Assembly: GCF_001997345.1 (NCBI RefSeq)
Contig: NZ_CP019606.1
Coordinates: 1 to 64,000 of the forward strand
DNA from: Tessaracoccus aquimaris
GTDB lineage: Bacteria > Actinomycetota > Actinomycetes > Propionibacteriales > Propionibacteriaceae
DNA length: 64,000 nucleotides
Direction of reading: 5' to 3'
Shown: positions 1-64,000 of the stretch, one piece after another
Position numbering within the stretch: the stretch's first letter is position 1
How the letters are laid out: each line of letters starts with the position of its first letter
Made by a program: the position numbers and the translations under genes
Notes under the pieces: generated by a model
What the model was told of the DNA's origin: nothing
Seen by the model: only the letters and a program-made list of their open reading frames with translations
Database searches by the model: none

Positions 1-445
1 CCTCGAACCAGGCGGTGTCCGCGTTGATGCAGACGTCTCCGAAGTCGATGGGCGTCAACTGCGGGGCCGAGAACTGCCTCGAGGAGTCCGGCAGCGCCGC
101 GGAGGTGTAGTCGAGCAGGATCCCCTCCGACTCTGCCCGCGACGCGAACGTGTTGTCGATGCCGTAGACGACGTCGCCGAGCGGCGCGTCCTTGGTCAGG
201 ACAAGTTGGTTGACGAGCGCGCCCGTGTCGCCCGGGGCGACATAGGTCACCTCGTAGCCGGTGTCCTTGGCGAACTTGGCCTTCAGGTCGTCCGGCAGCG
301 CGAACGAGTCGTGCGTGACGACCGTCAGTTGCTTGGTCTGGGTCGGGGCGCTGCCGGACGGCTGCTGCTGTTGGGCGGGCTGCCCGCAGGCGGCGAGGCC
401 GAGCAGCGCGAGGCCCGCGACGGTGATGGAAATAGCGCGTGACAC
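1..445 (-). CDS. Thiamin-type ABC transporter substrate-binding lipoprotein (3' end outside window)
   Basis: This is the N-terminal part of a periplasmic-type solute-binding lipoprotein, cut by the window edge. The GTG at 445 is chosen because AAGGAGA lies 8 bases upstream. The first 21 residues form a lipoprotein signal peptide with lipobox LAAC, followed by a Gln/Pro/Ser linker. The mature part reads TVVTHDSFALPDDL and then YVAPGDTGALVNQL, which resembles ThiB/TbpA thiamin-binding proteins. A TPP riboswitch directly upstream supports a thiamin or thiamin-precursor ligand. The permease and ATPase genes would be expected further left, outside the window. Function rests on this similarity plus the riboswitch. 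Confidence 0.85.
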   Translation of the reverse strand, partial: MSRAISITVAGLALLGLAACGQPAQQQQPSGSAPTQTKQLTVVTHDSFALPDDLKAKFAKDTGYEVTYVAPGDTGALVNQLVLTKDAPLGDVVYGIDNTFASRAESEGILLDYTSAALPDSSRQFSAPQLTPIDFGDVCINADTAWFE

Positions 446-485
446 GTGTGTTCTCCTTTCGGAGGCTCGGCGCATGCCGAGGAGG

Positions 486-577
486 TCTCACTCCCTACGC
501 CGGTGCTAACCGGATCAGGTTTGAGGGTCTGCGGGTCATATCCGCACTCTCAGCGCCCCTTGGCGCTCCCCTGTGTG
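486..577 (-). promoter_or_regulatory. TPP riboswitch (THI element)
   Basis: Read on the minus strand, the segment contains the conserved aptamer core GCTGAGAGTGCGG, then ACCCTCAAACCTGATCCGG, then TTAGCACCGGCGTAGGGA. These match the pyrimidine-sensing and pyrophosphate-sensing arms of the TPP riboswitch. It ends about 40 bases before the GTG of the thiamin-type binding protein, a distance that fits control of translation initiation. It should switch the transporter off when thiamin pyrophosphate is abundant. Confidence 0.93.
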
Positions 578-611
578 TGGCCCCAGGGTAGTCCACCCGG
601 ACGGTGCTGGG

Positions 612-1649
612 TCAACTCGTCTCGCTGACCCGGATCAGCGCGTCGCGGATCTGCCTTGCGCGGGTGGGCCCGATGCCGTCGATCTCCATCAGGACGCCGA
701 CGGAGGCGCCGAAGAGTTCCTGCAGGCTGAAGTCGTTGATCAGCTTCGTGACCAGCGAGGAGGGCAGCCGTCCGAGCGTCGTCAGCAACCGGATGCCGCG
801 GGTCTCGACGTGCTGCTCCAGGTTCGGGTTGGGGCCGAAACCCAGCCGCTCCGCCACCAGTTGGCCGCTGAACAGTTCGTCGTGGGAGAAGTTGTGGAGC
901 TTGCCGAGGTCCAGGTCGGCAGGGTCGGGCACGTTGCCCGAGTAGTCCTGCTCGAGCAGCGCCCCGAGCCCCGAGAAGTTGGCGACCAGTTCGGCATGCT
1001 GCAGCGCCACCATCCGCCCCTCGACGCCGAGCAGATCGACGTGGAACTGCATTTCAGCCGACAGCCGCCGGGCGAGTTCGAGGCGGTGCACGACGTGGGT
1101 CAGGTCGCGCAGGGTCACCTGCTCGGCGATCTCAAGCGGCGTGAACTGTTCGAGCAGTTCGCTGACGCGCGTCGAGACCCGCGACAGCGCCGCGAGCGTC
1201 TGGTTCGCGCGACTCGTCACCTGCGGAACGGTCTCGACGACGTGGCGTCGCCCCTCGTAGAACATCGAGATCGTCGACATCGACGCGGACACGGTCACCA
1301 CAGGCAGCCCTGCCGCCTGTGAGGTGCGATCGGCTGAGCGGTGCCGCGTTCCGGTCTCCGCCGTCGGCAGGTCGCCCCCGGGGACCAGGTGCACGCCCGC
1401 CGCCACGATCTGGGAGAGGTCGTTGCTCAACACGATGGCGCCGTCCAGCTTCGCCAACTCCCGCAGGGACTGCTCGGTGGTCTCGACGCCGATCTTGAAG
1501 CCGCCCGAGGACACCTGCTGGACGTGGCTGTTGTTGCCGAGCACGATCAGGGCGCCCGTTCGACCGTGGAGGATGCGGTCGAGGCCGGCGCGCAGCGGCG
1601 TGCCAGGCGCCAGCGTCTTCAGGTAGCGGCGCACACTCGGCTTCGACAC
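612..1649 (-). CDS. disA: DNA integrity scanning diadenylate cyclase DisA
   Basis: The 345-residue protein condenses two ATP into cyclic di-AMP and scans DNA for branched structures. The DAC domain carries the DGA motif at about residues 69-71 and RHR at 102-104, both catalytic signatures. The last 70 residues read as the helix-hairpin-helix DNA-binding end (MEIDGIGPTRARQIR). The start is GTG at 1649, giving VSKPSVRRYL; the frame stays open far upstream but that stretch is the shadow of the HEAT gene on the other strand. RadA, which works with DisA in Bacillus, lies 2 kb away on the same strand. Confidence 0.95.
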   Translation of the reverse strand: MSKPSVRRYLKTLAPGTPLRAGLDRILHGRTGALIVLGNNSHVQQVSSGGFKIGVETTEQSLRELAKLDGAIVLSNDLSQIVAAGVHLVPGGDLPTAETGTRHRSADRTSQAAGLPVVTVSASMSTISMFYEGRRHVVETVPQVTSRANQTLAALSRVSTRVSELLEQFTPLEIAEQVTLRDLTHVVHRLELARRLSAEMQFHVDLLGVEGRMVALQHAELVANFSGLGALLEQDYSGNVPDPADLDLGKLHNFSHDELFSGQLVAERLGFGPNPNLEQHVETRGIRLLTTLGRLPSSLVTKLINDFSLQELFGASVGVLMEIDGIGPTRARQIRDALIRVSETS

Positions 1650-1725
1650 AGGGTCTCCTCCCAACCTCTGGGGCCCAAGTCTAGGGGTGCTCGGCGCGGC
1701 GTGCGGGGTCTGAGTCGCGCGGCGT

Positions 1726-1756
1726 TTGACCTTCACGCGACGTGAGGGTTTAGCGT
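1726..1756 (+). promoter_or_regulatory. Leaderless promoter of the HEAT-repeat gene
   Basis: TTGACC at 1726-1731 and TAGCGT at 1751-1756 are separated by 19 bases, a little longer than ideal. The ATG at 1764 follows the -10 box by 7 bases and there is no Shine-Dalgarno sequence, so the transcript probably starts at the ATG. Confidence 0.5.
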
Positions 1757-1763
1757 CGGGGCC

Positions 1764-2498
1764 ATGAACACCACGCAGTCCCTCATTCAGGCCCTCGGCA
1801 GCCCCGACGGCACCCAACGTCGGCACGCGGCCCTGGCGCTCGGCGCCCAGCGCGACGCGAGCGTCGTCGGCCCCCTGGTCGAGCGGATCCGGGTCGAGGC
1901 CGACTCCTGCGTGCGCGAGGACCTCACCTGGGCGATCGTGCAGCACGCCGACCAGGCGGAGGCGGCGCTGACCGACCTGCTCGCCAGCCAGGAGCCGGGC
2001 GACCGCCGCACGGCCGCCCACGTGCTGAGCAAGGTCGCCAACCCCGAGCACTTCGACCGGGTCCGTCCCCTGGTGGCCGACGAGCATCCCGACGTCGCCA
2101 TCAAGGCCTACCGGGCCGCCGCGAACACCGGGGGTGACGCGGCCGTGGAGGCGCTCGCCGCCCGGCTCGGTGACGGCGACCTCCTGCAGCGCGACGCGCT
2201 GAGCAACGCCTTCGCCACGATCGGTGCCGCGTCGACCGGGGCGCTCGTCGCGGCCCTGTCCAGCGACCGCGTCGAGACGCGCGAGCATGCCGCCGAGGCG
2301 CTCGGCCACATGGGCGAGGACGCGGCGGGCGCCGTCGAGGCCCTCGAGGCAGCGGCCGGGGACGCCGATGCGTCGGTGCGACTGACCGCGGCAGCATCGC
2401 TCGGCCAACTCGGCGAGGGTGCGGCAGCGTCTCTCGGCCGCCTCTCGGCCTCGGACGATGCCGTGGTCGCGCGGATCGCGGCGAGCTACCTCGCCTGA
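1764..2498 (+). CDS. HEAT-repeat protein
   Basis: The 244-residue protein consists of tandem HEAT-type helical repeats throughout, with recurrent segments such as RRHAALALGAQRD, RRTAAHVLSKVANPEH and TREHAAEALGHMGED spaced about 30 residues apart. No enzyme motif, signal peptide or membrane segment is visible. HEAT solenoids usually bind proteins or, in the AlkD type, DNA. Its 3' end overlaps by 13 bases the convergent MerR-HEAT gene, whose C-terminal half is built from the same repeats, so the two may have arisen by duplication. Specific function is unknown. Confidence 0.8.
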   Translation: MNTTQSLIQALGSPDGTQRRHAALALGAQRDASVVGPLVERIRVEADSCVREDLTWAIVQHADQAEAALTDLLASQEPGDRRTAAHVLSKVANPEHFDRVRPLVADEHPDVAIKAYRAAANTGGDAAVEALAARLGDGDLLQRDALSNAFATIGAASTGALVAALSSDRVETREHAAEALGHMGEDAAGAVEALEAAAGDADASVRLTAAASLGQLGEGAAASLGRLSASDDAVVARIAASYLA

Positions 2499-3559
2499 GC
2501 GTCGGCAACCAGCCGACGAGCCACGAGCCGGGTGCGCACATCCGGGGAGTCGACAGCCTCCCCGATGGCGCGCCCGGCTCGTTCGTCGTCCACCTGCCCG
2601 AGCGCGACAAGGGCGGCGAAGCGGACCGCCTCCACATCGTCGTCCAGGGTCGCGATCAGCGCGGGGACGCTGACGACGGAGGCTGCCTGCCCCAGCGCGT
2701 CGGCGGCCTCCTCGCGGACCGTCGCTGAGGCGTCCCGGAGGGCGAGGATCAGGAGCGGTATCCCTTCGGGGGTCCGGGCGAGCGCGGAGCCCGACTCGTC
2801 GCGGACCAGTTCCCTCGCGTCGCCCAGCCCGGCCACCAACGCCTCGGCGGCAGGCACCCCACCGACCTGCCCGAGCGCGAAGGCCGCCTTGGCGGCGACC
2901 GCCTCGTCCTGGTCGGCCAGCAGCACAGCGAGCGCCGCGACGCCCTCTGGGTCGCGCAGCTTGCCGAGCGTGTGGGCGAGCGAGTGGCGGGTGCGCTGGT
3001 CGCCGTGCAGCATCCGCTCGACCAGCTCCGGCCGCACGTCCCGGCGCTGCGCCACGGCCCAGGTCGCGCCCTCGCGGACCCCGTCTGCCGGGTCGCTCAG
3101 CAGTTCGATCAGCACGTCGACGGGCGCCCGGGGGGCGTCGGTGAGCGTCGTGCGGAACCGTACCGAAGCGTCCGGGTGGCGCAGTCGCTGCGTCAGTTCG
3201 ATGGCGCCGAGCACCTCATCCCAGCCGGTGTCCGCCGCGGCCTGCAGCCTCCGCAGGGTGGCCAGCAATTCGCGTTCCTCCGCGATCCTCGCCTCGACGA
3301 CCTCCGCGTGACGCCCCAGCAGTTCGGCGGCGTCGACCCCCTCGTCGAGAGCGGCGGCGACCTCGGTCAGCGACAGGCCCAACGCCTTGAGTTGCTGGAT
3401 GGAGAACAACCGATCCAGGTCGGCGCGCGAGTACAGCCGGTAGTCGACGTCGGTGCGACCGCTGGGCTGCAGCAACCCGATCTCGTCGTAGTGGCGAAGC
3501 GTCCGGTGCGTCAGCCCCGTGCGGCGCGCCACCTCCCCGATGCGCAGCCAGTCGTCCAC
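2486..3559 (-). CDS. MerR-family regulator fused to a HEAT-repeat domain
   Basis: Residues 1-70 are a MerR winged helix (LRIGEVARRTGLTHRTLRHYD) that would bind a spaced-operator promoter. Residues about 75-120 form the dimerisation coiled coil. From about residue 125 to the end, HEAT repeats replace the usual small effector-binding domain (HSLAHTLGKLRDPEG, AKAAFALGQVGG, REEAADALGQAAS). The protein has 357 residues against about 130-280 for ordinary MerR proteins. It begins 4 bases after the radA stop and may be transcribed with radA. The HEAT part probably senses a protein partner, possibly the convergent HEAT protein; this is inference. Confidence 0.85.
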   Translation of the reverse strand: MDDWLRIGEVARRTGLTHRTLRHYDEIGLLQPSGRTDVDYRLYSRADLDRLFSIQQLKALGLSLTEVAAALDEGVDAAELLGRHAEVVEARIAEERELLATLRRLQAAADTGWDEVLGAIELTQRLRHPDASVRFRTTLTDAPRAPVDVLIELLSDPADGVREGATWAVAQRRDVRPELVERMLHGDQRTRHSLAHTLGKLRDPEGVAALAVLLADQDEAVAAKAAFALGQVGGVPAAEALVAGLGDARELVRDESGSALARTPEGIPLLILALRDASATVREEAADALGQAASVVSVPALIATLDDDVEAVRFAALVALGQVDDERAGRAIGEAVDSPDVRTRLVARRLVADAQAR

Positions 3560-3563
3560 TTCC

Positions 3564-4949
3564 TCACTCCTTGGCCGAGCGGCGCAGGTCGAGCACCCCG
3601 AGGGCGTCCGCGAGCGAGGCGACCTCGACGACCTTCAGCCCGCCGAGCCGCGGCACCTTGACGGTGACGTCGCGGGAACCGGTCGGCACGATGGCCAGTT
3701 CGAAGCCGAGCCGGGCGGCCTCCGCGAGACGGCGTTCCACGCCGGGCACCCGCCGAAGGTCGCCCGCGAGGCCGACCTCGCCGAGCGCGAGCAGGCGCCG
3801 CGGGTAGTGCCGGTCGAGGGACGCGGAGGCGATGGCGATGGCGGCCGACAGGTCGACGGACGGGTCGGTGACGCGCGCGCCCCCGACCGTTGAGACGTAC
3901 ACGTCGACGGCGGACAGCGGAAGGCGCGCCTTGCGTTCCAGCACGGCGAGCACCATCGCGATGCGCGAGTTGTCGAGGCCGTGCGTGGTGCGCCTCGGCG
4001 AAGACTGGTTCGGGGAGGGGGCGACCAGCGCCTGGATCTCCGCGAGCAGCGGGCGGCGGCCCTCCAACGTGACGGTGACGCAGGTGCCGGGGACCGGCTC
4101 GGAGTGAGCGGTGGTGAACAGGCCCGACGGGTCGGGCACCTCCACGATGCCCGTCTCGCTCATCTCGAAGCAGCCCACCTCGTCTGCAGGGCCGAAGCGG
4201 TTCTTCGTGGCGCGCACCATCCGGAAGCCGGAGTGCCTGTCGCCCTCGAACGTCAGCACCACATCGACGAGGTGCTCAAGCGTGCGAGGCCCCGCGATGG
4301 CGCCGTCCTTGGTGACGTGGCCGACGACGATCACCGCCATCGCCTCGCGCTTGGCGACCCGGGCAAGCGCGCCTGTCACCTCCCGCACCTGGGACGGCCC
4401 GCCGGGGGCGCCGTCGGCCTCGGCCGTCGCGATCGTCTGCACCGAGTCGATCACCAGCAGCGAAGGGCGGACCGACTCCACATGGCCGAGCACGGTGCCG
4501 AGGTCGTTCTCGGAGGCGAGGTACAGCGAGTCGTCGATCGCCCCGGTGCGCTCGGCTCGCAACCGGACCTGCGACGCGGACTCCTCGCCGGAGATGTAGA
4601 GCGTCGTCTCGCCGGAACGGGCCCACTTGGCGGCGACGTCGAGCAGCAGCGTCGACTTCCCGACGCCCGGCTCGCCGGCCAGCAGCACGACCGCCCCCGG
4701 CACCAGGCCGTCGCCCAGCACCCGGTCGAGTTCGGCGATGGTGGTCAGCTTCCGCGCCGCCTTGTCGGTGGGGACCTGCGAGATCGGGACGGCCTTGTCA
4801 ACAGGCACCGACGAGGCGACCGACCTCAGCTTCGGCGCGCCGCGTTCGGCGACGGTTCCCCACGCCTGGCACTCTCCGCACCGCCCGACCCAGCGGGTCG
4901 ATGTCCAACCGCATTCCGTGCACGCGTACGTGTCCTGCTTCTTCGCCAC
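3564..4949 (-). CDS. radA: DNA repair protein RadA (Sms)
   Basis: The 461-residue protein is a RecA-like, DnaB-like branch-migration helicase of recombinational repair. It has the N-terminal four-cysteine zinc finger (CTECGWTSTRWVGRCGEC), a Walker A motif GEPGVGKST near residue 95, the RadA signature KNRFG and a C-terminal Lon-like S16 domain without protease activity. The length is typical. The MerR-HEAT gene follows 4 bases downstream and disA lies about 2 kb further on the same strand. RadA is known in Bacillus to modulate DisA, so the neighbourhood makes functional sense. Confidence 0.97.
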   Translation of the reverse strand: MAKKQDTYACTECGWTSTRWVGRCGECQAWGTVAERGAPKLRSVASSVPVDKAVPISQVPTDKAARKLTTIAELDRVLGDGLVPGAVVLLAGEPGVGKSTLLLDVAAKWARSGETTLYISGEESASQVRLRAERTGAIDDSLYLASENDLGTVLGHVESVRPSLLVIDSVQTIATAEADGAPGGPSQVREVTGALARVAKREAMAVIVVGHVTKDGAIAGPRTLEHLVDVVLTFEGDRHSGFRMVRATKNRFGPADEVGCFEMSETGIVEVPDPSGLFTTAHSEPVPGTCVTVTLEGRRPLLAEIQALVAPSPNQSSPRRTTHGLDNSRIAMVLAVLERKARLPLSAVDVYVSTVGGARVTDPSVDLSAAIAIASASLDRHYPRRLLALGEVGLAGDLRRVPGVERRLAEAARLGFELAIVPTGSRDVTVKVPRLGGLKVVEVASLADALGVLDLRRSAKE

Positions 4950-4983
4950 GGAACGAGACTAGGCGAGGGGACCGACGAAACGC

Positions 4984-5022
4984 GACGGAGGCCGTCCCCA
5001 GCGGGTGGGAACGGCCTCCGTC
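4984..5022 (-). terminator. Hairpin terminator of the VOC gene
   Basis: GACGGAGGCCGT at 4984-4995 pairs perfectly with ACGGCCTCCGTC at 5011-5022. It lies 11 bases beyond the stop of the minus-strand VOC gene and before the radA start. There is no U-tract, as is common in actinobacteria. Confidence 0.7.
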
Positions 5023-5033
5023 GTCAAGGAATC

Positions 5034-5672
5034 TCAGATGGTGATCAGGTCGCCGGCCGGGTTACGGAAGGTGACCGAGTTGATGCCGGGCATGCCGCGC
5101 GGGGCGACCAGGTCGAGCGCGACGCCGTCGAGTTCGTCACCGACCTCGATGCCGAGCCACTCGGAGAGGCGGTCGGCAGAGCCCGAGATCTGCATGGAGT
5201 CGAGCGAGACGTCGCCGGGCAGCGCGCCGGGGCGCAGCGAGTCGTCGGACTTCCACTCCAGGAAGTAGGGCAACTGCGGGTCGGCGATGAGGCCTCGGAT
5301 GCCGATCTGCGACCACTCGAGGCGGCGACCGTCGGGGAACTGGCGCGAGCCGGGGACGGCGGAGCGCTCGAGGCGCAACTCATAAGCGGAGATGTCGGCG
5401 ACGCTGACCACCCAACCGAGCCAGCCGCCGCCCATGTCGGAGCGGGCGCGCACGGCCTGCCCGAAGGCGGCCTTGTCTGCGGCCGGGTGGTCGAGGACCT
5501 CGACGACCTCGATGTAGCGGGCGTCAGTGAGCGGAATGATGTGGTTGCGCGTGCCGAATCTCGGATGGAACCCGCCATCCTTGTATTCCGTGCCCAGCGC
5601 CTCGGCGAGCCGGGTCGCCTCCGCCTTGAGGCCGTCCGGACCGGTCGCAAACATGAGATGGTCGACGTGCAT
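5034..5672 (-). CDS. VOC-fold (glyoxalase-like) protein
   Basis: The 212-residue protein begins MHVDHLMFATGPDGL, the usual opening strand of vicinal-oxygen-chelate proteins, and has a second module near residue 150 (GDVSLDSMQISG). The pattern ARYIEVVEVLD fits the glyoxalase-like domain (Glyoxalase_3 type) found in actinobacteria. The metal ligands cannot be assigned safely. The ATG at 5672 has GGAG about 11 bases upstream; a longer open frame beyond it is the shadow of the divergent gene. Substrate unknown. Confidence 0.75.
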   Translation of the reverse strand: MHVDHLMFATGPDGLKAEATRLAEALGTEYKDGGFHPRFGTRNHIIPLTDARYIEVVEVLDHPAADKAAFGQAVRARSDMGGGWLGWVVSVADISAYELRLERSAVPGSRQFPDGRRLEWSQIGIRGLIADPQLPYFLEWKSDDSLRPGALPGDVSLDSMQISGSADRLSEWLGIEVGDELDGVALDLVAPRGMPGINSVTFRNPAGDLITI

Positions 5673-5783
5673 GGAGCCATTGTCTCCCCACGGGTAGGCC
5701 AACAAGAAATCGGGGCGCTGGTGGCCGCCGTCGCCCACGGTGGTATCCGGTGGTGGGAGAGGCGTACGGGTAGGGTTGTCGGC

Positions 5784-6581
5784 GTGCCACAGTCGAAGAT
5801 CCTGCTCTCGACCACCTCGGTCTATCCCGAGGCCTCCACAAGCGCGTTCGAACTGGCCTCCGACCTCGGATTCGACGGCGTCGAGTTGATGGTCGGCGTC
5901 GACTCGCTGTCGACGGACATCGACTCGGTAGCCAAGCTCGCCGACTACCACGGCGTCCCCGTCATGTCCGTGCACGCCCCGACGCTGCTCGTCACGCAGG
6001 GCACCTGGGGCTCGGACTCCTGGGACAAGTTGCGGCGCTCCGGCGAGGCCGTGGCGCGGCTCGGCGGCAACGTGGTCGTCGTCCACCCGCCGTTCCGGTG
6101 GCAGCGCGAGTACGGGGCGGGCTTCGTGGCGGGCATCAAGGACCTCAACGCGACCTCAGAGGTGATGTTCGCCGTCGAGAACATGTACCCGTGGCGCACC
6201 CCCGGTCGGCACTTCCAGGCGTACCTCCCCGGCTGGGACCCCACACCGTACGACTACGACCATCTGACGCTCGACCTGTCGCACGCGTCGACGTCGCAGC
6301 GGCAGTCGCTCGATCTGGTGCACGCCTGGGGCAAGCGCCTGGCGCACGTGCACCTGACCGACGGCCGCGGCTCGTTCAAGGACGAACACCTGATGCCGGG
6401 CGAGGGTGACCAGGCGGCCTGGGAACTCGTCGAGTACCTGGCGCGCACCGGGTACACGGGCCACATCGTGCTGGAGGTCTCCTCGCGGCGGGCCAGGTCG
6501 CGCCACGAGCGTGAGGTGCTGCTGGGGGAGTCGCTCGAGTCGATCCGCAAGGCGGTCGCCGCCGGGCTGGCGGGGGCATGA
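5784..6581 (+). CDS. Sugar phosphate isomerase/epimerase-like TIM-barrel protein
   Basis: The 265-residue protein has an AP-endonuclease-2-type TIM barrel: FELASDLGFDGVELMVG at the start, VMSVHAPTLL, NVVVVHPPF, VMFAVENMYPW, LTLDLSHAS and LAHVHLTDGRG. The His and Glu residues in these strands are the usual divalent metal ligands of xylose-isomerase-like epimerases. The start is GTG at 5784, 7 bases after TAGGGT at 5771-5776, consistent with a leaderless mRNA. The stop overlaps the next gene by 4 bases, so it is the first gene of a three-gene unit with a proline dehydrogenase-like and a CPBP gene. Substrate unknown. Confidence 0.8.
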   Translation: MPQSKILLSTTSVYPEASTSAFELASDLGFDGVELMVGVDSLSTDIDSVAKLADYHGVPVMSVHAPTLLVTQGTWGSDSWDKLRRSGEAVARLGGNVVVVHPPFRWQREYGAGFVAGIKDLNATSEVMFAVENMYPWRTPGRHFQAYLPGWDPTPYDYDHLTLDLSHASTSQRQSLDLVHAWGKRLAHVHLTDGRGSFKDEHLMPGEGDQAAWELVEYLARTGYTGHIVLEVSSRRARSRHEREVLLGESLESIRKAVAAGLAGA

Positions 6582-7489
6582 TGGCAAAGATCAACCGCGC
6601 CGTGCGGCGCCTCATCCGGTCGCGCTCCGTCCAGGAGGCGGCCATGGCCAGCCCCGCGGCCGAGGAGTTCGCGCGCAACTACGTCGCGGGTCGCGACCTC
6701 GACGAGGCGATGCCCGTCATGCGCAGGCTGCACGGTCAGGGTCTGCTGCTTTCGCTGGCGTATCTGCCCACGTCTGACTCCGAGTCCGAGACCCCAGGCA
6801 TGCTCCTGACGACGCTTGACCGGCTCGGCGAGCTGGCCGAGGGGACCGAGCTGTCCATCAAGCCCTCCTCGCTCGGGCTGCGCGACAATGCGGCGAGCGC
6901 GGCGTCCCGGTTGGCGGAGATCTGCGGCTCGGCGCGCGAGCGACGCGCGTTCGTCACGCTCGAGATGCAGGGCTGCGGCGAGTACGTCGAGACGCTGAGG
7001 CTGTGGCGCTCGACCCGGGAGCACTTCCCCGATCTTGGCGTGACGCTGCCCTCCGACATCCGGCGCAGCGAGCGCGAGGTCGCCGCCGTGTCGGCCGAGG
7101 GCGCCCGGGTGCGGCTGTGCGTCGGCTCCTACCCGGTGCCCCGCGCGGCGGCGCTGCCCGGCGAGCAGGCCAAGTCCCTGGCGTTGGTCCGCTGCATCAG
7201 GCGGGCGATGGAGGACGGCGGCTACGCGATGATCGCGTCGCACGACCCGACGATCATCGCGATCGGGCAGGAGGTCGCGGCGCGCAACTCGCTGCCGCGC
7301 ACCGGGTTCGAGTACCAGATGTTCTACGGTGTGCGTCCACTCGAGCAGCGCAGGCTTGCCGACATCGGCTACCTGTCGCGCACCTACCTTCCCTACGGGC
7401 CGGGGTGGTTCGAGTACCTGTCGACCCGGATCGCCGCACGGCCGCGCACCATGTTCAGCTACCTGCGCGCGGTGGGGGACAAGCGGTGA
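6578..7489 (+). CDS. Proline dehydrogenase-like flavoprotein
   Basis: This 303-residue protein has the length and layout of monofunctional proline dehydrogenases, which oxidise proline to pyrroline-5-carboxylate using FAD. Recognisable parts are ELSIKPSSLGL, VRLCVGSYPVP, YAMIASHDPTIIA, FEYQMFYGVRP and TYLPYGPGWFEY. The usual VRLVKGAY strand reads VRLCVGSY here, so the normally conserved Lys is missing. It overlaps both neighbours by 4 bases. proC lies 2 kb downstream, so proline turnover is plausible, but the substituted strand leaves room for a different amine substrate. Confidence 0.75.
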   Translation: MMAKINRAVRRLIRSRSVQEAAMASPAAEEFARNYVAGRDLDEAMPVMRRLHGQGLLLSLAYLPTSDSESETPGMLLTTLDRLGELAEGTELSIKPSSLGLRDNAASAASRLAEICGSARERRAFVTLEMQGCGEYVETLRLWRSTREHFPDLGVTLPSDIRRSEREVAAVSAEGARVRLCVGSYPVPRAAALPGEQAKSLALVRCIRRAMEDGGYAMIASHDPTIIAIGQEVAARNSLPRTGFEYQMFYGVRPLEQRRLADIGYLSRTYLPYGPGWFEYLSTRIAARPRTMFSYLRAVGDKR

Positions 7490-8283
7490 CCACGCCGCTG
7501 GCCGCTGAGGTCGGGGTCTCGCGCCGGACGCTCGGGTGGGAGATGGGCGTCGTGCTGCTGCTCTCGCTGGGGCAGTCGGCCGTCTACTCGATCCTGCGGA
7601 TCGTCGATCTGCTCACCCGCGAGCAGGCGCTGTCGCAGCAGCAGACCACCATGAACACGGCCCAGGTGCCCGACCGGCCGTGGCTCGACGCGCTGTATCA
7701 GGTCGCCAACATCGTCTTCCCCCTGATGCCGGTTGTGCTGTGCCTCTACCTGCTGTGGGCGGTCTACCGGCCGGCTGAAGGGCCGTTCCGGGCGATGGGC
7801 TTCGACCTGCGACACCCGGGCTTCGACCTGGCGAAGGGTTTCGGGATCTTCGCAGGGATCGGCGTGCTCGGGTTGGCGTTCTACCTGTTCGCGGTCGCGA
7901 TCGGGATCAACACGCAGATCAACACCTCCGGGCTCCAGTTCACCGTCGTCAACGTGGTGGTGCTGATCCTCCGGGCGATCATGAACGGCGTCCTCGAGGA
8001 GGTCGTGATGGTCGGCTACCTCTTCACGCGCTGGGCCCAACTTGGCGGAAACATGTGGGTGATGGTGGTCGTCAGCGCCGTGATCCGGGGCGGCTACCAC
8101 CTGTATCAGGGCTTCGGCGGCTTCATCGGGAACCTGGTGATGGGACTCGTCTTCGGTGCCCTGTTCCTGAAGTGGTTGAAGGGTCGCGTGATGCCGCTGG
8201 TGGTCACGCACTCCCTGCTCGACATCGTCGCCTTCCTCGGCGCCCCGCTGCTTCCCTGGCTGATGTCCCTGATCGGACGCTGA
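7486..8283 (+). CDS. CPBP-family intramembrane metalloprotease
   Basis: The 265-residue membrane protein has about seven to eight hydrophobic segments. It carries the CPBP (Abi) motifs in order: GVLEEVVMVGYLFTRW, then RGGYHLYQG, then VTHSLLD near the end. The Glu pair and the two His residues form the presumed zinc site of type II CAAX prenyl endopeptidase relatives. The GTG at 7486 overlaps the stop of the preceding gene, showing translational coupling. Its target in bacteria of this kind is usually unknown. Confidence 0.85.
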   Translation: MTTPLAAEVGVSRRTLGWEMGVVLLLSLGQSAVYSILRIVDLLTREQALSQQQTTMNTAQVPDRPWLDALYQVANIVFPLMPVVLCLYLLWAVYRPAEGPFRAMGFDLRHPGFDLAKGFGIFAGIGVLGLAFYLFAVAIGINTQINTSGLQFTVVNVVVLILRAIMNGVLEEVVMVGYLFTRWAQLGGNMWVMVVVSAVIRGGYHLYQGFGGFIGNLVMGLVFGALFLKWLKGRVMPLVVTHSLLDIVAFLGAPLLPWLMSLIGR

Positions 8284-8341
8284 CCCAAAGGGTCGCGCGG
8301 CGCGGCGTGGACCCGTGAGGGTGACCTCCCGCGGATCGGCC

Positions 8342-10164
<1,823 letters not shown>

Positions 10165-10204
10165 CGGCGTCTACAGCTCCCGGAACGTGACCGGACGGCG
10201 GCAA

Positions 10205-10234
10205 TTGTCCGTTCTCCCGCGACCGGGTTAAGAT
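10205..10234 (+). promoter_or_regulatory. Promoter of the bS22 operon
   Basis: TTGTCC at 10205-10210 and TAAGAT at 10229-10234 are separated by 18 bases. About 65 bases of untranslated leader follow before the bS22 GTG, and AAAGG at about 10295-10299 serves as its Shine-Dalgarno. Confidence 0.6.
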
Positions 10235-10305
10235 TTGGGGTCTGACCGGCACGGCCGGGCAACACACACATCCGGGTGGAACAGCCCGGCGATGAAAGGC
10301 AAACA

Positions 10306-10407
10306 GTGGGTTCTGTTATCAAGAAGCGCCGCAAGCGTATGGCGAAGAAGAAGCACCGCAAGCTGCTGAAGCGCACGCGCATTCAGCGTCGCCGCGCTGG
10401 CAAGTAG
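10306..10407 (+). CDS. Small ribosomal subunit protein bS22 (AURKAIP1/COX24 domain)
   Basis: This 33-residue, highly basic peptide starts [18 protein letters not shown] after its GTG-encoded Met and ends RIQRRRAGK. It matches the actinobacterial AURKAIP1/COX24-domain protein found as bS22 near the decoding centre of mycobacterial 30S subunits. The GTG start has AAAGG about 6 bases upstream. The TAG stop shares its last base with the start of the glutaredoxin-like gene. Such tiny genes are often missed in annotation. Confidence 0.93.
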
Positions 10408-10697
10408 TGCACCCAGCCCCGCGGGTCCTTCTCCTGACGCGTTCCGGCTGCCACCTGTGCGTGGACGCCGAGGTCAGTGTGCGATCGACCTGCGAGGAAC
10501 TAGGTGTGGGCTGGCGCCTGCTCGACGTCGACACCGATGAGCAACTGAAGGCGAAGTACACCGACCACGTGCCGGTGACCTTCGTCGATCAGGAGTTGCT
10601 CGGATACTGGTTCGTCGACGACGAGGCCTTGCGCGAGGCCCTCCGCCGCGGCACCCCCCGACCCATCACCGACGACTGGTTGCTGGCGCACCACTGA
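10407..10697 (+). CDS. Glutaredoxin-like thioredoxin-fold protein
   Basis: This 96-residue protein has the strand and active site LLTRSGCHLCVDAE, where CHLC is the redox motif, then a cis-Pro loop in HVPVTFVDQELLGY. It belongs to the DUF836/glutaredoxin-2-like group often found beside hemD and bS22 in actinobacteria. It begins on the last base of the bS22 stop codon, so the two are translationally coupled. The redox partner is unknown; mycothiol is plausible because this organism encodes mycothiol enzymes. Confidence 0.85.
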   Translation: MHPAPRVLLLTRSGCHLCVDAEVSVRSTCEELGVGWRLLDVDTDEQLKAKYTDHVPVTFVDQELLGYWFVDDEALREALRRGTPRPITDDWLLAHH

Positions 10698-10710
10698 AAC
10701 GGAAAACTTC

Positions 10711-12309
10711 GTGACTGAGTCTTTGCACCCCGTGTCTCCGGCCTCGCCGCCGGAGTATGAAGCGACCAGTGGGTCCGTCACCTTCGTCGGCTCCGGCCCC
10801 GGCGACCTCGGCCTCCTGACCCTCTCGGGTTCCAGGGCGCTGACGTTCGCCGACGTGATCATCGTCGATCCCGCGATCGACGTCGACCACGTGAGGGCGC
10901 TCGTCTCCGCGCACTCGCAGATCCGCGTGTCCAAAGGCGACGAGGACGCGGGCCTGATCCTGCGCTCCATCGCGCAGGGCCTGAAGGTGGTGCGGCTGCA
11001 CAGCGGCGACTACTTCACCGACGCGGACGCCGACTCCGTCCTGGCTGAGGTCCTCACGCAGGCGGGCCTGCACGCGAACGTGGTGCCCGGCGTCAACCGG
11101 TGGAGCGCCGCCCTGTCCTACGGCGCGGTGACGGCCTCCGCCGCCTTCGCGGCGCTCGACGCGACCCTTGGGGTGCCCGACGTCGAGGAGTGGCCGCACG
11201 CCCAGACGCTGATCATCCGCGCCAAAGGATCCGACTCGGCGCGCGTGGCGTCGGCGGCCACCCAGCGCTACACCTCCAACGGCACGGTGTTGTCGCTTGA
11301 GAAGATGGGCACCACCTCGCAGGTCAGCGACTTGATCACCTGGCGCGACGTCACGGTCTCCGACGCGGACGAGCGGTTCTTCATCGTCGGTCCCGGCATC
11401 GACGAGAACCATCGCAGCCGGTTCGCCTGGTTCGAGGGCAAGCCGCTGTTCGACTGGCGCGTCATCGTGCCGCGCACGAAGGACGACCTCAACTCGCTCA
11501 TCGAGGAACTGGACCACTACGGCGCGACGAGCGAGATCGTGGCCACCATGTCCATCGAGCCGCCCCGCACGGAGCAGGCCATGGAGAAGGCGGTCCGCGG
11601 GCTGGTCGACGGGCGCTACCTGTGGCTCGTGTTCACCTCCCCGCACGCCGTCACCGCTATCGCGGAGCGGCTCACCGAGTACGGCCTCGACTCGCGCGCT
11701 CTGTCAGGCATCAGCCTGGCAGCAGTCGGAAGCGGGACCACCGAGGCGCTCGCACGGCTCGGCCTCGTTCCCGACCTGACGCCGGTCGTGGAGAACACCA
11801 CCGGCGCGCTCGCCAACGAGTTCCCCGCATACGACGACCTGATCGACCCGCTCAACCGGGTCCTGGTGCCGAGCGCCGACGTCGCCGTCGAACCACTCCT
11901 CGTTGGGCTCAGCCGGCTCGGCTGGGACGTCGAGGAGGTCACCGCCTACCGCACGGTGCGCGCCGCGCCTCCGCCCGCGGATGTGCGCGACGACATCAAG
12001 ACCGGCATGTTCGACGCGGTCCTCTTCACCTCCGCGACCGCCGTGCGCAACATGATCGGCATCGCTGGCAAGCCGCACGCCGCGACCGTTGTCGCCGCGA
12101 TCGGCCCCGCCACCGCCGCCGCGTGCGAGATGCACGGCCTGCGCGTCGACGTCGTCGCGGAGACCCCGACGTTCGAGTCGGTGGCCGAGGCGCTCGCCCG
12201 GTTCGCCGACCGGCGCCGCGCCGACCAGGTCGCCGCGGGCCTCCCGACCACCAAGCCGTCGCAGCGCAAGCGCCGTAAGCGCCGCAAGGTTGTTGAACCA
12301 GCCGAATAG
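10711..12309 (+). CDS. hemD: Uroporphyrinogen-III synthase fused to a degenerate methyltransferase-like domain
   Basis: The 532-residue protein has an SUMT/CobA-like N-terminal half (about 20-245) and a HemD half (about 250-500). HemD cyclises hydroxymethylbilane to uroporphyrinogen III for heme and corrinoids. The first half keeps the entry motif GSGPGDLGLLT, but the usual GGDPFVFGRG loop reads HSGDYFTDADAD, so methyltransferase activity is doubtful. The HemD half shows FTSPHAVTAI, VPSADVAVEPL and FTSATAVRN. A basic KRKRRKRRK tail follows. The start is GTG at 10711 with only a weak ribosome site. Confidence 0.88.
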   Translation: MTESLHPVSPASPPEYEATSGSVTFVGSGPGDLGLLTLSGSRALTFADVIIVDPAIDVDHVRALVSAHSQIRVSKGDEDAGLILRSIAQGLKVVRLHSGDYFTDADADSVLAEVLTQAGLHANVVPGVNRWSAALSYGAVTASAAFAALDATLGVPDVEEWPHAQTLIIRAKGSDSARVASAATQRYTSNGTVLSLEKMGTTSQVSDLITWRDVTVSDADERFFIVGPGIDENHRSRFAWFEGKPLFDWRVIVPRTKDDLNSLIEELDHYGATSEIVATMSIEPPRTEQAMEKAVRGLVDGRYLWLVFTSPHAVTAIAERLTEYGLDSRALSGISLAAVGSGTTEALARLGLVPDLTPVVENTTGALANEFPAYDDLIDPLNRVLVPSADVAVEPLLVGLSRLGWDVEEVTAYRTVRAAPPPADVRDDIKTGMFDAVLFTSATAVRNMIGIAGKPHAATVVAAIGPATAAACEMHGLRVDVVAETPTFESVAEALARFADRRRADQVAAGLPTTKPSQRKRRKRRKVVEPAE

Positions 12310-12315
12310 CCGAAT

Positions 12316-12984
12316 ATGGTGAGTGACGTGGAAAATGCGAGCATCGTGCACGTCATGCGGCACGGCCAGGTCGAAAACCCGACGGGTGTGCTGTACGGGA
12401 GGCTGCCAGGCTTCGCCCTGTCTGCCCTCGGACGCGAGATGGCGGAACGGATGGGCCAGTACTGGGCCGACGTCCCCCTGACCCATCTGAGGTGCTCGCC
12501 GCTGCAGCGGGCACAGGAGACCATGGCCCCCACCGCGGCCCGGCATGCCGACCTGACGATCGTCCCCGACGACCGCGTGATCGAGGCGGAGAACCGCTTC
12601 GAGGGCATGACCTTCGGCAAGGACAACGCGGCGCTTCGCAACCCCCGGATGTTCTGGCACATGCGCAATCCGCTCCGCCCCAGTTGGGGCGAGCCGTACA
12701 CCGCGATCGCCGCCCGGATGCGGGCCGCGATCGGCGACGCCGCCGTCGCTGCAGGCGTCGGAGGGCAGGCGCTGATCGTCAGCCACCAACTCCCCATCTG
12801 GACGGCGCGCCGCGCCGCCGAGGGGAAGCCGTTCGTGCACGACCCGCGACGCCGCGAATGCACCCTGTGCTCGGTGACCAGTTTCACGGTGCGAGACGGA
12901 GCCATCACGTCGGTCTCCTACGCGGAGCCCGTCGCCGACCTGCTGCCCGCGACCACGAAGCGCAAGTTCAAGGTCGGCACGTGA
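12316..12984 (+). CDS. Histidine phosphatase (phosphoglycerate mutase-like)
   Basis: The 222-residue protein has the catalytic motif VHVMRHGQVENP near residue 15, an LRCSPLQRAQET segment carrying phosphate-binding Arg residues, and the second His in ALIVSHQLPIW. It is the Rv0525-like phosphatase that stands at the head of the cytochrome c maturation operon in many actinobacteria. Its role there is unknown. The exact start is uncertain among ATG 12316 and GTG codons at 12319 and 12328. The stop overlaps tlpA by 4 bases. Confidence 0.85.
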   Translation: MVSDVENASIVHVMRHGQVENPTGVLYGRLPGFALSALGREMAERMGQYWADVPLTHLRCSPLQRAQETMAPTAARHADLTIVPDDRVIEAENRFEGMTFGKDNAALRNPRMFWHMRNPLRPSWGEPYTAIAARMRAAIGDAAVAAGVGGQALIVSHQLPIWTARRAAEGKPFVHDPRRRECTLCSVTSFTVRDGAITSVSYAEPVADLLPATTKRKFKVGT

Positions 12985-13541
12985 GGCGCCTGCTGGCGGT
13001 CGCGGCCCTGATGGTCCTGACCGCCTGCTCCGCGCCGACCGAAGGCGGGGCGGATGGCCAGGGTGGCGTCGGCTTCCAGAGCGGCGACGGCGCGTTCACG
13101 ATCGTTCCGGCCGACAAGCGCGTCGAGGCCCCCGTGCTGGAGGGCCCGACGGTCGACGGGGGAACCGCGTCGACCGCAGACCTGGCGGGCAAGATCATCA
13201 TCGTGAACGTGTGGGGCTCCTGGTGCGCCCCTTGCCGCGCAGAGGCCCCCGAACTGGTCAAGGCCGACGCGGAACTCGACGACGACGTCGCCTTCCTGGG
13301 CGTCAACACCCGCGACCTCGACGTCGCGCCCGCCCGGGCATTCGAGCGCAGCTTCGGGCTCACCTACCCGAGCATCTACGACCCCAACGGCAAACTGCTG
13401 CTCGGCTTCGGCCAACTGCCGCCGAAGGCGATCCCCAGCACCGTCGTGATCGACGCCGACGGCAAGGTCGCCGCGCGGGTGCTCGGCGAGGTCAACGCCA
13501 CCACGCTGGCGGGCATCGTCGACGACGTCAGGGGCGCGTGA
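12981..13541 (+). CDS. TlpA/ResA-like thiol-disulfide lipoprotein
   Basis: The 186-residue protein has a lipoprotein signal ending in the lipobox LTAC, followed by a thioredoxin-fold domain with the active site WGSWCAPCRAEAPEL and a cis-Pro loop PKAIPSTVVID. Membrane-anchored outside the cell, it would reduce the cysteine pair of apocytochrome c before heme attachment. It matches CcsX/Rv0526 in position and design. GTG at 12981 overlaps the preceding stop, and the stop overlaps ccdA by one base. Confidence 0.92.
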   Translation: MRRLLAVAALMVLTACSAPTEGGADGQGGVGFQSGDGAFTIVPADKRVEAPVLEGPTVDGGTASTADLAGKIIIVNVWGSWCAPCRAEAPELVKADAELDDDVAFLGVNTRDLDVAPARAFERSFGLTYPSIYDPNGKLLLGFGQLPPKAIPSTVVIDADGKVAARVLGEVNATTLAGIVDDVRGA

Positions 13542-14293
13542 TGCTCCTCGAGAGTTGGGCGACAGACGCGCTGACTTCCTCGATGGTCGTGGCGATCCCC
13601 GTCGCGGTGCTCGCGGGCATCGTCTCCTTCGCGTCCCCGTGCGTCCTGCCGCTGCTTCCCGGCTACCTCAGCTACGCCTCCGGCCTCGGCACCGCCGAGA
13701 TCGCCGAGGGCACCGGCCGCAAGCGACTGCTGGTGGGCGGCACTCTCGGCTTCATCCTCGGCTTCTCCATCGTCTTCGTGCTGACAGGCGCCCTGATCGG
13801 CGGCCTCGGCTCCGTGCTGCTGACCAACGCGCGGCTGATCACCATCGCGCTCGGCGTCGTGATCATCGTGCTCGGCGCCGCCTTCGCGGGCTGGCTGCCC
13901 GCCCCCTCCGGGTGGCGTCCCAACGTCGCACCCCGGCTCGGCGCCTGGGCCTCGCCGCTGCTCGGGATGGTCTTCGGCCTCAGCTTCACGCCGTGCATCG
14001 GCCCGGCGCTCGCCGTGGTGCTGACGCTCGCCTTCAACGAGGGCTCCGCCGTGCGCGGTGGCATCCTTGCCTTCTCCTACGCCCTCGGGCTGGGGCTCCC
14101 GCTGCTCGCCTTCGCGTTCGCGTTCAGCGCCCTCGCGCCGCGGCTCGCCTGGCTGAAGACGCATCAGCGGCTCATCCAGCGCATCGGCGGCATCCTGATG
14201 ATCGCCGTCGGCCTCGCCATGATCACGGGCCTGTGGGACCTGCTGATGGCCGGCCTGCGGCAGTGGGCCTCCGAGTTCGGAACGATCCTGTGA
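13541..14293 (+). CDS. ccdA: Cytochrome c biogenesis membrane protein CcdA
   Basis: The 250-residue protein has six transmembrane segments and two conserved cysteine-bearing loops, FASPCVLPLLPGYLSY and SFTPCIGPALAVVL. These cysteines carry electrons from cytoplasmic thioredoxin to the extracellular TlpA-like protein. The ATG at 13541 lies on the last base of the tlpA stop. It belongs to the system II cytochrome c maturation operon that continues with resB and ccsB. Confidence 0.95.
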   Translation: MLLESWATDALTSSMVVAIPVAVLAGIVSFASPCVLPLLPGYLSYASGLGTAEIAEGTGRKRLLVGGTLGFILGFSIVFVLTGALIGGLGSVLLTNARLITIALGVVIIVLGAAFAGWLPAPSGWRPNVAPRLGAWASPLLGMVFGLSFTPCIGPALAVVLTLAFNEGSAVRGGILAFSYALGLGLPLLAFAFAFSALAPRLAWLKTHQRLIQRIGGILMIAVGLAMITGLWDLLMAGLRQWASEFGTIL

Positions 14294-15834
14294 GCGCCCG
14301 CGGCAACCCTGTCGTCGAGTTCGTCCGGTGGGCATGGGGCCAGTTGACGAGCATGCGCACCGCGCTGGCGCTGCTGTTCCTCCTCGCGCTCGCCACCATC
14401 CCCGGATCGATGATCCCGCAGAGCACCGTCTCGCCGATCTCGGTGCTCGACTTCCAGCGCGAGCACCCCACCCTCAACAAGATCCTCGAACCGCTCGGCA
14501 TGTACCACGTGTACACCTCGCCCGCGTTCTCGGCGGTCTACCTGCTGCTGTTCGTCTCGCTGATCGGCTGCATCCTGCCGCGCATCAGCAAGTACCTGCG
14601 CGCGGTTCGCAAGCCCCCGCCGAAGCTGCCTGCCCGCATCGACCGGCTCCCCGTGGCCGCCTCCGGCGCCGTGACCCACGAGGTCGAGACGAGCCTCGAC
14701 GACGCGGAGGCGTTCCTGCGGGGCAAGCGCTACCGGACCCGCCGCACCGACGACGGGATCAGCGCGGAGCGCGGCTATCTGCGCGAGGCGGGCAACCTGG
14801 TGTTCCACACCTCGCTGGTGTTCGTCCTGATCGGCCTCGCCTGGTCGAACCTGTTCGGCTTCCACGGCAGCGCCGTCGTCGTCGAGGGCCGCGGCTTCTC
14901 CAATGTCATCACGCAGTACGACGACTTCACGGCGGGCACGCTGCTCGACACCGACCACCTGGAGCCGTTCTCCATCGACGTCGACCGCTTCACCGCGGAG
15001 TTCGAGATGGGGGAGGTGCAGCGCGGCGCCGCGCGGCGCTTCGACGCGGACGTCACCGTCAGCGACTCCTCGGGCGAACACAAGGAGTTGTTGACCGTCA
15101 ACGAACCGGTCATGACGGCGGGCGGTTCGCAGGTCAACCTGCTCGGCCACGGCTACGCCCCGTCCTTCACCGTCAAGGACGGCAACGGCGACATCGCGTT
15201 CAGCGGCCCGGTGGTGTTCCTGCCCCAGGACGGCAACTTCGCCTCGATCGGCGTGGTCAAGGTCCCGGACGCGCGCCCTGAGAGGCTCGCGTTCGAGGCG
15301 TTCTTCTATCCCACCGCGATGCTGAGCGCGCAGGGACCGCAGTCGATCTTCCCCGACGCGCTGAACCCCGAGGTCTACCTCAACGCGTGGTTCGGCGACC
15401 CGCAGGAGGAGACGGGCATCCCCGAATCCATCTACACCCTCAAGACCGACGGCCTGAAGCCGGTGCCGGGAGACGACGGCGAGCGGTTGCGCGCCGCGCT
15501 CCCAGTCGGGGGCGGCATGACGCTGCCGGACGGGCTCGGGTCGATCACCTTCGACGGCTGGCAACGCTGGGTCAAACTGCAGGTCAGCGAGACCCCCGGC
15601 AACATGATGACGCTGATCTCCATCGCGCTCGGCGTGGCGGGCCTCTGCGTCAGCCTGTTCGTCCGCCCCCGTCGCCTCTTCGTGCGGATCACAGACGGGG
15701 TGGCTACAGTGGGCGGACTCGACCGCACGGACGCCGCCTCCGGGCTGGAAGAGGAGGTGGCCGGTTTACTGGCCGCCGCCACCGCGCAACAATCGGATGA
15801 GAGTCCGACCACATCCGAGGAGCAGACCGCATGA
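14290..15834 (+). CDS. resB: Cytochrome c biogenesis protein ResB (Ccs1)
   Basis: This 514-residue protein is one half of the system II heme-cytochrome c synthase. It has an N-terminal membrane segment (TALALLFLLALATIPGSM), the PQSTVSP motif, two more segments near residues 80 and 180 with a conserved His in LVFHTSLVFVLIG, a large extracytoplasmic beta-rich domain, and a last segment near 440. It overlaps ccdA and ccsB by 4 bases each. It works with CcsB to export heme and join it to CXXCH motifs. Confidence 0.95.
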   Translation: MSARGNPVVEFVRWAWGQLTSMRTALALLFLLALATIPGSMIPQSTVSPISVLDFQREHPTLNKILEPLGMYHVYTSPAFSAVYLLLFVSLIGCILPRISKYLRAVRKPPPKLPARIDRLPVAASGAVTHEVETSLDDAEAFLRGKRYRTRRTDDGISAERGYLREAGNLVFHTSLVFVLIGLAWSNLFGFHGSAVVVEGRGFSNVITQYDDFTAGTLLDTDHLEPFSIDVDRFTAEFEMGEVQRGAARRFDADVTVSDSSGEHKELLTVNEPVMTAGGSQVNLLGHGYAPSFTVKDGNGDIAFSGPVVFLPQDGNFASIGVVKVPDARPERLAFEAFFYPTAMLSAQGPQSIFPDALNPEVYLNAWFGDPQEETGIPESIYTLKTDGLKPVPGDDGERLRAALPVGGGMTLPDGLGSITFDGWQRWVKLQVSETPGNMMTLISIALGVAGLCVSLFVRPRRLFVRITDGVATVGGLDRTDAASGLEEEVAGLLAAATAQQSDESPTTSEEQTA

Positions 15835-16742
15835 CGCTGTCCGAATGGTCCTACACGGCGATGGTGGCCGCAGCGGTCGTCTACCTGGTCGCGTTCGCGC
15901 TGTGCGCCCTCGAATGGTCGTCGGCGCGCGGGCTCGCCAAGGAGCGCCCCGAGGACGGCAGCGAGGACGTCGCCCGCACCCGGGTCGACTTCTACGGCAG
16001 GCTCGCTCTGTTCACCACCACGATCGCGGCGGTGCTGCATATCGGGGCGGTCGTGCTTCGCGGCGTCGCGGCCCAGCGGGCACCCTGGGGCAACATGTAC
16101 GAGTTCGTGACCGCAGCCATGGCGTTCGCGGTGCTGCTGTATCTGGTGTGCGCCTACCGGTTCGGGATGCGCTGGCTCGGCCTCGGCGCGAACCTGCTGT
16201 TCACCTTCGGGCTCGGGGTCGCGGTCACCCAGTTCTACGTGGACGTCGCGCCGCTGGTGCCCGCGCTGCACAGCGTCTGGTTCATCATCCACATCATCGC
16301 GGCCTGCATCTCGGGGGCGGCGTTCAACATCGCCGCGATCACCTCGATCCTGTACCTGGTGCGGGAGTCGGCAGCGAAGAGGGCGGACGCGAAGGGCGTC
16401 GAGGTCGTCGGCTATGTCGCGAAACTGCCCACCGCGAAGCGACTCGACCTGATCTCCTACCGGCTGATCGCCTTCGCCGTCCCGCTGTGGACGTTCACCA
16501 TCGTCGCGGGCTCGATCTGGGCGCAGTACGCCTGGGGACGGTTCTGGAACTGGGACCCGAAGGAGACCTGGTCCTTCATCACCTGGATCATCTACGTCGC
16601 CTACCTGCATGCCAGGGCAACGGCCGGCTGGCGGGGGCGCCCGGTCGCGATCATCTCGCTGATCGGCGTCGTCGCGTTCTGGTTCAACTTCATCGGCGTC
16701 AACCTGTTGTTCAGCGGGCTCCACTCGTACTCGGGGATCTAG
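15831..16742 (+). CDS. ccsB: Cytochrome c synthase heme-handling subunit CcsB (CcsA/ResC family)
   Basis: The 303-residue membrane protein has about eight helices and the diagnostic tryptophan-rich heme motif WGRFWNWDPKETWSFITW, with conserved His residues in VWFIIHIIAA and near the end at GLHSYSGI. It forms the complete heme-cytochrome c synthase together with ResB. The ATG lies in the resB stop (ATGA). This is the last core gene of the maturation operon; the sigma-like/GerMN gene follows after 4 bases. Confidence 0.96.
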   Translation: MTLSEWSYTAMVAAAVVYLVAFALCALEWSSARGLAKERPEDGSEDVARTRVDFYGRLALFTTTIAAVLHIGAVVLRGVAAQRAPWGNMYEFVTAAMAFAVLLYLVCAYRFGMRWLGLGANLLFTFGLGVAVTQFYVDVAPLVPALHSVWFIIHIIAACISGAAFNIAAITSILYLVRESAAKRADAKGVEVVGYVAKLPTAKRLDLISYRLIAFAVPLWTFTIVAGSIWAQYAWGRFWNWDPKETWSFITWIIYVAYLHARATAGWRGRPVAIISLIGVVAFWFNFIGVNLLFSGLHSYSGI

Positions 16743-16746
16743 GAAC

Positions 16747-18192
16747 GTGCGGGCCGACGAGAGCCCGGACTGGCTGGTCCGGCTGTACGAGGAGCAGGGT
16801 GCGACGCTGCACCGGCTCGCCGTGCTGCTGGGCGCCGAGGAAGGCTCAGGCCGAATCGTGCGGGGGGCGCTGCTCGCGCTGCACCGCCGCGGCCACCGGC
16901 TGATCGACCCCGCGGAGCGGGTCGAGTTCCTTCAGGAGACCGTCGTGCACGCCGCCCGCTCGGTGCGACCTCCGCAGCAGCCCCTCGACCTGCCCAGCGT
17001 CGAGGACCCGCGCCAGGGCGACCTGCTGAGGGCCCTCTCGGCGCTCCCTCCGCGGATGGCCGAGCTGATCGTCGTCAGCCACTACCTCGCGGTCTTCGGC
17101 CCGGAGTTGGCCGGGATCATGCGGATGTCGCTGCGGGCCTGCAACCAGAAGCTCGAGATCGCCCGCGAGACGCTGCGCGCCAACCTCGACGACGGGGAGA
17201 CCCCGCCCGCGGGCCTGGAGGCCCTCTCGCAGGAGATCACCGCCGCGCTGCGCGCCTCGGCCCGCACAGTCCAGGCCCCGGGCACCGACACCCTCGCCGC
17301 GGAGTTGGAGCAGCTCGGCGAGGGCGGCCAACTGCGGTTCGGGCCGCGCTCCGTCGTCGCGCTCACCATCGCCGCCCTCATCCTCGGACTGGTGCTCGCC
17401 GCGGTCACCAACCCCGCCGTCGCGCCCGCAGAGATGCCCCACGCCTCGCCCGACGCGGGCACCGAACCCACCGCTTCCCGCTCGATGCCCGCCATGGTGC
17501 GCGGCATCCCGATCTACTACATCGGAAGGCAGGACGGCGCGATGTACCGCGAACTGCGCGACCTGTCGTCCTCCGGCGACCTGGTTCGCTCCGCCGTCGA
17601 GGCGCTGCTGACGGTGCCGCCCGCCGACCCGGACTACGAGTCGCAGTGGGACTCCGGCCAGGTGCTCGACATCGAACAGAACGCAGACTCGATCGTCGTC
17701 GACCTGTCGGCCGACGCGTATGCAGACATCGACGGCGCACAGGAGGAGGAGCAGGCGCGCAACCAGATCGTCTACACCGTCTCCGACCTGGTCGCCAACC
17801 CCGACCTGAGCGTCCGTTTCCGCTCCGAGGGGCGGACCCCGCCCGGTGCCTTCGCCAGCGACACCGGCTTCAAGAGGGAGGGCCTCGACCCGATGCCTCT
17901 TGTGTGGATCACCACCCCGCGCAACCTGGCGCGGCTGTCGCCGGGGGAGACGAGCATCGTCGGCACCATCAAGCCGGGCTACGGCGACCCGGTCGTCCGC
18001 GTCGTCAACAGCGAGACCGGCAAGGTGATGCTCGAGGAGGCGGCGCAGACGGCGACCGTCGCGAACCAGGACGGGTGGCGCGTGTGGAGCGTGAAGCCGT
18101 CGCTGCCTGCGGGCAGGTACGAGGTGAGCGCCCGGGTCGAGGGGACCGCAGGTCGCACCATCGCCGAGACGAAGACCTTCGAGGTCGGCTGA
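16747..18192 (+). CDS. Membrane protein with sigma-factor-like N-terminus and GerMN-Gmad2 exterior
   Basis: The 481-residue protein has an unusual order. Residues 8-145 resemble an ECF sigma factor (LVRLYEEQGATLHRLAVLLG, then a region-4-like LPPRMAELIVVSHYLAVFG). A single membrane helix spans about 202-222. Residues 253-365 form a GerMN domain (VRGIPIYYIGRQDG) and 384-480 a Gmad2 immunoglobulin-like domain. This puts a possible DNA- or RNA polymerase-facing part inside and a sporulation/germination-type domain outside. It starts 4 bases after ccsB and is probably in that operon. Function unknown; a signalling role is inference. Confidence 0.75.
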   Translation: MRADESPDWLVRLYEEQGATLHRLAVLLGAEEGSGRIVRGALLALHRRGHRLIDPAERVEFLQETVVHAARSVRPPQQPLDLPSVEDPRQGDLLRALSALPPRMAELIVVSHYLAVFGPELAGIMRMSLRACNQKLEIARETLRANLDDGETPPAGLEALSQEITAALRASARTVQAPGTDTLAAELEQLGEGGQLRFGPRSVVALTIAALILGLVLAAVTNPAVAPAEMPHASPDAGTEPTASRSMPAMVRGIPIYYIGRQDGAMYRELRDLSSSGDLVRSAVEALLTVPPADPDYESQWDSGQVLDIEQNADSIVVDLSADAYADIDGAQEEEQARNQIVYTVSDLVANPDLSVRFRSEGRTPPGAFASDTGFKREGLDPMPLVWITTPRNLARLSPGETSIVGTIKPGYGDPVVRVVNSETGKVMLEEAAQTATVANQDGWRVWSVKPSLPAGRYEVSARVEGTAGRTIAETKTFEVG

Positions 18193-18193
18193 G

Positions 18194-18955
18194 TCAGTGC
18201 GTCGCGACCAGCTTGGCCAGCTTCGCCTGCAGGCGGGCCGGCGCGAGCCGGGTCGCGAACGCCATCGCCGCGTTGTTGGCGCCGTCGACCGCGTAGGGGC
18301 GGTGCCGCTTCAGGGCCTGGAAGGTCGTGTCGACGACCTGGTCGGGGGTGCGTCGCTTCGACATCACCTTGTCGTTGCCCGCGTTGGCGAAGAAGGCCGT
18401 ATCGGTCGGGCCCGGGCAGATCGCCATGGCGCGCACGCCCGTGTGCCGCAGTTCCTCCCACAGCGCGATGCTGAACCTCAGCACGTACGCCTTCGACGCC
18501 GCGTAGACGGCCATCGTCGGGATCGGCTGGAACGCGGCGGTCGAGGCCACGTTGATGATCGCGCCCCTGCGGCGGCGGATCATGCCGGGCGTCACGGCGC
18601 GGGAGAGTTCCGTCAGGGCGAGCACGTTGAGGTTCAACTCGTTCGAGATGCGGCGCGGGTCGGCGCCGGCGAACTCGCCGATGGTGCCGAATCCCGCGTT
18701 GTTGACGAGGTAGCCCACGTCGCGGCCGTCGATGGCCTCGATCAGCCTGCCGCGCTGTGCGGCGTCGCCCAGGTCGGCCGCGACGGTCTCGGTCTCGACC
18801 CGGAACCGCTTGCGCAGGTCGGCGGCGACCTCGTCCAGCCGGTCGCCGCTGCGCGCGGCAAGCAGCACATTGGTGCCACGTGAGGCGACCCGCTCCGCGA
18901 AGGCGACGCCCAGCCCGCTCGACCCACCAGTGACAACAGCCCACGAATTGCTCAT
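18194..18955 (-). CDS. Short-chain dehydrogenase/reductase
   Basis: The 253-residue classical SDR has the NAD(P) motif VVTGGSSGLGVAFAERV, the NNAGFG motif near residue 87, the catalytic Ser in INVASTAAFQP and the YAASKAY active site near 150. ARSGDRL after the second strand suggests NADP preference. The start is ATG 18955, preceded by TACAGT with a 7-base gap, so the mRNA is probably leaderless. It is divergent from mycothione reductase and converges almost directly on the GerMN gene. Substrate unknown. Confidence 0.88.
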   Translation of the reverse strand: MSNSWAVVTGGSSGLGVAFAERVASRGTNVLLAARSGDRLDEVAADLRKRFRVETETVAADLGDAAQRGRLIEAIDGRDVGYLVNNAGFGTIGEFAGADPRRISNELNLNVLALTELSRAVTPGMIRRRRGAIINVASTAAFQPIPTMAVYAASKAYVLRFSIALWEELRHTGVRAMAICPGPTDTAFFANAGNDKVMSKRRTPDQVVDTTFQALKRHRPYAVDGANNAAMAFATRLAPARLQAKLAKLVATH

Positions 18956-19022
18956 GGGCCCAACTGTAGAGGCCCGGCCAGCCCTCAAGCCTCTCCACGT
19001 GACGCCGTGACACAATGGGGCC

Positions 19023-20426
19023 ATGCAGCATTTCGACCTTGCCGTGATTGGCTCCGGCTCCGGAAACTCGCTGATCGATGAACGGTTCTCGGACTGGAAC
19101 GTGGCGCTGATCGAACGCGACCCCGTCTTTGGCGGCACCTGCCTGAACCGTGGCTGCATCCCCACCAAGATGTTCGTGATCCCCGCCGACCTCGCCGCCA
19201 GCCCGGCGGAGGCCAAGCGGCTCGGCGTCGACCTGCGCAGGGAGGGCTCCGACTGGCGCGCGATCCGCGACCGGATCTTCGGCCGCATCGACGCCGTCTC
19301 CGCGGGAGGCCTCGACTGGCGGGAGCGCTCCGAGAACGTCACCGTCTTCCACGGCGAGGCCTCGTTCACCGGGCCGAAGACGCTGAAGATCGGCGACGAT
19401 GAGATCAGCGCCGACCAGATCGTGATCGCCACCGGCTCCCGCCCCCGACGGCTCGACCTGCCCGGCCTCGACGAGGTTGCCGACCTCGTCTACACCTCCG
19501 ACGACATCATGCGCATCGACAAGCGCCCGCAACGGCTCGTGATCGTCGGAGGCGGCTACATCGCCGCCGAGTTCGCGCACATCTTCGGCGGCCTCGGCAC
19601 CGACGTGACGCTGATCAACCGCTCCGACCGGCTGCTGCGCTCCTACGACCGTGAGGTCGCCGACCAGTTCCAGCACCTGCTCTCACAGAAGGTGAAGCTG
19701 CGCCTCAACCAGGCCCTCTCCTCGGTCGAGAGGGAGGGCGACGGCATCGTCGTGGTGACCACCGACCGCAACGGCATCGAGTACGAGTACTTCGCAGACG
19801 GCCTGCTGCTCGCGATCGGGCGGGACCGCAACTCCGACGCGCTCAACCTCGCTGCGGCGGGCATCGAGACCCGCAGCGCGGGCCAGATCCGCGTCGACGC
19901 GGAGCACCGGACGAGCGCCCCCGGCGTCTGGGCGATGGGGGACGTGTCCTCCGACCACCTGCTCAAGCACGTCGCGAACGCCGAGACCCGCACGGTGCAG
20001 CACAACCTGCTGCATCCCGATGACCTCCAGGAGACGGACTACCGCTACGTGCCGCACGCCGTGTTCAGCAGCCCCCAGGTCGCCGCGGTCGGTGCCACCG
20101 AGGAACAGTTGCGCCAGTGGGGTGTTCCGTACGTCGTGGCGACCCAGCGCTACGCCGACGTCGCCTACGGGTGGGCGCTCGAGGACGAGGGCCACTTCGT
20201 CAAGCTGCTCGCCGACCCCAGTTCGTGGCACCTGCTCGGTGCCCACATCATCGGCCCGCAGGCCTCAACGCTGATCCAGCCGCTGATCCAGGCCATGAGC
20301 TTCGGGCAGCGCGTCCCTGACCTCGCCCGGGGCCAGTACTGGATCCATCCGGCGCTGCCGGAGGTCGTCGAGAACGCCCTCCTCGGCCTGCTCGCCGCGC
20401 ACCAGCCTGCCGAGCTGGGAAAGTGA
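19023..20426 (+). CDS. mtr: Mycothione reductase
   Basis: The 467-residue FAD- and NADPH-dependent disulfide reductase regenerates mycothiol from its disulfide. It has the N-terminal FAD motif AVIGSGSGNSLID, the redox-active GGTCLNRGCIPTKMFV, the NAD(P) motif IVGGGYIAAEFAH, and the C-terminal dimer-interface motif WIHPALPEVVENAL carrying the active His-Glu pair. The GSGSGN variant of the first glycine motif is typical of mycothione reductases rather than lipoamide dehydrogenases. Start ATG 19023 follows CACAAT by 6 bases. It overlaps nagZ by 4 bases. Confidence 0.95.
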   Translation: MQHFDLAVIGSGSGNSLIDERFSDWNVALIERDPVFGGTCLNRGCIPTKMFVIPADLAASPAEAKRLGVDLRREGSDWRAIRDRIFGRIDAVSAGGLDWRERSENVTVFHGEASFTGPKTLKIGDDEISADQIVIATGSRPRRLDLPGLDEVADLVYTSDDIMRIDKRPQRLVIVGGGYIAAEFAHIFGGLGTDVTLINRSDRLLRSYDREVADQFQHLLSQKVKLRLNQALSSVEREGDGIVVVTTDRNGIEYEYFADGLLLAIGRDRNSDALNLAAAGIETRSAGQIRVDAEHRTSAPGVWAMGDVSSDHLLKHVANAETRTVQHNLLHPDDLQETDYRYVPHAVFSSPQVAAVGATEEQLRQWGVPYVVATQRYADVAYGWALEDEGHFVKLLADPSSWHLLGAHIIGPQASTLIQPLIQAMSFGQRVPDLARGQYWIHPALPEVVENALLGLLAAHQPAELGK

Positions 20427-21639
20427 ACGCCCGCTTCGGCGTGGCGGCCCTCGCGGCCGCCGCGGTCCTCGCGGGGTGCGCGCCGCAACTGCCCGTCTCC
20501 GACTCCCGGATCCATGCCGGTGGGACCGGCGCGTCGACCCCGACGGTGAAGCCGACCGCATCGGGCTCGCCGACGCCCGAGCCGTCGGCGACCCCTTCAC
20601 CCGCGCGGGCCTGCCTTGCCTTCGCCGAGTCGCTGACGGTGCAGGAACAGGCAGGCCAGTTGTACATGGTCGGGGTGTCGACAAGCGGCCTCGACGAGAC
20701 GACCCGCGCCGCCATCCGCGACAACGCGCTTGGCTCGGTCGTGCTGCTCGGCAACACCACCTCCGGCTCCGAGGCGATCCGCCTCCTGACGGCCGAACTC
20801 GGCAGCGTCGGGACGGCGCGGCTACCGATCCTGGTCTCCGTCGACCAGGAGGGAGGCACCGTGCAGCGCCTCCAGGGCGAGGGATTCACCAGGATGCCGT
20901 CGGCGCGGGAGCAGGGCCAGTTGCCGCCCGGCCAACTGACCACCGACGCGACGACGTGGGGCAAGGAGTTGCTCGCCGCTGGGGTGCTGTACAACCTGGC
21001 CCCCGTCGGGGACGTCGTGCCCGAGGATCGCAGGAACACCAACGCGCCCGTCGGTAAGTTGAAGCGCGACTTCGGAAGCGACCCCGATCAGGTCGGCGCG
21101 AAGGCGCAGGAGTTCATCGACGGCATGCATGAGGCGGGCGTGCTGACCGCCGTGAAGCACTTCCCGGGGCTCGGCCAGGTCGAGACGAACACCGACTTCG
21201 GCGCCGCCGAGGACACCGTGACGTCGGCGACCAGCCCCGAACTCGAGTCGTTCCGGATGGCCATCGACGGCGGCGTCGACTCCGTGATGGTGTCCTCGGC
21301 CGTGTACGCCAAGATCGACCCGTCAACCGAGGGCATGTTCAGCAAAAAGATCGTCACCGACCTGCTCCGCGGCGACTTCGGCTATGACGGGGTCGTCATC
21401 TCAGACGACCTGGGCGCCGCGAAGTCCGTCGAGGACGTCGCCCCTGCCGAGCGCGGGACCAAGTTCATCCAGGCGGGGGAGACCTCGCCATCAACGCGGA
21501 CCCCAACCTGATGGGCGAGATGGTTCAGGCGACGGTCGCGCTGGCTGGCACCGACGAGGCGTTCGCCGCGCGGGTCACCGAGTCGGCCGCGAGGGTGCTC
21601 GCTCTCAAGGAGAAGGCGGGCCTGCTCTCCTGCGGCTGA
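20423..21639 (+). pseudogene. nagZ: Beta-N-acetylhexosaminidase (NagZ-like, GH3) with apparent single-base frameshift
   Basis: The frame encodes a secreted lipoprotein (lipobox LAGC) with a GH3 barrel: ILVSVDQEGGTVQRL, VLTAVKHFPGLGQV with the KHFPG motif, and VVISDDLGAA. It would remove GlcNAc from peptidoglycan-derived material. Translation leaves frame at the G-run 21475-21479 and stops at 21511. Adding one G restores 405 residues ending DLAINADPNLMGEMVQ and VLALKEKAGLLSCG at 21639. The rest is intact, so a sequencing error is likelier than a real mutation. Confidence 0.85.
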
Positions 21640-21656
21640 GCCGGCCGAGTTGCTCG

Positions 21657-22100
21657 CTACGCGTCGGTGAGGAGCACCCTGGTGTCCCAGGAGGTGCTGT
21701 CCACCTGAAGTTCGATGGGGCCGTTGACCCCCGTCACTGTCACGGGCACGATGCTGCCCATCCGCTCACCGTAGGAGATGGGGAGGTCCGCCGTCGTCGC
21801 CGGGTTGCCGAGCGCCGTGCGGTAGGTGTCGACCAGGTCGGACAGGTCGTGGTCGCTGATCTTGTTGCGCCCCGCGCTGCACACCTTGGCCGTGTCTCCC
21901 GTGACGACGCCGTCGAGGAAGGTGCGGGTCGCGTCCTCGACGCTGCGCGGACCCCAGGGGAGCCCGTTGCACGCCCCCTCGGCCTTCGGCTGCCACCACT
22001 GCGTGTAGAAGCCTGCCCCGAGCAGCGCGACGACAAGGAAGCAGACCGCGACGATGAGGCGCGTGCGGATGCGGGATCGTGCGACGGTGGGCTGGCTCAT
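21657..22100 (-). CDS. Small single-pass membrane protein, function unknown
   Basis: The 147-residue protein has one N-terminal membrane helix (TRLIVAVCFLVVALLGAGFY, about 14-33) and an extracytoplasmic domain with two cysteines. SVEDATRTFLDGVVTGD, followed by a stretch of mixed beta strands, resembles the NTF2-like fold of secreted actinobacterial proteins. TAGCGT at 22107-22112 precedes the ATG by 6 bases, so it is probably leaderless. No family is recognised with confidence. Confidence 0.7.
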   Translation of the reverse strand: MSQPTVARSRIRTRLIVAVCFLVVALLGAGFYTQWWQPKAEGACNGLPWGPRSVEDATRTFLDGVVTGDTAKVCSAGRNKISDHDLSDLVDTYRTALGNPATTADLPISYGERMGSIVPVTVTGVNGPIELQVDSTSWDTRVLLTDA

Positions 22101-22151
22101 GGCGACACGCTACGTCAGGACCGGTGCAAGGCCGCTGGCGGGGATGCGAAA

Positions 22152-22183
22152 GGGCCCGGCGACGCCGAAGCGAAGCCGGGCCC
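22152..22183 (-). terminator. Terminator after pstB
   Basis: GGGCCCGGC at 22152-22160 pairs with GCCGGGCCC at 22175-22183. It lies 16 bases beyond the pstB stop on the minus strand and would end the pst transcript. Confidence 0.7.
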
Positions 22184-22198
22184 AGACGGAGGCGGGGA

Positions 22199-22978
22199 TC
22201 AGCCGAAGCGGCCGGTGATGTAGTCCTCCGTGGCCTTCTGATCCGGGTTGTGGAAGATCTTCTCGGTCGAGCCGATCTCGATCAGTTCGCCCGGCTTGCC
22301 GTGTTCCTTCAGGTTGAAGAACGCCGTCTGGTCGGAGACGCGCGCGGCCTGCTGCATGTTGTGCGTCACGATGACGACGGTGTAGGTCTCCTTGAGGTCC
22401 TTGATCAGGTCCTCGATGGCGAGCGTCGAGATCGGGTCGAGGGCCGAGCATGGCTCGTCCATCAGCAGCACGTCCGGCGCGACCGCGATGGCGCGGGCGA
22501 TGCACAGACGCTGCTGCTGGCCGCCCGAGAGGCCGGAGCCGGGACGCTCAAGGCGGTCCTTGACCTCGTTCCACAGGTTCGCGCCGCGCAGCGACTTCTC
22601 GACGATCTCGTCGGCCTGGCCGCGGGAGAGGCGCTTGTTGTTGAGGCGGACGCCCGCGAGCACGTTCTCCTTGATGCTCATGGTGGGGAACGGGTTGGGC
22701 CGCTGGAACACCATGCCGACCTGGCGGCGCACCCGGACCGGGTCGACGGCCGGGTCGTACAGGTCGACGCCGTCGAGCAGCACGCTTCCCTCGCAGTAGG
22801 CGCCGGGGATGACCTCGTGCATGCGGTTCAGGGACCGCAGCACGGTCGACTTGCCGCAGCCCGACGAGCCGATGAACGCCGTCACCGAGCGGGGCTCGAT
22901 CACCATGTTGACGTCCTTGACGGCGTGGAACTTGCCGTAGAAGATGTTGAGATCCTGGATCTCGATGCGCTTGGACAT
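22199..22978 (-). CDS. pstB: Phosphate ABC transporter ATP-binding protein PstB
   Basis: The 259-residue ATPase powers high-affinity phosphate import. It has Walker [10 protein letters not shown] near residue 33, the ABC signature [16 protein letters not shown], Walker [13 protein letters not shown] and the switch His in [27 protein letters not shown] near the end is typical of PstB. AAGGAA precedes the ATG. It is the last gene of pstSCAB and is followed by a terminator. Confidence 0.97.
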
Positions 22979-23004
22979 GTGTGGTGGTGTTCCTTCTGCT
23001 TCGG

Positions 23005-24075
23005 TCAGCGACCGGCCTTGGGGGCGAACTTCCAGGCGATCAGACGCCCGATCAGGTTCAGTCCCATGACAATGATGATCAGCGTGAGCGCACCCGTCCA
23101 GGCGCGGTCGATGTACGGGGTGGGGTCGGCGCCCGGGGTCGTGTACTCGTAGTAGACGAACACCGGAAGCGTGGCCATCGGGTTCTTGAACGGGTCCATG
23201 TTCATCGACGCCGTGATGGCGGCGGTGACCAGCAGCGGGGCCGTCTCGCCGATGACGCGGGCGATGCCGAGCACCACGCCGGTCACGATGCCGGCGATGG
23301 ACGTCGGGAGCACGACCTTGCCGATGGTGCGGTACTTGGGGACGCCGAGCGCGTAGGACGCCTCGCGCAGTTCGTTGGGAACCAGGCGCAGCATCTCCTC
23401 CGTTGAGCGGACCACGGTGGGGATCATCAGCACCGACAGGGCGCAGGCGCCGGAGAAGCCGTTGTTGGTGCCTGGCCCGAGGATCAGCGAGAAGATCGTG
23501 TAGGCGAACAGGCCCGCGACGATGGACGGGATGCCCGTCATCACGTCGACGAAGAACCGGATGGCGCGACCGAGGTGGCCCTTGTTGGAGTACTCGACCA
23601 GGTAGATCGCCGTCAGGATCCCGATCGGGACCGAGATCAGGGTTGCGAGGCCCGTGATGATCAGCGTGCCCCAGATCGCGTGCACCGCGCCGCCGCCGTC
23701 GCCGACGACGTTGCGCATCGACGAGTTGAAGAACAGCACGTCGAAGCGGGCCATGCCCTTCGAGACGGTGCCCCAGATGACGGACACCAGCGGGAACAGG
23801 GCGAGGATGAAGAAGCCGGTGACGACGTTGCGGGCCAGTCGGTCCTTCGCCTTGCGTGGCCCCTCGACGGAGGCGGACAGCGCGTAGTTGGAGACGAAGT
23901 AGATCAGGGCACCCAGGAACACGCCGCCGACCGGGTTGGCGGCGCCGAGGATCGCGAGCACGCCGAACGCGACCGCCAACGAGGCGACGACCATCGACAG
24001 CGACGTGTACTTGGGAAGCTGGGCGGACGTCAGGATGTTCTTGGACTTCGGCGGAGCTGAGATCGTGCCGTGCAT
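23005..24075 (-). CDS. pstA: Phosphate ABC transporter permease PstA
   Basis: The 356-residue membrane protein has six core helices of the MetI-like permease fold plus an N-terminal extension with two more hydrophobic segments (about 28-65). The EAA-type loop that docks on PstB reads [17 protein letters not shown], and the family motif [15 protein letters not shown] is present. It is about 60 residues longer than E. coli PstA because of the N-terminal part. The ATG overlaps the pstC stop by one base. Confidence 0.96.
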
Positions 24076-25055
24076 CAGTTGGCTCCAGAGAACTCGGCGC
24101 GGCGTGCGACGATCGCGCGGGCTGCCATGTTGACGATGAGGGTGATCACGAACAGGATCAGGCCGGAGGCGATCAACTGGTTCACGCCGAGCCCGTAGGC
24201 CTCAGGGAACTTCAGCGCGATGTTCGCGGCGATCGAATTCGGGTTCGACGAGGTGAGCAGTTCCAGGTGGAAGCCGTCACCGGGGGAGAGCACCATCGCG
24301 ACCGCCATCGTCTCGCCGAGCGCGCGGCCGAGGCCGAGCATGCAGGCGCTGACGATGCCTGGGGTGCCGAAGGGGAGCACCGCCTGGCGGATCATCTCCC
24401 AGCGCGTCGCGCCGAGGGCCAGCGACGCCTCCTCGTGCAACCGGGGCGTCTGGAGGAACACCTCGCGGCTGACGGCGGTGATGATGGGCAGCACCATGAC
24501 GGCGAGCACCAGGGCCGCGGTCAGGATGGTGCGACCGGTGCCGGAGGCCTGGCCGCCGAAGAACCAGCCGAGGACGGGCACGGTCCCGAAGGTCTTGTTG
24601 AGCCACACGAACGCGGGCTGCACCATGGGTGCCAGCACGTTGATGCCCCACAGGCCGAACACGACCGAGGGGACGGCGGCGAGCAGGTCGATGACGTACC
24701 CGAGGCTCTGGGCGAGCTTGCGCGGCGCGTAGTGGGAGATGAACAACGCCACGCCCACCGCGACCGGGACCGCGAAGAGCATGGCGAGGGCCGCGGCCCA
24801 GATGGTGCCGAGCGCGTAGGGGACCACCCAGGACCAGAACGGGCCGTAGGGCAGGTCCTCGGGCTTCGAGGTGAGCGCGGGGACGGACAGGCCGACCAGG
24901 AAGGTCGCCACGGCCGCGAGGATGAGCAGGATGCCGGTGCCGGACCCGGTCGCGACGCCCTTGAAGAGGGAGTCGCCGAATCGACGGCGGTCGCGCATCA
25001 GCTCAGCCGGTGCTTCGGCCGGCGCTGGTTCACGCTCCGTGGTGTCGGTGGTCAT
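24075..25055 (-). CDS. pstC: Phosphate ABC transporter permease PstC
   Basis: The 326-residue permease pairs with PstA to form the phosphate channel. It shows [14 protein letters not shown], the EAA loop [17 protein letters not shown] and the [14 protein letters not shown] segment characteristic of PstC. The N-terminal 25 residues are a hydrophilic Pro/Ala-rich tail. It begins after a strong hairpin that separates it from pstS. Confidence 0.96.
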
Positions 25056-25096
25056 GAGTTCTCCTGGTGAGGTGGAAACAGGCCCGGCTCCCGAAG

Positions 25097-25132
25097 GCGG
25101 CGACGCGTCCGTGGGGGTGGACGCGTCGCCGC
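25097..25132 (-). terminator. pstS-pstC intergenic hairpin
   Basis: GCGGCGACGCGTCC at 25097-25110 pairs perfectly (14 bp) with GGACGCGTCGCCGC at 25119-25132. Placed between pstS and pstC, it probably terminates part of the transcripts or protects the pstS mRNA, so that the binding protein is made in excess over the membrane subunits. Confidence 0.7.
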
Positions 25133-25150
25133 GGCTTCAGGAGCCCGAGA

Positions 25151-26260
25151 TCACTTGATCGTGGCGATCGCGGCCGTGACCTTCTCGCGGAGCGTAGCCG
25201 AAAGCGGGGCGGAGCCAGCGGAATCGGCGGCGGCCTTCTGGCCCTCCTCCGAGGCGACGTAGCTCAGGTAGGCCTTCACCAGGGCGCCCTTGGCGGGGTC
25301 CTTGTACTCGGCGCAGGCGATCCCGTAGGAGACCAGGACGATCGGGTAGCCCTCGGCCTTGCGGTCGAGCTTCACGGCGATGTCGTTGGCCTCGCGGCCC
25401 TCCTCCAGCGGGGAGTTCTCGACGGCGGCCGCTGCGGCCTCCTCCGACGGCGCCTCGAACTTGCCCTCGGGGCCGATCTTGGCGATGCTCGCCTGGCCGG
25501 CCTGCGACGCGTCGGCGTAGCCGATGGTGCCCTGGCCGCCGGTGACGGCGGCGACGACACCGGAGGTGCCCTTGGCGGCCTCGCCGCCCTTGACCGGCCA
25601 TTCGCCGCTCGCGCCGTCGGTCCACACGCCCTCAGCGGCGACGTGCAGGTAGTCGGTGAAGTTCTCGGTGGTGCCCGACTCGTCGGAGCGGTGCACGGCG
25701 GTGATCGCCTGGTCCGGGAAGGTGACGCCCTGGTTGAGGGCGGCGATGGCCGGGTCGTTCCAGTTCTTGATGTCGCCGCGGAAGATCTTGGCGAGCACAT
25801 CGGGGGTGAGGTTCAGCTCGGTGACGCCGTCGAGCTTGAAGATGATGGCGATCGGGGAGATGTAGATCGGCACGTCGATCGCGCTCGACTCGGCGGCGCA
25901 GCCCTGGAAGGCGCCCGCCTTGTTCTCGTCGACCTTCAGCGCGCGGTCGGAGCCGGCGAAGTCGGCGCCGCCACCCATGAAGGCCTCGCGGCCAGCGCCG
26001 GAGCCGTCGGGCGAGTAGTTGATGGTGACGCCGGTGTTGGCCGTCTGGAACTGGGCGATCCAGGTCTCCTGGGCGACCTTGGCCGACGACGCGCCCTTGC
26101 CGGACAGCGTCCCCTCGAGGGTGGCGGCCGGCGCGTCCGAGGACGAGGAGGTCGAGGTCTCGGGCTTGGTCTCCGGCGTGGTGGGAACCTCGTTGGCTGC
26201 GCAGGCTGACAGCAGCAGCGCGGCGGAGATCCCGAGGGCGGCGGTGAGACGAATCTTCAT
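25151..26260 (-). CDS. pstS: Phosphate ABC transporter substrate-binding lipoprotein PstS
   Basis: The 369-residue lipoprotein captures phosphate outside the cell. It has a signal peptide ending in the lipobox LSAC, a short Ser/Thr linker, then LSGKGASSAKVAQETW and NYSPDGSGAGREAFMGG, which match the phosphate-binding loops of PstS. AVHRSDESGTTENFTDYL is the second ligand loop. GGAAGG precedes the ATG by about 11 bases. A PHO-box-like repeat lies about 115 bases upstream. Confidence 0.97.
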   Translation of the reverse strand: MKIRLTAALGISAALLLSACAANEVPTTPETKPETSTSSSSDAPAATLEGTLSGKGASSAKVAQETWIAQFQTANTGVTINYSPDGSGAGREAFMGGGADFAGSDRALKVDENKAGAFQGCAAESSAIDVPIYISPIAIIFKLDGVTELNLTPDVLAKIFRGDIKNWNDPAIAALNQGVTFPDQAITAVHRSDESGTTENFTDYLHVAAEGVWTDGASGEWPVKGGEAAKGTSGVVAAVTGGQGTIGYADASQAGQASIAKIGPEGKFEAPSEEAAAAAVENSPLEEGREANDIAVKLDRKAEGYPIVLVSYGIACAEYKDPAKGALVKAYLSYVASEEGQKAAADSAGSAPLSATLREKVTAAIATIK

Positions 26261-26373
26261 TCGGGGGTGTACCTTCCGAAAGGCGTGAACTCGAATCCCA
26301 GTCGGGATCCGGGCCGGGGTACCGGCTTCGTCTCGGACGCTATGCCCGCAAAGTAACGCGATCTGGCCGCTTC

Positions 26374-26391
26374 GGTTAACAGCAGATGAAC
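26374..26391 (-). promoter_or_regulatory. PHO-box-like direct repeat upstream of pstS
   Basis: On the minus strand the sequence is GTTCATC, four bases, then GTTAACC. This 11-base periodic direct repeat fits the actinobacterial PhoP box built on GTTCACC units. TTACTT, a possible -10 box, starts 17 bases after the second unit (26351-26356). Phosphate starvation would then induce pstSCAB through PhoP. The regulator itself is not in this window. Confidence 0.6.
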
Positions 26392-26439
26392 GACGAGCGA
26401 GCGTTCGGCCCTCACGGTGAGTCGTGCGGTAAGCGGGGC

Positions 26440-27312
26440 TCAGGCGGTGGGTTTGTGCACCTCGACGGCGACCCTGTTGCCCTCCGCGTCGCGGTGGATG
26501 ACGATGGCCTCGCCGACCACCATCGGGCGCGGCTCCAGCCCGAGGCCCTCGAACATCGACGGCAGCACCGGCCGGTGCCCGCAGATGGCCGTCGGCACCG
26601 TGATGTCCTGCAGCAGGTTGGCGGTGTAGCGCCGCACGTCCTTGGGTCGCACGGTGCCCTGCTCCTCCGTCAGCACGTCCTCGCGGGCGATCTCCAAGCC
26701 GGCCTTCTCCGCGTACGGGGTGAGGGTCTGCACGCAGCGGGTCGAGGAGGACGACACCAGCGACTCGACGCCGTAGGCGCTCAGCAACTGCGTCAGGACC
26801 TCCGACTGGCGCCTGCCGCGGGCCGTGAGCCTTCGCTCCTGGTCGGGGCCGCTCCAGTCCTTGCGGAGCATCGCCTTTCCGTGCCGCACCAGGACCAGCG
26901 GGATGGTGGGCGGCTTCAACAGCGCGGCGGAGAGCACGCGCCGCTCGTCTGCGTAGGTGAGCCTGCGCATCGCCTTGTCGATCGTCATCCAGCGGACCTT
27001 GTCGACCTCGTGGTTCGGCTCGAAGGTCCGCTCCTCGACGACGGCGGCGCGCCAGTACTCGACCTTCTTCGGGCCCTTTGACACGTTGTAGCGCATCGAC
27101 GGCAGCCGCAGGCCCAGCCGCACCACGTGGCCGGTCTCCTCCAGCACCTCGCGGATCGCGGTGTGGGGCGGGAGTTCGTCGACCTTGCCCTTGCCCTTGG
27201 GGAGCGACCAGTCGTCGTAGCGCTGCCGGTGGATCGTGAGGACCTCGAGGTCGTCCTCGCCGCCGCGCAGCACTACTGCGCCAGCGGCGCGGATCTTGAT
27301 GCTCTTGCTCAT
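26440..27312 (-). CDS. MutT1-type Nudix hydrolase fused to a histidine phosphatase
   Basis: The 290-residue protein joins a Nudix domain (about 8-135) to a histidine phosphatase domain (about 145-290). The Nudix box follows GX5EX7REUXEEXGU, with REVLEETG as its end. The second domain has [10 protein letters not shown] and the second His in [11 protein letters not shown]. Mycobacterial MutT1 of this design hydrolyses diadenosine polyphosphates and 8-oxo-dGTP. It overlaps the ppk stop by 4 bases, which ties it to nucleotide and polyphosphate metabolism. Confidence 0.9.
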
Positions 27313-29393
27313 CGTGAGGATCGCCGGGCCGCGGTCTGCTGAATGAGGCTCTCCTGCAGGTCGGTGAGCGGGTTGCCTTCGCCGTCGGTGGTGTGGGCCG
27401 ACCACTTGGAGTCGTTGAGTTCCCAGTGCACGGTGCCGGGGGAGAAGGCCTGTTCGAAGAGGTGCTCGATCTGTCGGATGTGGGCAGGGTTCGACAGGGA
27501 GACGATGGCCTCGACGCGGCGGTCGAGGTTGCGGTGCATCATGTCCGCGGAGCCGATCCCGACGATGGGCCTCCCGCCGCCCGCGAACCAGAACACGCGG
27601 GAGTGTTCCAGGAACCTGCCCAGGATGGAGCGGACCCGGATGTTCTCACTCAGGCCCGGCACGCCGGGGCGGATGGTGCAGGCGCCGCGGACCCACATGT
27701 CGACGGGCACGCCCGCCTGCGAGGCGCGGTACAGCGCGTCGATGATGGCCTCGTCGACGACGGAGTTGACCTTGATCTTGATGCCGGACGGGAGGCCGCG
27801 GCGGTGGTTGTCGATCTCGCCGTCGATGTAGGCGATCAGGCCCTTGCGGATGCCGTGCGGGGCGACGAGGAGGCGTCGGTAGTGGGTCTCCTGCGTCATG
27901 CCGGAGAGGTGGTTGAAAAGCCGCGCCACGTCGTCGGTGATGATCGGGTTGGACGTGAGCAGGCCCATGTCCTCATACATCCGCGCCGTCTTGGGGTTGT
28001 AGTTGCCCGTGCCGACGTGCGCGAAGCGACGCAGCCCGTCGCCCTCCTCCCGCACCACGAGCGACAGCTTGCAGTGCGTCTTCAGGCCGATCATGCCGTA
28101 GACGACGTGGACGCCGTCCTTCTCGAGTTTGCGCGCCCAGCCGATGTTGTTCTGCTCGTCGAAGCGGGCCTTGATCTCGACGATCGCGAGCACCTGCTTG
28201 CCCGCCTGCGCCGCCTCGATGAGGGCGTCGACGATGGGGGAGTCGCCCGAGGTGCGGTACAGCGTCTGCTTGATGGCGAGGACCGCAGGGTCGGCGGCGG
28301 CCTGTTCGATGAACCGCTGCACGGAGGTCGCGAACGAGTCGTATGGGTGCTGCACGAGCACGTCGTGCATCTTGAGCGCCTTGAACATGTCTGCGGGGCG
28401 GGCGCTCTCGACCTGCGCGAGGTCGGGGTGCGTGATCGGCAGGAAGTTCGGGTACTTCAGGTCCTCGCGCTTGGAGTCGCCGAGCGCGAACAGGCCGGTC
28501 AGGTCGAGCGGCGCAGGCAGCCTGAACACCTCGTTCTCGGTGACGTCTAGCTCGGCCATCAGCATGTCGAGCATCTCCTCGTCGATGCTCGACTCGACCT
28601 CGAGGCGGACGGGCGGGCGGCCGATCTTGCGGCGCAGGAGTTCCCGCTCGAGCGCGAACAGCAGGTTCTCGGCGTCGTCCTCCTCGACCTCGATGTCCTC
28701 GTTCCTGGTGACCCGGAAGGTCGTGTAGGACTGCACCTGCATGCCGGTGAAGAGCTGCCCGAGGTGTCGGGAGATGATCTCCTCGAGCGGGAGGTAGCGG
28801 CCCTCGGCGAGCTTCACGAGGCGCGAGAGCAGCGGCGGCACCTTGACGCGGGCGAACTGCTTCGCGCCGGTCGACGGGTTGCGCAGCAGGACGGCCAGCG
28901 AGAGCGACAGGCCGGAGATGTAGGGGAACGGGTGCGACGGGTCGACGGCAAGCGGCGTCAGCACCGGGAAGATCCGCTCGGCGAAGAACGCCCGCATCCG
29001 GTCCTTCTCGGCGGCGGTGAGCTGGTCCCAGCCGAGGATCTCGATGCCCTCCGCGGCGAGGCCGGGGCGCACGTCGTCCTGGAAGACGCGCGACTGTTCG
29101 GAGACCAGTTCGGCGACGCGCTCGAGGAGCTCGTTGTGAAGCTCTCCTGGCATCTTGCCCGCGGGAGTCGGGACGGCGACGCCCGCGGCGATGCGGCGCT
29201 TGAGGCCGGCCACCCGCACCATGAAGAACTCGTCGAGGTTCGAGGAGAAGATGGCCAGGAACTTGGCCCTCTCGATCAGCGGGACCCGTTCACCGTCGCG
29301 CGCCTGATCCAGCACCCGGTCGTTGAAGGCGAGCCACGACAACTCGCGGTCCAGATAGCGGTCCGCGGGGAGGGGGGTCGCGCTCACGGTCAT
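27309..29393 (-). CDS. ppk: Polyphosphate kinase
   Basis: The 694-residue PPK1 makes long polyphosphate chains from ATP reversibly. It has the N-terminal helical domain ([15 protein letters not shown]), the phosphorylated active-site His region [13 protein letters not shown], the second phospholipase D-like His region [21 protein letters not shown] and the C-terminal [12 protein letters not shown] segment. Length is normal. It is coupled by 4-base overlaps to mshD upstream and to the MutT1-type gene downstream, next to the phosphate transporter operon. Confidence 0.97.
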
Positions 29394-30247
29394 CCTCTCT
29401 TGGTCTGGAAGCTGGTGTCGACCTGTCCAATGTCGAAGCCTGCGTTGCGGTACATCCGCACGACGCGTTCCTGATCGGCCTCGACGTACAACTGCACCCG
29501 GTCGTGACCAGCGTAGGCCAGGTGGTCGAGGCCGCGCTGCAGCAGGACCCGCCCGAGGCCCTTGCCCTCGTGCTGGGGCGCCACGGCGATCACATAGACC
29601 TCGCCGAGGCCACCGCCGTGGCTCTTTGTCCAGTGGAAGCCGGCGACGCGGCCGTCGCGCTTGGCGACCAGCAGGCCCGCCGGGTCGAACCAGGGCTGGG
29701 CGGCGAGCTGGTCGAACTCGGCCACGGTGAGGCGACCCTGCTCCGGGTGGTGCGCGAAGGCCGCGGCGTTGACGGCGACGATGCCCTGCCGGTCGGCCGG
29801 ATCATAGGTCACGACGTCGTAGCCGTCGGCGTCCAGCGTCTCGCCGGACGGGGCGAGCGCGCGCTCCATCCGCAGCAGTTCCCGCACGGGGGACATTCCG
29901 ACCCGTGCCGCCAGCTCGCGGGAGCCGGGCAGCGTGCCGAAGGCCCAAGCCGTGAAGTCGGGATAGGCGGCGAGCGCCTCGGTGAGCAGTTGCGTCGCGA
30001 CACCGTCGCGGCGGTGCTCGGGATGCACCCCCACCTGCAGCGTGCCATCGCGCTCGTCGCACACGACGAAGCCGAACGGGTCGGCACGCCGCCCCATGAA
30101 GAAGAAGTCGGCCTCGCGGGTGCCGTCGATGCCGAGCGAGCCCGACTCGTTGATGGGCGAGATGCCGTCGTGGGCCTCGATCGCCGAGACCAGCCGACGC
30201 AGCGCATCCTGCATGGTCGGGGTCAGGGTGGACAGGTTAACCAGCAC
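29390..30247 (-). CDS. mshD: Mycothiol synthase MshD
   Basis: This 285-residue protein has two GNAT domains and transfers acetyl from acetyl-CoA to Cys-GlcN-inositol, the last step of mycothiol synthesis. The C-terminal active domain has [20 protein letters not shown], the acetyl-CoA loop, and [21 protein letters not shown]. The start is GTG 30247, chosen because GAGAGGG lies 6 bases upstream; the frame is open further but overlaps glnR. Mycothione reductase in the same window agrees with a working mycothiol system. Confidence 0.93.
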
Positions 30248-30890
30248 GATTGCCCTCTCTTGCACTGGCGAACCGGTAACCCACGTTACGCACGGTGCCG
30301 ATGTAGTGGTCGAACTGGCCGAGCTTAGCCCGAAGGCGGCGCACGTGGACGTCGACCGTCCTGGTGCCGCCGTAGTAGTCGTATCCCCACACCTGGCTGA
30401 CAAGCGTCTCGCGCGACAGCACCCGGCCGGGGTGCTGCATGAGGTAGCGGAGCAGTTCGAACTCGGTGTAGGTGAGGTCGAGCGGCTCGCCGTCGACCGA
30501 CGCGGAGTAGGCGGCCCCGTCGACCCGGATCGGGCCGGCCGTCAGCACGTCCGGGTCGGAGTTGGTGCGGGCGAGGATCCGGATCCTGGCGTCGAGTTCG
30601 GCAGGCTCTGAGCCCTCCGCGACGAAGTCAGAGAAGCCCCATTCGGGGGAGAGGACCGCGAGGCCCGTGACCGCGACGATGAGGAGGATGGGCGTGTCGA
30701 CCGCCTGCCCGAGCGTCGTGCAGGCCGACCGGGCGCCGGCCAGTTCGCTGCGCCCGTCCACCACGATGACGTCGGCGGAGTCGGCCTCGAGCAGCGCCTG
30801 GGCGGCGGAGGGGACCCGTGACACCGAGTGGCTCAGCAGCGACAGTTCGGCGGGCGGTTCGGCCCCGGAGACGAAGAGGACGGCACTCAC
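30237..30890 (-). CDS. glnR: GlnR-type orphan response regulator
   Basis: The 217-residue protein has an atypical receiver domain (1-110) and an OmpR-type winged helix (125-210) with VLSRETLVSQVWGYDYYGG and VDVHVRRLRAKLG. The receiver keeps Asp45 in VIVVDGRSEL but lacks the usual acidic pair near the N-terminus, as in GlnR, the nitrogen regulator of actinobacteria. Synteny with mshD matches mycobacterial glnR-mshD. No cognate kinase is nearby. It would control ammonium assimilation and transport genes elsewhere. Confidence 0.88.
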   Translation of the reverse strand: MSAVLFVSGAEPPAELSLLSHSVSRVPSAAQALLEADSADVIVVDGRSELAGARSACTTLGQAVDTPILLIVAVTGLAVLSPEWGFSDFVAEGSEPAELDARIRILARTNSDPDVLTAGPIRVDGAAYSASVDGEPLDLTYTEFELLRYLMQHPGRVLSRETLVSQVWGYDYYGGTRTVDVHVRRLRAKLGQFDHYIGTVRNVGYRFASAREGNRAG

Positions 30891-30981
30891 AGGTGTCTCC
30901 TTCCTTCCGCGGGTTCTGCTAAATGGTAACGCCCCGCGTCCCGCGCGATACCCATCCCGACCGGGGGTAAGACCGTGCTTG

Positions 30982-30987
30982 TAGCAT
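30982..30987 (+). promoter_or_regulatory. -10 box of the discoidin-like gene (leaderless)
   Basis: TAGCAT lies 7 bases before the ATG at 30995. This favours 30995 over the earlier ATG at 30986, which overlaps the -10 box itself. Confidence 0.5.
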
Positions 30988-30994
30988 GGCGGCC

Positions 30995-31738
30995 ATGGTG
31001 CCCCGCGTCCCGGATGAATACTTCCGGAAACGGGCTAGCGAGTCAGACGACGTGCGTGAGGATCAGGCCCGCGACGCGACCGACGACCAGCGCCCGAAGC
31101 CCGACGACGTCGCGCAGCCCGCGCGCGACGGGATCGCGCCGCGCCTTCTCGTCCTGATCCTGGTCGCGGCGCTGGCCGGCGCCTACATCCTGGGCCGCCT
31201 GGTGATCTTCACGCCGAGGGCCCCGGATATCCCCACCATTTCCCCCAGCGCCGCCCCGACCGCGCCGATGTCGGAAGGGCTTGCCCCGTACGACGGCCGG
31301 GTCGGGGCGGTGAAGGCGCATGAGGCGCTCGGCGAGTGCCGCGAGGGCGGCCAACGTGACTCGCCCGAGGCGCTGATCGACGACGACCCGGACACCATCT
31401 GGCGGTGCCACGGCAACGGCGTGGGGGAGTCGATCACGTTCACCTTCGACCCGTCCGTTTCGCTCGCGGGCGTGCGCCTGGTTAACGGCAACACAGTCTG
31501 GACGGGCCGCTACGCGGCGGAGCGTCGGTTGCTCAGCGTCCAGTGGCGCTTCGCGGACGGCTCCTACTTCGTCCAGGGGTTGGCGGCGAACAACCGCGGC
31601 TTCCAGGAGATCCGGTTCCCCCAGGTCACCACCGGCAGCGTCACCATGACCGTCGAACTGGCCACCGAGCCGGGCGACTCTGCCGACATGGTGGACGCCG
31701 TGTCGATCAGTTCGCTCGAGTTCCTGGTGCCCGGCTAG
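30995..31738 (+). CDS. Membrane-anchored protein with discoidin-like extracellular domain
   Basis: The 247-residue protein has a charged cytoplasmic N-terminus, one membrane helix ([20 protein letters not shown], about 51-70), a Pro/Ser-rich linker and a C-terminal domain. [32 protein letters not shown] and [10 protein letters not shown] match galactose-binding/F5-8 type C-like domains, also called NADase-type glycan-binding domains, found in actinobacterial surface proteins. It probably binds a carbohydrate outside the cell. It converges on dtd with a 4-base overlap. Confidence 0.75.
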
Positions 31739-32172
31739 TCCCAGTTCTGCGTGTCCATCACGATGGTCACGGGACCGTCGTTGACGGAGGCGACCTGCAT
31801 GTCGGCGCCGAAGCGCCCCCTCTCGACGTGCGCGCCCAGGGCCTCGAACTGACGGCAGAGTTCCTCGACGAGCGGCTCGCTGACCGGCCCCGGCGCTGCC
31901 CTGCTCCATGAGGGGCGCCTGCCCTTGCGCGTCGACGCGTACAGCGTGAACTGGCTGATCACCAGCAGCGGGGCACCGACGTCGCTGGCGGAGAGTTCGC
32001 CGTCGAGGATGCGAAGCCCCCAGATCTTGCGGGCAAGCGCCGCGGCGTCCTCGGCGGTGTCGTCGTGACCGACGCCCGCCAGCACCAGCAGCCCGGGGGA
32101 GTCGAGTTCCCCCACCGTCACCCCGTCGACTCTCACTGACGCTGACCTGACCCTCGTCACCACGACACGCAT
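31735..32172 (-). CDS. dtd: D-aminoacyl-tRNA deacylase
   Basis: The 145-residue enzyme frees tRNA from mischarged D-amino acids. It has the standard N-terminus [17 protein letters not shown], the SQFTLYA catalytic motif near residue 77 and the Gly-cisPro motif [10 protein letters not shown] at the end. ATG 32172 fits the family start; an in-frame ATG 9 bases upstream is possible but gives a non-conserved extension. Confidence 0.95.
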
Positions 32173-32194
32173 GGGCCCCATTGTGGCCTGTTCG

Positions 32195-32200
32195 TATACT
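32195..32200 (+). promoter_or_regulatory. -10 box for the 40-residue membrane peptide
   Basis: TATACT, a near-perfect -10 box, lies 8 bases before the ATG at 32209. No Shine-Dalgarno is seen, so the mRNA is probably leaderless. It lies between dtd and the divergent operon. Confidence 0.6.
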
Positions 32201-32208
32201 TTCGTTCC

Positions 32209-32331
32209 ATGAACGTCCTGGTCCTGGTGCTGATCGTCGCCGCCGCGCTGACCAGCCTGATCGCGCTCGCGGCGCTGGCCGCGGTCGTCTGGACGCTGCT
32301 GCGCAAGAATGCTGTGAGGAGAGATCAGTGA
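32209..32331 (+). CDS. 40-residue single-pass membrane peptide
   Basis: ATG 32209 opens a 40-codon frame. The product is almost entirely one hydrophobic helix ([20 protein letters not shown] and beyond) ending in a positive tail [12 protein letters not shown] strong -10 box just upstream and a 4-base overlap with the next gene (GTGA) argue that it is real and translationally coupled to the nitrobindin-like gene. GAGGAGA inside its end also serves as the ribosome site of the next gene. Function unknown. Confidence 0.65.
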
Positions 32332-32831
32332 ACATCGATATCGAGGTGCCCGAGGGCCTGAACCCGGAACTCACCGCGCTCGGCTGGCTGGTCGGACGCT
32401 GGGAGGGCACCGGCAACGGCACCGACCATGACGGCAAGGACTTCGAGTTCGAGCAGCGCATCGAGTTCAACCACAACGGTGGCGACTACCTGTACTACGC
32501 CTCCCAGACCTTCCTGCTCGGCGAGGAGGGCGCGGAGCCGACGCCGCTCGGCATGGAGACCGGCTTCTGGCGGCCGAAGCCCGACGCCACCCTCGAGGTG
32601 ACGATCGCCAACTCGGACGGCTGGACCGAACTGCTCGTCGGCAAGATCCAGGTCACCCGCATCGACCTGCGCACCGACGCCGTCGTGCGCGCCGAGGGCG
32701 CCGTCGTCAGCCATTCGGCGGGGCAGCGCCTCTACGGCAAGGTCGAGGGCGACCTGATGTACGCGCTCGACCGTGCGACAACCGAACACGATCTGCGCCC
32801 GCACATGTGGGCGAGGCTGAAGAGGGTCTGA
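32328..32831 (+). CDS. Nitrobindin-like heme-binding beta-barrel protein (FABP family)
   Basis: The 167-residue protein has the opening [14 protein letters not shown] and the central METGFWRP of the THAP4/nitrobindin family (DUF1794), which bind ferric heme in a small beta-barrel and isomerise peroxynitrite. The proximal heme His would be near the C-terminal end, in [16 protein letters not shown]. The start is GTG 32328 with GAGGAGA upstream. It lies between the 40-residue peptide and ygfZ, overlapping ygfZ by one base. Confidence 0.85.
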
Positions 32832-33760
32832 TGGCCGTCCTGATGGAGCACGGCCTCGACGCCGGGCTCGCCTGGCACTACGGGAATCCCGTCACGGAGG
32901 CACGCGCGCTGGAGGCTGGCGACGGCGTCGTCGACCTGCACAACCGCGACATCGTCGAGATCACCGGCGCCGACCGGCTCACCTGGCTGCACGCCATCAC
33001 CACGCAGCACCTCGAGGCGCTGCCGGTGGGCGAGGCGACGTCGGCACTGCTGCTCTCGCCGACCGGGCACATCGAGCACGTGCTGTACGGCGTCGACGAC
33101 GGGACCAGTTTCCTGGCGTGGACCGAGCCCGGCCGCGGCGAGGCCCTCGCGGCCTTCCTCGACTCGATGCGGTTCGCGATGCGCGTCGAGGTGACGCGAC
33201 GCGACGACCTGCGGCTCGCCTGGGCCGGGCACCGCGTCGACCTGCCCGATGGCTGGCGTCGCCGCGACAGCGAACTCGGCGGCTCGGACGTCTTCGTACC
33301 CGCGGGTGAGGAACTGGAAGCCAACGTCGGCACCTGGGCCTTCGACGCCGCACGGATCGCGGCAGGCGTGCCACGCATCTTCGTCGACACCGACTTCAAG
33401 ACGATCCCCAACGAGATCGGCCTGGTCGGCACCCACCTGAGCAAGGGCTGCTACCGCGGCCAGGAGACGGTCGCCCGGGTCCACACGCTCGGAAGGCCGC
33501 CGCGAAGGCTCGTCCAGTTGCACCTGGACGGATCGCGGTCGGAACTGCCCGAGGAGGGCGCCGCGATCGAACTGAACGGTCGCCAGGTCGGCTTCGTCGG
33601 CTCATCCGGCAGGCATCACGAGTTGGGCCCGATCGCCCTGGGAATGGTGAAACGCAACGTCCCCGTCGACGCGGAACTGCTGATCGGCGAGATCGCGGCG
33701 GCCCAGGAAACCCTGGTCGACCCGGACGTCGGCCTCCACGTCCGCCCCGTGCTCGGCTGA
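32831..33760 (+). CDS. ygfZ: Folate-binding protein YgfZ (GcvT-like)
   Basis: The 309-residue protein resembles the aminomethyltransferase GcvT and carries the diagnostic motif GCYRGQETVARVH with its conserved Cys. YgfZ proteins use tetrahydrofolate to support repair or maturation of certain iron-sulfur enzymes. The ATG at 32831 overlaps the preceding stop by one base; an upstream in-frame GTG would only add residues encoded inside the neighbouring gene. Confidence 0.92.
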   Translation: MAVLMEHGLDAGLAWHYGNPVTEARALEAGDGVVDLHNRDIVEITGADRLTWLHAITTQHLEALPVGEATSALLLSPTGHIEHVLYGVDDGTSFLAWTEPGRGEALAAFLDSMRFAMRVEVTRRDDLRLAWAGHRVDLPDGWRRRDSELGGSDVFVPAGEELEANVGTWAFDAARIAAGVPRIFVDTDFKTIPNEIGLVGTHLSKGCYRGQETVARVHTLGRPPRRLVQLHLDGSRSELPEEGAAIELNGRQVGFVGSSGRHHELGPIALGMVKRNVPVDAELLIGEIAAAQETLVDPDVGLHVRPVLG

Positions 33761-33779
33761 GCAACCCCGAAGGGTTTGC
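33761..33779 (+). terminator. Possible terminator after ygfZ
   Basis: GCAACCCCGAAGGGTTTGC directly after the stop folds into a 7-8 bp stem with one mismatch and a GAA loop. It would separate the housekeeping operon from the phosphonate locus. Confidence 0.45.
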
Positions 33780-34034
33780 GGCGACCCATTGGCCCTACCT
33801 ATAGCGGGTGGTCGCTGTGGCGACGGCGTCCGCGTTCTCGCCTGTCGTCGCATCATTGTGCCTTGTCAGAGCCATGTTGTGAGGGTCGTCGGGTGCGTCA
33901 CCGGCGATTCTGATCGAGCGGTTTTGCACTGCTAGCGTCCGATCACGGCGCGGCGATCTGCTCGATCCGACGCGCCTCTGCGGTGCGCGATCTGACGCAC
34001 CGCGTCGCAACGACGTCAAGCACGGGGGTGCGTG
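33780..34034 (+). promoter_or_regulatory. Leader region of the phosphonate locus with -10 box and 5' hairpin
   Basis: No gene is visible here. TAGCGT at 33933-33938 is a candidate -10 box without a clear -35. A perfect 8-bp hairpin, GCGGTGCG at 33980-33987 and CGCACCGC at 33996-34003 with an 8-base loop, lies 31 bases before the aepX ATG. It would sit in the transcript leader. Confidence 0.4.
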
Positions 34035-35342
34035 ATGAGTGAATCCAAATCGGTCTACATCGCCATTTCGTCCGATATTCTCCACCGAGGCCATCTGAGG
34101 ATCATCGAGGCCGGAGCGGAACTGGGCGAGGTAACCGTCGGTCTGTTGACCGACCGGGCGATCGCCACCTACAAGAGGCTGCCGGTGCTCGGCTGGGAGT
34201 CGCGGGTCGCGCTCGTGTCGAGCATGCGCTCGGTCGCCCGGGTGGTCGAGCAGGACTCGCTGTCCTACGCAGACAACCTCCGTCAGCTTCGCCCCGACTA
34301 TGTGGTGCACGGCGACGACTGGCGCACAGGTAAGCAGTCCCTCGTCCGGGCTGAGGTGCTGTCGGTGCTCGCCGAGTACGGCGGCGAACTCGTCGAGGTC
34401 CCCTACACCTCCGGCGTCTCCGGCACCGAGGTCGAGCGCGGCCTGCGCCCGCTGATGAACACGGCCGACCGCCGCCGCGGCAAGCTGCGCCAACTGCTGG
34501 CGCTGAAGCCCTTCCTGCGTGTCATGGAGGTCTCCAACGGCCTCAGCGCGCTGATCGTGGAGAACGTCCACACCGAGGACCCCGAGGAGATCGCGCCCCG
34601 CGAGTACGACGCCATGTGGGTCAGCAGCCTCTGCGACTCCAGCTTCAAGGGCAAGCCCGACATCGAACTGGTCGACTTCACGAGCCGGATGAACACCATC
34701 CACGAGATCATGGAGGTCTCCAGCAAGCCGATCATCGTCGACGGTGACACCGGAGGCAGGATCGAGCACTTCAGCTACACGGTGCGCACCCTGGAGCGCG
34801 CAGGCGTCTCCGCGGTCATCATCGAGGACAAGACGGGCCTGAAGCAGAACTCGCTCTTCGGCACCGACGCGGTGCAGACCCTCGACGATCCCGAGGCATT
34901 CGCGGCCAAGATCCTCGCGGGCAAGCGCGCCCAGGTGTCGCGTGACTTCATGATCTTCGCCCGCCTGGAGAGCCTGATCGCAGGCGCAGGCATCGAGGAC
35001 GCCCTTTCCCGCGCCTCCGTCTACCTGGCGGCCGGGGCCGACGGCATCATGATCCACTCCAAGGAGAAGGACGGCAGCGAGATCCGCGAGTTCCTCGCGC
35101 AGTTCCGCGCAGGCCACCCGGACGTGCCCGTCGTCGTGGTGCCCACCACCTACAACCACATCCACGAGGACGAACTGAGCGAGATGGGGGCGAACATCAT
35201 CATCCACGCCAACCATCTGCTGCGCAGCGCCTACCCCGCGATGTTCAACACTGCCAAGAAGATCCTGGAGTGTGGCCGGAGCAAGGAAGTCGACGACGAG
35301 ATCATGCCCATCAAGGACGTCCTGAAGTTGATTCCCGAATGA
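34035..35342 (+). CDS. aepX: Phosphoenolpyruvate mutase with N-terminal cytidylyltransferase-like domain
   Basis: PEP mutase forms the C-P bond, turning PEP into phosphonopyruvate, the entry step to nearly all phosphonates. In the 435-residue protein, residues 1-135 are a nucleotidyltransferase-like domain with HRGH at 17-20 and HGDDWRTGKQS. The rest is the isocitrate-lyase-type barrel with IVDGDTGGRIEHF and the PEP mutase signature EDKTGLKQNSLFG. This two-domain form is known for AepX. ATG 34035 is preferred over GTG 34032 because GGGGG lies 6 bases before it. The stop overlaps aepY by 4 bases. Confidence 0.95.
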   Translation: MSESKSVYIAISSDILHRGHLRIIEAGAELGEVTVGLLTDRAIATYKRLPVLGWESRVALVSSMRSVARVVEQDSLSYADNLRQLRPDYVVHGDDWRTGKQSLVRAEVLSVLAEYGGELVEVPYTSGVSGTEVERGLRPLMNTADRRRGKLRQLLALKPFLRVMEVSNGLSALIVENVHTEDPEEIAPREYDAMWVSSLCDSSFKGKPDIELVDFTSRMNTIHEIMEVSSKPIIVDGDTGGRIEHFSYTVRTLERAGVSAVIIEDKTGLKQNSLFGTDAVQTLDDPEAFAAKILAGKRAQVSRDFMIFARLESLIAGAGIEDALSRASVYLAAGADGIMIHSKEKDGSEIREFLAQFRAGHPDVPVVVVPTTYNHIHEDELSEMGANIIIHANHLLRSAYPAMFNTAKKILECGRSKEVDDEIMPIKDVLKLIPE

Positions 35343-36463
35343 GCCGCATCGAGACCCCCGAGTTCTACGACTACCTGGTCGAGAACGGGGTGGACCTCTT
35401 CGCGGGCGTGCCCGACTCGCTGCTGCAGGACCTCTGCGCCTGCATCGACGACAGGTCGCCCCGTGAGCGCAACATCGTGACGGCCAACGAGGGCAACGCC
35501 GTCGGTCTCGCCTGCGGGTACCACGTCGCGACCGGCCGCTTCGCCGCCGTCTACCTCCAGAACTCCGGCCTTGGCAACATCGTCAACCCCGTGTTGTCGC
35601 TTGCCCATCCCGAGGTCTACAGCGTCCCCATGCTGCTCATCGTGGGTTGGCGCGGTGAGCCTGGGGTCAAGGACGAACCGCAGCACGTCGCGCAGGGTCG
35701 GCTCACCCCGGCCCTCCTCGACGGACTGGAGATCCCCTACCAGGTGCTCGACCCCGACTCCTGGCGCGAACAGGTCGACGGGGCGCTCGACACCATGCGC
35801 GAGACGAACGCCCCCGTGGCGATCCTGGTCCGCAAGGGCACCTTCAGTAGCTACGCCTTCGCTAAGCGCGCGACCGCGCTGGATCTGACGCTCTCCCGCG
35901 AGGAGGCGTTGGAACAGGTCCTCGAGGCCATCGGGCCGGATGCCTTCGTGGTGTCCACCACGGGCAAGACCTCCCGCGAGGTCTTCGAGATCCGTGAGCG
36001 CCGCGAACAGGGCCACGCCCACGACTTCCTCACGGTAGGCGGCATGGGGCACAGCGCCTCCATCGCGATGGGCATGGCGCTCGGCACGGACGAGCCCGTC
36101 TACTGCGTCGACGGTGACGGCGCATTCCTGATGCACATGGGGTCGGCGGCCGTCATTGCGCAGCAGGCCAAGGACAACTACCGCTACGTGCTCATCAACA
36201 ACGGCGCGCACGAGTCGGTCGGCGGTCAGGCGACCGTCGCGTTCGACATCGACATCGAGGCAGTCCTGCGCGGCGTGGGATTCGAGAACGTCGAGACGGT
36301 CAGGTCCGCAGATGCGCTGCCGGACGCCATGGCCCGTCTCTCCGACCGGCCACGGTCCGCGCTCATCATCGAGACGGCCCAGGGTTCCCGCGCCGACCTC
36401 GGAAGGCCGACGGTGACCCCACTGGCCAACAAGGCCAACATGATGCTCGAGCTCGGAGGATAG
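35339..36463 (+). CDS. aepY: Phosphonopyruvate decarboxylase
   Basis: The 374-residue thiamin diphosphate enzyme decarboxylates phosphonopyruvate to phosphonoacetaldehyde, making the unfavourable mutase step irreversible. The catalytic Glu lies in TANEGNAVGLACGYH at about residue 51. The ThDP-Mg motif begins CVDGDGAFLMHMG and closes with INNGAHESVGG. Length is typical of AepY/Ppd. ATGA overlap with aepX, and a 5-base gap to the three-domain gene, show one operon. Confidence 0.95.
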   Translation: MSRIETPEFYDYLVENGVDLFAGVPDSLLQDLCACIDDRSPRERNIVTANEGNAVGLACGYHVATGRFAAVYLQNSGLGNIVNPVLSLAHPEVYSVPMLLIVGWRGEPGVKDEPQHVAQGRLTPALLDGLEIPYQVLDPDSWREQVDGALDTMRETNAPVAILVRKGTFSSYAFAKRATALDLTLSREEALEQVLEAIGPDAFVVSTTGKTSREVFEIRERREQGHAHDFLTVGGMGHSASIAMGMALGTDEPVYCVDGDGAFLMHMGSAAVIAQQAKDNYRYVLINNGAHESVGGQATVAFDIDIEAVLRGVGFENVETVRSADALPDAMARLSDRPRSALIIETAQGSRADLGRPTVTPLANKANMMLELGG

Positions 36464-36468
36464 CCTCG

Positions 36469-39216
36469 GTGAAGGCGCTGATCTTCAACTCCGGTGTCGG
36501 CAATCGGATGGGCGAGTTCACTCGCGACAACCACAAGTCGATGGCGACGCTGTCCAACGGCGAGACCATCTTCGGGAGGCAGTTGCGACTGCTCGTCGCG
36601 GAGGGCATCTCGGAGGTCGTCGTGACCACTGGCCCCCACGTCGAGCAGTTGCGTGCCGTCGCCGACGATCCCCGGTTCGGCGACCTTGTTGTCACCTTCG
36701 TGCCCAACGACAGGTACCTCGAGACGAACTACATCTATTCGATGTATCTCGCCCGCGGACACCTCGACAGCGACGTCATCATGCTGCACGGTGACCTCGT
36801 CTTCACGGCCGGTGCGTTGAGGGCGATCCTGGCGGACGAGCGAACCGACCTCGGGGCGGTCAACGCCAGCCTTCCCCTGCCGGAGAAGGACTTCAAGGCG
36901 AGGATCCGCAACGACGCCATCGTGGAGGTCTCCGTCGCGATCGACGGCCCCGACTGCGTCGCGTTCCAGCCGATGTACAAGCTCAGCCGCGAGGTCCTTG
37001 CCGCCTGGCTCGCCAGGGTCGACGACTACGTCGCGGCCGGCACGACCTCGGTCTATGCCGAGAACGCGCTCAACGAGATAGCAGAAGGGCTCGCTATCCG
37101 TCCCTTCTCCTACGACGGCCACCTCGTCGCGGAGGTCGACACCCTCGATGACCTCGCGTCCGTTTCGGCAGAGGTACGGGTGCTGGACGCTGCAGAGCAG
37201 ACGGTGCTGACCGGGGAGGGTGCAGCCCAGGCCCTGATCGCCGAACTGAACCGCCGCGGGGTCCGACGCCTCCTGGTGGTCGCGGGCACGGCATTTCACC
37301 AGTCCGTGATCCGCCGTGCCCTCGACGAGGCCTCCGTCGGATACGTCACCTTCGCCGGCTACTCGCCCAACCCGAGGCAGGAGGAGGTGGCCGCGGGCGT
37401 CACCGAGTACCGCGCCCAGGGGTGCGACGCGATCCTCGCCGTCGGCGGCGGAAGCGCGATGGATGTTGCCAAGTGCGTCGCGCTTCTGGTCAGCTCCGAA
37501 GGCACCGGGTACCCGGAGTGGGGCGAACCGCTGGCTGCTCGGGTTCCGCTGTTCGCGGCCCCGACCACGGCTGGCACCGGCAGCGAGTCGACCCACTTCG
37601 CCGTCGTCTACATCGACGGGGTGAAGCACTCCATCGCCCACGATGCGATCCTTCCCGACCTGGTGGTCCTCGAGCCGGAACTGCTGCGGGCGCTGCCCGA
37701 GTACCACAAGAAGGCCAGCCTCCTCGACGCGCTCGCGCAGTGCGTCGAGTCCGTGTGGGCCCTCTCGGCCACCCCTCGGAGCCGCGCGTACGCCGTCGAG
37801 GGCATTCGGCTGATCCTTGCCAACTTCTTCCCGTACTTCCACAAATCGGGACGCTTCGACGCCAAGGCCGCCAACGCCATGCAGCAGGCGGCGAACCTGA
37901 GCGGCCGCGCGATCAATCTGACCAAGACGACCGCAGCCCACGCGATGAGTTATGGACTGACCACCACCTTCGGCCTGGCGCACGGCCACGCGGCCGTCCT
38001 GAGCCTCCGCGGGGTGTGGCGCCAGTACATCGCGGCGGCCCGCTCGTCGGCCGACGACGAGGCGACCGAGAGGCTCAGGGGCGCGTTGGACGTGCTCGCC
38101 TCCGCCTTCGCGGTGAAGACCTGGGAGGAGGCGCCAGAGAAGCTCGACATCATGCTCTCGGCACTCGCGCTTCCTGATCCCGTCGACGTGGACCTACTGG
38201 TCGCGGGGGTGAACCTCGAACGGTTGGGCAACAGCCCGATCAGGTCCTCCGAGGCAGACCTGCGCAGGTCCTACGACTTCGCCCTTGGCCTGCGCCAGAG
38301 CCCCGTCATCGGTGGTGGCAAGAACCGCAAGCCGGCGGGCGTGGACTTGATCACGCCCCGCGAACTGCCCGAACTTCAGGCGGTGGAGCTTGGCATCCTC
38401 AAGGCCTTCGACGCCTATTGCGAGGAACAGGGGCTGCGGTACTACCTCAGCGAGGGGAGCATGCTCGGGGCCGTTCGCCACGGCGGCATGATCCCCTGGG
38501 ACGACGACATCGACGTCATGATGCCGCGTGCCGAGTTCGACCGGTTGGCGGCGCTCGCGCGCGACGGCAAGCTGCCTGAGGGCTTCAACCTCGACTGCTT
38601 CCAGACCAACCCCCGGCACTGGGTGCTCGGTGCCAAGTTCCAGATGACGGCGCCGAGTCGGTTCGTCCAGCCGCAGGTTTCACACCTGGCCACCCACTGT
38701 GGCCCCCACATCGACATCTTCACGGTGGATGACGTCCGACGCCCCCATGGCTGGAAGTTCCGCACCCAGGCCTATGCTCTGCGCGGTCTCAGGCGGGCAC
38801 TCTTCATGAGCTCCGGGCGCTCCCGCGGACTCAGGAAGAACCTCCTGGCACGGGTCCCGATCTTCATCGTCACCAAGCTCCTGCCCACGAGAGCGTTCCA
38901 CAACCTGATCGTCTACCTCCAGGCAGGGTTCAACTCGGGCCCAGGCTCGGAACATCAGGCCAACCTCTGCAGTTACTACCCCTTGGAACGCGAGGTGTTC
39001 CCCACCGAATGGTTCGGCGACGGACGCCGCGTCGACTTCGACGGGGTCAGCACCGTCATCCCCGACCGTGCAGAGGACATGCTCGCCAAGATCTACGGCC
39101 TGAACTATGCCGGGATCCCGCAGCCTTCGGTCGGGAGACAACGCCGGCACAGCTTCTATGTCCGCTCCGAAGCAGTTGGCTCTGAGACGACAAGCAGACG
39201 AGTGAAGGAGTGCTAG
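36469..39216 (+). CDS. Three-domain protein: nucleotidyltransferase, phosphonoacetaldehyde reductase-like iron ADH, LicD transferase
   Basis: The 915-residue protein has three domains. Residues 1-240 are an NTP transferase of the sugar/phosphocholine cytidylyltransferase type (NSGVGNRMGEFTRDNHKSM, HGDLVF). Residues 250-612 are an iron-type alcohol dehydrogenase (AVGGGSAMDVAKC, TTAGTGSES, Asp420, His491, HGH at 505-507); Gln424 sits where the first His ligand usually is. Residues 630-885 are a LicD domain (EGSMLGAVRHGG, IPWDDDIDVMMPR). After AepXY, the middle domain should reduce phosphonoacetaldehyde to 2-hydroxyethylphosphonate, the first should activate it with a nucleotide and LicD should transfer it to a glycan. 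Domain calls are firm; substrates are inferred. Confidence 0.9.
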   Translation: MKALIFNSGVGNRMGEFTRDNHKSMATLSNGETIFGRQLRLLVAEGISEVVVTTGPHVEQLRAVADDPRFGDLVVTFVPNDRYLETNYIYSMYLARGHLDSDVIMLHGDLVFTAGALRAILADERTDLGAVNASLPLPEKDFKARIRNDAIVEVSVAIDGPDCVAFQPMYKLSREVLAAWLARVDDYVAAGTTSVYAENALNEIAEGLAIRPFSYDGHLVAEVDTLDDLASVSAEVRVLDAAEQTVLTGEGAAQALIAELNRRGVRRLLVVAGTAFHQSVIRRALDEASVGYVTFAGYSPNPRQEEVAAGVTEYRAQGCDAILAVGGGSAMDVAKCVALLVSSEGTGYPEWGEPLAARVPLFAAPTTAGTGSESTHFAVVYIDGVKHSIAHDAILPDLVVLEPELLRALPEYHKKASLLDALAQCVESVWALSATPRSRAYAVEGIRLILANFFPYFHKSGRFDAKAANAMQQAANLSGRAINLTKTTAAHAMSYGLTTTFGLAHGHAAVLSLRGVWRQYIAAARSSADDEATERLRGALDVLASAFAVKTWEEAPEKLDIMLSALALPDPVDVDLLVAGVNLERLGNSPIRSSEADLRRSYDFALGLRQSPVIGGGKNRKPAGVDLITPRELPELQAVELGILKAFDAYCEEQGLRYYLSEGSMLGAVRHGGMIPWDDDIDVMMPRAEFDRLAALARDGKLPEGFNLDCFQTNPRHWVLGAKFQMTAPSRFVQPQVSHLATHCGPHIDIFTVDDVRRPHGWKFRTQAYALRGLRRALFMSSGRSRGLRKNLLARVPIFIVTKLLPTRAFHNLIVYLQAGFNSGPGSEHQANLCSYYPLEREVFPTEWFGDGRRVDFDGVSTVIPDRAEDMLAKIYGLNYAGIPQPSVGRQRRHSFYVRSEAVGSETTSRRVKEC

Positions 39217-39493
39217 GGATGGGGCAGGAAGAACAAAAACTCACCATGCGAAATAGGCTGGGTGGTGTCAGGCGAAGAATCGTCTCGATGAGGAAACGCT
39301 ATCGATACACCGTCAGGCGTGCAAGCGCTCGCTCTATCTCAGTTGATGTCCAGAGGTATCTACGTTTCACTCAGTCGCGACCTGTTGACCCAACGCTGGT
39401 TCTCTATGAGTCTAGCGGTGGCGCGGGTCTGATCTGTAACCCCTATGCTATATTCCTGGTTCTGCTGTCTGCTCCGGAGTACTCGCACCTGCG

Positions 39494-39501
39494 GCATATG
39501 T
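39494..39501. repeat. Target duplication of the first ISL3 element, left copy
   Basis: GCATATGT directly precedes the left inverted repeat; the identical right copy is at 40951-40958. Perfect 8-bp duplications are typical of ISL3-family insertion. Confidence 0.95.
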
Positions 39502-40950
39502 GGCTCTTCACAGATGAGAGTGGAGTTGGGGTCTGAAGCCGCCTGCCTCGAGGAGCGATCTGAGTCTGTAGTGGGCGAGGTTGCGGAACCCGAGGGCGAT
39601 ACCGCGGAGGTGCTCGAGCCGGCCGTTGATGGCCTCCGTGGGGCCGTTACTGGTGCCGGGATGGTCGAAGAACGCCAAGATGTCGTCGCGGCGTTTGTGG
39701 AGAGTCCGGCCGAGCTGAGCCAGCTCGATCAGGGCCTTCGGGACACCTGCCTTGAGCGAGTTGATCACTCTCGTCAGCGCCCTGCGACCAGCGGTGCGGT
39801 CCTTGTCGCGGTACGCGGCGATGATGCTTTGGTAGACGCTCCAGGTGACTTCAACCTCGGCGTGATCCTCACTCGCGAACAGCGTATCGAGGCGTGTGTT
39901 TTGCCTGGTGGTGAGCAGGTTCACACCGGTGTGGAGGAGCCTGCGGGCTTTGTAGAGAGGGTCATTGCGGAGGCCTCGGCCGCCGGTGAGTTCCCGCTGG
40001 ACTCGCTGCCGGGTCCGGTTCAGCTTGTCACCTGCCAAGGCGACCACATGGAACGGGTCCATCACTGTGGTCGCGTCTGGCACAGCCTCAGCCGTAGCGC
40101 TCTTGTATCCGGTGAAGCCGTCCATCGCGACGATCTCCACGGCCGCCCTGAACCCAAGGCTCTGGGCGTTGAGCCAGGATTTGAAGACCTGCTTCGAGCG
40201 GCCCTCGATTAAGTCCAGCAACCGGGCCGGGCCGGTCTTGTCCCTTGCCGGGGTCAAGTCGATGACAACGGTGACGTACTTGTCACCGCTGTGGGTGTGG
40301 CGCCAGCAGTGTTCGTCGACCCCGACAACCTTGACCCCCTCGAGCCTGTCGGGGAGATCGATCAGGACCTGCTGGCCCAGCTCGGTGACCGCGTCGTGGA
40401 CGGTGCCCCACGCCGTCTGCAGCACCGCCGCGACAGCGCTGATCGAGCAATGGTCCAGCACCACCTCCCGCAGCGCCCACCACACCGCTGACCTGGTCAG
40501 TTTCGACCGAGGCTGCGCCACTGTCTTGAGCCGGTGGCGCCACACCTTGCCGCAGCCGCGGCAGCGATACCTCGGCGCCTGAACCTGTAGCTTCGTGGAG
40601 GACCTACCAACCGGCACATGGGTGAACCAACGAGTGAAGGTGTCGTGCCAGCCGCCCGTCGCGCCGCAGGCCGGGCAGGTGCTATCGGGCAGCACCGGTG
40701 CACAGTACAAGATCGTCTTGTCGGGCCACACCTGCTGCGCCTTCACCTGCAGACCCAGGACGTCGATCCGGGCAAAGGTGTTCACATCGGGCGCAGTGAT
40801 CTTGGGAGTGGCAGGAGTCGGTGAGGTAACGTCAGACATGAGCCTTGTTCGTTGTGAGGAGTGGACTAGACACTCACATCCTCCCAGCGGCAAGGCTCCC
40901 TACGTCTTCACGCCCACCAAGCCCGGTCCCACTCTCAAATGGGAAGAGCC
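39502..40950 (-). mobile_element. ISL3-family insertion sequence 1 (1449 bp)
   Basis: The ends begin GGCTCTTC and form imperfect inverted repeats matching at 19 of 22 positions (39502-39523 and 40929-40950). Between them lies one transposase on the minus strand. The 8-bp duplication GCATATGT flanks it exactly, so it inserted as a unit into the TagF/GT4 gene. It is complete and could be active. Confidence 0.95.
39508..40839 (-). CDS. ISL3-family transposase (element 1)
   Basis: The 443-residue transposase has an N-terminal zinc finger (CPACG and CRGCG), a helix-turn-helix region, and a DDE domain with Asp in VGVDEHCWRH, Asp in VAMDGFTGYK and Glu in PTEAINGRLEHLRG. The stop lies within the left inverted repeat. 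ATG 40839 has AAGG close upstream; a GTG slightly inside (VNTFARID) is an alternative start. It is related to, but clearly different from, the transposase of element 2. Confidence 0.93.
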   Translation of the reverse strand: MSDVTSPTPATPKITAPDVNTFARIDVLGLQVKAQQVWPDKTILYCAPVLPDSTCPACGATGGWHDTFTRWFTHVPVGRSSTKLQVQAPRYRCRGCGKVWRHRLKTVAQPRSKLTRSAVWWALREVVLDHCSISAVAAVLQTAWGTVHDAVTELGQQVLIDLPDRLEGVKVVGVDEHCWRHTHSGDKYVTVVIDLTPARDKTGPARLLDLIEGRSKQVFKSWLNAQSLGFRAAVEIVAMDGFTGYKSATAEAVPDATTVMDPFHVVALAGDKLNRTRQRVQRELTGGRGLRNDPLYKARRLLHTGVNLLTTRQNTRLDTLFASEDHAEVEVTWSVYQSIIAAYRDKDRTAGRRALTRVINSLKAGVPKALIELAQLGRTLHKRRDDILAFFDHPGTSNGPTEAINGRLEHLRGIALGFRNLAHYRLRSLLEAGGFRPQLHSHL

Positions 40951-40958
40951 GCATATGT
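40951..40958. repeat. Target duplication of the first ISL3 element, right copy
   Basis: GCATATGT follows the right inverted repeat directly and matches 39494-39501 exactly. After precise excision the reading frame resumes HLRHMWVISDEEE. Confidence 0.95.
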
Positions 40959-41352
40959 GGGTCATTTCGGACGAAGAGGAAATTGATCGACTTCGGGGCA
41001 GATTTCGTGGTGTCGAGCGTGTGACGTTCGTCCATCGGGGCAGCATTGAGTATCTGGAAGGGCTTGCCACGGCCGGTCATATTATCCAGAACACCTCGTA
41101 TCCGTCCTTCTTCTCAAAGCGCAACGGTCAAGTCTGCGTAGACACGTGGCACAGCACCTCTGTCAAGAAGCTCGGGTTCGACATGCCTGGGGGCAACATA
41201 CACTCCCGGAACATGATACGAAGTCTTCTCATATCGGACTTCGTCCTTTCGCCCAACCCGTTCATGACGCGCATTTTTCGCGATTCGTACCGTTTGCAGA
41301 ACTTGTATCAGGGCAAAATTCTGGAGGTCGGATATCCGAGGAACGACTCGAC

Positions 41353-41360
41353 GCTTAGGG
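41353..41360. repeat. Target duplication of the second ISL3 element, left copy
   Basis: GCTTAGGG precedes the left inverted repeat and is repeated at 42787-42794. After excision the frame reads NDSTLRAAKDEV. Confidence 0.95.
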
Positions 41361-42786
41361 GGCTCTTCCCAATTGAGGGTGTAGGTAGGGGTTCCGGCGT
41401 GGCGGCTGGATAGAGGGGTCGAGGCCTCCCGAAGATGGAAGTTCCTAAGCTGTCCATCTGGAAGACCTCGACGTGTTCAACGCTACCTTCACCGCGCCTG
41501 ATCTGACGACCTTCTGCCGCCTCGACGAGCTCGGGTTGGAGGTGACTGGCCAACACGTGACCGCGCGCCGGGCGGTGCTGGAGTGCCGCGTCACGGATGC
41601 TGATGACTGGTGCCACAACTGTGGCGGGCGCGGTTTGGTGCGTGACACGGTAATCCGAGGCCTGGCTCACGAGCCCTTCGGTTGGAGACCCACTGTGCTG
41701 CGGGTGCGGCTGCGCAGGTACCGGTGTGTCGAATGCGGTCATGTGTGGCGCCAGAGCATGGACCGGGCCGCTGAACCGAGGGCTCGGCTGTCGCGGCGTG
41801 GGGTGCGGTGGGCGCTCGAAGCTATCGTGTGTCAGCACCTCACCGTGGCGAGGGTCGCCGAAGGGCTGGCGGTGGCGTGGGACACCGCCAACGATGCGAT
41901 CATCGCCGAGGGTCGTCGGGTGTTGATCGATGATCCGTCCCGGTTCGACCAGGTCACCGTGCTCGGGGTCGATGAGCATTGCTGGCGTCACACCCGTGCC
42001 GGGGACAAGTTCGTCACCGTGATCATCGACCTGACCCCGGTAGCGGCTGGGACTGGCCCGGCACGGCTGCTCGACATGGTCGAGGGCCGCTCGAAACAGG
42101 TGTTCAAACGCTGGCTCGCTGCCCGTCCAGCCGCCTGGCGGGCCGGCGTGGAAGTCGTGGCGATGGACGGGTTCACCGGCTTCAAAACCGCCGCCGCCGA
42201 GGAACTCCCCGACGCAGCTGCGGTGATGGACCCGTTCCACGTCGTGCGCCTGGCCGGGGAGGCTGTCGACAAATGCCGCCAACGCGTCCAACAAGCCACC
42301 ATGGGGCATCGAGGCCGCCGCGGGGACCCGCTCTATCAAGCCCGCCGCACCCTACTCACCGGCGCCGATCTACTCACCGACAAACAAGTCACACGGCTCG
42401 AAGACCTGTTCGGCGACCAGAACCACGTCGAGGTCGAAGCCACGTGGGGCATCTACCAGCGCCTCGTCCAGGCCTACCGCTGCAAAGACCGCACACTCGG
42501 CCGCCACCTCATGGCCAGCGTGATCGATGCGATCGCCACCGGCGTCCCCGCTGAGCTGACTGAACTGGTCCGCCTGGGTCACACCCTGAAACGCCGCGCG
42601 ATCGATGTGTTGAACTTCTTCGACCGGCCCGGCACCAGCAATGGTCCCACAGAAGCCCTCAACGGCCGCCTCGAACACCTCCGCGGCTCCGCTCTCGGGT
42701 TCCGCAACCTGACCCACTACATCGCCCGCTGCCTCCTCGAAGCCGGCGGATTCAGACCCCGCCTACACCCTCAAATCGGATGAGCC
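41361..42786 (+). mobile_element. ISL3-family insertion sequence 2 (1426 bp)
   Basis: The ends begin GGCTCTTC and GGCTCATC and match at 22 of 25 inverted-repeat positions (41361-41385 and 42762-42786). One intact plus-strand transposase fills it, and GCTTAGGG duplications flank it. It is oriented opposite to element 1 and has its own target duplication, so it arrived separately. Confidence 0.95.
41473..42783 (+). CDS. ISL3-family transposase (element 2)
   Basis: The 436-residue transposase has the same layout as that of element 1: zinc finger CHNCGGRG and CVECG, then the DDE residues in LGVDEHCWRH, VAMDGFTGFK and PTEALNGRLEHLRG. The GTG at 41473 is the first start after the left inverted repeat, and the stop lies in the right repeat. 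The frame is intact, so it could move the element. Confidence 0.93.
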   Translation: MFNATFTAPDLTTFCRLDELGLEVTGQHVTARRAVLECRVTDADDWCHNCGGRGLVRDTVIRGLAHEPFGWRPTVLRVRLRRYRCVECGHVWRQSMDRAAEPRARLSRRGVRWALEAIVCQHLTVARVAEGLAVAWDTANDAIIAEGRRVLIDDPSRFDQVTVLGVDEHCWRHTRAGDKFVTVIIDLTPVAAGTGPARLLDMVEGRSKQVFKRWLAARPAAWRAGVEVVAMDGFTGFKTAAAEELPDAAAVMDPFHVVRLAGEAVDKCRQRVQQATMGHRGRRGDPLYQARRTLLTGADLLTDKQVTRLEDLFGDQNHVEVEATWGIYQRLVQAYRCKDRTLGRHLMASVIDAIATGVPAELTELVRLGHTLKRRAIDVLNFFDRPGTSNGPTEALNGRLEHLRGSALGFRNLTHYIARCLLEAGGFRPRLHPQIG

Positions 42787-42794
42787 GCTTAGGG
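42787..42794. repeat. Target duplication of the second ISL3 element, right copy
   Basis: GCTTAGGG, identical to 41353-41360, directly after the right inverted repeat. Confidence 0.95.
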
Positions 42795-44766
42795 CCGCCA
42801 AGGATGAGGTCATCAAGGATCTCCTCGACCGAGGGGTCAGGATTGATCCCGGCAAGAAGTTGGTCTTGTATGCACCTACCTGGCGAGGTGAGTCTGTCAG
42901 TCAAGTTACAGGCGACGGGGCGGCTTTGCTGGACATCCAGCAGCGTCTTATCTCGCTCATCGACCCGGATCAGTATCAGGTCCTGATCAAACCCCATCCG
43001 TATACCTATCGTGCGTTGTCGCCGGAGGAGCGGGAGTCGGGTCGCTTCATCCCGCAACAGGTCGACGCCAATGAACTCTTCTCGCTCGTTGACATCCTGA
43101 TATCTGACTACTCCAGTATCTATCTTGACTTCCTGATCACCGGAAGACCTGTATTGTTCTACTTGCCTGACCAGGAAACTTATCTCGCGGATCGCGGAGT
43201 CTATTTTGATCTGGATGAACTTCCCGGGCCTGTGACTCACCGTCTGGAGAAGCTTGCCCAGTGGATCAAAGACATCGATTCCGTCGCTGACTCGTATGCC
43301 CACCGATACAGGGAGACTCGTCAATGGGCTTGTGCCCGCGATGACGGGAAGGCCTCGGAGAGAGTCGCCCGCGCGGTGTTCGGTGGGGTTAGTGACGGGG
43401 TCGTCGATGATTTCCTTACGCGCGCACCTATTCGACTCCTTTTCTATGTCTCGAGCTTCGGTGCAAACGGGGTGTCGTCTGCCTTTAGGGCGCTCCTGAG
43501 CATGCTGGATCGCACGAAGTACGACATTACGGTATATGGATTACTGTCCGATGAAGTCGGACGGCGCAACTTCGATGAGTTGCAGGATGTGCGATCGATG
43601 CCCAGGTTTGGGGCCTTCACCATGACCGCGCGCGAAGCTAAGGCGGTTGAGTATTACTCTCGCTACGCTGCTGATGGCCCGCTCTTCAAGTTGTTCAATG
43701 CTGAGGAGCCCCTTCGGAGGGATTATCGGCGGTCGTTCGGTGATGCTGCCTTCGACTATGTTATCGACTTCTCTGGCTACGGTACCCTGTTCCCTGGAAC
43801 CTTCAGGTATGGTGCGGGCGAGGCGAAACGGATAATCTGGCAACACAACGACCTAGCCGCTGACATTCAGAACCGTGGCAAGCGAAAGCTGAAGAAATAC
43901 AGTGTGGTGAACACCTCGCTGACTGGGCTCAGGGACACCTACGGCGCGTTTGACAAGGTGGTTTCCTGCGGCGAGCACGTCATGGAAGTCAACAGAGAGA
44001 AGCTCTCGACGCCAAGCACGTATGACAAGTTCACCTTCGTGAACAACGTCATCGAGGTCGAAAGGGTTCGAGCCCTGCTGGAAGAAGAACCGGAGTACAA
44101 GGTCGACGGCCATCTGGTCGCGGCGGTTGCTGGCCCTGCTGGGGCAAGACGACTCACCCTCGTCCCAAACACGCCTCCCGCGCCTGAGTCGGGGTTACCG
44201 TTCATCACCTTCGTGACGCTCGGTCGGCTCTCTCCCGAGAAGAACCAGGCCAACCTGATCAAGGCCTTTGGGCTCTTCCTGCAGGAGTATCCGAACGCGA
44301 GGCTCTACATCCTCGGCGGCGGCGACCTCGATCGATCTCTCAAGGGGTTGGCTTCTTCACTGGGGATCGCTGAACTCGTGTCGCTGCCGGGCCACCTTCG
44401 CAATCCATTCATGCTGGCCAAGCACTGCGACTGCTTCCTCCTGCCGTCCAGGTATGAGGGATTCGGTCTAGTGGTCCCGGAGATGAGGATGTTGCGGAAG
44501 CCCATCATCCTCTCCCGGTTTGATGCCGCCCCTTCAGTCTCTATCCCCGGAGGCCAGTACGAGATCGGATTCGAAGTAGAGGACATCCTGGGCGGACTCC
44601 GTGCCTATGCCAAAGGTGACGTTCCAGGCGACTACGAGTTCGACGTCGACGGGTACAACGAAGCGGCGTATCAGCAGTTCGAGCAGATGCTGGAGTCGCT
44701 GGACGGTTCCTCATGATGTCCAGGGATGTCTTTTGGTCCTAGCTCCGGGGATGGCATGCTGGCCCG

Positions 44767-46083
44767 GTGCCAGTAGAGGGTCGACGTAACCACACCATCG
44801 ACATCGTCAGGGCACTGTCGGTGCTGATCGTGGTGGTGTTCCACGGCTTCATCTACAAGGCGTCCATCGGCCCGGACGGGACCGTCTCCATCGCCAACTG
44901 GGCGCCCCCGACCTGGGTGTTCGCCCTGTCCTGGCCGCTGATGGCGATGCCTGCGTTCTTCGTGTGCGGTGGCTTCGCCAATGCGCTGATCATCGACAAG
45001 ATGCGCTCGCGTGGCACCGGGTTCGCGCACTACCTGGCCAACCGCGGCCGACGGCTCACCGGTGGGCTCGCGCTATTCGTCACCTTCTTCGCGGCTGTCG
45101 CGACCCTCATCGACGTGCTGGGCGGGTTCGAGGCTGCGGTGCAACTCAGTTCGCATTTCATGCGGCTGCTCTGGTTCATCTCCGTCTACCTCGTCATCGT
45201 GCTGCTTGCGCCGCTGATGGTCGACCTGCACGACAGGTTCGGCGCCTGGGTCGTGGTGGTGATGCTGGTGCTCGTGCTGCTGGTCGACCGGGCCGTCCTC
45301 GGGCATGGGCTGAGCGACGTCGGCCAGATCAACATGTTCCTGGTCTGGCCGCTGTGTCACCAGTTGGGCATCGGCTACCAGCGCGGCTGGTTCCGCAGCG
45401 GGCCTGTGGTGCGCACCTGGCTGATCCTGGCGGCGGGAGCGCTCGGCATCGTCGTGGCGATCTTCTACTTCGGGTACCCGCCATCGGCCGTCGGCTTCGC
45501 CAACGCTCCGGTCGCCAACCACCTGCCGCCGACGCTTGCGATGGCCCTGCTCGGGGTGGTGCAGGCCGCGTCGATCGGCCTCGTGGAGCGGTGGGGGATC
45601 TTCGCACGCCTGTCGCCACGCACGGAGTCCCGCCTCGCCCGGCTCAACTCGCTGATGATGACCGTCTACCTGTGGCACATCCCCTGCCTGCTGATCGGGG
45701 GCATCGGCCTGCTGCTGCTTGCGGACGCGCTGCCAAGGCTGGCCGGGCTGTTCCTGCTGCAGGGCACCGTCGTCGCGGCAGGCGTGCTGGTGATGCTACT
45801 GGTGGTGCCCACGATCGGCTGGGTGGAGTACAAGCTGATCCCGCCGCTGGGGGAGCGTCAGGACCGCAACCTTGCGCTCGTGTCGTTCTGCCTGACCATC
45901 CTCGCGACGATGCTCGTGTGGCACTACGGAACGGTCATCGACCCGCGCACACCGTTCTCGAGCCTCGGGGTGCTGGCGATCTGGCTCGGCGCGTGGCTGA
46001 TGGTGCGTGCCTCCCGCCCGGTCGGGGTCGAGAGGGCGCCCGACGATGCGCTCAAGCCAGCAGCGAAACCGCGGACACAGTAG
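44767..46083 (+). CDS. Membrane acyltransferase (acyltransferase 3 family)
   Basis: The 438-residue integral membrane protein has about ten to eleven helices and starts HTIDIVRALSVLIVVVFHGF, the typical first helix of acyltransferase-3 proteins with the conserved active-site His. PAFFVCGGFANAL and MMTVYLWHIPCLL are further family features. These enzymes O-acetylate or acylate surface polysaccharides and lipids. The GTG at 44767 follows CATGCT by 6 bases and lies 50 bases after the TagF/GT4 gene, so it could modify the same polymer, though GC content returns to the genome norm here. Confidence 0.83.
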   Translation: MPVEGRRNHTIDIVRALSVLIVVVFHGFIYKASIGPDGTVSIANWAPPTWVFALSWPLMAMPAFFVCGGFANALIIDKMRSRGTGFAHYLANRGRRLTGGLALFVTFFAAVATLIDVLGGFEAAVQLSSHFMRLLWFISVYLVIVLLAPLMVDLHDRFGAWVVVVMLVLVLLVDRAVLGHGLSDVGQINMFLVWPLCHQLGIGYQRGWFRSGPVVRTWLILAAGALGIVVAIFYFGYPPSAVGFANAPVANHLPPTLAMALLGVVQAASIGLVERWGIFARLSPRTESRLARLNSLMMTVYLWHIPCLLIGGIGLLLLADALPRLAGLFLLQGTVVAAGVLVMLLVVPTIGWVEYKLIPPLGERQDRNLALVSFCLTILATMLVWHYGTVIDPRTPFSSLGVLAIWLGAWLMVRASRPVGVERAPDDALKPAAKPRTQ

Positions 46084-46116
46084 AAAACCCGGCCGCGATC
46101 GGGAAGGATCGGGGAC

Positions 46117-46614
46117 ATGGCTGAGATTGCATTCAAGGGAAACCCCGTCCACTCCATCGGCGAACTGCCCGCCGTCTGCTCCGCTGCGCCCGACTTCGAG
46201 GTCACCGGCGCCGACCTGCAGCCGGTCACCCTGGCCGACTTCGCGGGCCAGAAGCTGGTCCTCAACATCTTCCCGTCCGTCGACACTGGCGTGTGCGCCA
46301 TGAGCGTTCGCACCTTCAACGAGAAGGCCGCGGGGCTCGAGGGCACCAAGGTGCTCTGCGTCTCCCGCGACCTGCCGTTCGCCCTGAACCGCTTCTGCGG
46401 CGCGGAGGGCATCGAGAACGTGGTGGTCTCCTCCGACTTCCGCACCAACTTCGGTGAGACCTACGGCGTGACGTTCGCCGACGGCCCCCTCAAGGGCCTG
46501 CTGTCGCGCTCCGTCGTCGTGATCGACGCCGACGGCAACGTCGTGTACACCGAACAGGTCGACGAGACGACCACCGAGCCCGACTACGACGCAGCGCTGG
46601 CCGCGCTCAACTGA
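46117..46614 (+). CDS. tpx: Thiol peroxidase
   Basis: The 165-residue atypical 2-Cys peroxiredoxin reduces hydroperoxides with thioredoxin. The peroxidatic Cys lies in [17 protein letters not shown] (about residue 60) and the resolving Cys in [14 protein letters not shown] (about 92). [18 protein letters not shown] is the standard Tpx start, preceded by GGAAGG. The length is normal. Confidence 0.96.
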
Positions 46615-46627
46615 TCCCGACGTATCC

Positions 46628-46654
46628 GTGGGGCTCGCCGACGGCGGGCCCCAC
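46628..46654. terminator. Bidirectional terminator between tpx and satD
   Basis: GTGGGGC at 46628-46634 pairs with GCCCCAC at 46648-46654, with further pairing inside. It lies between the two convergent stops and can serve both. Confidence 0.65.
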
Positions 46655-46662
46655 GCTCGCGC

Positions 46663-47298
46663 TCAGGGCAGGGTCGCCAGGGCGTGCATGGCGTCGTTCA
46701 GCGGGCGCAACCCGTTGGTGATGACGCGCTGCGAGTTCGCCGACTCGCTGATCCCCTCCCGTTCTGCGATCGCCGCGTTGTCGAGCCCCTCCCACAGCCC
46801 CGACATGGTGCCGACCGTCGCGGGTCGCAGCGACCCGAGCCGCTCGTCCACGAGTCGTGCCAGCGCATCCGCCTGGCCGACCGCCACGGGCCGCTCGTCG
46901 CGGATGGCGGTGCGCGCGCTCGCATGGCCCTTGCGGGCCGCCTCTTCCTCGACCCACTCGATCGCCTCGCGTGCGAGCCACCACGCGGAACCGTCCTGGA
47001 GGTTGCGCTCCTCGTCGATGGTGCGGACCTCGCCGCCTCCGATCCCGAACCGCACGTCCCACCGCGGCGCGAGGCGAAGCCGCAGCGTGTAGGAGGCGGC
47101 AAGCGCGTCGCCGAGCGTGGCATAGACGCCCTGGAGTTCGTCGCCGACCGTGATCCGGAGCGGGTCGGTCGCGGCGACGGAGTCGTTGGTGGCCCTGACG
47201 GCGTCGAGCACCGCCTCGTGCAGCGCCTCCCTGTCCCCGGTGCGCGAGGACACCACGTCGACGAGCAGGGCTACAGCTTCATCCTTCAATCGCGCCAT
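46663..47298 (-). CDS. SatD-family protein
   Basis: The 211-residue protein has the SatD layout: an opening strand with VDVVSSRTGDRE, the ITVGDELQGVYATLGDAL motif and a C-terminal helix-turn-helix-like segment (EREGISESANSQRVITNG). SatD was first seen in a streptococcal acid-tolerance operon; its activity is not established. It is divergent from a small membrane protein. The ATG is next to a short inverted repeat. Confidence 0.8.
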   Translation of the reverse strand: MARLKDEAVALLVDVVSSRTGDREALHEAVLDAVRATNDSVAATDPLRITVGDELQGVYATLGDALAASYTLRLRLAPRWDVRFGIGGGEVRTIDEERNLQDGSAWWLAREAIEWVEEEAARKGHASARTAIRDERPVAVGQADALARLVDERLGSLRPATVGTMSGLWEGLDNAAIAEREGISESANSQRVITNGLRPLNDAMHALATLP

Positions 47299-47308
47299 AT
47301 GAAGATAC

Positions 47309-47335
47309 TACCTTCAAAATGAACGGAGTGAAGGG
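47309..47335. promoter_or_regulatory. Inverted-repeat operator candidate between satD and its divergent neighbour
   Basis: CCTTCA and TGAAGG are separated by 12 bases, with TTCAAAATGAA nested inside. The repeat lies just upstream of satD in an otherwise GC-rich gap. It could bind an autoregulator, perhaps SatD itself through its helix-turn-helix-like end. Confidence 0.35.
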
Positions 47336-47384
47336 ATAACTCTCATCGGCCTGGTGGTCGGTGGCGACGTGTAGCGTGAGGCGC

Positions 47385-47795
47385 GTGTTGGACCTGATCC
47401 TCAAAGGCCTCATCGTAGTGGTCTGCGGCGTGTTCGCGGTGCTCGGCAACGGCCTCATCCGCTGGGCGCTTCGGCGCATCGGGGGAGCCCCCGCGCAGGA
47501 CGAGGTGCGAGAGACCCGCGCCAACCTCGGCCTCATCGAGGCCGAGAAGGAGCTTCCGGGTGGGCGCTGGGTGGGCGTGCTGGAGCGTGCGTCGATCTAT
47601 GCGTGCATCCTCAGCGGCTTCCCCGCAGGCATCGCGGTGGTACTCGGCGTCAAGGGTCTCGGCCGCTATGCCGAACTCGTCACGGATGAGCCGCGGTCAC
47701 GTAAGGGCGAACTGTTCATCATCGGCACCTTCCTGTCCCTACTCTGGGCCGGGCTGTGGGCCGGCGTCGGCTACTGGGGGGTGCGTGCCTGGTGA
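47385..47795 (+). CDS. Small membrane protein next to satD
   Basis: The 136-residue protein has three hydrophobic segments: LILKGLIVVVCGVFAVLGNG at the start, YACILSGFPAGIAVVLGVKG in the middle and LFIIGTFLSLLWAGLWAGVG at the end. This resembles the partner membrane proteins often encoded beside satD. GTG 47385 is chosen because TAGCGT at 47372-47377 lies 7 bases before it and no ribosome site is seen. It overlaps the HD gene by 4 bases. Function unknown. Confidence 0.75.
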   Translation: MLDLILKGLIVVVCGVFAVLGNGLIRWALRRIGGAPAQDEVRETRANLGLIEAEKELPGGRWVGVLERASIYACILSGFPAGIAVVLGVKGLGRYAELVTDEPRSRKGELFIIGTFLSLLWAGLWAGVGYWGVRAW

Positions 47796-48382
47796 CGGCG
47801 CTGCTTCCCGACGGAGTCGCCGAGGATCTGCTGCGCCGCTGGTCTGAGCCGCATCGCCGCTACCACGGCGTCGGACACCTTGAGCGCGGGCTCGTGCGGC
47901 TGGATCAACTCGGCGCTGGGCGGCTCGAGAAGGTCGCCTTCTGGTTTCATGACGCGGTCCACCTCGGCGTGTCTCCCGTCGACGAGGAGGCCTCCGCGGA
48001 ACTGGCGGGGCGCTCGCTTGCCGGGGTGCTGACCGATCAGGAGGTGCTTGAGGTTGCGCGCCTGGTGCTCGTCACCGTCGACCACGATCCGGAACGGGGT
48101 GACAGGTCGGCCGAGCTGATCAGCGACGCCGACCTCGCCGAGATCGCCTCGCCGTGGGTCAGATACGAAAGAAACGCCGCCGACATCCGGGCGGAGCGCC
48201 CGGACGTCGACGACGAGCAGTGGGTTGCCGGCCGACTGGTGTTCATCGACCGGCTCCTGGGGCGTGCGGAGATCTTCCGCACGCCGCAGGGGAGGGCCTG
48301 GGAGAGCGAGGCTCGGCGCAACCTGGCGCGCGAGCGCTCGGCGCTCACGACTCGGCCAGGATCTGGTAGATCCGGCGCTTGA
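47792..48382 (+). CDS. HD-superfamily metal-dependent phosphohydrolase
   Basis: The 196-residue protein has the predicted metal-site motifs of the family: YHGVGHLERGL, then AFWFHDAVHLG with the HD doublet, and later LISDADLAEI. This small-molecule hydrolase family occurs beside various metabolic genes; its substrate is unknown. The GTG at 47792 overlaps the preceding stop. Its last 38 bases overlap the convergent padR gene. Confidence 0.82.
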   Translation: MTALLPDGVAEDLLRRWSEPHRRYHGVGHLERGLVRLDQLGAGRLEKVAFWFHDAVHLGVSPVDEEASAELAGRSLAGVLTDQEVLEVARLVLVTVDHDPERGDRSAELISDADLAEIASPWVRYERNAADIRAERPDVDDEQWVAGRLVFIDRLLGRAEIFRTPQGRAWESEARRNLARERSALTTRPGSGRSGA

Positions 48383-48973
48383 GGCCATCGACCTCTTCAG
48401 CGGCCTTCGCCATCAGTTCCGTGTTGCCGGTGCCCGCCACCGCCATGATCGCCTGGCCGAGTTGGCCGAAGCGGCGCCGCAGGTCGTGCTGCGGGTCGTC
48501 CTGGTCGCCCTCGTTCTCCCAAGGTGCGGGGCGCTGGCCGGCCACCTCAGCCTCGGTGCGACCGGCGTCCGTGATCTCGAAGGCCTTGCCGTTCGCCGTC
48601 TCGGACGACTGGATCAGGCCCTCGTCCTCGAGTTGGGCGAGCGCGGGGTAGATGGCTCCGGGGCTGGGCTTCCAGCGCCCATCGGTGCGCTGCTCGAGTT
48701 CCTGGATGATCTGGTAGCCGTTGCGCGGCTCCTCGGCGATCAGCAGGAGCGCGGCGGTGCGGACGTCGCCGCGACGGGCGCGCCTTCCTCCGTCGCGTCG
48801 GGGGCCGAAGCCCGGCATCGGGGGCCGGGGGGAAAGCCGGGGCCGCCCATCGGGCCGCCGTGGTGACGCCCGCCGCGACCGCGTCGGCGCTCTCCGCCGC
48901 CGTCCATCTCGCCGAACGCCCTCATCTGGTGCATGCGCTTATGGCCGCGCGGGCCGTTGCTTGGGTAATCCAT
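48345..48973 (-). pseudogene. PadR-family transcriptional regulator with apparent single-base frameshift
   Basis: ATG 48973 (GAGGAG 6 bases upstream) opens a Gly/Arg/His-rich N-terminal tail typical of many actinobacterial PadR proteins. One missing base in the G-runs between 48819 and 48832 breaks it from the rest. With one base added the protein has 209 residues. The second part holds the PadR winged helix (TAALLLIAEEPRNGYQII, WKPSPGAIYPALAQLEDEG) and a C-terminal helix for dimerisation. An internal ATG at 48818 could start a 157-residue PadR alone. Sequencing error is the simplest explanation. Confidence 0.82.
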
Positions 48974-49033
48974 CAGGATCTCCTCGTGTGTGGTGCGGCG
49001 TCCGTGTGACGCCGACAACACGAGTATGCGCGC

Positions 49034-49061
49034 CATATCGCGATATGTCAAAGATATATCT
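49034..49061. promoter_or_regulatory. Palindromic operator pair upstream of padR
   Basis: CATATCGCGATATG (49034-49047) is a perfect 14-bp palindrome and AGATATATCT (49052-49061) a perfect 10-bp one, in a strikingly AT-rich gap upstream of padR. PadR proteins usually repress their own genes through such ATAT-type palindromes, so self-control is likely. Confidence 0.65.
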
Positions 49062-49090
49062 AGATCGTTCGCTATCGGCGAACATAGCCG

Positions 49091-49225
49091 CTAGAAGGTG
49101 GGGATCGGCTCGATCGGCTCGTCGGGGACTGGGGCCTCGACGTCGGAGATGCAGTTGCGCAGCGACAGCCGCGTTGAGTAGATCGATTCCCTGAGATCGT
49201 CGAGCAGGCCGTCGATCCAGCCCAT
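49091..49225 (-). CDS. Possible 44-residue small protein
   Basis: ATG 49225 opens a 44-codon frame, MGWIDGLLDDLRESIYSTRL and so on, ending PIEPIPTF. Its amphipathic helix, acidic Pro-rich tail and GC-rich third positions look coding. No good ribosome site is visible, and the frame continues open upstream toward typA. It may be a small protein or the tail of a decayed gene. Confidence 0.3.
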   Translation of the reverse strand: MGWIDGLLDDLRESIYSTRLSLRNCISDVEAPVPDEPIEPIPTF

Positions 49226-49297
49226 CAGCTTCTCGAGGGCCCAACCTGCAAGGGACCTGCAGAGGCGCCGCCCCTTGTGACGCGTCCGGAGTCGACA

Positions 49298-49327
49298 GAG
49301 CCGCGGGAACTCTCGTTCCCGCGGCTC
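49298..49327 (-). terminator. Terminator after typA
   Basis: GAGCCGCGGGAAC at 49298-49310 and GTTCCCGCGGCTC at 49315-49327 form a perfect 13-bp stem with a 4-base loop, 13 bases beyond the typA stop. Confidence 0.85.
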
Positions 49328-49340
49328 TCTCGGCTGTTGG

Positions 49341-51202
49341 TCAGGACTTCTTGGCGCGGTTGCGCTCCTTGGCCCGGTCGTTCGCGTTCAGCGTCACCTT
49401 GCGGATGCGCACCACGGCGGGGGTCACCTCGAGGCACTCGTCGCCGGCGCAGAACTCGAGCTGCTGCTCCATCGACATCTGCCTCGCTGGGATCAGTCGC
49501 TCCAATTCGTCGCCGGTCGAGGAGCGCACGTTGGTGAGCTTCTTTTCCTTCGTCGGGTTGACGTCCATGTCCTCGGCGCGCGGGTTCTCGCCGACGATCA
49601 TGCCCTCGTACACCTCGGCGCCGGGGGAGACGAACATCGTGCCGCGCTCCTGCAGGTTGAACAGCGCGTAGCTCGTCACCGAGCCCGTGCGGTCCGCGAC
49701 GAGCGAGCCGGTCGGGCGGGTCCGGAAGTCGCCCGCCCAGGGGGCGTAGCCCTCGGCGACGTGGTTCATGATGCCGGTGCCGCGGGTCTCCGTCAGGAAC
49801 TCCGTGCGGAAGCCGATCAGGCCGCGGGCGGGCACGATGAACTCCATCCGCACCCAGCCGGTGCCGTGGTTGACCATCTGCTCCATCTGGCCGCGGCGAA
49901 GGCCCATCAACTGCGTGACGACGCCCACGAACTCCTCGGGGATGTCGACGGTGAGGCGCTCGATGGGCTCGTTCACCTTGCCGTCGATGACCTGCGTGAC
50001 GACCTGCGGCTTGCCGACGGTCAGCTCGAAGCCCTCGCGGCGCATCATCTCCACGAGGATCGCCAACTGGAGCTCGCCTCGGCCCTGCACCTCCCAGGTG
50101 TCGGGGCGCTCGGTCGGGCGCACCTTGATCGAGACGTTGCCGACCAGTTCCTGGTCGAGGCGGGCCTTGACGAGGCGCGCCGTCAGGTTCTTGCCGGAGC
50201 GGCCGGCGAGCGGCGAGGTGTTGATGCCGATGGTCATCGAGATCGACGGGTGGTCGACGTTGATCAGCGGCAGCGGCTTGGGGTCCTCGGGGTCCGAGAG
50301 CGTCTCGCCGATCATGATCTCCGGGATGCCTGCGATGGCGACGATGTCGCCGGGGCCGGCGCTGTCGGCGGGGACCCGCTCAAGCGCCTGGGTCATCAGC
50401 AGTTCGGTGAGTTTCACGTTCTGCACGGTGCCGTCGGTCTTGCACCAGGCGACCTGCTGGCCGCGCTTCAGCTCGCCCTGGATCACACGGCACAGCGCCA
50501 GGCGACCGAGATAGGGCGACGCGTCGAGGTTGGTGACGTGAGCCTGCAGCGTCGCGCCCTCCTCGTAGCTCGGGGCCGGGATGTGGTCGAACAGCGTCGC
50601 GAACAGCGGCTCCAGGTTGGGGCTGTCGGGCATCTCGCCGTCGGCAGGCTGCGTGGTCGAGGCGCGCCCCGCCTTCGCGGAGGCGTAGACGATCGGGAAG
50701 TCAAGCACCTCGGTTGCGTCGTCGTCGATGAGATCCATGAACAGGTCGTAGGTCTCCTCGACGACCGCGGAGATCCGCGCGTCGGCCCGGTCGACCTTGT
50801 TCACCACGACGATGATCGGCAGCTTCTTCGCCAGCGCCTTGCGCAGCACGAAGCGGGTCTGGGGAGCGGGCCCTCGGACGCGTCGACGAGCAGGATCACG
50901 CCGTCGACCATCTCGAGTCCGCGCTCAACCTCGCCGCCGAAGTCGGCGTGGCCAGGGGTGTCGATGATGTTGATGGTCGCGGCGGTGCCGTCGGGCCGGG
51001 TGTGGTTGACGGCGGTGTTCTTCGCGAGAATGGTGATGCCCTTCTCGCGCTCGAGGTCCATGGAGTCCATGACGCGGTTGTTGACGTCTGCGCCTTCACG
51101 GAAGGCCCCCGACTGCCAAAGCATGGCATCGACGAGCGTGGTCTTGCCGTGATCGACGTGGGCGACGATCGCGACGTTTCGGAGGTCTTGGCGAATTGGC
51201 AC
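49341..51202 (-). pseudogene. typA: Translational GTPase TypA/BipA with apparent single-base frameshift
   Basis: The ribosome-associated GTPase has G1 [10 protein letters not shown]3 [15 protein letters not shown] and G4 [10 protein letters not shown], followed by EF-G-like domains and the BipA C-terminal domain. GTG 51202 has GGGAG 8 bases upstream. The frame breaks at the G-run 50861-50864: ASEGPLP should continue [13 protein letters not shown], which needs one more base. With it the protein has 620 residues, the normal length. All motifs on both sides are intact, so the lesion is probably a sequencing error. Confidence 0.9.
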
Positions 51203-51266
51203 TGGCGGAACTCCCAGAATCGGTAAAAGGGCCGTCGGTAAGTGTAAATCGCCCACGCCGTCTCGC

Positions 51267-52310
51267 CTAACGCGCCGAGGCCGCGACCACCTCCAAGGGT
51301 GCAGCCGTCGAGTCCCGGACGACCAGGGTGGTTGCAAGTCTGACCGGCCCCTCGGTGATGCTGCGGCCCGCGTGCACCGCGAGCAGGGTGCGCACCGCGG
51401 AGGAACCCATGTCCTGCAGTGGCTGATGCACGGTCGTGAGCCCTGGCGTCGCGAGGCCCGCCATCAGGGAGTCGTCGTAGCCCACGACGCTCACGTCGTC
51501 GGGGATCTGCATGCCGAGGTGCCGGGCGGCCGAGTAGACGCCGAGCGCGAGGGGGTCGTTGCATGCCACGATCGCCGTCGGGCGGACCTCCTCGTCGAGC
51601 GACAGCAGGTGCAGGCCCGCCTGCACGCCGTCCTCGTACTCGAACGAACTTCCGACGACCAGACGGGGATCGTGCGGCAGGTCGTTCATGCTGAGCGCCG
51701 ACAGGTAGCCCTGGAGGCGCTCCGACGCGGGCACCGAGCCGACCGTGCCGCGCACGAAGCCGATCCGGCGATGCCCGAGGTCGACCAGGTGCTGCGTCGC
51801 GTCGACCCCTCCGTTCCAGTTCGTCGCGCCGATCGAGGTCATGTCGGCGGGCATCGTGTTGGCCGGGTCGATCGCGACGAAGGAGATGCCCCGATCGCGG
51901 ATGCGCGTGACCTGGTGGCGCGACAGTCGCGAGGTGACGGCGATCACGCCGAGCCACTCGTGGCCCGCGACGGCGTCGAACCAGTCGTCGCCCAGCGGCG
52001 GGAGGGCACCCTGATGCGTCGCCGTGTACTGCGTCACGAGGCCGATGCCCGCCTCCTGGGCCGCCATGGCACTGCCGCGCAGGATGTCGAGCGTGTAGGT
52101 GGTGGTCAGGTTGTCGGCGACCCAGGCGATCAGGGGTTGCGGCGCCCCGATCGTCGAGCGGCGGTAGCCGACCTCCTCCGCCGCGGCGAGCACCTTGACC
52201 CGGGTGGCATCCGAGACGTCGCTGCGGCCATTGAGCGCCTTCGACGCCGTAGCCCTCGAGACCTGCGCGATCCGGGCGACCTCGTCCAAGCGTGGTTTGT
52301 CGTCTGACAT
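51267..52310 (-). CDS. LacI-family transcriptional regulator
   Basis: The 347-residue repressor has the N-terminal helix-turn-helix [20 protein letters not shown] and a periplasmic-binding-protein-like sensor domain ([23 protein letters not shown] near residue 270). It is divergent from a sugar ABC transporter and GH3 glycosidase operon and should control it. CGAAANNNTTTCG sites lie just upstream of its own start and beside the transporter promoter, which fits repression of both. The inducer is probably the sugar released by the GH3 enzyme. Confidence 0.93.
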
Positions 52311-52322
52311 GCAGAAACAGTA

Positions 52323-52335
52323 CGAAACATTTTCG
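52323..52335. promoter_or_regulatory. LacI-type operator 1
   Basis: CGAAACATTTTCG has perfect 5-bp arms (CGAAA/TTTCG) around 3 bases and lies 12 bases upstream of the lacI start codon. The same arms and spacing recur at 52422-52434. Confidence 0.7.
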
Positions 52336-52373
52336 ACGTTCGCAACGCTCAGCTAACAAAGCACCCCCAAACG

Positions 52374-52401
52374 TTGACTTCCCGGCGCTCAGAGTTACGA
52401 T
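52374..52401 (+). promoter_or_regulatory. Promoter of the sugar ABC transporter operon
   Basis: TTGACT (52374-52379) and TACGAT (52396-52401) are separated by 16 bases, one of the best sigma-70-type promoters in the window. Operator 2 lies just downstream of the expected start site. Confidence 0.75.
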
Positions 52402-52415
52402 AAATCTCAAATGTT

Positions 52416-52434
52416 GTTTCGCGAAACTATTTCG
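52416..52434. promoter_or_regulatory. LacI-type operator 2
   Basis: CGAAACTATTTCG (52422-52434) shares the arms and spacing of operator 1, and a perfect palindrome GTTTCGCGAAAC (52416-52427) overlaps it. Bound repressor would block transcription just after initiation. Confidence 0.75.
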
Positions 52435-52453
52435 TGATGATGTGGAGGTTTCA

Positions 52454-53776
52454 ATGAAGAAGCAGATCCTGGCGTTCGCCGCTGTGGCGAGCCTGGCACT
52501 GTCGGCCTGTGGGGGAACCGCCCCCGCAGCGACGGGTGATCCGACCGAGGGCGCGACGTCGCCCGGCGCGACAAGCGCTCCCGCGCAGGACGTGACCCTG
52601 CGCTGGTGGCACAACTCCAACACCGGAGAGGGCAAGGACTACTACGACAAGGTCGCGGCCGACTTCGAGGCCGCCAACCCCGGCGTCACCGTCGAGGTCA
52701 GTGCGATGCAGCACGAGGACATGGTCACCAAGCTGGAGGCCGCATGGCAGTCCGGTGACGTGCCCGAGATCTACATGGAGCGTGGCGGCGGCGAGCTGAA
52801 GGACAAGGTCAACGCAGGCCTCGTCAAGGACATCAGCGAGCCTTCGGCCGAGACCATCGCCAAGCTCGGCGGCAACGTCGCGGGCTGGCAGATCGACGGC
52901 AAGACCTACGGCCTTCCGTTCTCGCTCGGCGTCGTCGGGTTCTGGTACAACAAGGACCTCTTCACCAAGGCAGGCATCACCGAGGCCCCCGAGACGTGGA
53001 CCGACATGTTCGCCGCGTTCGACAAGCTCCGCGCCGCTGGCATCGAGCCCATCTCGGTCGGTGCTGGCGACAAGTGGCCCGCCGCGCACTACTGGTACTA
53101 CTTCGCGCTGCGCGCCTGCCCGAGCGACGTGCTCGACAAGGCGGTGACCTCGCTCGACTTCTCCGACCAGTGCTTCATCACCGCCGGTGAGCAGCTCGAG
53201 AAGGTCGTCAAGGCCCAGCCGTTCAACGCAGGCTTCCTGACCACCCCGGCGCAGGCCGGCCCGACGTCCGCGTCCGGCCTCCTCGCCACCGGCAAGGTCG
53301 CCATGGAGCTGGCAGGGCACTGGGAGCCCGGAGTCATGCAGGGCCTCACCGAGGACAACCTGGGCCTCGGCGACGCGACCGGCTGGTTCGCATTCCCGCA
53401 GTTCGACGGGCAGAAGGGCGACCCGACCTCCGCGCTCGGCGGTGGCGACGCCTGGGCGGTCCCGGAGAAGGCTCCCGAGCAGGCCGTCGACTTCATCAAC
53501 TACCTGCTCTCCGACGAGATCCAGAAGGGCTTCGCCGAGCTCGACATGGGCCTCCCGACCAACCCAAGCGCCTCGCAGTACGTGGCCGACCCGGCACTCG
53601 CCGACCTGCTCAAGGTCCGCGACAACGCCGCCCGCGTCCAGCTGTACTTCGACACGGCATTCGGCACCGCCATCGGTGGCGCCATGAATGACGCGATCGC
53701 GCTCATGTTCGCCGGCCAGGCGAGCCCGCAGGACATCGTCAACGCCACGCAGGAAGCCGCTGACGCGGAGAAGTGA
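52454..53776 (+). CDS. Sugar ABC transporter substrate-binding lipoprotein
   Basis: The 440-residue family-1 binding protein has a signal peptide with lipobox LSAC, a Thr/Ala/Gly linker and the typical LRWWHNSNTGEGKDYYDKV opening with ADFEAANPGV. Aromatic residues such as those in HYWYYFALR would stack on sugar. The ATG at 52454 has GGAGG 6 bases upstream. It is the first gene of an operon with two permeases and a GH3 enzyme; no ATPase gene is present, so a shared MsiK-type ATPase elsewhere is likely. Confidence 0.92.
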   Translation: MKKQILAFAAVASLALSACGGTAPAATGDPTEGATSPGATSAPAQDVTLRWWHNSNTGEGKDYYDKVAADFEAANPGVTVEVSAMQHEDMVTKLEAAWQSGDVPEIYMERGGGELKDKVNAGLVKDISEPSAETIAKLGGNVAGWQIDGKTYGLPFSLGVVGFWYNKDLFTKAGITEAPETWTDMFAAFDKLRAAGIEPISVGAGDKWPAAHYWYYFALRACPSDVLDKAVTSLDFSDQCFITAGEQLEKVVKAQPFNAGFLTTPAQAGPTSASGLLATGKVAMELAGHWEPGVMQGLTEDNLGLGDATGWFAFPQFDGQKGDPTSALGGGDAWAVPEKAPEQAVDFINYLLSDEIQKGFAELDMGLPTNPSASQYVADPALADLLKVRDNAARVQLYFDTAFGTAIGGAMNDAIALMFAGQASPQDIVNATQEAADAEK

Positions 53777-53778
53777 CG

Positions 53779-54786
53779 ATGACTCAAGCAACCACTGTGG
53801 AGCCCCTCAAGGGCACCCGTGGCGAAGCGACGGGGGGTGGGCGTGCGAAGGGGCGCCCACCCGCCGTGCCGGGGCGCCGGCGCCGTGACTGGAAGATGGC
53901 CATCGAGGTCATCGCCTTCACGGCGCCGGCCCTGGCGCTTTTCGCCATGTTCGTCGTGTGGCCGATGCTCAAGGCCATCCAGTTCTCGCTGTTCAAGTGG
54001 AAGGGCTTCGGCCCCCTCGTCGACTTCGTCGGCCTGAAGAACTACGTCTCCGTCCTGTCCAACGATGTCTTCATCGGGGCTCTCGGCCACAACCTGTTCA
54101 TCGTCGTCGCATCGATCGCCATCCAGCTTCCGCTCGGCATCGCGATCGCCCTGCTGCTCAACCGCAAGATGCGCTTCCAGGGCATCCTGCGCACCGTCGT
54201 GTTCGTGCCTTACGTCCTCGCCGAGGTGATCGCGGGCGTCGTGTGGTTCCAGTTGCTCCAGCCCAAGTACGGGGTCATCGACTCGGTCCTTGCCGCCATC
54301 GGCATCCAAGGCCCCGCCCAGGGCTTCCTTGGCACCCCGGAGTACGCGCTGTGGACCGTCATGGTCGTCCTGACCTGGAAGTATCTCGGCCTCGCCATCA
54401 TCTTGTTCCTCGCGGGGCTCCAGAGCGTTCCGCAGGAGCTCGACGAGGCCGCCCAGATCGACGGCGCCTCGTGGTGGCAGACCCAGTGGCACATCACGAT
54501 CCCGCTGCTCGGCCCCACGCTGCGCACCTGGGCCTTCCTGTCGATGGTCGGCTCGCTGCAACTCTTCGACATGGTGTGGATCCTCACCAAGGGTGGGCCG
54601 GCCAACGCCACCACGACCATGGCCACGTTCCTGATCAACGAGGGCACCAAGCGGTCCAACTACGGCATCGCGGGCGCCGCCTCGGTGATCCTGTTCGTCA
54701 TCGCGCTGACCATGGCGCTGCTCTACCAGCGCTTCATCCTGCGCCGCGACAACGAGTCCACCGACCCGAAGAAGGCCCGCCGATGA
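53779..54786 (+). CDS. Sugar ABC transporter permease (MalF type)
   Basis: The 335-residue permease has six helices after a basic, Gly/Arg-rich cytoplasmic tail of about 40 residues. The EAA loop that contacts the ATPase reads QELDEAAQIDGASWWQTQW. ATG 53779 is preferred over GTG 53773 because GGAG lies 8 bases before it. It follows the binding protein by 2 bases and overlaps the next permease. Confidence 0.92.
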   Translation: MTQATTVEPLKGTRGEATGGGRAKGRPPAVPGRRRRDWKMAIEVIAFTAPALALFAMFVVWPMLKAIQFSLFKWKGFGPLVDFVGLKNYVSVLSNDVFIGALGHNLFIVVASIAIQLPLGIAIALLLNRKMRFQGILRTVVFVPYVLAEVIAGVVWFQLLQPKYGVIDSVLAAIGIQGPAQGFLGTPEYALWTVMVVLTWKYLGLAIILFLAGLQSVPQELDEAAQIDGASWWQTQWHITIPLLGPTLRTWAFLSMVGSLQLFDMVWILTKGGPANATTTMATFLINEGTKRSNYGIAGAASVILFVIALTMALLYQRFILRRDNESTDPKKARR

Positions 54787-55658
54787 CCGCCGCCACCATG
54801 ACAGCAGCGCCCCGCGAGGACGCGACGCCGACCCGCCGCCGACGCAGGCGCACCAACCCGTTGGTGTACTTCGTCGCGCTGGTGCTCGTCGCCTTCACGC
54901 TCGGCCCCGTGCTGTACGCCATCCTCGGCGGCTTCCGCACCAACGCCCAGCTCGCCGCCAACCCGGCGGGGATGCCCGACCCGTTCGTGTGGAGCAACTA
55001 CGTCAACGTCCTCACCGACGCCCGGTTCTGGACCTACGCGCTGAACTCCTCGGTGGTGGCGCTGCTCACCACCGCGATGGTCGTCGTGTTCGGCCTGATG
55101 GCGGCCTACCCGCTGTCGCGCTACCACTTCAAGTTCCGCGAACCGCTCTACATGATCTTCGTGGCCGGGCTGCTGTTCCCCGCGACGGTTGCCGTGATCC
55201 CGCTGTTCATCATCATCTCGAAGGACCTCGGGATGAGTAACACGTGGTGGGGCCTCGCGCTCCCGCAGGCCGCGTTCGCGCTCCCGATGACCATCGTCAT
55301 CCTCCGCCCGTTCCTCCAGGCGATCCCCTCGGAGATCGAGGAGGCCGCCTTCATTGACGGCGCGAGCCGGCTGCAGGTGTTCATCCGGATGATGGTGCCG
55401 CTGGCGGGCCCGGGCCTGGTGACGGTGGGCGTGCTCGCCTTCGTCGGCTCCTGGAACGCGTACCTGCTTCCGCTCCTGCTGCTGCAGGGCAACATGCGGA
55501 CCCTGCCGCTCGGCGTTGCCGACTACTCCTCCGAGCACTCTGCGGACACCGCGGGCGTCTTCGCGTTCACCAGCCTCGCGATGATCCCGGCGATGATCTT
55601 CTTCCTCACCATGCAGCGCCGCATCGTCGGCGGCCTATCCGGGGCGGTCAAGGGATGA
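54783..55658 (+). CDS. Sugar ABC transporter permease (MalG type)
   Basis: The 291-residue permease has six helices and the EAA loop SEIEEAAFIDGASRLQVF. LPLGVADYSSEHSADTAGVF near the end is typical of MalG-like proteins. It overlaps both neighbours by 4 bases and pairs with the MalF-type subunit. Confidence 0.93.
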   Translation: MTAATMTAAPREDATPTRRRRRRTNPLVYFVALVLVAFTLGPVLYAILGGFRTNAQLAANPAGMPDPFVWSNYVNVLTDARFWTYALNSSVVALLTTAMVVVFGLMAAYPLSRYHFKFREPLYMIFVAGLLFPATVAVIPLFIIISKDLGMSNTWWGLALPQAAFALPMTIVILRPFLQAIPSEIEEAAFIDGASRLQVFIRMMVPLAGPGLVTVGVLAFVGSWNAYLLPLLLLQGNMRTLPLGVADYSSEHSADTAGVFAFTSLAMIPAMIFFLTMQRRIVGGLSGAVKG

Positions 55659-57990
55659 CCGTCGAAGGGACCACACGATTCATGAAGACCTGGCACGACA
55701 CCACGCTCGACGCGCCCAGCAGGGCGCGGGCACTGCTCGCCGAGCTGACGCTCGAGGAGAAGATCGCCCAGCTCGGGTCGTACTGGAACCGGCCGAAGAG
55801 TGAACCGGAGGCTGAGGACGGCGACCATCACGACGTCGCGCCGATGGAGCACGCCATGCGGCAGGCCGCCTGGGACGATGCGCACCGCAACGGCCTCGGG
55901 CACCTGACGCGGATCTTCGGCACCCAGCCGGTCACCGTCGAGGAGGGTCGCGCCGAGCTTCGCGCCAGGCAGGCCGACGTCACGTCCGCCTCCCGGCTCG
56001 GGATTCCTGCGCTCGCGCACGAGGAATGCCTGACCGGGTTCACCGCCATGGGCGCCACCGTCTATCCCGCCGCCATCGCGTGGGGCGCCACCTGGCGCCC
56101 CGAACTGGTGCGGGAGATGGCCGCGCGGATCGGTGCCGACCTGCACGCCCTCGGCATCCACCAGGGCCTCTCGCCGCTGCTTGACGTGGTGCGCGACTAT
56201 CGCTGGGGCCGCGTCGAGGAGACCTGCGGCGAGGATCCCTACCTTGTCGGGACGCTCGGCACCGCCTACGTGCAGGGCCTCCAGCAGGAGGGCGTGCACG
56301 CCACGTTGAAGCACTTCGTCGGCTACCCCGCCTCCCGCGCGGGACGCAACCACGCGCCCATCTCGATGGGCCGCCGCGAACTCGAGGACGTGATGCTCGC
56401 GCCCTTCGAGATGGCGGTGCGTGAGGGTGGCGTCAAGTCCGTGATGAACTCCTACTGCGACATCGACGGCGTCCCCGCGGGTGCGTCACGATGGCTGCTC
56501 ACGGAGGTGCTTCGCGAGCGCTGGGGCTTCGACGGCCCCGTCGTTTCGGACTACTGGTCCGTCAACTTCCTCACCTCGACGCACCGGATCGCCCCGGACG
56601 AGGCGACCGCCGCGGCCCGTTCCATCACCGCAGGCCTCGACATCGAACTCCCGGACACCGGTTCCTACGCCGCCGTCCCGGAGGCGATCGAGCGCGGCCT
56701 GATGACGGAGGCGGACCTGGACGTCGCGGTGCTGCGTGCCCTGACGCAGAAGGCCGAACTCGGCCTGCTCGACGAGCGACCCGAGATCGCAGGGGGCGAG
56801 CGGCCCGACGCCGACCTCGACTCGGCGGCCAACCGGACTCTCGCTCGCCGCGTCGCCGACGAGTCGATCGTGCTGCTGCGCAACGACGGCATCCTCCCGC
56901 TGAAGGCCGACCCGGGCCGGGTCGCGCTGATCGGCCCCGTCTGGACCGACGTCCGCTCGTTCCTCGGCTGCTACGCCTTCCCGAACCACGTCCTCTCCCG
57001 GTACCCCGGCGCGAAGACCGGCCTGCACATCCTCGGCATCGACGACGTGCTCCACGACCGCTTCGAGGGCGTCGAACCGATCGCGGGCTGTGACTTCATC
57101 GGCGGCAGCGATGAGGACCTGGAGGCGGCCGTCGCGGTCGCCGCGAAGTCGGACCTCGCCATCGTCACCGTCGGCGACATCGCGGGCCTCTTCGGGATCG
57201 GGACCTCCGGCGAGGGCTGCGACGTCGACCAGGTCGCGCTGCCCGGACGGCAGGGTGAACTGCTCGACCGGGTGCTCGCGACCGGCACCCCGACGGTGCT
57301 GGTGCTCGTCACCGGCCGCCCCTACGCGCTCGGCGACTACGCCGACCGGTGCGCCGCCATCGTCCAGGCCTTCATGCCGGGCGTGGAGGGCGCGGAGGCG
57401 ATCGTCGACGTGCTGACCGGCGACACGAACCCCTCGGGGCGGCTGCCCATCGCGATCCCAGCGCACCCGGGCGCGCAGCCCGGCACCTACCTGGCGCCGA
57501 CGCTTGCGTGGTTCTCCGACGGCATCTCCAACCTCGACCCACGCCCGCTGTACCCGTTCGGGGCGGGGAGTCCTACACGACGTTCGACCTGTCGGACGCG
57601 GCAGTCTCCGCCGAGCAGATCCCGGTCGACGGGACCCTGAAGTACAGCGTCACGGTGACCAACACCGGGCACCGCCCCGGCTCCGAGGTCGTCCAGTTGT
57701 ACCTGGAGGATCCGTGGGCCGAGGTCGTGCGGCCGTTGAAGCAGTTGATCGGTTACCTCAAGGTCGATCTGGCCGATGGCGAGTCGCGCCGCGTCACCTT
57801 CGAGGTGCACGCGGACCGGACCTCGTTCACCGGGACGGACCTGCAGCGCATCGTCGAACCTGGCGAGATCCTGCTGTCGGCCGGACGTTCGTCCGAGGAC
57901 CGGTTGCCGGGGCTGTCGGTCGAACTGGTCGGCGACCGCAGGGTCGTCGGCGAGGGAAGGGTGCTGCTCACCCCAGCGTCCGTCGTCTGA
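55655..57990 (+). pseudogene. Family 3 glycoside hydrolase with apparent single-base frameshift
   Basis: This is a cytoplasmic beta-glucosidase or beta-xylosidase without signal peptide. It has LKHFVGYPASRAGRNH, the nucleophile Asp in GPVVSDYWSVNFL, the GH3 C-terminal domain (SIVLLRNDGILPL) and a fibronectin-III-like end (SVTVTNTGHRPGSEVVQLYL). The frame is lost at the G-runs 57560-57568, within YPFG...SYTTF. One added base gives a complete 778-residue enzyme ending at 57990. It should cleave the oligosaccharide imported by the transporter. Confidence 0.88.
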
Positions 57991-58001
57991 GCTTGCGCGC
58001 C

Positions 58002-58032
58002 GGTCCCGCGACCTTGAGAGGGTTGCGGGGCC
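58002..58032. terminator. Terminator between the GH3 gene and DUF3151
   Basis: GGTCCCGCGACC and GGGTTGCGGGGCC form a long stem with G-U pairs around a 6-base loop, between two convergent stops. Confidence 0.55.
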
Positions 58033-58044
58033 GTGCCGCGCGGC

Positions 58045-58506
58045 TCAGGACTCGGCGTCGAGCGTCTCCTCGCCGTCGCCGGACAGGACCAGGTAGGCCT
58101 CCTCAGACGAGTCGCGCAGGAACTGGGCGCAGCGCTCCTGTTCCTCGGTCTCGCCGATCCGGCCCGCCGCGACGCTGAGCGCCCACAGCGCGCGCAGGAA
58201 GCCACGGTTGGGCTCGTGCTCCCACGGGACCTGGCCCGATCCCTTCCAGCCGTTGCGGCGCAGGGTGTCGAGGCCCCGGTGGTAGCCGGTGCGGGCGTAG
58301 GCGTAGGCGGCGATCGCGCTGCCGAGGTCCTCCTCGGCGAGGCAGGTCTCGGCGAGCAGCGCCCAGCACAGCGACGACTGGGGGTGGGCCGCAACGACCT
58401 CGAGGAAGTGCTCGCGGCCGCGCTCTGAGATGTCGGCCAACGCCGGATCCTCCGGCAGACGAACCACGACGTTGGAGGCCATCAGGTTGGGGTGCGTCTC
58501 GCTCAT
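58045..58506 (-). CDS. DUF3151 protein
   Basis: This 153-residue helical protein begins SETHPNLMASNVVVRLPEDP and contains SLCWALLAETCLAEEDLGSA and YARTGYHRGLDTLRRNGWKG, typical of actinobacterial DUF3151 proteins with tetratricopeptide-like helices. ATG 58506 follows TAGGCT (58514-58519) by 7 bases, so the mRNA is probably leaderless; an upstream in-frame ATG is possible. Function unknown; it commonly lies near purA, as here. Confidence 0.85.
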   Translation of the reverse strand: MSETHPNLMASNVVVRLPEDPALADISERGREHFLEVVAAHPQSSLCWALLAETCLAEEDLGSAIAAYAYARTGYHRGLDTLRRNGWKGSGQVPWEHEPNRGFLRALWALSVAAGRIGETEEQERCAQFLRDSSEEAYLVLSGDGEETLDAES

Positions 58507-58518
58507 GGGGGACAGCCT

Positions 58519-58559
58519 AACGCCGGGCGACGCGGACATGGTCCACGACGCCCGGCGTT
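58519..58559 (-). terminator. Terminator after dhaM
   Basis: AACGCCGGGCG at 58519-58529 pairs perfectly with CGCCCGGCGTT at 58549-58559. It follows the dhaM stop by 4 bases and touches the -10 box of the DUF3151 gene. Confidence 0.7.
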
Positions 58560-58563
58560 GGTG

Positions 58564-59277
58564 CTATTCGCCGAAGCCACCAACGATGAATGCCGCGAGG
58601 GCGTCCACCGCCTGCCTGGCTTCGGGTCCTGTTCCGATGAGGTGCAGCGTGTCGCCCTTGCGGGCGTTGAGCGTCGCCAGGCCGATGCTGCTGGTGGAAG
58701 ACACCGGCCCGATGACGCCGTTGCTGACCTGCACGTCGGCGTCGAACTTCCTCGCCTCCGCCACGAACAGCGCCGCTGGTCGGGCGTGCAGGCCTGTCTC
58801 GTTGACAAGCACCGCCTCGGCCGAGGCCTCGCCGTCCTGCGCGGAGACCTGTTGCGTGGCCGCCGGAGGCTGCTCGCCGACCGCTCCCAGTTTCGGGAGC
58901 AGGGCGTTGTTCGCCTCGCCCGCGACCTCGTCGATCGTGGCCCCGCCGACGGCGCGGATCACGCCTGCGACGAGCCCCTCGACGAATGGCGCGGGCAGGA
59001 TCCGGACGTCGGAGTCGGGCTGGCCGTACAACTCGATGCCGAGCTCGGCGCTCATCAGCGCCGAGCCGATGTCGACGAAGACGACGACGCCGTCTCCCTG
59101 GTCGACCTCGCCGATGGCCGCCATCACGGCGGTCGCGTCGGTGCCGAGGCCCCCGTCGATGGTGCCCGCCGCCACCCTGATGGGCGGCGGGTCGCCGTGG
59201 ACCATCTGGAGCGCCAACTCGACGGCCGCGTCCGCGAGGGGGCGGCTGTGCGAGACGGCGACGATTCCGACGGCCAT
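58564..59277 (-). CDS. dhaM: PTS-dependent dihydroxyacetone kinase, phosphotransferase subunit DhaM
   Basis: The 237-residue protein joins an EIIA-mannose-type domain (1-125, phospho-His in IVAVSHSRPLA) to an HPr domain (150-237, phospho-His in NETGLHARPAALF). It passes phosphate from the PTS to ADP bound in DhaL. E. coli DhaM also has an EI-like domain, which is absent here, so external EI must serve. ATG at 59277 follows the dhaL stop directly. Confidence 0.94.
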   Translation of the reverse strand: MAVGIVAVSHSRPLADAAVELALQMVHGDPPPIRVAAGTIDGGLGTDATAVMAAIGEVDQGDGVVVFVDIGSALMSAELGIELYGQPDSDVRILPAPFVEGLVAGVIRAVGGATIDEVAGEANNALLPKLGAVGEQPPAATQQVSAQDGEASAEAVLVNETGLHARPAALFVAEARKFDADVQVSNGVIGPVSSTSSIGLATLNARKGDTLHLIGTGPEARQAVDALAAFIVGGFGE

Positions 59278-59909
59278 CTACGTGCCGATCGCTTCAGCCA
59301 ACGCGTCGAACAGGTAGGTGGACGACGTGGCCCCTGGATCCATGTGGCCTGCGGAGCGCTCGCCCAGGTAGCTGGCCCTGCCCTTGCGGGCGACGAGCGG
59401 GGTCGTCGCGTCGCGCCCGGCGGCGGCGGCCTTGGCCGCGGACTCCGTAGCGGCGTGCACGTCGGCCCCGTCGGCCAGTGCCGCGTCGAAGGCCTCGATC
59501 GCGGGCGTCAGCGCGTCGACCATGGTCTTGTCGCCGAGCTCGGTCTTGCCCCGCGCGATCAGCCCCTCGAGGCCGGCGTGGAACGCCTTGGAGAACTCCT
59601 CACCGGAGAGCTCCGTCACCGCGCCGGTCGCCATCCCCATCTTCATCAGCAGCGTCCCGTACAGCGGGCCGCTGGTGCCCCCGACGGTGCTCACCAACGT
59701 CATGCCCGCCTTCTTCAGCAGGGCATCGACGGTGTTGGCCTCGTCGAGATGGGTGACGACCGCGGCGGTGCCGCGCGCCATGTTCGCCCCGTGGTCGGCG
59801 TCGCCGATCGCGGAGTCAAGGTCGGTCAGATATGCCTTGTTCTGCTCGACGATCTCAGCGAAGCGGCGGAGCCATGCGGCCAGTTGATCCAGGGTTACCT
59901 CAGTTGCAC

Positions 59910-59913
<4 letters not shown>
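59278..59913 (-). CDS. dhaL: Dihydroxyacetone kinase subunit DhaL
   Basis: The 211-residue nucleotide-binding subunit holds ADP permanently through magnesium bound by the Asp residues of DLDSAIGDADHGANMARG. GGTSGPLYGTLLMKMG and the C-terminal SYLGERSAGHMDPGA are family motifs. GTG 59913 overlaps the dhaK stop by 4 bases. Confidence 0.95.
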
Positions 59914-62570
<2,657 letters not shown>

Positions 62571-62573
62571 GCG

Positions 62574-62816
62574 ATGACCACCCGCAGGCTGGTCGTCACC
62601 CTCGTCACACTGTTGAGCCTGTTCATGGTCGCGACTGTCGTCGTCGCGATCTGGCAGGAGGACTTCAACTGGGGTTGGTGGTGGACGGTGCCCGTCGGCG
62701 GCGGGTTCCTGCTGCTGATCATCGGGTTCCGGGTGCTCGTGCAGCGCTCGCAGGAGGCCGCGGAGCGCGCCGACCTGTTGGCTGACGCTGGGGGCGACCC
62801 TGGCGTTGAGCAGTAA
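62574..62816 (+). CDS. Two-helix small membrane protein
   Basis: The 80-residue protein has two membrane helices (VVTLVTLLSLFMVATVVVAI and TVPVGGGFLLLIIGFRVLV) linked by a Trp-rich loop, and a charged C-terminal tail. It begins 3 bases after purA and is probably co-transcribed. No family is recognised. Confidence 0.65.
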   Translation: MTTRRLVVTLVTLLSLFMVATVVVAIWQEDFNWGWWWTVPVGGGFLLLIIGFRVLVQRSQEAAERADLLADAGGDPGVEQ

Positions 62817-62922
62817 CGCGAGGTCGATCGCCAGAAGTGCAGCGCACACCGCGTTTTCGGGCATCGAGATCGCAATGCTGCTCAACGGTTGGTCACCCCG
62901 GGAAACTGTCGGGGCCGGCCCG

Positions 62923-62928
62923 TAGCGT
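62923..62928 (+). promoter_or_regulatory. -10 box of the DinB gene (leaderless)
   Basis: TAGCGT lies 6 bases before the ATG at 62935, with no Shine-Dalgarno. The same box and distance recur before several genes in the window. Confidence 0.5.
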
Positions 62929-62934
62929 GGTGCC

Positions 62935-63492
62935 ATGACCGAACGCACCGATCTGATCGAGACCCTCGCCCGCCACCGCGGGTTCCTGCTGCAGACGGCC
63001 GAGGGGCTGTCCGAGGAGCAGGCCCGCACCGCGAGCACCGTCAGCGCGCTGACCATCGGCTCGCTCCTGAAGCACGTCGCCGACACCGAGGAACAGTGGA
63101 TGGGATTTGCCGTCCATGGCGCCCAGGCGTTCGAGGGCGGGGGAGTCTACGAGTCCGACGTCGACTGGGACGCCGTCGCGGCCGAGGGGGAGAGCAACGA
63201 CGGTGACTGGTCCGACAGCGAATGGGTCGACGACCGCTTCACGCTGAGCGACGCCGAGACCCTCGACGTGCTGCGGGCCCGGCTGCTGGAGGTCGCGGCC
63301 GCCACCGAGGCGATCCTCGCCGAGGCTGACCTCGACGTGTCGCACCCGCTGCCGTCGGCCCCGTGGTTCGAGCAGGGTGTTTCCTGGTCCGTGCGCCGCG
63401 TCGGGCTGCACCTGATCGCCGAGATCGCGCAGCACGCGGGCCACGCCGACATCATCCGCGAGGCGATCGACGGTCAGAAGACGATGGGCTGA
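62935..63492 (+). CDS. DinB-family (DUF664) protein
   Basis: The 185-residue four-helix-bundle protein has metal-ligand His residues in LLKHVADTEEQW and in HLIAEIAQHAGHADIIRE, the DinB/MDMPI pattern. Related proteins are mycothiol- or bacillithiol-dependent transferases; that link is attractive here because the organism encodes mycothiol enzymes, but the substrate is unknown. Its last 41 bases overlap the convergent gene. Confidence 0.87.
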   Translation: MTERTDLIETLARHRGFLLQTAEGLSEEQARTASTVSALTIGSLLKHVADTEEQWMGFAVHGAQAFEGGGVYESDVDWDAVAAEGESNDGDWSDSEWVDDRFTLSDAETLDVLRARLLEVAAATEAILAEADLDVSHPLPSAPWFEQGVSWSVRRVGLHLIAEIAQHAGHADIIREAIDGQKTMG

Positions 63493-63970
63493 CCCGCTCC
63501 CCGAACAGGTCGATCACGAGCCGCGGGGTTCGCCACGCGCCGACCTCGGTGAACCAGCGCGCCAACGGGTACGACAGCCTCACCACGTAGTAGTTGACGT
63601 ACTCGACCAGGCCGAACAGCCAGATCGCCACCACCAGGATCGCAACGCCAATCCGCGCGGGCCAGAAGGCGACGATGAGGATGAGGCCCGCGAGCAGGGC
63701 GATCGGGTCGAGGATCCGAAGCACCCGGTAGAGCGAGACGACGGGCTGGGGCGCAGGCCGTTCCAGGAGCCAGCCACGTGCCAGGAGCCAGTAGCAACCC
63801 GCCTGCAGGAGGATCAGCACGAGTGGGCCGAGCGCCGCCCAGAGCGCGATCTGCTCGGTGCCGATCAGCTTGGGTTGGACCGCGAACACCGCGCCGATCA
63901 CAAAGACGGCGGTGGCCGTCAACTCGCCGGTCCCGAGGTTGAGGTAGGTGCGACGCAGGCGTTCACGCAT
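63452..63970 (-). CDS. Multi-pass membrane protein, function unknown
   Basis: The 172-residue protein has four hydrophobic segments (TATAVFVIGAVFAV, WAALGPLVLILLQAGCYWLL, LDPIALLAGLILIVAFW, GVAILVVAIWLFGLVEYVNY). ATG 63970 is chosen because TAGGGT (63978-63983) lies 7 bases before it, giving a leaderless mRNA; a GTG 9 bases upstream overlaps that box. The remaining 30 bases of the window hold nothing else recognisable. Confidence 0.72.
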   Translation of the reverse strand: MRERLRRTYLNLGTGELTATAVFVIGAVFAVQPKLIGTEQIALWAALGPLVLILLQAGCYWLLARGWLLERPAPQPVVSLYRVLRILDPIALLAGLILIVAFWPARIGVAILVVAIWLFGLVEYVNYYVVRLSYPLARWFTEVGAWRTPRLVIDLFGERVSPSSSDRRSPRG

Positions 63971-64000
63971 GGTTGACACCCTAAAGGGAGGCGAGTGCGG

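What the first reader, a model, noticed from the sequence alone, without database searches (positions are those of the whole stretch)
34035..46083. Candidate surface-phosphonate locus: C-P bond synthesis linked to nucleotide activation, LicD transfer and a TagF-like polymerase
Seen: PEP mutase, phosphonopyruvate decarboxylase, a nucleotidyltransferase/iron-ADH/LicD protein, a TagF-like/GT4 gene and an acyltransferase, all in one direction with 4-50 base gaps. Known: AepX and AepY make phosphonoacetaldehyde, iron-ADH relatives reduce it to 2-hydroxyethylphosphonate, LicD proteins attach phosphocholine-like groups to glycans, and phosphonoglycans are known from Glycomyces and Stackebrandtia. Inference: this cell makes nucleotide-activated 2-hydroxyethylphosphonate and decorates a teichoic-acid-like or capsular polymer with it. 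The aminotransferase expected for 2-aminoethylphosphonate is absent.
Basis: partly seen in the sequence, partly recalled or inferred. Interest (0 to 1): 0.88.

Follow-up and report, generated by a model that had tools for sequence, protein, structure and literature searches.

The report
Fused hydroxyethylphosphonate locus, polymerase gene broken
This bacterium carries a compact set of fused enzymes that most likely makes a rare carbon-phosphorus group (2-hydroxyethylphosphonate), activates it with CTP and attaches it to a surface sugar, but the neighbouring polymer-building gene has been broken by two jumping DNA elements.

Summary
The core observation holds: PEP mutase, phosphonopyruvate decarboxylase and a 915-residue nucleotidyltransferase/iron-ADH/LicD fusion run in one direction. 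One part is wrong: the "TagF-like/GT4 gene" starts at 39219 and is split by two ISL3-type insertion sequences, each with an 8-base target duplication, so the claimed short gaps hide 3.6 kb.

Best reading: a hydroxyethylphosphonate (HEP) branch of the known phosphonyl-tailoring (Pnt) pathway. Among 100 PEP-mutase genes from several phyla, 57 have a nearby iron-ADH, 26 the AEP transaminase, 3 both, 14 neither. ADH-linked PntC domains have His where Treponema PntC has the amine-contacting Glu104 (39 of 39 loci); transaminase-linked ones have Glu (22 of 24 readable). The Fom1-like domain fused to PEP mutase keeps its ISST signature in 17 of 18 ADH loci without PntC and 0 of 38 with it. Both patterns rest on few independent events. 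No AEP-transaminase match was found among this genome's PF00266 hits.

So PntC, not the Fom1-like domain, probably makes CMP-HEP, and LicD transfers it. The triple fusion is complete in 5 of the 7 PepM-positive among 198 family genomes, and part of a five-domain chain in a Ruminococcaceae MAG. No chemistry is shown.

The parts
34035..35342 (+). PEP mutase with N-terminal Fom1-like cytidylyltransferase domain (residues 1-140); its signature reads GVSGT instead of GISST
   Evidence: TIGR02320 383 bits, PF01467 39 bits; Fom1 CyTase 5x3d 157 bits; motif table
35339..36463 (+). phosphonopyruvate decarboxylase, overlapping the previous stop codon
   Evidence: TIGR03297 428 bits
36469..37188 (+). PntC/LicC-type cytidylyltransferase domain of the 915-aa triple fusion; His107 (codon 36787-36789) at the Tde-PntC Glu104 position
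37201..38328 (+). iron-containing alcohol dehydrogenase domain; ligand positions D420, Q424, H491, H505
   Evidence: PF00465, PF25137; ligand columns over 54 ADH sequences
38419..39099 (+). LicD domain, the only PF04991 match in this genome
   Evidence: PF04991 121 bits; own-genome search
39219..39501 (+). first piece of the interrupted PF04464/GT4 gene (start codon, about 94 codons)
   Evidence: sequence, in-frame translation without stop
39502..40950 (-). ISL3-family insertion sequence A; transposase 39508-40893 (-); target repeats 39494-39501 and 40951-40958
   Evidence: NF033550 344 bits; repeats
40951..41360 (+). middle piece of the interrupted PF04464 gene (profile positions 46-172)
41361..42786 (+). 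ISL3-family insertion sequence B; transposase 41473-42783 (+); target repeats 41353-41360 and 42787-42794
   Evidence: NF033550 355 bits; repeats
42787..44716 (+). last piece: rest of the PF04464 domain plus GT4 glycosyltransferase; low G+C (57.3% against 68.2% for the window)
44767..46083 (+). acyltransferase (PF01757), open frame intact; role in the pathway unknown

Best explanation
It is a HEP-branch phosphonyl-tailoring locus. PEP mutase makes phosphonopyruvate, Ppd makes phosphonoacetaldehyde, the Fe-ADH domain reduces it to 2-hydroxyethylphosphonate, the PntC-type domain of the same protein activates it as CMP-HEP, and the LicD domain moves the HEP group from CMP onto a hydroxyl of a surface glycan. 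The Fom1-like domain fused to PEP mutase is probably a relic that no longer does the activation. The neighbouring PF04464/GT4 gene is inactivated by two insertion sequences, so in this strain the acceptor must come from elsewhere or the decoration is lost. Shown here: gene content, fusions, motifs, linkage patterns, the breaks. Inferred: every reaction, the substrate, the acceptor.
For: Each enzyme step has a family match. The triad is kept at 73, 74 and 62% identity in congener G012 and in further family genomes. Near PepM: ADH 57, AEP transaminase 26, both 3, neither 14 of 100. None of the genome's 8 PF00266 stretches matches an AEP-transaminase model. His at the amine-contact position in 39 of 39 ADH loci with PntC, Glu in 22 of 24 readable AEP loci. 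One genome (L160) has the two clusters side by side: PntC(His)-CyTase-PepM followed by ADH, then AEPT, CyTase-PepM, Ppd and PntC(Glu). A Treponema genome has separate ADH and AEP loci (L029, L191). ISST signature 17 of 18 without PntC, 0 of 38 with PntC among ADH loci. The PntC domain model ranks nearest to the AEP cytidylyltransferase 6pd2.
Against: All His-type PntCs form one clade (one H/E change; the program warned of long branches there), so the residue link may be ancestry; on the PepM tree only 3 independent pairs exist (all agree, p 0.25). Among ADH rows PntC presence changes only 3 times and the ISST signature 2 times; of 3 independent pairs 2 go as predicted and 1 does not differ (p 0.5). 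Four AEP loci keep ISST although PntC is present. The second amine contact (Glu196) is conserved as Glu198. The ADH domain scores below the phosphonate Fe-ADH equivalog cut-off (146 against 423.7). 14 of 100 loci have neither enzyme, three of them with His-type PntC. No chemistry.
Confidence: 0.62

Rival explanations
1. The locus is a decaying remnant in this strain: the cassette is left over, the polymer gene is broken, and no phosphonate reaches the surface.
For: Two insertions split the PF04464/GT4 gene; no other PF04991 LicD match in the genome; patchy presence, 2 of 36 genus genomes over the PepM cut-off, own included.
Against: PepM, Ppd, the 915-aa fusion and the acyltransferase are open frames with conserved motifs. 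In other family genomes the cassette occurs without this PF04464 gene in the stretch fetched. Another GT2-PF04464 protein, with a cytidylyltransferase-domain protein two genes away, exists at 3.51 Mb.
Confidence: 0.3
2. The Fom1-like domain fused to PEP mutase makes CMP-HEP; the PntC-type domain activates something else or is inert.
For: The domain matches the Fom1 HEP cytidylyltransferase over 131 residues (157 bits) and keeps HxGH.
Against: Its ISST signature is changed (GVSGT), as in all 38 ADH loci with PntC, and kept in 17 of 18 without. PntC keeps Arg13 and Lys23, the counterparts of Tde Arg15 and Lys25.
Confidence: 0.15
3. The product is not HEP: the ADH domain works on another aldehyde, or another phosphonate is made.
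For: Sub-cut-off match to the phosphonate Fe-ADH equivalog; 14 of 100 PepM loci have neither ADH nor AEP transaminase, so other branches exist.
Against: ADH and transaminase replace each other next to PepM across the survey; metal-ligand columns are kept; no AEP-transaminase match in the genome.
Confidence: 0.12
4. The locus makes a free phosphonate natural product (antibiotic type).
For: PepM clusters of Streptomyces do this; CMP-HEP is a fosfomycin intermediate (PMC6697681, parts read).
Against: Apart from the two transposases, the cassette's own neighbours here are LicD, PF04464/GT4 and acyltransferase sequences; GT2, Stealth or LicD genes lie near it in L022, L231 and L234.
Confidence: 0.05

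Closest known systems
Pnt phosphonyl-tailoring pathway with PntC and PntC-AEPT (Treponema denticola, Atopobium rimae; Rice et al. 2019, PMC6697681; text parts 1-4 of 8 and found passages read)
   Same: PEP mutase + Ppd, PntC cytidylyltransferase, PntC fused to the enzyme that consumes phosphonoacetaldehyde (Treponema), LicD-like transferase nearby
   Different: ADH replaces the transaminase; His replaces the AEP-contacting Glu104; LicD is in the same polypeptide
Fom1 of fosfomycin biosynthesis (CyTase-PepM, makes CMP-HEP; as described in PMC6697681)
   Same: same CyTase-PepM fusion; HEP as expected substrate
   Different: CyTase signature changed here; a PntC domain is present; the methyltransferase and epoxidase of fosfomycin making (recalled) are not among the locus genes
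CyTase-PepM / Ppd / Fe-ADH cassettes without PntC in other genomes of the phylum (L130-L134, L136-L139). Stackebrandtia, named a phosphonoglycan producer in a passage of PMC12723261, is recalled to have HEP phosphonoglycans; its genes were not looked at
   Same: same C-P and HEP steps
   Different: there the CyTase keeps its signature, no PntC over my score limit was found, and LicD matches (L131, L132) are separate proteins
Lic phosphocholine pathway (LicC, LicD)
   Same: LicC-like and LicD domains, CDP/CMP-activated donor logic
   Different: no choline genes among the locus genes; donor predicted to be CMP-HEP

Membership tests
PEP mutase | EDKX5NS motif and TIGR02320 above cut-off | tested here: met
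   EDKTGLKQNS; 383 bits against 319.6
Phosphonopyruvate decarboxylase | TIGR03297 above cut-off | tested here: met
   428 against 312.5
PntC (AEP cytidylyltransferase) | PntC fold | tested here: met
PntC (AEP cytidylyltransferase) | catalytic Arg15 and Lys25 counterparts | tested here: met
   R13, K23 invariant in 12 sequences; the GXG(T/S)R...PK consensus is only partly kept (GVGNR, HK); no clear Lys153 counterpart
PntC (AEP cytidylyltransferase) | Glu104 contacting the AEP amine | tested here: not met
   His107
PntC (AEP cytidylyltransferase) | activity on AEP | not testable with these tools
   needs assay
Fom1-type HEP cytidylyltransferase domain | HxGH and GISST signatures | tested here: not met
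   HRGH kept, GVSGT instead of GISST
Phosphonate Fe-ADH equivalog TIGR03405 (PsrA) | score above cut-off | tested here: not met
   146 against 423.7, yet the best NCBIfam match of this protein
LicD | PF04991 above cut-off | tested here: met
   121 against 22.6
TarF/TagF glycerophosphate transferase | NCBIfam TarF cut-off | tested here: not met
   middle and last piece score 60 and 73 against 550, each alone; gene broken
Phosphonoglycan producer | phosphonate bound to a surface glycan | not testable with these tools
   needs 31P NMR

The most novel reading that the evidence does not exclude
CMP-HEP, unlike CMP-AEP, carries a free hydroxyl. In relatives where PntC, ADH, LicD, GT2 and a PF04464 domain are one chain (L024), LicD could prime and the PF04464 domain could polymerise HEP into a teichoic-acid-like chain with a carbon-phosphorus backbone, poly(2-hydroxyethylphosphonate). 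The window would be a strain that lost such a step by insertion. PF04464-like genes are not enriched in ADH loci, so this is a long shot.
Probability: 0.05. Interest if true: 0.92.

Novelty: new variant of a known kind. Interest (0 to 1): 0.6.

Why it matters
Rice et al. expect PntC enzymes to activate a variety of phosphonates but tested only AEP and phosphocholine in the parts I read. The survey here turns the question into a one-residue prediction (His for HEP, Glu for AEP at the Tde Glu104 position), names a natural control pair in one genome (L160), and says when the PepM-fused cytidylyltransferase should be dead. If right, the type of cell-surface phosphonate could be read from sequence in bacteria and at least one archaeal MAG. 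My ten text searches (listings only, one search showed 20 of 38) listed no paper whose title or abstract start describes a PntC-ADH-LicD fusion or this switch; most subscription journals are not held.

Tried and rejected
AEP as product: held less likely because no linked transaminase was found, no AEP-transaminase model matched the genome's PF00266 stretches, and because of the ADH/transaminase split. Poly-HEP by PF04464 enrichment: 16 of 57 ADH against 8 of 26 AEPT loci, p 0.80. L044 and L061, first taken by me as AEP-type PntC-transaminase fusions (note), proved to be PntC plus class I aminotransferase with no PepM match in the locus, and are in no count. 12 PepM-fetched loci (L140, L205, L206, L209-L215, L221, L222) fell below my PepM score of 200 and were dropped; one PepM fragment (G1151) was not fetched. 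Nucleotidyltransferase matches of 38 bits or less (for example L131, 27 bits, Asn at the column) were not counted as PntC. Five of the 18 ADH loci without PntC (L037, L133, L134, L137, L158) have under 3 kb of sequence on one side, where PntC could lie unseen. Sigma-70 promoter scan: 0 found, uninformative. Copy number of the insertion sequences and the empty site in congeners were not tested.
Full report
What is there. The window is base 1-64000 of a 3.93-Mb single-contig genome, 68.2% G+C. From 34035 three genes overlap or nearly touch: a cytidylyltransferase-like/PEP mutase fusion, a phosphonopyruvate decarboxylase, and a 915-residue protein with PF12804, Fe-ADH and LicD domains. The PepM motif EDKX5NS is present. 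The PF04464/GT4 gene next in line starts at 39219 and is split by two ISL3-family elements at 39502-40950 and 41361-42786, each between perfect 8-base repeats. The middle and last pieces match adjoining parts of the PF04464 profile (46-172 and 173-366). The pieces have 53-57% G+C, and the lowest 1-kb windows of the whole window lie there (mean 68.2, sd 3.2, lowest 55.5), so this gene may have a different origin from the cassette.

Distribution. Over the PepM cut-off, 2 of 36 genomes of the genus (own included) are positive. In the family 7 of 198 are positive at E 1e-60, 6 of them over the cut-off, in 4 of 29 genera. The neighbourhoods of these seven were scanned: the complete triple fusion occurs in five (own, L022, L231, L234, L235), PntC-ADH without fused LicD in one (L233), and one is cut by a contig end (L232). 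No piece of this PF04464/GT4 gene was found in the stretches fetched from the six others. In L022 the cassette lies beside other genes (by eye a quinone-oxidoreductase-type ORF upstream; a GT2 protein downstream).

Survey. PepM was searched in 396 genomes of the phylum (15 positive at E 1e-60, own included), 296 of the class of G275 (11), 391 of the class of the L024 genome (32), 198 of the phylum of the L029 Treponema genome (26) and 345 of the phylum of the L027 Prevotella MAG (8) (a few genomes recur). Flanks were fetched and, with the 80 loci, 173 loci were scanned by phmmer; 100 PepM genes scored over 200. Within 9 kb 57 have an Fe-ADH, 26 an AEP transaminase, 14 neither, 3 both. Of the three, two are the neighbouring clusters of L160 and one (L152) has only a weak ADH score of 62. 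"Neither" includes L174 with a DegT aminotransferase beside it and L163, where the contig ends.

Cytidylyltransferase relic. Fom1's CyTase signature is GISST. Among 56 ADH loci with the domain it is kept (G[IV]SS[TS]) in 17 of 18 without PntC and 0 of 38 with PntC. One locus without PntC lost it (L179), and one that keeps it lost HxGH (L158). Four transaminase loci, one clade, keep it although PntC is present, so the rule is not universal. PntC presence changes 3 times and the signature 2 times on the tree among ADH rows; of 3 independent pairs 2 go as predicted, 1 shows no difference. The Fisher p of 2e-13 therefore overstates the evidence.

Enzyme competence. The ADH ligand columns are D in 52, Q or H in 53, H in 53 and H in 53 of 54 ADH sequences; the window has D, Q, H, H. 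A solved methanol dehydrogenase (6jko) also has Q there. LicD keeps a GSMLGAVRHGGMIPWDDDID block, part of the 34-residue match to fukutin-related protein. Window PntC keeps R13 and K23; the partly conserved Lys153 of the Treponema enzyme has no clear counterpart (read). The genome's 8 PF00266 stretches match cysteine desulfurases and other enzymes, none an AEP transaminase at E 1e-15.

Mechanism and limits. The order PEP to phosphonopyruvate to phosphonoacetaldehyde to HEP to CMP-HEP to glycan-HEP follows from the families and from Fom1/PntC precedent (PMC6697681); no step is shown for these proteins. Fusing PntC to ADH mirrors PntC fused to the transaminase in Treponema: the activating enzyme is tied to the enzyme that makes its substrate. 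The acceptor is unknown. The genome has one other PF04464 match, a GT2-PF04464 protein at 3.51 Mb beside a Stealth protein and a cytidylyltransferase/oxidoreductase-domain protein, a possible teichoic-acid-like acceptor pathway.

Verdict. Real locus, good first reading of the chemistry, wrong on continuity and on the polymerase; a new variant (HEP branch, triple fusion, His-type PntC) of a known kind of pathway.

Noticed in passing
L235 669-5516 (-): Directly after an intact triple fusion lies a second PntC-ADH-LicD relative (29% identity) whose nucleotidyltransferase, GGGS, metal-ligand and WDDD motifs look lost by eye, fused to GT2 and a LicD with an intact motif: possibly a dead partner subunit. 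Draft genome.
   Followed up: partly
L160 4860-14666: Two PEP mutase clusters side by side in one genome: PntC(His) with ADH, PntC(Glu) with AEP transaminase.
   Followed up: yes
L029 and L191 (same Treponema genome, G715): One genome holds an ADH-type locus with intact CyTase signature and no PntC, and an AEP-type locus with a PntC-AEPT fusion.
   Followed up: partly
L036 9992-14310: A Methanosphaera MAG (archaeon) carries PntC (His type), CyTase-PepM, Ppd and a weak ADH match in a row.
   Followed up: no
L044 10744-12633; L061 10801-12633: LicC-like domain fused to a class I aminotransferase (best NCBIfam match CobD) next to LicD, no PepM match: perhaps a CDP-ethanolamine route.
   Followed up: no
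L236 9829-15402 (-), genome 3.51 Mb: Second teichoic-like locus of this genome: GT2-PF04464, Stealth protein, cytidylyltransferase-GFO/IDH/MocA fusion.
   Followed up: no
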